Virus record (IMG/VR): IMGVR_UViG_3300013130_000062 | Location: 1 to 21,525 of that record | Source: a virus | Direction: 5' to 3' (one strand) | DNA: 21,525 bases | Shown here: positions 1 through 21,525 of the stretch, piece by piece | Layout: each line of letters opens with the position of its first letter | Position numbering within the stretch: position 1 is the first letter of the stretch | The notes under the pieces: generated by a model | The model's input: the letters and a program-made list of their open reading frames with translations, nothing else | Databases searched by the model: none | Told to the model about the DNA's origin: nothing | Program-made: the position numbers and the translations under genes

Positions 1-1953
1 AAAGGCATTGGTGACCCATTAGATGAAGGTGGTTCAGAGGAGTTTCAGTTTGAGGAAGATCGTTATAAGTATTTTGTTAAATTATATAATGAGAATGATC
101 CTAATACTGTTGATGAATTTGAAGAAGAACAGACTGCTGATAGGCGTAGGTATGAGATAAGGACGAGGGTCGGTCATAAGTTTGAGATGCGCGACGTTGG
201 TTATGCCCAGAAAGGTGGTGGTCGTTCCGTCAGTAAAGAGATTAAAGATGTTAAATCTCGCGTTGAAGAGGGCAAATATGGTGGCCAGATGTTATCGAAG
301 TGGAAGAAAACTGATGAGCGTTGGATAAAATTAAGATCAAAGGGCGGCATGATTTTCCAGATGATGGACACTGGTTTCCATCCTGATAAAGATGAATTTT
401 ATAAAAAGAAGTTGTTGGAAGAATGTGGAACTGATTCGGACAAAGAGAAAGACGCCAAATGGACGGAGCGTGATGCAAGACAGATTAGAATGATGACGAG
501 ATATGGTGTCAAGTTTGTTCTTGATGATAGGGGGACTCATCCTATTGACGCTGTTAAGGAAAGTAGTCCTCGTGGTCTTGGCTGGTTATTAAAGACTCGT
601 AGGGCTTGGGAAGAGGACCCTGATGGTGGTACTGATCGTGGGTTTGGTTTTGAGGCTGTCGATAGAGATGAATTAAACACTACTAGGTGGTATACTCCTA
701 AGTCTAAATGTATTGAGATGAATGATAGGAAAGATTATTGTTTAATTTGTTCTGATATGAGCACTGAGATTTCTAGGCCATGTGAGTTTTTAGATGAGAA
801 CGAATTTGCTACTTCTATAGCTATGACTTTTGATCCTGAGAAGGATACTTATCATTTGAAGCTGGATAAGCGTAATGGTTATATTAGGTTGAAAACTGGT
901 GCTGGTTTTGACAATAAGCGTCGTCCAAAACCAGAACCTGAGAAATATGTTGGTGATAAGGAGATTGGTACCAAAGATCAGGAAGCCAAAGGCGAGGAGA
1001 TGAAAGATGCTCCCGATCTGACAAATGAGGTTGCAACCGGTGATGATGTTTTAAATCAAGGGATGGAAGCAAGGGATGGTAAACGCGGTGGCGGCGAAGA
1101 TGGTGCTTGGACTGAATTGGTCGATTTGGACCATCGTGGTATATGGTTGAGTAGGAAATATGGTCTAGGAATATGGCGTTCTAATCTAGATAAAGATCAG
1201 TTTATAATGATTATGGATATTGATGGTCAGGAGAAGATAGTTATAAGGAATCATGAGGATGGTCCGATACAGATTTACTGTAAACAGGATGTCCAAATAG
1301 TGGCTGATAGAGACATAAATCTTTACGCCAAGCGAGATATCAACATGGAAGCTGAGGGGACTATAAGAACTCAGTCTGGAGCTAAGACAAGTGTTATTGC
1401 TGGTAGTTCTGTGGAGATGGATGGTGGTGGGGGTATGTGGCAGCTCAATGGTAATGCCACTACACAGAGTGTCCCAGATAATGCTCCTGAGCATACTGGT
1501 TACTTACCTTATGCATTCCCTGGGGCTGGTGCACAGAGTCCTACTGGTGGTGGCTCAGCTACTGAGCCACCTGGCATTGCCCCATGTCAGACTGAGGACC
1601 ATGATAAGACATATCCAGTTTGCGTAGGCCCAGCTATCGCCGCTGCTGCTGTCGCTGCTGCTGACGCTGCTGGGGCGAAAGCTGCTGCTGATGCTGCTGC
1701 CGCGAAAGCTGCTGCTCCTGGCGCTGATGCTGGAGATAAGGCTATCGCAGCAGCGGCTGCTGAAGCTTCTGCCGCTGCTGATGCTGTTGCTGCCAAGACT
1801 GCGGCTACGGCCGAGGCGGCTGCTAATGCACCACCTGGTAAGGTTGAGATCGTAGTACAGAGTAAGCGTGAACCAGTCGATAGGGCTGAGACTGAGAATG
1901 ATCCATTTGATGAGGTGCCTGAAAAAGTAATTACGGTACCTGATGAAGGATAA
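1..1953 (+). CDS. Baseplate central spike protein, gp5/VgrG-like (5' partial)
   Basis: The frame is open to the first base, so the gene starts before the window; an internal Met at 187 is not a convincing start. 650 residues are visible. Residues about 425-475 (nt 1276-1435) hold short beta-strand repeats of the DINLYAKRDINMEAEG type followed by SVEMDGGGG. This is the signature of the trimeric beta-helix spike of T4 gp5 and of VgrG, which pierces the outer envelope when the sheath contracts. The repeats are followed by a Gly/Pro linker, a Cys/His-containing stretch (C-x4-H-x6-C) and a 66-residue Ala-rich tract (545-610). The N-terminal part is charged; I cannot identify an OB-fold or a lysozyme domain in it. 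The next genes are baseplate wedge proteins, which supports the call. Spike assignment is fairly sure; the role of the C-terminal tail is unknown. Confidence 0.72.
   Translation, partial: KGIGDPLDEGGSEEFQFEEDRYKYFVKLYNENDPNTVDEFEEEQTADRRRYEIRTRVGHKFEMRDVGYAQKGGGRSVSKEIKDVKSRVEEGKYGGQMLSKWKKTDERWIKLRSKGGMIFQMMDTGFHPDKDEFYKKKLLEECGTDSDKEKDAKWTERDARQIRMMTRYGVKFVLDDRGTHPIDAVKESSPRGLGWLLKTRRAWEEDPDGGTDRGFGFEAVDRDELNTTRWYTPKSKCIEMNDRKDYCLICSDMSTEISRPCEFLDENEFATSIAMTFDPEKDTYHLKLDKRNGYIRLKTGAGFDNKRRPKPEPEKYVGDKEIGTKDQEAKGEEMKDAPDLTNEVATGDDVLNQGMEARDGKRGGGEDGAWTELVDLDHRGIWLSRKYGLGIWRSNLDKDQFIMIMDIDGQEKIVIRNHEDGPIQIYCKQDVQIVADRDINLYAKRDINMEAEGTIRTQSGAKTSVIAGSSVEMDGGGGMWQLNGNATTQSVPDNAPEHTGYLPYAFPGAGAQSPTGGGSATEPPGIAPCQTEDHDKTYPVCVGPAIAAAAVAAADAAGAKAAADAAAAKAAAPGADAGDKAIAAAAAEASAAADAVAAKTAATAEAAANAPPGKVEIVVQSKREPVDRAETENDPFDEVPEKVITVPDEG
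1633..1830 (+). repeat. Ala-rich low-complexity tract in spike gene
   Basis: This 198-nt run is built mainly from GCT/GCC/GCA codons, with Asp, Lys and Glu scattered at intervals. It encodes about 66 residues that are roughly two-thirds alanine. It is in frame with the spike gene and bounded by Pro residues. A long helix or a coiled-coil-like extension is the simplest reading. The imperfect GCTGCTG repeat is prone to slippage, so length variation between relatives is expected. Confidence 0.7.
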
Positions 1954-1959
1954 TGATTA

Positions 1960-2670
1960 ATGATAATCTCAGCGCCTACAGCTTTATATTCAGTACTATT
2001 ACCAGTTGATACGAATGTTGGTAATGTGACGTGGAATATTTCTAGTAATGATCCGCCAAGGTCAGTAGAGACTACTGCTCTAATTCCTGTGTCTGAAGAA
2101 TTGAAACCAATACCGCCGTTATTCTTTGATCCTACTGCGAGACAGCTTAATACTGGTGAATTCATCTATAATTTAAGTTATACTCAGAAATCACAAGTTG
2201 GTATCGGTAATAAGATGTTCGAGTCTGGTCAGATTTTAGATTTCACAGATGAGACATCGCCTCAGACTGAATTACTGTCTGTTCCACCTACTATTGAATT
2301 ACAGCAAAATACTAATATAATTAATGTTAATGATATGGGATTAACTGAAGAGCAAATTGCAAAGTTGACTCTTGAGACAAGGAAGAAATATAATTATACT
2401 GTTACGAGTTTGAATTTTATGGTGGCTGATATAAATGCTATCGGAATACAAATTTCTGATAACCAGAAGAGGATTAATGAGACGCAGAAAACTTATAATG
2501 CATCTGTTGTTTCTTTGGGTGATAGTGATGAGATTACAATTTCTTTGAGTAATAGATTAGCTTCGCTTCAGGCTGAACGAACAGTTTTGGTTACTAAGTA
2601 TGATTCTAGTGTTCAGATAGCTAATAATTTATATGACCAGGTTCTTAAGATTAAGGAGCTTGTACGATGA
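1960..2670 (+). CDS. Putative baseplate-associated protein with C-terminal coiled coil
   Basis: 236 residues; family not recognised. The start at 1960 is chosen because GAAGGA (1945-1950) lies just upstream and the previous stop ends at 1953. The N-terminal half is rich in beta-type and Pro-containing sequence. From about residue 120 the protein becomes helical and charged, and the last 70 residues look like a coiled coil (regularly spaced I/L/V with Q, E and K). Its end overlaps the gp25-like gene by ATGA, so the two are probably translationally coupled. Its place between the spike and two wedge proteins suggests a structural or assembly role in the baseplate. That role is inferred from context only. 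Confidence 0.6.
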   Translation: MIISAPTALYSVLLPVDTNVGNVTWNISSNDPPRSVETTALIPVSEELKPIPPLFFDPTARQLNTGEFIYNLSYTQKSQVGIGNKMFESGQILDFTDETSPQTELLSVPPTIELQQNTNIINVNDMGLTEEQIAKLTLETRKKYNYTVTSLNFMVADINAIGIQISDNQKRINETQKTYNASVVSLGDSDEITISLSNRLASLQAERTVLVTKYDSSVQIANNLYDQVLKIKELVR

Positions 2671-3134
2671 ATAGGAATGTCCTTAATCCTGTGTGGTTTG
2701 GGTACGGTCCTCCGTTTGTTGGTGGCCAAGAGGCTGTAATGTCTAGGCAGGTTGATGATAGATTAATTAAGAATGATTTGTTACAATTGTTGTTGACGGC
2801 TTTTGGTGAGAGAGTTATGCGTCCATCTTTTGGCACGCCTATTAGGACTACTGTTTTTGAGAATCTGACTGCATCACAGTTAGCTGCTTTGCAGGATCAG
2901 ATTACTCAAATTATTACTGAATATGAGCCGCGTGTGGTTGTGGCGTCTGTCAAGGTTGAGATGACAGATACTAATACTTTAACTATTAAGGTATATGGTT
3001 CATTAAATCTTGATATTAATAATATAATTAATAGATCAACTAGAACTAATAATATATTGGTTGAATTAAATCTACCGACTAATAAATTAGGTAGCGTCGA
3101 AAATAGTGGTGTAAATCGGAGAACGTCAACATGA
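2667..3134 (+). CDS. Baseplate wedge protein, gp25/gpW family
   Basis: 155 residues, close to the usual length for the gp25-like (phage lysozyme-fold related) wedge family. The family core is visible at residues about 36-105: a helix with NDLLQLLLTAFGERVMRPSFG, then GTPIRTTVFE, then helices with LQDQITQII and the strand pair after YEPRVVV. In T4 and P2 this protein sits in the inner baseplate wedge beside gp6/gpJ and shares a sheath-initiating fold. The start has AAGGAG (2653-2658) eight bases upstream, inside the end of the preceding gene. It overlaps the next gene by ATGA. Synteny gp25-gp6 is standard for contractile-tailed phages. Confidence 0.9.
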   Translation: MNRNVLNPVWFGYGPPFVGGQEAVMSRQVDDRLIKNDLLQLLLTAFGERVMRPSFGTPIRTTVFENLTASQLAALQDQITQIITEYEPRVVVASVKVEMTDTNTLTIKVYGSLNLDINNIINRSTRTNNILVELNLPTNKLGSVENSGVNRRTST

Positions 3135-4858
3135 GTGAACGTGAATATCTTTTTGAGACACCAAATTCGCCTGAGGAATTTGGTGTTGTCCTAATTTCTC
3201 CGGATCTGAGACGTATTGATTTCTCTGCATTGGATTATGATAGAATGCAGAGAGCGGCTGTTGAGTACATTAGGACATATTATCCAAATAATTTCAATGA
3301 TTTCACGTCAAGTAATGGTTTTATGATGATAGTCGAGTTGGTGTGTTATTTAGCAAATGTTTTGTCTCAAAGATCTGATATTCTAACTGATGAATCTTTC
3401 CTTCCAACAGCACAAACAACCGAAGCCGTGATTAATCACTTAGCCTTAATCAATCAACAATTACAAAGAGCCACTTCGGCAACGGTCGATGTTGAAATTA
3501 CTTTTGGTAGCCCAGTCCCTGTTGAAGTTAAGATTCCTGTTGGAATCAAGTTTTCATTCACTGGCCCAGATGGCGATCCTGTTTTCTATGAAGTGTTCAG
3601 AGCACCTGGTGATTTTACTAATCCGATTTCTATACCGCCAAATAAGAGAGGTATTATTGCGTATGGTATAGAGGGTACAACGCCAAGTCCAATTATTTAT
3701 AATTCTCCTGGTGGACCTGATCAATATATTGATATTGCAATCCCGAATGTTCTCGATGAGCCGATTACTGTTAATGTTAAGAGTGGAACTGATACGACTA
3801 AATGGAATAGGGTTGCTATTCTTGAGAAAGCTGGCCCGAATGACAATGTTTTTGAGGTGCTTTATTTAGGCGGTAAGACTAGGATTAGATTCGGTAATGA
3901 TATTGCTGGTAAGTCTCCTTTGGCTGGTGATCAGATTAGCGTTGGTTATCGCATTGGTGGTGGCATCCGTGGTAGGATTGGTACTGCGACGATCAACGAG
4001 ACAAGACCAGTTACTCCGTTGCCTCCCCTATCTGCGACTGTCGAGGCGTTGTTCCGTAATCCTACGCCGTCACAGGGTGGTACTGATGAGGAAACGATCG
4101 ATCACGCTAAGAGGAGAGCGCCTGCTGAGTTTGCTACCCATGATAGTATTGTTACTGGTGCTGATTATGGTACTTTGGCTGAGAATTATTCCCATCCTGT
4201 TTATGGGACTGTTGCTAAGGCGTTAGGCACGATTCGTACTGGTATTGATAAGGATTTGGCTACGATTGCGGAGGAGGTTAGGGCTGCTCCTTCTGTTGAG
4301 GCTGCTGTTGAGATTATGAAAACTGATTTTGTGAATAGGAATATTGTGGAGGTTTATGTGCTTGCTGAGGGGCCTAATAATGTTCCTATTGCACCCAATA
4401 CTGGTTTGAAGCAGGGTTTGACTACGTTTTTCTCTGATCTTAATGTTCTTACTGATGAGGTTAGAGTTTTAGATGGTAAGATTAAATTTGTTGATGTTCA
4501 GGCAACGATCATTGTTGATAGAAATGCTGATGCTGGTACTGTTAAGATTAATGTACAAAATGTTATAAATACATTCTTTGATATTAATAATTTCGGGTTT
4601 GGTACGCCATTGTATTTGTCTAATTTATATAAGCAGATTCAGGATGTTGATGGTGTTAAATATGTGAATATTTATTCTCCTAGTAATGATATTATTCCGA
4701 CTGATGATGTTTCTGGTACGAGTTCTGGTTCGGAAGAGGTAGTTGATCGTGTTGGGTTTAATGAGGTAATTGCTTTGGGCGATGTTGATTTGAAGTTTTA
4801 TTTTGAGCAGGGTAGTTTCAGGGTTCCTCCTGTTGGCGCGAAGGGATCTATTTTATAG
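3131..4858 (+). CDS. Baseplate wedge protein, gp6/gpJ-like
   Basis: 575 residues. The family signatures are an N-terminal segment with the MQRAAVEYIRTYYPNNFNDF motif, a beta-rich middle starting with VEVKIPVGIKFSF, and the diagnostic helix pair around residues 316-355 (GGTDEETIDHAKRRAP, then THDSIVTGADYGTLAENY) typical of Baseplate_J-like proteins. The C-terminal region has the usual alpha/beta repeats (VDVQATIIVD, then a loop with VDGVKYVNI). In the virion, gp6-type proteins form the continuous inner ring of the baseplate and hold the wedges to the hub. The gene is coupled to the gp25-like gene by ATGA overlap with GGAGAA upstream (3118-3123). No oddity seen; length is within the range known for the family. 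Confidence 0.88.
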   Translation: MSEREYLFETPNSPEEFGVVLISPDLRRIDFSALDYDRMQRAAVEYIRTYYPNNFNDFTSSNGFMMIVELVCYLANVLSQRSDILTDESFLPTAQTTEAVINHLALINQQLQRATSATVDVEITFGSPVPVEVKIPVGIKFSFTGPDGDPVFYEVFRAPGDFTNPISIPPNKRGIIAYGIEGTTPSPIIYNSPGGPDQYIDIAIPNVLDEPITVNVKSGTDTTKWNRVAILEKAGPNDNVFEVLYLGGKTRIRFGNDIAGKSPLAGDQISVGYRIGGGIRGRIGTATINETRPVTPLPPLSATVEALFRNPTPSQGGTDEETIDHAKRRAPAEFATHDSIVTGADYGTLAENYSHPVYGTVAKALGTIRTGIDKDLATIAEEVRAAPSVEAAVEIMKTDFVNRNIVEVYVLAEGPNNVPIAPNTGLKQGLTTFFSDLNVLTDEVRVLDGKIKFVDVQATIIVDRNADAGTVKINVQNVINTFFDINNFGFGTPLYLSNLYKQIQDVDGVKYVNIYSPSNDIIPTDDVSGTSSGSEEVVDRVGFNEVIALGDVDLKFYFEQGSFRVPPVGAKGSIL

Positions 4859-4919
4859 AATTCATTTTTAGGGTTATATTTCGAGCAAAAATATTTGTGG
4901 ACATTTTGGAGGAAGAGAA
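4859..4919 (+). promoter_or_regulatory. Leader of GC-rich virion gene with shared GCAAA(A/G)ATATTT element
   Basis: This gap carries GCAAAAATATTTG at 4885-4897, 35 bases before the start codon, and a strong GGAGGAAGAG SD (4908-4917). Nearly the same element, GCAAAGATATTTTGG, lies 36 bases before the tail sheath start (12701-12715). TTATATTTCG (4874-4883) recurs at 15691-15700 after the sheath terminator. A phage-specific promoter or a 5' mRNA element is possible; no standard -10/-35 pair is clear. Confidence 0.3.
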
Positions 4920-5303
4920 ATGCCGAACGCACAGCCAGCCAACACGACGATCAGCGTTAATCGTCGCGCCCGCGTGTACTTCGATAACCGAAGACACACG
5001 AGCATCAAGCACCTGACGACGCCGTTTGATTCTCGGCTCGTTGCGGTGCCTGGTGAGGAGAACCTGGTCCTTGAGACGCGTGACAGCTTCTGCTCGGATG
5101 CTTTCCCGAACGGTCACCGCGTTGTGGTCTACCCCCGCACGGTGGAGACCCTCAAGCAGGCGACTACGGATCTCACGAACCTCAAGGTGGTCAAGCTTCC
5201 AGGCAACGAACGCGAAATCCAGCTCGAAAAGAATACGACTGGTCTCCGCGACGACCTGTACGGAGAACTGGCCGCCGATCAGGCTGGCGGGATGCACGTC
5301 TAA
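4920..5303 (+). CDS. Unidentified, probably abundant virion protein
   Basis: 127 residues; family not recognised. It has no membrane segment or signal peptide, begins with a basic stretch (NRRARVYFDNRRH) and is rich in strand-forming and charged residues. Its GC content and C-ending codons stand out from the AT-rich genes on both sides and match the tail sheath gene. In phages this often marks highly expressed structural proteins. The start has a strong SD (GGAGGAAGAG). The gene stands alone between a leader that shares an element with the sheath gene and a strong terminator, so it is probably its own transcription unit or the last gene of the baseplate unit. A decoration, tube or other high-copy structural protein is possible; I cannot choose. 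Confidence 0.7.
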   Translation: MPNAQPANTTISVNRRARVYFDNRRHTSIKHLTTPFDSRLVAVPGEENLVLETRDSFCSDAFPNGHRVVVYPRTVETLKQATTDLTNLKVVKLPGNEREIQLEKNTTGLRDDLYGELAADQAGGMHV

Positions 5304-5329
5304 GCTCGCCGCTTGATATTCCATTGATG

Positions 5330-5359
5330 TGGTGGGGGTGTAAAAACCCCCACCATTTT
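5330..5359 (+). terminator. Rho-independent terminator
   Basis: Perfect 10-bp stem (TGGTGGGGGT at 5330-5339 with ACCCCCACCA at 5346-5355), six-base loop, then TTTT. It lies 26 bases after the stop of the GC-rich gene and before the SD of the next gene, so it separates two transcription units. Confidence 0.88.
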
Positions 5360-5371
5360 GTAGGGAAGGCC

Positions 5372-5887
5372 ATGGCGACCAGACTATCATCGACTCCGCT
5401 TGCTCCGAATTTACACCGATGGGAAGGCGTTTTTGTTCCGTTCACGGCGTTTCTCAAATATGACCCACAGACCACCACAAACAAACGACTAGTCCCATAT
5501 AGAGACATGGAAAAATTATCAGCTTGGATAGAAGACCAATTACTTAACGTTTGCTCAACCGACGAATTACAATTGGACTTCGCAAGACCAGTAGCATTCA
5601 CACCACAATTTGGGCAGCAAGGCGCAAGATTCACAGTCCACGGTCACGCCTGTAAGAAGACATCTTTCGCAAAGCAACCAGTAGAATCTGAATACGTTGA
5701 TAATTCTAATCTAGTTCTCGGTTACGATAATTCAAGAGCATACAATAGAATCCCAGTAGCTGATGTAGAAGATTTATGTGAATCACTTAAGACACTATTA
5801 CAAACAACTACTGGTCTTTTAGTAACGAAGCTTGATGTAGCTGGCGTTGTCTATGGCGGCAGAAAAGGCCGTAGTTTCCCGATATAA
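5372..5887 (+). CDS. Hypothetical phage protein, likely structural
   Basis: 171 residues from the ATG at 5372. An in-frame ATG at 5324 is rejected because it would translate through the terminator hairpin, while AGGGAAGG (5362-5369) sits just before 5372. The protein is soluble-looking, with a mixed alpha/beta pattern and aromatic-rich segments (HRWEGVFVPFTAFLKYDP near residues 14-31). It ends with a basic tail (GGRKGRSFPI). I do not recognise a family. It opens the run of small genes between the baseplate module and the sheath, a region that in contractile phages usually holds neck, tail-terminator and completion proteins. That placement is the only clue to its role. Confidence 0.65.
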   Translation: MATRLSSTPLAPNLHRWEGVFVPFTAFLKYDPQTTTNKRLVPYRDMEKLSAWIEDQLLNVCSTDELQLDFARPVAFTPQFGQQGARFTVHGHACKKTSFAKQPVESEYVDNSNLVLGYDNSRAYNRIPVADVEDLCESLKTLLQTTTGLLVTKLDVAGVVYGGRKGRSFPI

Positions 5888-5919
5888 TTTTGTTTTTATC
5901 ACAAGCGATAAAATAAGTC

Positions 5920-6351
5920 ATGTGGAAGCTAAGCGACATTATACCTAATCCTATTTCAAAATTGCTACGAAGAGCCTTTAGAACGCGTTGGAAACGTAGA
6001 TTAAGATTAATACGAAAAGAAGGCACAGAAGTAGTAGAAGCATCAGTTGGTAAATTTATGGTTTGTGATATGTACACAGACGATAAATCACTAACTTTGT
6101 CTTATATAGAAGAAGCACGTGAGCTTGGTGATGACACTATAGAACATAATTTCACTTATTATTACGCAGACCCAAATAGCTTCGACATTGATAAGATTGT
6201 TGATAAAATCTATTCATTGTATAAGAGGGAAATTGACGTTCAGAGATATTCTATGCCAGAATTAGAGAAAGAGCGAAGTAGAAATCCACGTGTTACTATT
6301 GATGATCTAAAAGATAAATTGGCCGAAGAAGTAGATGAACCTGATTTTTAA
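5920..6351 (+). CDS. Hypothetical protein with basic N-terminus
   Basis: 143 residues, not recognised. The first 35 residues are strongly basic (SKLLRRAFRTRWKRRLRLI); the middle is beta-type, and the C-terminal third is charged and helical, ending acidic (EEVDEPDF). The start at 5920 has no good SD. Just upstream a 7-bp hairpin (TTTTATC 5894-5900 with GATAAAA 5907-5913) lies six bases before the ATG. The next in-frame Met is about residue 47 and would lose the basic segment, so 5920 is kept. Basic N-termini in phage structural genes often contact DNA or the capsid interior, but that is only a guess here. Confidence 0.6.
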   Translation: MWKLSDIIPNPISKLLRRAFRTRWKRRLRLIRKEGTEVVEASVGKFMVCDMYTDDKSLTLSYIEEARELGDDTIEHNFTYYYADPNSFDIDKIVDKIYSLYKREIDVQRYSMPELEKERSRNPRVTIDDLKDKLAEEVDEPDF

Positions 6352-6374
6352 TTAAAAATAGATATGGAGGCATT

Positions 6375-7085
6375 ATGGCAATTATATCTAAATCACAATT
6401 ACCGGCTATCCTAAAAATAAAGAGTGACCCTATGAAGTTCGAGGTGTTGAGTGCATTAGGGCATCCAACTGTATTAGTTGAACTGAGTGAAGCACAACTA
6501 GAACAGGCAATACGAGTAACAGGAGATTTCGTAGCTCAATATTTCCCACGGGAGCAGAAATATGCTTACTTTTATACTAGTCCGCTGGTTAACACGTACA
6601 GTTTACCGGCTGACGCATACTGGGTCCAAGATGTAAAATGGGATCCAGAAACTACAAGAATTGGAGACATATTTGGAGCTGAATCGTTCCTATTCTCGTT
6701 CGGAGGTGGTTCTATTTTATTGACAAGTGAAGGTAAGATGACTTGTGAAGAATGTTATGAAAAAAGAGATAAAATTAAATTAATTACTCCTTTTGGCTTA
6801 CGTAAACCTTTAATGCGTTGGAATAAGAGAAAACAATCAGTGATACTACTTAAAACACAGAATGATTTTCTTATTTGTACACCAAATCATCCTTTGAGTT
6901 GTGATGGGAAAATAAAGATGGCGAATGAATGTCAAGTTGGTGAAAAATTGATTAATTCCAATGATAAATTAGAGAAAATTATTGATAAATCAGAATCTGA
7001 GACCGATGGGACATGGAGTATTAAAACTAAATCTGGCGGGATATATGTTAGCGCTATTGGTAGGTCATTTTATTTAGTAAAATAA
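6375..7085 (+). CDS. N-terminal half of fractured neck/structural protein fused to an intein-like Hint domain
   Basis: 236 residues with SD GGAGG (6366-6370). Residues 1-107 are the N-terminal part of a virion protein (alternating helix, then YSLPADAYWVQDVKWDP and IGDIFGAESFLF). From Ser108 (nt 6696) the sequence becomes Hint-like. Block A: SFGGGSILLTSEGKM, with Ser as the candidate nucleophile. Block B: LICTPNHPLSCDGKIKMA, with the T-x-x-H motif at 169-172, then QVGEKL. Residues 213-236 (TWSIKTKSGGIYVSAIG) resemble the last Hint strands, but the protein stops without the usual terminal His-Asn. The rest of the virion protein is in the ORF at 8890, some 1.8 kb downstream. Base composition becomes more AT-rich at the Hint segment. 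It may be a split intein in a fractured gene, or a decayed intein that no longer splices. Confidence 0.7.
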   Translation: MAIISKSQLPAILKIKSDPMKFEVLSALGHPTVLVELSEAQLEQAIRVTGDFVAQYFPREQKYAYFYTSPLVNTYSLPADAYWVQDVKWDPETTRIGDIFGAESFLFSFGGGSILLTSEGKMTCEECYEKRDKIKLITPFGLRKPLMRWNKRKQSVILLKTQNDFLICTPNHPLSCDGKIKMANECQVGEKLINSNDKLEKIIDKSESETDGTWSIKTKSGGIYVSAIGRSFYLVK

Positions 7086-7097
7086 AGTAATTTTATA

Positions 7098-7105
7098 TAT
7101 AAATA
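7098..7105 (+). promoter_or_regulatory. Candidate T4-type late promoter (TATAAATA)
   Basis: An exact TATAAATA lies in the 25-base gap before the nuclease gene, whose ATG is five bases further on. Such octamers are late promoters in T4-like phages. Here transcription would start almost at the start codon, and the AT-rich context makes a chance match likely. Confidence 0.2.
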
Positions 7106-7110
7106 AGAAT

Positions 7111-8655
7111 ATGAAGATACCATGTGATCAACAAAAAGTTGTTGAATTATATCAGTCTGGTAATAGCCTTAGCGATATTGGGAAATTATGTAATAGAGCA
7201 CCATGTACAATCCTAGTTATATTAAAGAAATATAATGTGCTTAGATCTAAGCAAGATGGTTTAAAATTAGCGAGGGAAAATGGTAAAATTTATAAAAGGA
7301 AACCGATTGACGATATTTTAGAAAATAAAGAATTATTATTAAAGGAATATGAAACACAATCATTAACGGAGATAGCTAATAAATATCATGCTGAACGTAA
7401 AAGATTGGTTAGGGCTTGTGAGAGATTTGGTATTAAGATTAAGTCTTGGAGTGAGAAAGCTCATAATATACAGTCTAGGATTCGTGAGTCTAAATTAGAT
7501 CAGAGAATAATTGATCCCAATTGGATGTATGTTGAATATGTTGATAAACAGAGAGGGATTGATGATATTGCTTTTGAATTGAAGTGTTCTATTACAGCGA
7601 TTAGAAATAGATTGAAAAGGTTTAATATTCAAGTTCGACCACAAAAGAGATTTGGGCGAGAAAAAGAGCCATATAAGAAGTCGCATGGCGTAAATGTTAT
7701 TTATAATCCGATAAAATGCTCTAAAGCTGAGATTATATTTAGATCGATATTAGAATGTACTTATGCCATTTATCTTGATTCTTTGGAAGAAGTCATCTCA
7801 TGGGATTATGAGACTTCTTGGATTTGGTATTTGGATAGTTTTTCTGGGAAGGAAAGAAAATATATTTGTGATTTTAAGATTAAATATACGAATAAGGTTG
7901 AACATGTTGAAGTTAAACCTCTGAATTTACAAACATTTGATGATAAATATTTAAATGCTCAGAGGCAATTAGAAGGATGGAGATGGATTACTGAAGATGA
8001 AATTAAAAAATCTAATGTGTTATTTTCTGTTCCTAATGAGAGAGTTTCATTTTTGATCAAATTCCCAGAAAAAAAGAAAAAATTTGTTGTCTGGTCTAAG
8101 GAAAATCTTGATATACCTAATGGATATAGAATTATTTCGAAACATATAAAATATAATCATATTTATCAATATAAAATAATTAATGATAATTTAATTATAA
8201 ATAGACCTAATATTATTCATTATGATCGTCCTAAAAATTCACAGGCAAGATCTGGTAAAATTATTATTCTTAATTTAGATGAAATTTTGGAATTAATTAA
8301 ACAAAATAGAACTTTATCTGAAATATCAAAAGGGTTTGGTGTCGATTCAAGAACTATTACTAAATTTCTTGAAGATCGTTCTTACGTTATTAGATGGGGT
8401 GGTTCGAGTTCAAAACATAATGAAATTAGATATGCTACCAAATTAATTTGGCCATTAAATGAATTGTCACCTAGAAAAGCAATTAGGAATCATATTTTTT
8501 ATAAATGGGATAATTTTCAATGGCTAAATCAGAAATATATTATAGAAAAGTTGTCTACTAGGGTTATTGGTAAGTCAGTTGGCGTTTCTGGTCGTTTAAT
8601 TTTGAAGAAGTTAAGAAAACATAACATAGAGACGAGGAACTTTAATGGCCGATGA
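7111..8655 (+). CDS. Putative PD-(D/E)XK homing endonuclease with several HTH modules
   Basis: 514 residues. The nuclease core is at about 195-300: a helix with SKAEIIFRSILE (Glu207 or Glu215), then CDFKIKY with Asp254, and VEHVEVKP with Glu267-x-Lys269. This is the E...D...ExK pattern of PD-(D/E)XK enzymes such as TnsA and I-Ssp6803I. Around it are five helix-turn-helix-like segments: about 6-40 (VVELYQSGNSLSDIGKL), 76-108, 136-173, 389-424 (ILELIKQNRTLSEISKGFGV) and 474-508. They probably read a long target site. The gene is very AT-rich, lacks a clear SD and lies between the two halves of a virion gene, as a homing endonuclease should. Its expected target is the uninterrupted form of that gene. 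It overlaps the next small ORF by 11 bases. Nuclease call is fairly confident from motifs; homing role is inferred from position. Confidence 0.72.
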   Translation: MKIPCDQQKVVELYQSGNSLSDIGKLCNRAPCTILVILKKYNVLRSKQDGLKLARENGKIYKRKPIDDILENKELLLKEYETQSLTEIANKYHAERKRLVRACERFGIKIKSWSEKAHNIQSRIRESKLDQRIIDPNWMYVEYVDKQRGIDDIAFELKCSITAIRNRLKRFNIQVRPQKRFGREKEPYKKSHGVNVIYNPIKCSKAEIIFRSILECTYAIYLDSLEEVISWDYETSWIWYLDSFSGKERKYICDFKIKYTNKVEHVEVKPLNLQTFDDKYLNAQRQLEGWRWITEDEIKKSNVLFSVPNERVSFLIKFPEKKKKFVVWSKENLDIPNGYRIISKHIKYNHIYQYKIINDNLIINRPNIIHYDRPKNSQARSGKIIILNLDEILELIKQNRTLSEISKGFGVDSRTITKFLEDRSYVIRWGGSSSKHNEIRYATKLIWPLNELSPRKAIRNHIFYKWDNFQWLNQKYIIEKLSTRVIGKSVGVSGRLILKKLRKHNIETRNFNGR

Positions 8656-8887
8656 AGCTTGTCAGTCTATCGCAGAGACTATAAATGGCAATGAGTCTAT
8701 TATATTATCAGCTATGTCTTTTTTAATTAAAGAGGATAGTGAATATTTTAAGAATACTTTTATGAAATTATCTAAGAAAACAAATTTATCATTAGATGAT
8801 GTTAGAGAAAGCTTTGCTAGGATTCGAAAGAATGGTTTGATAGAGAAGTTAAAAATACAGACCATTTCAGAATCCATGGAGAAATAA
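8645..8887 (+). CDS. Small hypothetical helical protein inside the insertion
   Basis: 80 residues, start 8645 with GAGGA upstream (8634-8638) inside the end of the nuclease gene. It is helical and charged, with a segment LSLDDVRESFARIRKNGLIE that could be a small winged-helix or helix-loop-helix unit. No family recognised. It overlaps the nuclease gene by 11 bases, and its stop is two bases before the next ATG, so the three are probably co-translated. It may be an accessory or regulator of the element, or a remnant of another gene. Confidence 0.5.
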   Translation: MADEACQSIAETINGNESIILSAMSFLIKEDSEYFKNTFMKLSKKTNLSLDDVRESFARIRKNGLIEKLKIQTISESMEK

Positions 8888-8889
8888 AC

Positions 8890-9507
8890 ATGGGGCTAAT
8901 TAATTTAAAACATAATGTCTTAATAGCGCATTCTCCTGATGATTTAATTCATGAACTGACTCACATGATTTGTGGACCACATCATAATCAAGAATTCTCA
9001 GAAACATATTATGAACTAGGTGGTGAGAGTAAGATAATATATAACTCTTTATTAGATAAGTTATTATTGAAATTTGGTATAGCTGCGAATGTTGGTAACG
9101 TAACAGGGATTCAAAACATATTACTAGATTATCACCTACTCCAAGCGTACAGAAAGTTTTCCTCTAGAGTTCTCGGAACTGAAGGACAGTGGGAAACACT
9201 CGGTGATGACAAGATAAGACTTTTCCCAACTCCTCGTGGCGCTTTCCCTGTAATAGTCCAATATATGCCTCACGTTTACCATTGGCATTCTGCTGAGGCT
9301 AGGGAAGTAACAAAGAGGATGCTAATTGCTGAAGCTAAGATCATGCTCGGCAATGCGAGAAGTAAATTTGGTGGAATTCCTGGTCCAGATGGTGGACAGA
9401 TTACATTAAATGGTGATGCTCTTCGGACAGAGGGGCAGGAAGAGAAGAAGCAAGCGTTAGAGGACGCAATCTTACTTGGAGAACCTCTTTCTTTTTTCAC
9501 TTGGTGA
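8890..9507 (+). CDS. C-terminal half of the fractured virion protein behind a short HExxH segment
   Basis: 205 residues, separately translated: GGAG (8878-8881) lies eight bases before the ATG. Residues about 67-205 continue the virion protein begun at 6375 (YHLLQAYRKFSSRVLGTEGQW, then IRLFPTPRGAFPVIVQYMP, a helical MLIAEAKIMLGNARSKFGG and an acidic C-terminus). Residues 1-66 do not belong to it. They contain DDLIHELTHMICGP, an HExxH zinc-metallopeptidase-type motif, followed by acidic helix. A short NVLIAHS (10-15, up to nt 8934) faintly resembles an intein C-terminus, but the terminal Asn is missing and it reads better as the strand before the HExxH helix. If a C-intein half is present it is very divergent. 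The virion part is likely a neck or head-completion protein by context. Confidence 0.62.
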   Translation: MGLINLKHNVLIAHSPDDLIHELTHMICGPHHNQEFSETYYELGGESKIIYNSLLDKLLLKFGIAANVGNVTGIQNILLDYHLLQAYRKFSSRVLGTEGQWETLGDDKIRLFPTPRGAFPVIVQYMPHVYHWHSAEAREVTKRMLIAEAKIMLGNARSKFGGIPGPDGGQITLNGDALRTEGQEEKKQALEDAILLGEPLSFFTW

Positions 9508-9523
9508 GTTAAGGAGATTTAAT

Positions 9524-9895
9524 ATGGAATTTAATCTTGAGAGATTTGGTAATGATCCAAATGTTAAATTAGATTTTAATTCCGCTAATAAAGTTTTTTC
9601 AATTACATTCCTTCTAGATGTAAAAGGTCATGCTGAGATTTTTGATGTTATAAGGATAAGTAATGAGGATTATCCTGTTGATGATACTGAGGGACCATCA
9701 GTATATATATCAACTGAATCATATAATGATGAACCATCTGATCCAGATTGGGCATTTGAAGCGATTGTTGATGTAGATGACGGGAGGCTTGGGCGTGTTA
9801 TGGAAGCAATTGATAGTGTATACCGTCCTTTCCTTAGTCGGAAATCACGGTATGAAGAAATTAGTGGAAAGAAATTAGGATTTTACGAAAGGTAA
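9524..9895 (+). CDS. Hypothetical protein
   Basis: 123 residues from the ATG at 9524. A longer frame opens at 9476, but AAGGAGA (9511-9517) lies just before 9524 and the upstream part overlaps the previous gene, so 9524 is chosen. The protein is acidic with alternating strands in the first half (VFSITFLLDVKGHAEIFDVI) and an Asp/Glu-rich middle. It ends with a short basic stretch. No membrane segment, family or catalytic motif recognised. It sits one base before the next gene in the run of small neck/tail genes. Confidence 0.65.
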   Translation: MEFNLERFGNDPNVKLDFNSANKVFSITFLLDVKGHAEIFDVIRISNEDYPVDDTEGPSVYISTESYNDEPSDPDWAFEAIVDVDDGRLGRVMEAIDSVYRPFLSRKSRYEEISGKKLGFYER

Positions 9896-9896
9896 T

Positions 9897-10301
9897 ATGA
9901 GCGACGTAATTGAAGTGAAGAATAAATTAGAAGTTAAGCCTAATGGATATGTTCAGATCCCGGGGTGTGAACCTATTTCTTCACTTACATCATTAGAATT
10001 ATCTAGAAATTTAACTTGTAATTGTGTTCAGATCAAGGCTTCAGAGGTTCTTCGATTGATTCCTGGTTCTAAGATCGTTCGAATGCCTAATCCACAAGGT
10101 AATATTGCTGTTGGTTATTTCATCGAACTACCAAATGGTCCACCTCCTTTTGGTAATGACTGTCCAGCTACTTGCTACCCTGACTGGTATAAGATCCTCA
10201 AGGATAATTGTTCTCCTCCTGCGGAGCCAGAAGAGCCGCTTTGTGCTGGAATAGATAATTATACTTTCTGTCCGACTTTGACGCCGCCACTTGGATTTTA
10301 G
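9897..10301 (+). CDS. Hypothetical Cys/Pro-rich protein
   Basis: 134 residues, starting one base after the previous stop, with GAAAGG (9887-9892) as SD. The protein has eight cysteines: one near residue 24 (PGCEP), two in the NLTCNCVQI segment, two in NDCPATCYP and three in the C-terminal part (DNCSPP, EPLCAGI, TFCPTL). Its C-terminal third is Pro-rich. The pattern could bind a metal or form disulphides, but no known zinc-ribbon spacing is seen. No family recognised. The stop is two bases before a hairpin that buries the SD of the next gene. Confidence 0.65.
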   Translation: MSDVIEVKNKLEVKPNGYVQIPGCEPISSLTSLELSRNLTCNCVQIKASEVLRLIPGSKIVRMPNPQGNIAVGYFIELPNGPPPFGNDCPATCYPDWYKILKDNCSPPAEPEEPLCAGIDNYTFCPTLTPPLGF

Positions 10302-10302
10302 A

Positions 10303-10335
10303 CATTCATCTCCAAATATAAAATGGAGGTGAGTG
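10303..10335 (+). promoter_or_regulatory. Hairpin sequestering the SD of the following gene
   Basis: CATTCATCTCCA (10303-10314) pairs with TGGAGGTGAGTG (10324-10335) over 12 continuous base pairs, two of them G-U, with a nine-base loop. The right arm contains the whole GGAGGTGAG SD and ends exactly at the ATG (10336). There is no U-tract, so it is not a terminator. The upstream stop (10299-10301) abuts the left arm, so a terminating ribosome could open it and couple the two genes. Confidence 0.55.
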
Positions 10336-10947
10336 ATGCCTATATATGATTTCGATGATAAACAACAATTTATTAGTATAGACAAAGTACCTGATTTCCG
10401 TAGCGATGAGGAAAAAGTAAATTCACCACTGTCGGTCTATAATCACAATAATCCTGATATTGCTTATGCTGAACGTCTTGCTGAAGAGGCCATAAATATA
10501 GCTGGCGCTTGGGTTACTATTTTCAAACGGGCGATCAATAGTGGTAATAAAGATGATACTTGGAATGAAGATGCTGACCCGAAGTACGAGCGCGGTAAGC
10601 GTTTGAAGGGTTACTTTGCGCCTAAGCCAGTAGAGACTCAGCTTACCAAGTTTGGTGTTGACGCTGAGAATAAGACGACTATTTGGTTTAGTCGCGCTAA
10701 TGTCTTTAAGGAATTTGGCGCTAAGATGATTTCTGAAGGTGATGTTATTATAGTGCCTCATAATACTATGGCTGTCATCCAGAACGATGCTCGTGAGGGC
10801 ATTGGTACTAAGATGGATCGTTATCGTGTTCTTAATTCGTCAGACGATGGTAATTTTAAATTTAGATGGTTATATTGGACTTGCGTACTTGAGAATCTTA
10901 CTGGGGATGTTGATATTGATGTTAGCTTCTTTAGAGGTACCTCATAA
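10336..10947 (+). CDS. Putative neck/head-tail connector protein
   Basis: 203 residues from ATG 10336; a GTG at 10333 overlaps the spacer and is too close to the SD. Features: an N-terminal acidic segment beginning MPIYDFDDK, a helix with AYAERLAEEAINIAGAWVTIF, then WNEDADPKYERGKRLKGYFA, VETQLTKFGVDAENKTTIWF and a beta-type C-terminus (RYRVLNSSDDGNFKFRWLYW). The pattern of strand pairs and the conserved-looking WNED..P.Y segment match my memory of neck-region structural proteins of large myophages, but I cannot name the family with certainty. Translation is probably limited by the hairpin that covers the SD. Its stop overlaps the next start by one base. Confidence 0.6.
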   Translation: MPIYDFDDKQQFISIDKVPDFRSDEEKVNSPLSVYNHNNPDIAYAERLAEEAINIAGAWVTIFKRAINSGNKDDTWNEDADPKYERGKRLKGYFAPKPVETQLTKFGVDAENKTTIWFSRANVFKEFGAKMISEGDVIIVPHNTMAVIQNDAREGIGTKMDRYRVLNSSDDGNFKFRWLYWTCVLENLTGDVDIDVSFFRGTS

Positions 10948-11255
10948 TGGCTAAGATAGAAATTAAGGGTGCTAATGATCTTATATTCTTCATTACTAGG
11001 AAGATCGATGAGAAGCAGTATGAATTGACGCAGAATATGCTTGATAGCGTTAAGAATGAGTTAGAGGATGTGAAGGTTGATGTTGTTACTTCTAATGCTA
11101 CAACTAAGGGTGGTACGATAGTAGCGTCTGTTCCTGAGGAATCTAGAGCTATGGTTGAGAAGTTGATGGATACGAAATTGCGTAAATGGAAAATTAGGTT
11201 TGGTAAGTCTGGAGAGGGCGCGATGAATATAGGAAAGGCCATAGAGGAGGTGTGA
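10947..11255 (+). CDS. Small hypothetical protein
   Basis: 102 residues; the start overlaps the stop of the preceding gene (TAATG), so it is translationally coupled. The protein is mixed alpha/beta and basic: an N-terminal strand-helix (MAKIEIKGANDLIFFITRKI), a helix of about 25 residues, a strand (VKVDVVTSNATTKGGTIVAS) and a C-terminal basic helix. No family recognised. Context suggests a tail-completion or neck assembly part. A strong AGGAGGTG (11245-11252) lies at its end and could serve the 13-codon ORF at 11255. Confidence 0.62.
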   Translation: MAKIEIKGANDLIFFITRKIDEKQYELTQNMLDSVKNELEDVKVDVVTSNATTKGGTIVASVPEESRAMVEKLMDTKLRKWKIRFGKSGEGAMNIGKAIEEV

Positions 11256-11304
11256 TGACAAAACAACGTGCTTTGTGGTATGCTTTTGTGTTGTAATTGT
11301 CATC
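11254..11304 (+). promoter_or_regulatory. Intergenic hairpin containing a 13-codon ORF
   Basis: GATGACAA (11254-11261) pairs perfectly with TTGTCATC (11297-11304). After a small internal loop, ACAAC (11263-11267) pairs with GTTGT (11290-11294). No U-tract follows. A minimal ORF of 13 codons (ATG 11255 to TAA 11296) starts at the left arm behind a strong SD. It lies directly before the gene with an ACG-type start, so it may be a leader or attenuator-like element. No homology is known to me. Confidence 0.35.
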
Positions 11305-11335
11305 AGATAAAGACATTTCATAGGAGGTGATTTTT

Positions 11336-12205
11336 ACGCCTATTTATCCTTTCGATTTTAATACGTCATCAAATGCTAGGAATTTGAAGTCTACGCAGTT
11401 TGATGCCCTACAGGGTGATGGTGTTGCTGAACGTCGCCCGATTATTCCTCAGAAATTAAAGGCTGAGCTTAAGCGCGATGATATTTTCTTTGAGAATATA
11501 AATGTTAATACGGCTGAGGAAGTAAGGGAAATCCTTCCTCAGGGTTATAAGACGATGGATCGTGGGATTAAGAATTATTTTTCTGGTATCCGCATTCCAA
11601 CTGTTGATGGGATTAAGTTGTTAGGTGTTAGGGTTTCTGGTGGCGATAAGCCTTATCTTACTTGGGCGCAGGATCTTCGTCGTGGTAGAGTTACTCTGCC
11701 TGTGATGGCTATTAGAAGGGAAAGTGACGAGTTCTTCCCTGAGAAGTTTAGTCCTGCTCACTATCATTGGTTTAGTAAGAGATTTTTAGATCAGGATATG
11801 ACTAGGATGGTTCTTACTTATCGTCCTATTCCTTGTAAGATTAGTTATACTGTTTCGATTTGGGCTGAATTTAAGAGAGATCTTGAGTATGCGTTATATC
11901 AGATTAGGTCTAGATTCCATCCGATTGCTGAGTTTGATGTCGAGGATGAATATTCTAGGATGAGTTTAATTCTTCATTATAATGGGATGACAACGGCAGT
12001 TGATGATGAGACTCCTGCTGATCAGAGAGCTAATAAGAGATATGATATATCTCTACAAATGGAAGGATATTTGCCTCTACCTGAGAAAGTTGTTCCATCA
12101 ATTCTCGGCAGAGTACTTACTTTAAAAGACGGTAGTGAAAAGTACTATGGGAGTACTTTTGATACCGTCCTTGGCAAATCGGATTACCCGATAACGAAAC
12201 CATAG
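11336..12205 (+). CDS. Putative tail sheath stabiliser/terminator, gp15-like, with non-ATG start
   Basis: About 289 residues. No ATG is available: an in-frame stop lies at 11321-11323. The only conventional alternative is a GTG (11327) inside the AGGAGG SD itself. ACG at 11336 is eight bases after AGGAGG (11322-11327) and is followed by codons for PIYPFDF, matching the MPIYDF start of the gene at 10336. The core (residues about 125-270) has LPVMAIRRE, YRPIPCKISYTVSIWAEFKR, YQIRSRFHPIAEF and RYDISLQMEGYLPLPEK. This order of strand, SIW motif and F-x-P motif recalls T4 gp15-like tail completion proteins that cap the sheath and tube. The gene lies two genes before the sheath, which fits. Family call moderate; start codon inferred. 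Confidence 0.52.
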   Translation, partial: TPIYPFDFNTSSNARNLKSTQFDALQGDGVAERRPIIPQKLKAELKRDDIFFENINVNTAEEVREILPQGYKTMDRGIKNYFSGIRIPTVDGIKLLGVRVSGGDKPYLTWAQDLRRGRVTLPVMAIRRESDEFFPEKFSPAHYHWFSKRFLDQDMTRMVLTYRPIPCKISYTVSIWAEFKRDLEYALYQIRSRFHPIAEFDVEDEYSRMSLILHYNGMTTAVDDETPADQRANKRYDISLQMEGYLPLPEKVVPSILGRVLTLKDGSEKYYGSTFDTVLGKSDYPITKP

Positions 12206-12216
12206 GAGAATCTAAG

Positions 12217-12630
12217 ATGCCGGAAGCTTCTGGGAAACCACAAAAAGTTAGTCTTAGTATAAATGAGTTAAGCAGGAGTAGGCAAATGCCAGCCAAGGCG
12301 TCTCGAAAGCCAGTTGAAAAACCGAAAAGCCTAAAGGAAGTACAAGTAGAGAAGGAAAGAGAAAGAATTAGAGAGCAGAATAGAGTTACGATTACGAACA
12401 TTAGTAAACAGTTAATTAAGATTCATTATAACGCTCCAAAGGGAGTTGATTTTTATATTGGCGCTGAAGATAAAGATTTATATCCTGGCTATACTTATAC
12501 ATTCAAGAAGCATAGACTGCGCATGGCTCAAATCGAAAGATTGCAGAAAATGAGGAAGATTCAGATTATTAGTGATACAGAGAGGGTGCAGGAAGAAGAT
12601 ACGGCCAAGAAAATCACTGTTATCAAGTAA
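12217..12630 (+). CDS. Small basic hypothetical structural protein
   Basis: 137 residues with AGGAGAA (12205-12211) before the ATG. The N-terminal 60 residues are highly charged and probably disordered or helical (PVEKPKSLKEVQVEKERERI). The second half looks folded: VTITNISKQLIKIHYNAP, then GVDFYIGAEDKDLYPGYTY and a basic helix with LRMAQIERLQKMRKI. No family recognised. It is the last gene before the sheath leader, so it may belong to the same neck/tail-terminator unit. Confidence 0.62.
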   Translation: MPEASGKPQKVSLSINELSRSRQMPAKASRKPVEKPKSLKEVQVEKERERIREQNRVTITNISKQLIKIHYNAPKGVDFYIGAEDKDLYPGYTYTFKKHRLRMAQIERLQKMRKIQIISDTERVQEEDTAKKITVIK

Positions 12631-12736
12631 TTCTAATTATTAATAAATTTAAATATCGGTGCAATGTATCTCAAAATATAAATTAACAGTATTCTTGGAT
12701 GCAAAGATATTTTGGTAATGGAATAGGAGATAAGAA
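12631..12736 (+). promoter_or_regulatory. AT-rich leader of the tail sheath gene
   Basis: This 106-base gap is the longest gap between structural genes in the window. It contains TATAAATT (12677-12684, one mismatch from the T4 late-promoter octamer), then GCAAAGATATTTTGG (12701-12715), the element shared with the leader of the other GC-rich gene at almost the same distance from the ATG. AGGAGA (12725-12730) is the SD. A promoter here is expected for a major virion protein, but which element acts is not clear. Confidence 0.4.
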
Positions 12737-15646
12737 ATGGCTGTCTACCTCTCCCCTGGCGTTTACCCTCGTGAGATTGACCTGAGCGTGGTGCCAACTG
12801 CTGTTGGCGCTCTTACACCAGTCTTCATTGGCACTGCCAAGAGGGGACCGGTGCAAGATCCCACTTTCATATCAAACTCACAACAGTACATCGATACATT
12901 TGGCAATCCATTCCCAGAGAGTTATCTTGGGTATGCTGTAATTGCCTACTTCGAACAGGGTAATAGGGCCTGGGTCCTACGTGTCGGTGTTGAATGCGAA
13001 GACGGCCAGCCAGACGCGCTTGCCGACATTTGTATCGACACCTCAGGACAGCGAGGACACGGCTGGGGCAGAGTCGCAGTATTCTCAGGAATCGACTTCG
13101 GCAAAATCTGCACCAGAGCAATCAACGCCGATGCGCCATTGGAATTCCACAACGCACTGACATCCAATATCTCCTACAACCAAGTTTCCATTCCAGCTGG
13201 TCATGGTCCAACAACCGCAACACTAAGCTTCACCTCACTGAACAGCTACACTGGCGCTCAAGATGACTCCTACACGGTCCTCATCACCAGCGACGTATCA
13301 GCTAGCAGTGGCTCAACGATTGATGGAGCAACCTACGAAGTAATTAGAAATTCTGACGGATACATTGTTAAGATTGGAACCATTGTTGAAAGTGGTGTTC
13401 CTGGTACGTCCGATCCAATTAATATTGGTGATGGTTTGATCTTCACGGTTGTGGTCACAGGTGTCGAACCAATCAGAATTAATGACACCTTCACATTTGT
13501 GGTTCGCCCAAATAACCGCACTTTCTCCTTCAACGTTGACCGGCAGACGACTGCCGAAAGCGCTGTTACCACGCCAGTTGTTGAGTACACGATTGTTACA
13601 ATTGGTGATGCGACAGTTTCCTATACGTCGGCTGAAGATTTTGCCGATGCAATCAATGCGCTGGTACCAAGCAGCGAGCCGTATAGAGCAATCAATATTG
13701 ATGCCGATGAGACAGTTTGCTTTGAGACTGATGTTGCTGGCCGAAGCATCCAGATAGTTTCAAGGGAAGCTTTCGCTCTTGAAGTTGGTGTTGCTCTCTA
13801 CGCCTTTGACGTTCCACGAAGCCACGTGATGAGCACGGAAGCTGGTCCTTACGACATTACCAACGATAATAACAGAATCAGCGTTAAGATCGTTGGTTTG
13901 ACTGATACAACTGAGATTCAGTTCAGTGTTCCAGTTGGCCTTTCTACTCCTGCCGCTACTCTTGCCGCTTCGCTGAACCTCGGCGGTGTTTATAGCGGAC
14001 AGAGATACTTCAGATCATACTCCATGCTTGTTCCTGGTGGTGAGGAACAGGTGTTCATTGAGATTTCACTGGCTCATCAGTTTGATCAGTTCTACCTACA
14101 GGCAGATTCTTCACACTACAAGACTCTGCGGTTCGCTGAACAGCTAGTGATCCTCTACCCGTACACGTCAGCCTACCAGACTTACAGTGATAGTCGGGTT
14201 GTCCTGCCTGAGCCTGGTGTTGATACCGCCAACGTACCTCGTTCTTGTGAGTTAGACCCATTCAGTGCGGATTGCGCTCTGGATTCGGCTTACTACCAGA
14301 ACGTTGTTGGTTGGCTCGTTGCCACCACGGCTGGCACCTGGATTGACGATTATAGAATTACTCTACAGATTGCTTCACAGGAGAATGGTCCGAACGGCAA
14401 TAACGTTGCTGGTATTTATGACCTGTTGGTTGAGGATTCACTTGGTAATGTTCTTAGTAGAGTTGAGAGCGTAACCTTCGATCCGACCAGCGATGATTAT
14501 ATTGGTAATAAGATAAATCCAGATACCACGATTGGTGGAGCGAATGGTAATGAATACGTTAACTGGATTCCTCGACCTAGCTTCCTGAATAACGATCCGA
14601 TTAACGATCCTGCTAACTTCGAAGTAAGACTGCCTGGTTCGATTTTCCACAGGACATTCGTCGGTTCTGCCAATGGTATTCCTCTCGATCCGGCTTACAG
14701 TTCAGAGTTGGATCGGTCAGTCATTGGTAACCCAGCTCTCGAAACAGGCATCTTCGCTTTCGCCAATCCAGAAGTGTACGACATCACCTTGCTGATAATT
14801 CCTGGTGCAAGCTCTGGTGCCGTGATTGGTCAAGGTCTGCAGATGTGCGAACGGCGCGGCGACATGATGATGATCATCGACCCGCCGTTTGGTTTGAGAG
14901 CGCAGCAGGTTGTGGATTGGCACAACGGAATTCTTTACTCTGACCTTGCTCAGGCAATTAATTCCAGCTATGGTGCTCTCTACCACCCATGGCTCAAGAT
15001 TTATGACCAGTTCAATGGTGATTACATTTTCATCCCTCCAAGCGGTCACGTGAGCCAAGTCTACGCCAAGACGGAACAGACGACAGAGCAGTGGTTTGCT
15101 CCTGCCGGTCTGACTCGCGGTAAGTTGCTGACGCCAATTGATACTGAGGTTGACCTGACTCAGGGTGAACGTGACCTGCTCTACGGTTACGGCAACGCGG
15201 TTAACCCGATTGTCAACTTCCCGCAGGACGGGATTGTGGTTTGGGGTCAGAGAACTCTCCAGAGAAAGCAGTCTGCTCTTGACCGCGTGAACGTCCGCAT
15301 GCTCTTGATTTTTATCAAGAAGAATGCTACTAGATTCCTCCGAACATTTGTGTTCGAACCGAACGATAGAATCACGAGAGCGCAAGTTACCACGATCAGC
15401 AATACTTTCCTTGCTGATATTCAGGCGAGACGCGGCTTGTACGCCTTCAACGTGGTCTGCGACGAACGCAATAATACTCCTGAGAGAATTGATAGGAATG
15501 AGTTGCATGTGGCATACTTCCTGAAGCCGGTGAGAGCTGCAGAATTCATTGTCCTGAATCTGGTTGTCCTGAGGACTGGCGCTTCCTTTGGTGCAGATGA
15601 GATTCTAGCAGCTGGCGGAGTGGTGACGAATCAGGCTGCAGTGTAA
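12737..15646 (+). CDS. Tail sheath protein
   Basis: 969 residues. The N-terminus MAVYLSPGVYPREIDLSV is the classic start of contractile sheath proteins. Next come VFIGTAKRGP and the glycine/tyrosine-containing YAVIAYFEQGNRAWVLRV strand-helix. The C-terminal sheath core is equally clear: IIDPPFGLRAQQVVDWHNG, YPW-type YHPWLKIYD, RGKLLTPI, then WGQRTLQRKQSALDRVNVRM, and the last-strand region PERIDRNELHVAYFLKPVRAAEFIVLNLVV. At 969 residues it is much longer than T4 gp18 (659). The extra length lies in the middle (about 150-600) and looks like beta-sandwich decoration domains on the sheath surface. Codon use is GC-richer than in neighbours, as expected for a protein made in many copies. The protein forms the contracting outer tail tube. 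It has its own leader and a strong terminator. Confidence 0.95.
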   Translation: MAVYLSPGVYPREIDLSVVPTAVGALTPVFIGTAKRGPVQDPTFISNSQQYIDTFGNPFPESYLGYAVIAYFEQGNRAWVLRVGVECEDGQPDALADICIDTSGQRGHGWGRVAVFSGIDFGKICTRAINADAPLEFHNALTSNISYNQVSIPAGHGPTTATLSFTSLNSYTGAQDDSYTVLITSDVSASSGSTIDGATYEVIRNSDGYIVKIGTIVESGVPGTSDPINIGDGLIFTVVVTGVEPIRINDTFTFVVRPNNRTFSFNVDRQTTAESAVTTPVVEYTIVTIGDATVSYTSAEDFADAINALVPSSEPYRAINIDADETVCFETDVAGRSIQIVSREAFALEVGVALYAFDVPRSHVMSTEAGPYDITNDNNRISVKIVGLTDTTEIQFSVPVGLSTPAATLAASLNLGGVYSGQRYFRSYSMLVPGGEEQVFIEISLAHQFDQFYLQADSSHYKTLRFAEQLVILYPYTSAYQTYSDSRVVLPEPGVDTANVPRSCELDPFSADCALDSAYYQNVVGWLVATTAGTWIDDYRITLQIASQENGPNGNNVAGIYDLLVEDSLGNVLSRVESVTFDPTSDDYIGNKINPDTTIGGANGNEYVNWIPRPSFLNNDPINDPANFEVRLPGSIFHRTFVGSANGIPLDPAYSSELDRSVIGNPALETGIFAFANPEVYDITLLIIPGASSGAVIGQGLQMCERRGDMMMIIDPPFGLRAQQVVDWHNGILYSDLAQAINSSYGALYHPWLKIYDQFNGDYIFIPPSGHVSQVYAKTEQTTEQWFAPAGLTRGKLLTPIDTEVDLTQGERDLLYGYGNAVNPIVNFPQDGIVVWGQRTLQRKQSALDRVNVRMLLIFIKKNATRFLRTFVFEPNDRITRAQVTTISNTFLADIQARRGLYAFNVVCDERNNTPERIDRNELHVAYFLKPVRAAEFIVLNLVVLRTGASFGADEILAAGGVVTNQAAV

Positions 15647-15661
15647 ATACAAGAGGATGAT

Positions 15662-15692
15662 AAGAAGGGAGGTTTAACCTCCCTTCTTTTTT
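15662..15692 (+). terminator. Rho-independent terminator after the sheath gene
   Basis: A 12-bp perfect stem (arms 15662-15673 and 15677-15688, core AGAAGGGAGGT/ACCTCCCTTCT) with a 3-base TTA loop is followed by a U-tract running to 15692. It starts 16 bases after the sheath stop and closes the virion-gene unit. Accessory genes follow. Confidence 0.92.
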
Positions 15693-15704
15693 ATATTTCG
15701 GGGT

Positions 15705-17156
15705 ATGAATTACATGTCTAATATTTCTCCTTACGTTATTAGTAGTTATTTAACAACAAAAGATAAGGTATCTATTAAATGCCCTAAATGTAATAATATT
15801 AAGATTTGTGTTTTATCATCTCATTTGCAGATTTTAAAAAAGAATAATGGTAAGTATTTATGTCATAAATGTTCTATTGATAGAAATAAATCATCACAAA
15901 TGATGTTAAATAAATGGAAGGATAAAGAATACGCTAATAAAATATTGGCTAATCTTCGATCTGAAAAAATGAAAAATATTATTGTTAATAAGAATAAAAG
16001 ATGTTTTAGTGATAATAATTGGGTTAGTAAGTGGAAGAAAAGTATAAATAGAGAATTAATATCGCAGAAATCAAAAGAGATGTGGTCTGATTCTAATTTC
16101 AGGAAGAGAATATCTAGATCATTTTCTATTAGATGTAAGAAACAATGGCTTGATCCTGAATTTAGGAAGAAAATGATTGATTATAGAAATACAGATCGAT
16201 ATAAATCTAAAATGTTAGATATTAGACAACAAATGGCAATTAGTAAATCAAGTAAACAACAGAATATATTATATGAATTATTAGACGATTTGAATGTTGT
16301 TTATACAAAAGAGGCGTCTATTGGATATTATTTATTTGATTGTTTGATTAATCCACAACCTAAATTATCAATTAATAAATCAATATTAATCGAAGTAAAT
16401 GGTGATTATTGGCATTCTTTACCTAAATCTGTACGCAATGATAGGAGTAAATCAACATATATTAATAGGTATTTCCCACAATATATTATTAAATATATAT
16501 GGGAACATGAATTTATTGCTAAAGATAGAGTATTAAATATACTACGTTATTGGTTAGGTCTAGATAAATTGGCGTTGATACAATTTGATATTAATCAAAT
16601 TTCAGAAAGAATTATTGACTCAAAAGATGCTGAAAAATTTATTGGTAAATATCACTATTCTGGTAAATTAGGTAGATCTGGAATTAATATAGGATATTTT
16701 ATAAATGAAATTTTAATTGCGGTTGTAATTTATTCATTTCCTATAAGGAAAGAAGTATGTGTTAGACTTGGTTATAATTATAATGATGTTAAGGAATTAT
16801 CTAGATTTGTGATTCATCCACAATATCAACATAAGAATATTGGTAGTTTTATAATTTCTAAATCAATTAGATATATAAAGAAATTTCATAATAATATAAA
16901 ATGTTTGGTTAGTTTTGCAGATTCAACATATAATCATATTGGCACAATTTATAAAGCCAGCAATTGGAAGTTTGATGGTATAGTTGAACCTGATTATTGG
17001 TATGTTGATAAAGATGGATATATTTGTCATAAAAAGACTTTATGGGATAAATCTAAAGAAATGAGAATGACTGAAAATGAATATTGTGCAAAATATGGTT
17101 ATCTTAAGGTATGGGGAGGTGAGAAGTTTAGGTATGTATTTGATTTATGCGTCTGA
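15705..17156 (+). CDS. Zinc-ribbon/EDxHD-type nuclease fused to a Mom-like GNAT domain
   Basis: 483 residues. Order: zinc ribbon (Cys26-x2-Cys29 with Cys53-x2-Cys56); three NUMOD3-like repeats at about 71-80, 127-136 and 148-157 (W-x-D/S-x2-Y/F-R/A pattern); an EDxHD/Vsr-like nuclease core at about 186-275 (FDCLI with Asp212, then EVNGDYWHSLP with Glu230, Asp234 and His237, and IWEHE); and a GNAT-like domain at about 305-430 (ELSRFVIHPQYQHKNIGS, VSFADSTYNHIGTIYKASNW). The last motifs resemble phage Mu Mom and its relatives, which modify adenine. The nuclease part resembles I-Bth0305I-type homing enzymes. The gene is very AT-rich and sits alone after the sheath terminator, like a free-standing homing gene. 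The start could also be the ATG at 15714, which has better spacing from GGGG (15699-15702). Whether the GNAT part modifies DNA is unknown. Confidence 0.72.
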   Translation: MNYMSNISPYVISSYLTTKDKVSIKCPKCNNIKICVLSSHLQILKKNNGKYLCHKCSIDRNKSSQMMLNKWKDKEYANKILANLRSEKMKNIIVNKNKRCFSDNNWVSKWKKSINRELISQKSKEMWSDSNFRKRISRSFSIRCKKQWLDPEFRKKMIDYRNTDRYKSKMLDIRQQMAISKSSKQQNILYELLDDLNVVYTKEASIGYYLFDCLINPQPKLSINKSILIEVNGDYWHSLPKSVRNDRSKSTYINRYFPQYIIKYIWEHEFIAKDRVLNILRYWLGLDKLALIQFDINQISERIIDSKDAEKFIGKYHYSGKLGRSGINIGYFINEILIAVVIYSFPIRKEVCVRLGYNYNDVKELSRFVIHPQYQHKNIGSFIISKSIRYIKKFHNNIKCLVSFADSTYNHIGTIYKASNWKFDGIVEPDYWYVDKDGYICHKKTLWDKSKEMRMTENEYCAKYGYLKVWGGEKFRYVFDLCV

Positions 17157-17220
17157 AGCATAGATAGCGATGCGTCTACTGATCCAGGTAGAAGAGGGAG
17201 TTGCAATGCTGCCCAGACGC
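17149..17220 (+). ncRNA. tRNA-like cloverleaf (degenerate tRNA or other structured RNA)
   Basis: GCGTCTG (17149-17155) pairs perfectly with CAGACGC (17214-17220), giving a 72-base unit like a tRNA. Inside, GCAT (17158-17161) pairs with ATGC (17170-17173) around an eight-base loop, and TCTAC (17175-17179) pairs with GTAGA (17188-17192) around an eight-base loop. A third arm, GGGAG with a bulged partner, has a loop starting TTGCAAT rather than TTCGAAT. There is no GG in the D-loop, no proper U33/anticodon placement and no encoded CCA. It overlaps the end of the nuclease-GNAT gene. A functional tRNA is unlikely; a decayed one or a structured leader is possible. Confidence 0.3.
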
Positions 17221-17240
17221 TAAAAATAGTACATATAATC

Positions 17241-17378
17241 ATGAATAAGAGAGAAATTCTTAGGCAAGTAAACGACGAAATAATTTTTGCTGATGGTTTT
17301 GATGATGCCTTAAAGGGGGCTTACATCGGTGAAAACACGCCAGTTTTCCTTATAAGAGTCGAAGATGTCAGATTTTAA
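17241..17378 (+). CDS. Small protein, apparently internally deleted phage family member
   Basis: 45 residues (ATG 17241 to TAA 17378). It begins MNKREILRQVNDEIIFADGF, continues DDALKG and ends GAYIGENTPVFLIRVEDVRF. From memory, a widespread small phage protein of about 85-90 residues has the same two blocks (an ADGFDDALIG-type N-terminal block and a GAYVGENTPVF-type C-terminal block) separated by about 40-45 residues containing a YD motif and an EEA helix. Here the blocks are joined directly. No good SD is seen. Function of the family is unknown to me. The gene may be a remnant or a genuine short variant. Confidence 0.5.
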   Translation: MNKREILRQVNDEIIFADGFDDALKGAYIGENTPVFLIRVEDVRF

Positions 17379-17453
17379 TTTATTTTGTTTTTAAATGTAT
17401 TCTTGCTACAGTACAAATGCATGATAAAAGGATCGTGGTCATGGAGAAATAAA

Positions 17454-20400
17454 ATGTTAACACATCCTTTTAAAGATAAGTGTAATATTGATGATCTTTT
17501 AGATGATTGCGTTACAATTGATAGATTTTGTAATCGTCTGGAATTACAGGCAAAGGAACTTGAAGAGAAATTAGGACCAGAATTAGGTCCAAATGCTGCT
17601 GCTAAATTTAAGGGTGATGGGTTAGAATGTTTAGTAGAATTTTGGATTAAATCTGGGATACGAAGTAATTTTTTAAATATTAGGGACTATACTATCATAA
17701 CTAATGATGATACTGGTGTAGATGGACGTGGAATTTCGACATTAAATGAGCGTGTTAAAACTATACAAGTTAAATATCGTTCTAATCCAATGTATGAATT
17801 AACTGCCAATGATGACCATCTTACTAATTTTGGATTTACTTCGATTGTTCGTTATGGTGTTAAGCCTGAAGATACACATAATATGTTAATTATTACTACA
17901 GGGAAAGATATTAATTATTATACGAAAGAAAATATGTTGCTTAATAAAGTTCAAATCATTGGTCGTGCAACAATAGCTTCTATGCTTGATGGACAATTAA
18001 ATTTTTGGAATAGTTTTAAACAAGCTCTACTTGATTCTAGGATTATTACTAAGGAAATTGAGAAGATTGTGTTACGTCAACATCAGAAAGAAGCTGTCGA
18101 TTCAGTAATTAAGACTATTAAAGATGGTAAATCGGCTGGGTATGTTGAATTACCTACTGGCACTGGTAAGACTTGGGTCCAAGCTGAGATTATTAGACAA
18201 ACCGCTGTACAAGGAATTGCTAAATGTTTTGTTATTTTCTCTCCTAGGATTTTATTATCGTTTCAAATTCTGAAAATGATTTGTAGTTATCTTAGGAGTC
18301 ATGGTGTTGATGCCGAATATTTGAATGTTAATTCTGGTGGTTTTAATGATGAAGAGATTAATAAGTTATGTCTAGAGGCTGGTTTTGAAGCGAATCAAGT
18401 CCATTCTACTACTAATTCTAATGAGATTTATAATATATATAATGCCGCTTTGAAAGCGAATAAACCATTAATTATTTCTTCTACTTATCATTCTGCTGAT
18501 AAGATTCAGAATTCTAAAATTAAAGTTGATATTCAATTAAATGATGAGGCACACCATTTAGTTTCAGAGGAATTTAGTAAATTTGCTAAGATTGGTTGTG
18601 CGTCATTTTCTTTTACCGCTACTCCTAAGGATACTTATAGCGGACAATTTATTGGTATGAATAATGTTGGAATTTTTGGAGAAAGGATCTATTATAAGAC
18701 TCCACGAGAAATGATTGATGAAGGTGAAATGCTCCGGCCATTTCTTCATATAATTCGTGCTGGTGGTAAACATAGTGATAATCCAGTTGATGTTTGGAAT
18801 TGTATTGTAGATGCTTTTGCGAAGCATCGAAAACAAATCCAAGATAAATCATGTGATCCTAATAAGATTGGCGCTAAACTTCTAGTTACCTTAAATGGCC
18901 AGAAGACATTAGAGGGCATCATTAAATCAGAAGAATTTGAGAAATTCCAGAATGATAATCCTGATATTGTTCTTATGGCTCTTTCGTCAGATGTTGGAGT
19001 TTATCATAATGGTAAACTAGAGGAATGTTCAAATAGAGCGAAGAAAGAATTATTTGATGAATTGTCACATAAATTATCAGATACTCAACAAGCGATTATT
19101 CTATATGTTGATATGTTAGGTGAAGGAATTGATGTCCCTGGTATTACTGCTTATATGCCTATTCGTGGGCTTGGTGATTCAACGTTTAAACAAGGAATTG
19201 GTCGAGCTTGTCGGCTTCAACATGAGGATAGGAAAAAGTTATATCAGAAAATTCTTAAACCAGATCAGCATAGTAGGTATATTAAGCCATTTGCTTGGGT
19301 TATTGTTCCTGATTTGATTACTGGATCTGAAGATAATTTAGAAAGATATTGGAATCTTCTACAAATGCTTTATGATGAATATGGTTTTGAACATGAGTGT
19401 TTGATAATTGATGACTCTAATGGTAAGGATAAGGAGGAAATTGAAGATTCTGAGACTGTTAAGAAGGATCAAAAACAGTCTAGTAAGGAGGAGATAGAGA
19501 AATTAGTGCATGAATATTTTGAGGAAATAGATCGCCCAATGGATATTCATGATATGGCTTTTATTGATATTATTAATAGCGATGCTTGTTTGAGTAGTCA
19601 TGAATTGACTGAAAAGATTTTTGATAAGGTCAAGGTCGATCTCAAAGATCAGTTAAAGGATTATAAATTTAGGGCGCTTAGGAGATTGAGAATAGGAGAT
19701 GATTACTTGAAGATGATTACACGAGCTAAGAAGAAGCATAATGGGGTTTTTGCGGAAGAGATAAAAAATAAGTTTGGTACAATTTATACTCCTGAGTTTG
19801 TCGTTGAGAAGACTTGTGAATTGGCTTTTAAGTATATTCCTAAAGAAGCAGATTTGTTGAGTTTGACTTATTGTGATCCTGCCTGTTACAGTGATGATAC
19901 TGAAGTTCTTACAGATACTGGTTGGAAATTCTTTAAAGATCTTCAAGATAATGATCTAATTTATAGTTTAAATCCAATTACCAAAGATGGCGAATATGTT
20001 AGGTTCATAGCAAGACAAATTAAAGAACATAAAGGAATAATGCATCACTATAATGGTAAGCGCTTTGATTTATTGGTAACACCCGACCATTCAATGTATG
20101 TTGAAAGTAGGCTAAAAACTAGGCATAATAATAGATTTATAAAAAGTAGTGATTTATTTAAATCTAATTCAAGAGGAAACACTGTCGCTTTTGTGGCTGC
20201 TGCACCGCTACAATCCTATAATGGAAAGGTTGGTTGGAACGAAGATCATTATAGATTATTTGGTTTGTGGTTAGGAGATGGTTATATTTTCAAGAATAAT
20301 AGTAAACAGCATAATGCTTTTGGTTTTGGAGTTGTCAAACCGCGTGAAATAAATTGTATCGTTAAATGCTTGGAAAATTTAAATTTTCCATACACAACTG

Positions 20401-21525
20401 GTATTGGAAAAGATGGCAAAACTTGGTTCCGTGTTGTTGATAAAGATTTCCTTAGTTTTATTAGCCCACTAGATGGTACACATAATAAATATATCCCAAG
20501 AGAGATAATATTCTCTTCTAAACATCTGTTAGAAGCATTAATAGACGGTTTAATGAATAGTGATGGTAGTACTAGTGTAACAATCGACGCACCATCTATC
20601 GGTGAACGTCGAATTTTAGAATTTCCAGTTAATCGTCAAACTTACTATTCATCTAACAAAAGGTTAGCGGAAGATGTTCAGCGTGTCGCTATCCACATGG
20701 GAGTAGCGACCAATTTTCATATGCGAATGCGGCCTATCCATTCTAGTATACCTAACATAATGATTCCATGTTATGAAGTAAGCCTAGGAGCAAGACGAGA
20801 TAAATCGGTTAGAAAGAAATTGCCGCCTAGATCAGTTAGCGAACAGTTTTATACGAATAATGTTTATTGTATTACTCTAGAAAGAAATCATATTATGTTG
20901 GTACGACGTAATGGTAAATCGGTCTTCTGTGGAAACTGTGGTGATGGTAATTTCTTGATTTATCTTTATCATAGGTTGATGAAGGTTGAGAATGAGTTAA
21001 AACCAATTGAGAAATCGGAACATATTTTGACGAAGTGTTTGTTTGGGTTGGAGATTTTGAAGCCAATGCATTTGGCTTGTAAGCTTAGGTTGTTGAATGA
21101 GCACCTAAAATTGGGTGGTGATTTGAGGATTTTTGATAAGTTGAATATTAGTTGGGGTAATACTATTATGGTTCCTGAGGATGTTGGTAAATGGGAGATT
21201 AAGGAATATGAGGGCGGATTACTCCCTGAAGAAATTAGGAATAGAAAGTATGATGTGATTGTGGGAAATCCGCCATATACACATCTTCGCAACTTGGAAA
21301 ATAGGAAATATTCTTCTTATCCTAAGCAAAGGGATATGGCACAAGTGTTCGTAAGATGGGGGTTAGACCATATTACAGGGGAAGGTGTTGTGAGTTACAA
21401 CACAACGGATACTTGGCTTAGTGTTAAGATTTGCGATGGGGCGAAGGAAACCAGGAAGCTTATTGATAATAGACTTAGAGAAGTTATCCAGAATGAAGAA
21501 GTTACAAGATATAGTGAAAACGATG
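17454..21525 (+). CDS. Type ISP-like restriction-modification enzyme (nuclease-helicase-N6-adenine methylase) with intein; 3' partial
   Basis: At least 1357 residues; runs off the window. The start has GGAG (17443-17446) seven bases upstream. Domains: Mrr-like PD-(D/E)XK nuclease (Glu58, Asp90 in GVDGRG, Gln105-Val-Lys107); SF2 translocase with Walker A PTGTGKT (Lys239), DEAH (364-367), TATP (388-391) and motif VI QGIGRACR (580-587); a charged linker; then a gamma-class N6-adenine methylase with motif I DPA|CGDGNFL split by an intein (811-1161) and motif IV NPPY (1272-1275). This order is that of LlaGI/LlaBIII, single-chain enzymes that methylate one strand and cleave after head-on translocation. 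The target-recognition domain should lie beyond the window. All visible catalytic motifs are intact. In a phage it may act against competing DNA or protect the phage's own. AT-rich like the accessory genes before it. Confidence 0.88.
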   Translation, partial: MLTHPFKDKCNIDDLLDDCVTIDRFCNRLELQAKELEEKLGPELGPNAAAKFKGDGLECLVEFWIKSGIRSNFLNIRDYTIITNDDTGVDGRGISTLNERVKTIQVKYRSNPMYELTANDDHLTNFGFTSIVRYGVKPEDTHNMLIITTGKDINYYTKENMLLNKVQIIGRATIASMLDGQLNFWNSFKQALLDSRIITKEIEKIVLRQHQKEAVDSVIKTIKDGKSAGYVELPTGTGKTWVQAEIIRQTAVQGIAKCFVIFSPRILLSFQILKMICSYLRSHGVDAEYLNVNSGGFNDEEINKLCLEAGFEANQVHSTTNSNEIYNIYNAALKANKPLIISSTYHSADKIQNSKIKVDIQLNDEAHHLVSEEFSKFAKIGCASFSFTATPKDTYSGQFIGMNNVGIFGERIYYKTPREMIDEGEMLRPFLHIIRAGGKHSDNPVDVWNCIVDAFAKHRKQIQDKSCDPNKIGAKLLVTLNGQKTLEGIIKSEEFEKFQNDNPDIVLMALSSDVGVYHNGKLEECSNRAKKELFDELSHKLSDTQQAIILYVDMLGEGIDVPGITAYMPIRGLGDSTFKQGIGRACRLQHEDRKKLYQKILKPDQHSRYIKPFAWVIVPDLITGSEDNLERYWNLLQMLYDEYGFEHECLIIDDSNGKDKEEIEDSETVKKDQKQSSKEEIEKLVHEYFEEIDRPMDIHDMAFIDIINSDACLSSHELTEKIFDKVKVDLKDQLKDYKFRALRRLRIGDDYLKMITRAKKKHNGVFAEEIKNKFGTIYTPEFVVEKTCELAFKYIPKEADLLSLTYCDPACYSDDTEVLTDTGWKFFKDLQDNDLIYSLNPITKDGEYVRFIARQIKEHKGIMHHYNGKRFDLLVTPDHSMYVESRLKTRHNNRFIKSSDLFKSNSRGNTVAFVAAAPLQSYNGKVGWNEDHYRLFGLWLGDGYIFKNNSKQHNAFGFGVVKPREINCIVKCLENLNFPYTTGIGKDGKTWFRVVDKDFLSFISPLDGTHNKYIPREIIFSSKHLLEALIDGLMNSDGSTSVTIDAPSIGERRILEFPVNRQTYYSSNKRLAEDVQRVAIHMGVATNFHMRMRPIHSSIPNIMIPCYEVSLGARRDKSVRKKLPPRSVSEQFYTNNVYCITLERNHIMLVRRNGKSVFCGNCGDGNFLIYLYHRLMKVENELKPIEKSEHILTKCLFGLEILKPMHLACKLRLLNEHLKLGGDLRIFDKLNISWGNTIMVPEDVGKWEIKEYEGGLLPEEIRNRKYDVIVGNPPYTHLRNLENRKYSSYPKQRDMAQVFVRWGLDHITGEGVVSYNTTDTWLSVKICDGAKETRKLIDNRLREVIQNEEVTRYSEND
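19884..20936 (+). mobile_element. LAGLIDADG intein in methylase motif I
   Basis: 351 residues in frame. It starts at Cys1 (CYSDDTEVLTDTGWKFFKDL, block A) right after DPA; block B is LLVTPDHSMYV with Thr66-x-x-His69. Two LAGLIDADG helices follow: LFGLWLGDG (about 125-133) and LIDGLMNSDG (about 219-228). Block F is VYCITLERNHIMLV, and it ends FCGN|C, terminal Asn351 with Cys+1. The penultimate residue is Gly rather than the usual His. Removal gives DPACGDGNFLI, a perfect N6-methylase motif I. The splicing residues Cys1, Asn351 and Cys+1 are all present, so splicing is expected. The acidic residues of both LAGLIDADG motifs are kept, so homing activity is plausible. Confidence 0.93.

What the first reader, a model, noticed from the sequence alone, without database searches (positions are those of the whole stretch)
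17454..21525. Phage-borne single-chain Type ISP-like restriction-modification enzyme next to virion genes
One reading frame carries an Mrr-like nuclease, an SF2 translocase and an N6-adenine methylase with all visible catalytic motifs intact. Such enzymes are normally bacterial or plasmid defence systems. Here it lies 1.8 kb downstream of a tail sheath gene, behind a free-standing nuclease. It could exclude rival phages, damage unmodified host DNA, or protect the phage through its methylase.
Basis: partly seen in the sequence, partly recalled or inferred. Interest (0 to 1): 0.78.

Follow-up and report, generated by a model that had tools for sequence, protein, structure and literature searches.

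The report
Intein-split phage restriction-modification enzyme
A virus of bacteria carries one gene that strings together a DNA cutter, a DNA motor and a DNA methylator, resembling a bacterial defence enzyme; its methylator is interrupted by a self-splicing insert, and its closest relatives are sets of separate genes found in many other large phages rather than in bacteria.

Summary
The open frame at 17454-21525 (3' end cut off by the contig) encodes a PD-(D/E)XK nuclease, an SF2 translocase and an N6-adenine methyltransferase. Exact excision restores motif I. The nuclease model (pLDDT 94) best matches LlaBIII, the Type ISP prototype (Z 10.0). By descent, however, it is not canonical Type ISP: its helicase groups with phage helicases, and a clade with Type ISP is rejected (AU p 0.003). 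Its nearest relatives are a phage cassette of four separate genes (nuclease, helicase, catalytic methyltransferase half, AdoMet half), complete in 34 of 40 distinct loci; 788 of 789 sampled bacterial genomes lack the nuclease. The window gene is the only nuclease-helicase fusion among them. The 'free-standing nuclease' next door is a Mom-nuclease fusion, conserved behind the sheath gene in relatives, so there is no phage/bacterium join at 15650. Best reading: a phage-lineage, single-chain, ATP-dependent restriction-modification-like enzyme that needs protein splicing to methylate. The recognition domain and all activities are untested.

The parts
17454..18065 (+). N-terminal Mrr/LlaBIII-like PD-(D/E)XK nuclease domain (conserved E58, D86, D90, Q105, K107)
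   Evidence: phrog_7683 E 2.6e-27; 33-sequence alignment with invariant residues; AF2 model pLDDT 94.2; best VIA match LlaBIII 4xqk Z 10.0, rmsd 3.4, 136 aligned
18066..19600 (+). SF2 helicase-like translocase domain
   Evidence: PF04851 E 7e-19; phrog_16 E 2e-28; groups with phage helicases, not Type ISP
19773..19883 (+). First part of N6-adenine methyltransferase, motif X-like FGTIYTPEFVV and first half of motif I (DPA)
   Evidence: sequence; alignment to Type ISP; 'small' half HMM 27.6 bits on the spliced extein
19884..20936 (+). In-frame 351-aa intein with LAGLIDADG homing endonuclease, CYSDD...VFCGN|C, splitting motif I
   Evidence: TIGR01443 17.7 bits, cut-off 15.6; PF14528 23.7, cut-off 22.5; end-to-end alignment with inteins in unrelated exteins; 80 relatives with mostly the same ends in many host sites
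20937..21525 (+). Second part of methyltransferase (motif I CGDGNF, catalytic NPPY at 21267-21278), cut by contig end; recognition domain missing
   Evidence: PF07669 E 6.7e-12; ORF open at the 3' end
15705..17156 (+). Neighbour: nuclease fused to Mom-family (GNAT) DNA-modification domain; possible second modification-restriction gene
   Evidence: PF25680 108 bits; phrog_1384 Mom-like and phrog_3339 homing endonuclease; relatives directly behind sheath in L006, L007, L008, L010
12737..15646 (+). Tail sheath gene (969 aa), phage anchor of the locus
   Evidence: phrog_23 E 3e-86; PF17482 and PF04984
15662..15688 (+). Strong intrinsic-terminator-like hairpin after the sheath gene
   Evidence: 12-bp stem and T tail

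Best explanation
It is a phage-lineage, single-chain, ATP-dependent restriction-modification-like enzyme in Type ISP order (nuclease, SF2 motor, adenine methyltransferase, presumably a recognition domain beyond the contig end). It is made as a precursor whose methyltransferase motif I is split by a homing intein. Splicing joins DPA to CGDGNF and makes the methyltransferase competent (inferred). The mature enzyme would then work like LlaGI/LlaBIII: bind an asymmetric site, methylate one adenine, or, on unmodified DNA, translocate with ATP and cut when two motors meet (inferred by analogy). In the phage it would mark phage DNA and attack unmarked DNA of rivals or of the host (inferred). Shown: domain composition and order, nuclease fold model, intein boundaries, phage-side ancestry of the nuclease and helicase. 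Not shown: splicing, methylation, cutting, specificity, role.
For: Domains and motifs. Nuclease fold nearest LlaBIII. Catalytic residues conserved across 33 nucleases. Co-linear with Type ISP enzymes, one of which matches LlaBIII/LlaGI at 1196 and 1137 bits. Intein ends exact and shared with viral relatives. Closest relatives of nuclease and helicase are phage cassettes (35-43% identity) and the tree supports this. The cassettes pair nuclease and helicase with a methyltransferase split in complementary halves, fused in L227, L233 and L235, which supports a restriction-modification unit. Nuclease family found in 1 of 789 sampled bacterial genomes, against 6 of 6 viral positives.
Against: The gene is cut at the contig end, so the recognition domain and the integrity of the C-terminus are unknown. 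The region between motor and methyltransferase is short (about 100 aa) and was not shown to be a coupler. The window helicase sits on a long branch. The methyltransferase part aligns only weakly, to Type ISP (22% identity over ~240-310 aa) and to the phage AdoMet halves, so its own origin is unclear. A join between two phage contigs between 17156 and 17454 cannot be excluded.
Confidence: 0.62

Rival explanations
1. A canonical bacterial Type ISP enzyme picked up recently by the phage.
For: Same domain order; methyltransferase part aligns over ~240-310 aa with Type ISP enzymes; nuclease fold nearest LlaBIII.
Against: Bacterial Type ISP only ~23% identical, phage cassettes 35-43% in nuclease and helicase; Type ISP helicases form a fully supported separate side and window+ISP is rejected, p 0.0026; best match in the bacterial genome scan E 2e-12 versus E ~1e-100 in phages.
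Confidence: 0.1
2. Modification-only role: the gene protects phage DNA through its methyltransferase and the nuclease and motor are vestigial.
For: Orphan methylases are common in phages (PMC9957025); Mom modification gene next door.
Against: PD-(D/E)XK and SF2 motifs intact here and conserved in nuclease relatives; nuclease and motor genes accompany the methyltransferase in 34 of 40 loci.
Confidence: 0.13
3. Nuclease-motor machine for host-genome breakdown or phage DNA processing, with the methyltransferase only marking self DNA, rather than exclusion of rival phages.
For: Cassettes sit in phage contigs up to 548 kb; some cassette helicases lie beside a group of short phage helicases, probably UvsW-like, in the tree.
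Against: The window phage's nearest relatives lack the nuclease in the sequence held, so it is accessory and not a core replication need.
Confidence: 0.1
4. Assembly chimera or decayed gene: the restriction-modification frame is joined artificially, or is inactivated.
For: Single fragment, base composition differs between genes, gene unfinished; no overlapping contig found.
Against: Mom-nuclease gene is syntenic behind the sheath in four related contigs; nuclease and motor are phage-type; the frame is open for 4.1 kb including the intein.
Confidence: 0.05

Closest known systems
Type ISP restriction-modification enzymes LlaBIII and LlaGI (PDB 4xqk, 5ffj)
   Same: Single chain; Mrr-type nuclease, SF2 ATPase, adenine methyltransferase in the same order; nuclease model Z 10.0 to LlaBIII
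   Different: Helicase groups with phage cassettes; ~23% identity to Type ISP; intein in motif I; short linker in place of a proven coupler; recognition domain not seen
Phage four-gene cassette (phrog_7683 nuclease, phrog_16-type helicase, Eco57I-type NPPY protein, small AdoMet-half protein), e.g. Synechococcus phages ACG-2014f and S-CAM7
   Same: Closest relatives of nuclease and helicase; same functional set
   Different: There the parts are separate genes with a methyltransferase split into complementary halves; here one chain with a continuous methyltransferase apart from the intein. No description found in the open-access papers searched
Phage inteins with LAGLIDADG endonuclease, including those in methylases (EBPR siphovirus 2 gp50; actinophage methylases, PMC9957025)
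   Same: Same splicing signatures, 28% identity end to end with the gp50 intein
   Different: Known relatives sampled sit elsewhere (motif IV NPPF/DPPY, portal, thymidylate synthase and others); none of the 80 sampled sits in motif I
Mom-REase fusions of jumbo phages (PMC7824862)
   Same: Neighbour 15705-17156 is such a fusion, predicted there to be a modification-restriction pair
   Different: Separate gene; not part of the chain

Membership tests
Type ISP restriction-modification enzyme | N-terminal Mrr-family nuclease | tested here: met
   Model pLDDT 94; LlaBIII top of the VIA list, Z 10.0; D..D..QxK conserved
Type ISP restriction-modification enzyme | SF2 helicase-like ATPase in the same chain | tested here: met
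   ResIII 68.7 bits and motifs
Type ISP restriction-modification enzyme | Helicase groups with Type ISP helicases | tested here: not met
   Type ISP rows form one side with 100% support; AU test rejects window+ISP, p 0.0026
Type ISP restriction-modification enzyme | All-helical coupler domain between ATPase and methyltransferase | tested here: inconclusive
   About 100 aa of unassigned sequence there, shorter than in the aligned Type ISP proteins; not modelled
Type ISP restriction-modification enzyme | Gamma-class N6-adenine methyltransferase (order X-I-IV, recognition domain after it) | tested here: inconclusive
   YTPEFVV, DPA/CGDGNF after removal of the intein, and NPPY come in the right order; the part after motif IV is beyond the contig
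Type ISP restriction-modification enzyme | C-terminal target-recognition domain | not testable with these tools
   Contig ends inside the methyltransferase
Type ISP restriction-modification enzyme | One-strand m6A at an asymmetric site and ATP-dependent cutting by two converging enzymes | not testable with these tools
   Needs experiment
Intein (class 1, large, LAGLIDADG) | N-terminal Cys, block B TxxH, C-terminal Asn followed by Cys/Ser/Thr | tested here: met
   C1, TPDH...CGN|C; ends shared with relatives in other exteins
Intein (class 1, large, LAGLIDADG) | Two LAGLIDADG motifs with acidic residues | tested here: met
   LFGLWLGDGY and LIDGLMNSDGS; PF14528 above cut-off on the intein alone
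Intein (class 1, large, LAGLIDADG) | Excision leaves a functional extein; splicing occurs | not testable with these tools
   Motif I is restored in sequence, aligned to uninterrupted motif I of Type ISP and comparable with phage halves such as PACGDGQF of L229; splicing itself unmeasured
Mom family (neighbour gene) | Mom GNAT domain | tested here: met
   PF25680 108 bits, cut-off 27.1

The most novel reading that the evidence does not exclude
Large phages carry their own lineage of ATP-dependent restriction-modification machines, undescribed as such, mostly as four genes with a methyltransferase split in trans into an AdoMet half and a catalytic half. The window gene is a natural one-chain fusion that shows what the four genes do together, and its intein makes modification a step that depends on protein splicing, possibly a switch.
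Probability: 0.4. Interest if true: 0.8.

Novelty: new variant of a known kind. Interest (0 to 1): 0.62.

Why it matters
The fused gene links four phage proteins, usually annotated as helicase, methyltransferase or hypothetical, into one predicted restriction-modification machine found in dozens of phage contigs. If right, these phages would carry their own self/non-self DNA weapons, with a naturally split methyltransferase that could be tested at once in known cyanophages such as ACG-2014f. The intein in motif I gives a clean test of whether splicing gates DNA modification.

Tried and rejected
Close relatives of the whole protein by peptide patterns: none in viral or genome collections, so an alignment was used instead. 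phmmer against the PDB found only weak XPB helicase matches. The intein was folded without an alignment and gave a useless model (pLDDT 32). A mixed alignment of separate nucleases and helicases misaligned them (A3) and was not used. Foldseek alone gave no PDB match below E 0.001; the second look with VIA did. Exact search for a contig extending the 3' end: none. Rfam: no match. PADLOC: only partial helicase or methylase domain matches. Literature searches for phage-borne Type ISP, for this cassette, or for an intein in a restriction enzyme's motif I found no description; only open-access papers were searched and some queries were narrow. Considered and dropped: contig join between phage and bacterial DNA at 15650, because the Mom-nuclease gene is syntenic there in relatives.
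Full report
What is there. The window is a complete 21,525-base IMG/VR record, a linear fragment of a contractile-tailed phage. It carries baseplate (gp25, J-like), neck, sheath-stabiliser-like and sheath genes. It encodes a nuclease matching phrog_7683 (E 2.6e-27), an SF2 motor (ResIII, E 7e-19) and an Eco57I-type adenine methyltransferase (E 7e-12).

Between DPA and CGDGNF, the two parts of the AdoMet-binding motif I, lie 351 in-frame residues (19884-20936) that form an intein: Cys1, TPDH, two LAGLIDADG motifs with their acidic residues, and a C-terminal Asn before Cys+1. NCBI's intein C-terminal model scores 17.7 against a cut-off of 15.6, and PF14528 passes its cut-off on the insert alone. 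The ends align exactly with inteins in unrelated hosts: a portal protein (L083), gp50 methylase of EBPR siphovirus 2, and thymidylate synthase of Corynebacterium phage P1201. A scan found at least 421 viral stretches encoding relatives; in the best 80 the same N-terminal Cys and mostly CGN/SGN/TGN ends sit in many different host sites, some in what look like methyltransferase motif IV sites (NPPF, DPPY) but none in motif I. Removing the intein gives DPACGDGNF, which aligns to uninterrupted motif I of Type ISP enzymes and resembles that of phage proteins such as L229 (PACGDGQF). So the methyltransferase as encoded is interrupted, and as spliced it is complete through motif IV. Splicing itself is inferred.

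Is it Type ISP? By way of working, plausibly. The order nuclease - SF2 motor - X-I-IV methyltransferase is that of LlaGI and LlaBIII (PMC4872093), and Type ISP relatives, one of which matches LlaBIII at 1196 bits, align co-linearly. A 33-sequence alignment gave a confident nuclease model (pLDDT 94.2, pTM 0.91); among the chains compared, LlaBIII ranks first (Z 10.0, rmsd 3.4, 136 residues), ahead of AspBHI (8.9) and MspJI (8.4). By descent, no. Nuclease and helicase are 35-43% identical to the closest phage proteins but about 23% to bacterial Type ISP. In a 57-row helicase tree Type ISP forms one side with 100% support, and the window lies with phage cassette helicases; holding the window with Type ISP is rejected (p 0.0026). 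The window is on a long branch, so its exact place within the phage side is unsure. The methyltransferase part aligns weakly to both sides and its origin is open. I therefore do not file it as a Type ISP member.

The phage cassette. Scans with the extein and with the nuclease alignment returned viral loci that repeatedly carry four neighbouring genes: nuclease (~195 aa), SF2 helicase (~500 aa), an NPPY methyltransferase protein (~400 aa) and a small protein (~140 aa). After removal of near-identical loci there are 41 including the window; 34 of the other 40 have all four functions nearby, in several gene orders, and the window is the only nuclease-helicase fusion. The two methyltransferase proteins are complementary: separate small proteins have motif I in 33 of 34 and motif IV in none, whereas separate NPPY proteins have motif IV in 32 of 33 and a motif I match in one. 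In L227, L233 and L235 both are fused into one ~510-540 aa methyltransferase in the order small then NPPY. This suggests a methyltransferase split in trans, and the single-chain window gene supports reading the set as one machine. Cultured or complete-genome examples are Synechococcus phages ACG-2014f and S-CAM7, where the parts are annotated as helicase, DNA methyltransferase and hypothetical proteins. The nuclease profile found one weak partial match in 789 sampled genomes of three bacterial phyla, but six of six viral positives with E below 1e-58.

Setting. The gene at 15705-17156 is a nuclease joined to a Mom-family domain; such fusions in jumbo phages have been predicted to be modification-restriction pairs (PMC7824862). 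Its relatives lie directly behind the sheath gene in L006, L007, L008 and L010, so the contig is continuous there. In relatives the stretch between sheath and tail-tube genes holds nothing (L005), or a CYTH-like protein, a radical-SAM-like protein and a uracil-DNA-glycosylase-like protein (L006), or an HNH-like gene (L010) (these names are my reading of the sequences). It is an accessory-gene site, and two related phage records lack the restriction nuclease in the sequence held. The join between 17156 and 17454 has no independent support.

How it most likely works. Shown: parts, order, fold model, intein boundaries, phage ancestry of nuclease and motor. Inferred: the precursor splices; the mature chain methylates an asymmetric site and cuts unmodified DNA after ATP-driven travel; the phage uses it against rival or host DNA. 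Because the intein breaks motif I, methylation should depend on splicing, while the nuclease and motor are translated ahead of it. Whether this is regulatory or simply a parasite in a conserved site is unknown; inteins commonly sit in conserved sites (established knowledge), so the second is the default.

Verdict. New variant of a known kind.

Noticed in passing
L089, L091, L095, L096, L099, L100, L107, L216-L261, L084, L085: Phage four-gene cassette with a methyltransferase split into an AdoMet half (motif I, no NPPY) and a catalytic half (NPPY, degenerate motif I); fused in L227, L233, L235.
   Followed up: partly
15705-17156: Mom-family (GNAT) domain fused to a nuclease, directly behind the sheath gene; same fusion at the same place in L006, L007, L008, L010.
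   Followed up: partly
17148-17220: GCGTCTG...CAGACGC stem structure between the Mom-nuclease gene and the restriction-modification gene, more stable than shuffles (z -2.65), no Rfam match.
   Followed up: no
7111-8655: AT-rich 514-aa gene with helix-turn-helix repeats and HNH/head-closure profile matches inside the virion module; possibly a homing endonuclease gene.
   Followed up: no
12737-15646: Sheath protein is 969 aa, about twice the length of the phrog_23 profile (496), so it seems to carry large insertions.
   Followed up: no
L274, L279, L320, L330: Relatives of this intein sit in what look like methyltransferase motif IV sites (NPPF, DPPY), so methyltransferase active sites are recurrent intein targets.
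   Followed up: partly
BFVD hits A0A481Z4U3, A0A1V0SJ58, A0A345MNC6: The nuclease model matches parts of long helicase-named proteins of pithovirus- and klosneuvirus-like giant viruses, and a 762-aa viral protein that may be another nuclease-helicase fusion.
   Followed up: no
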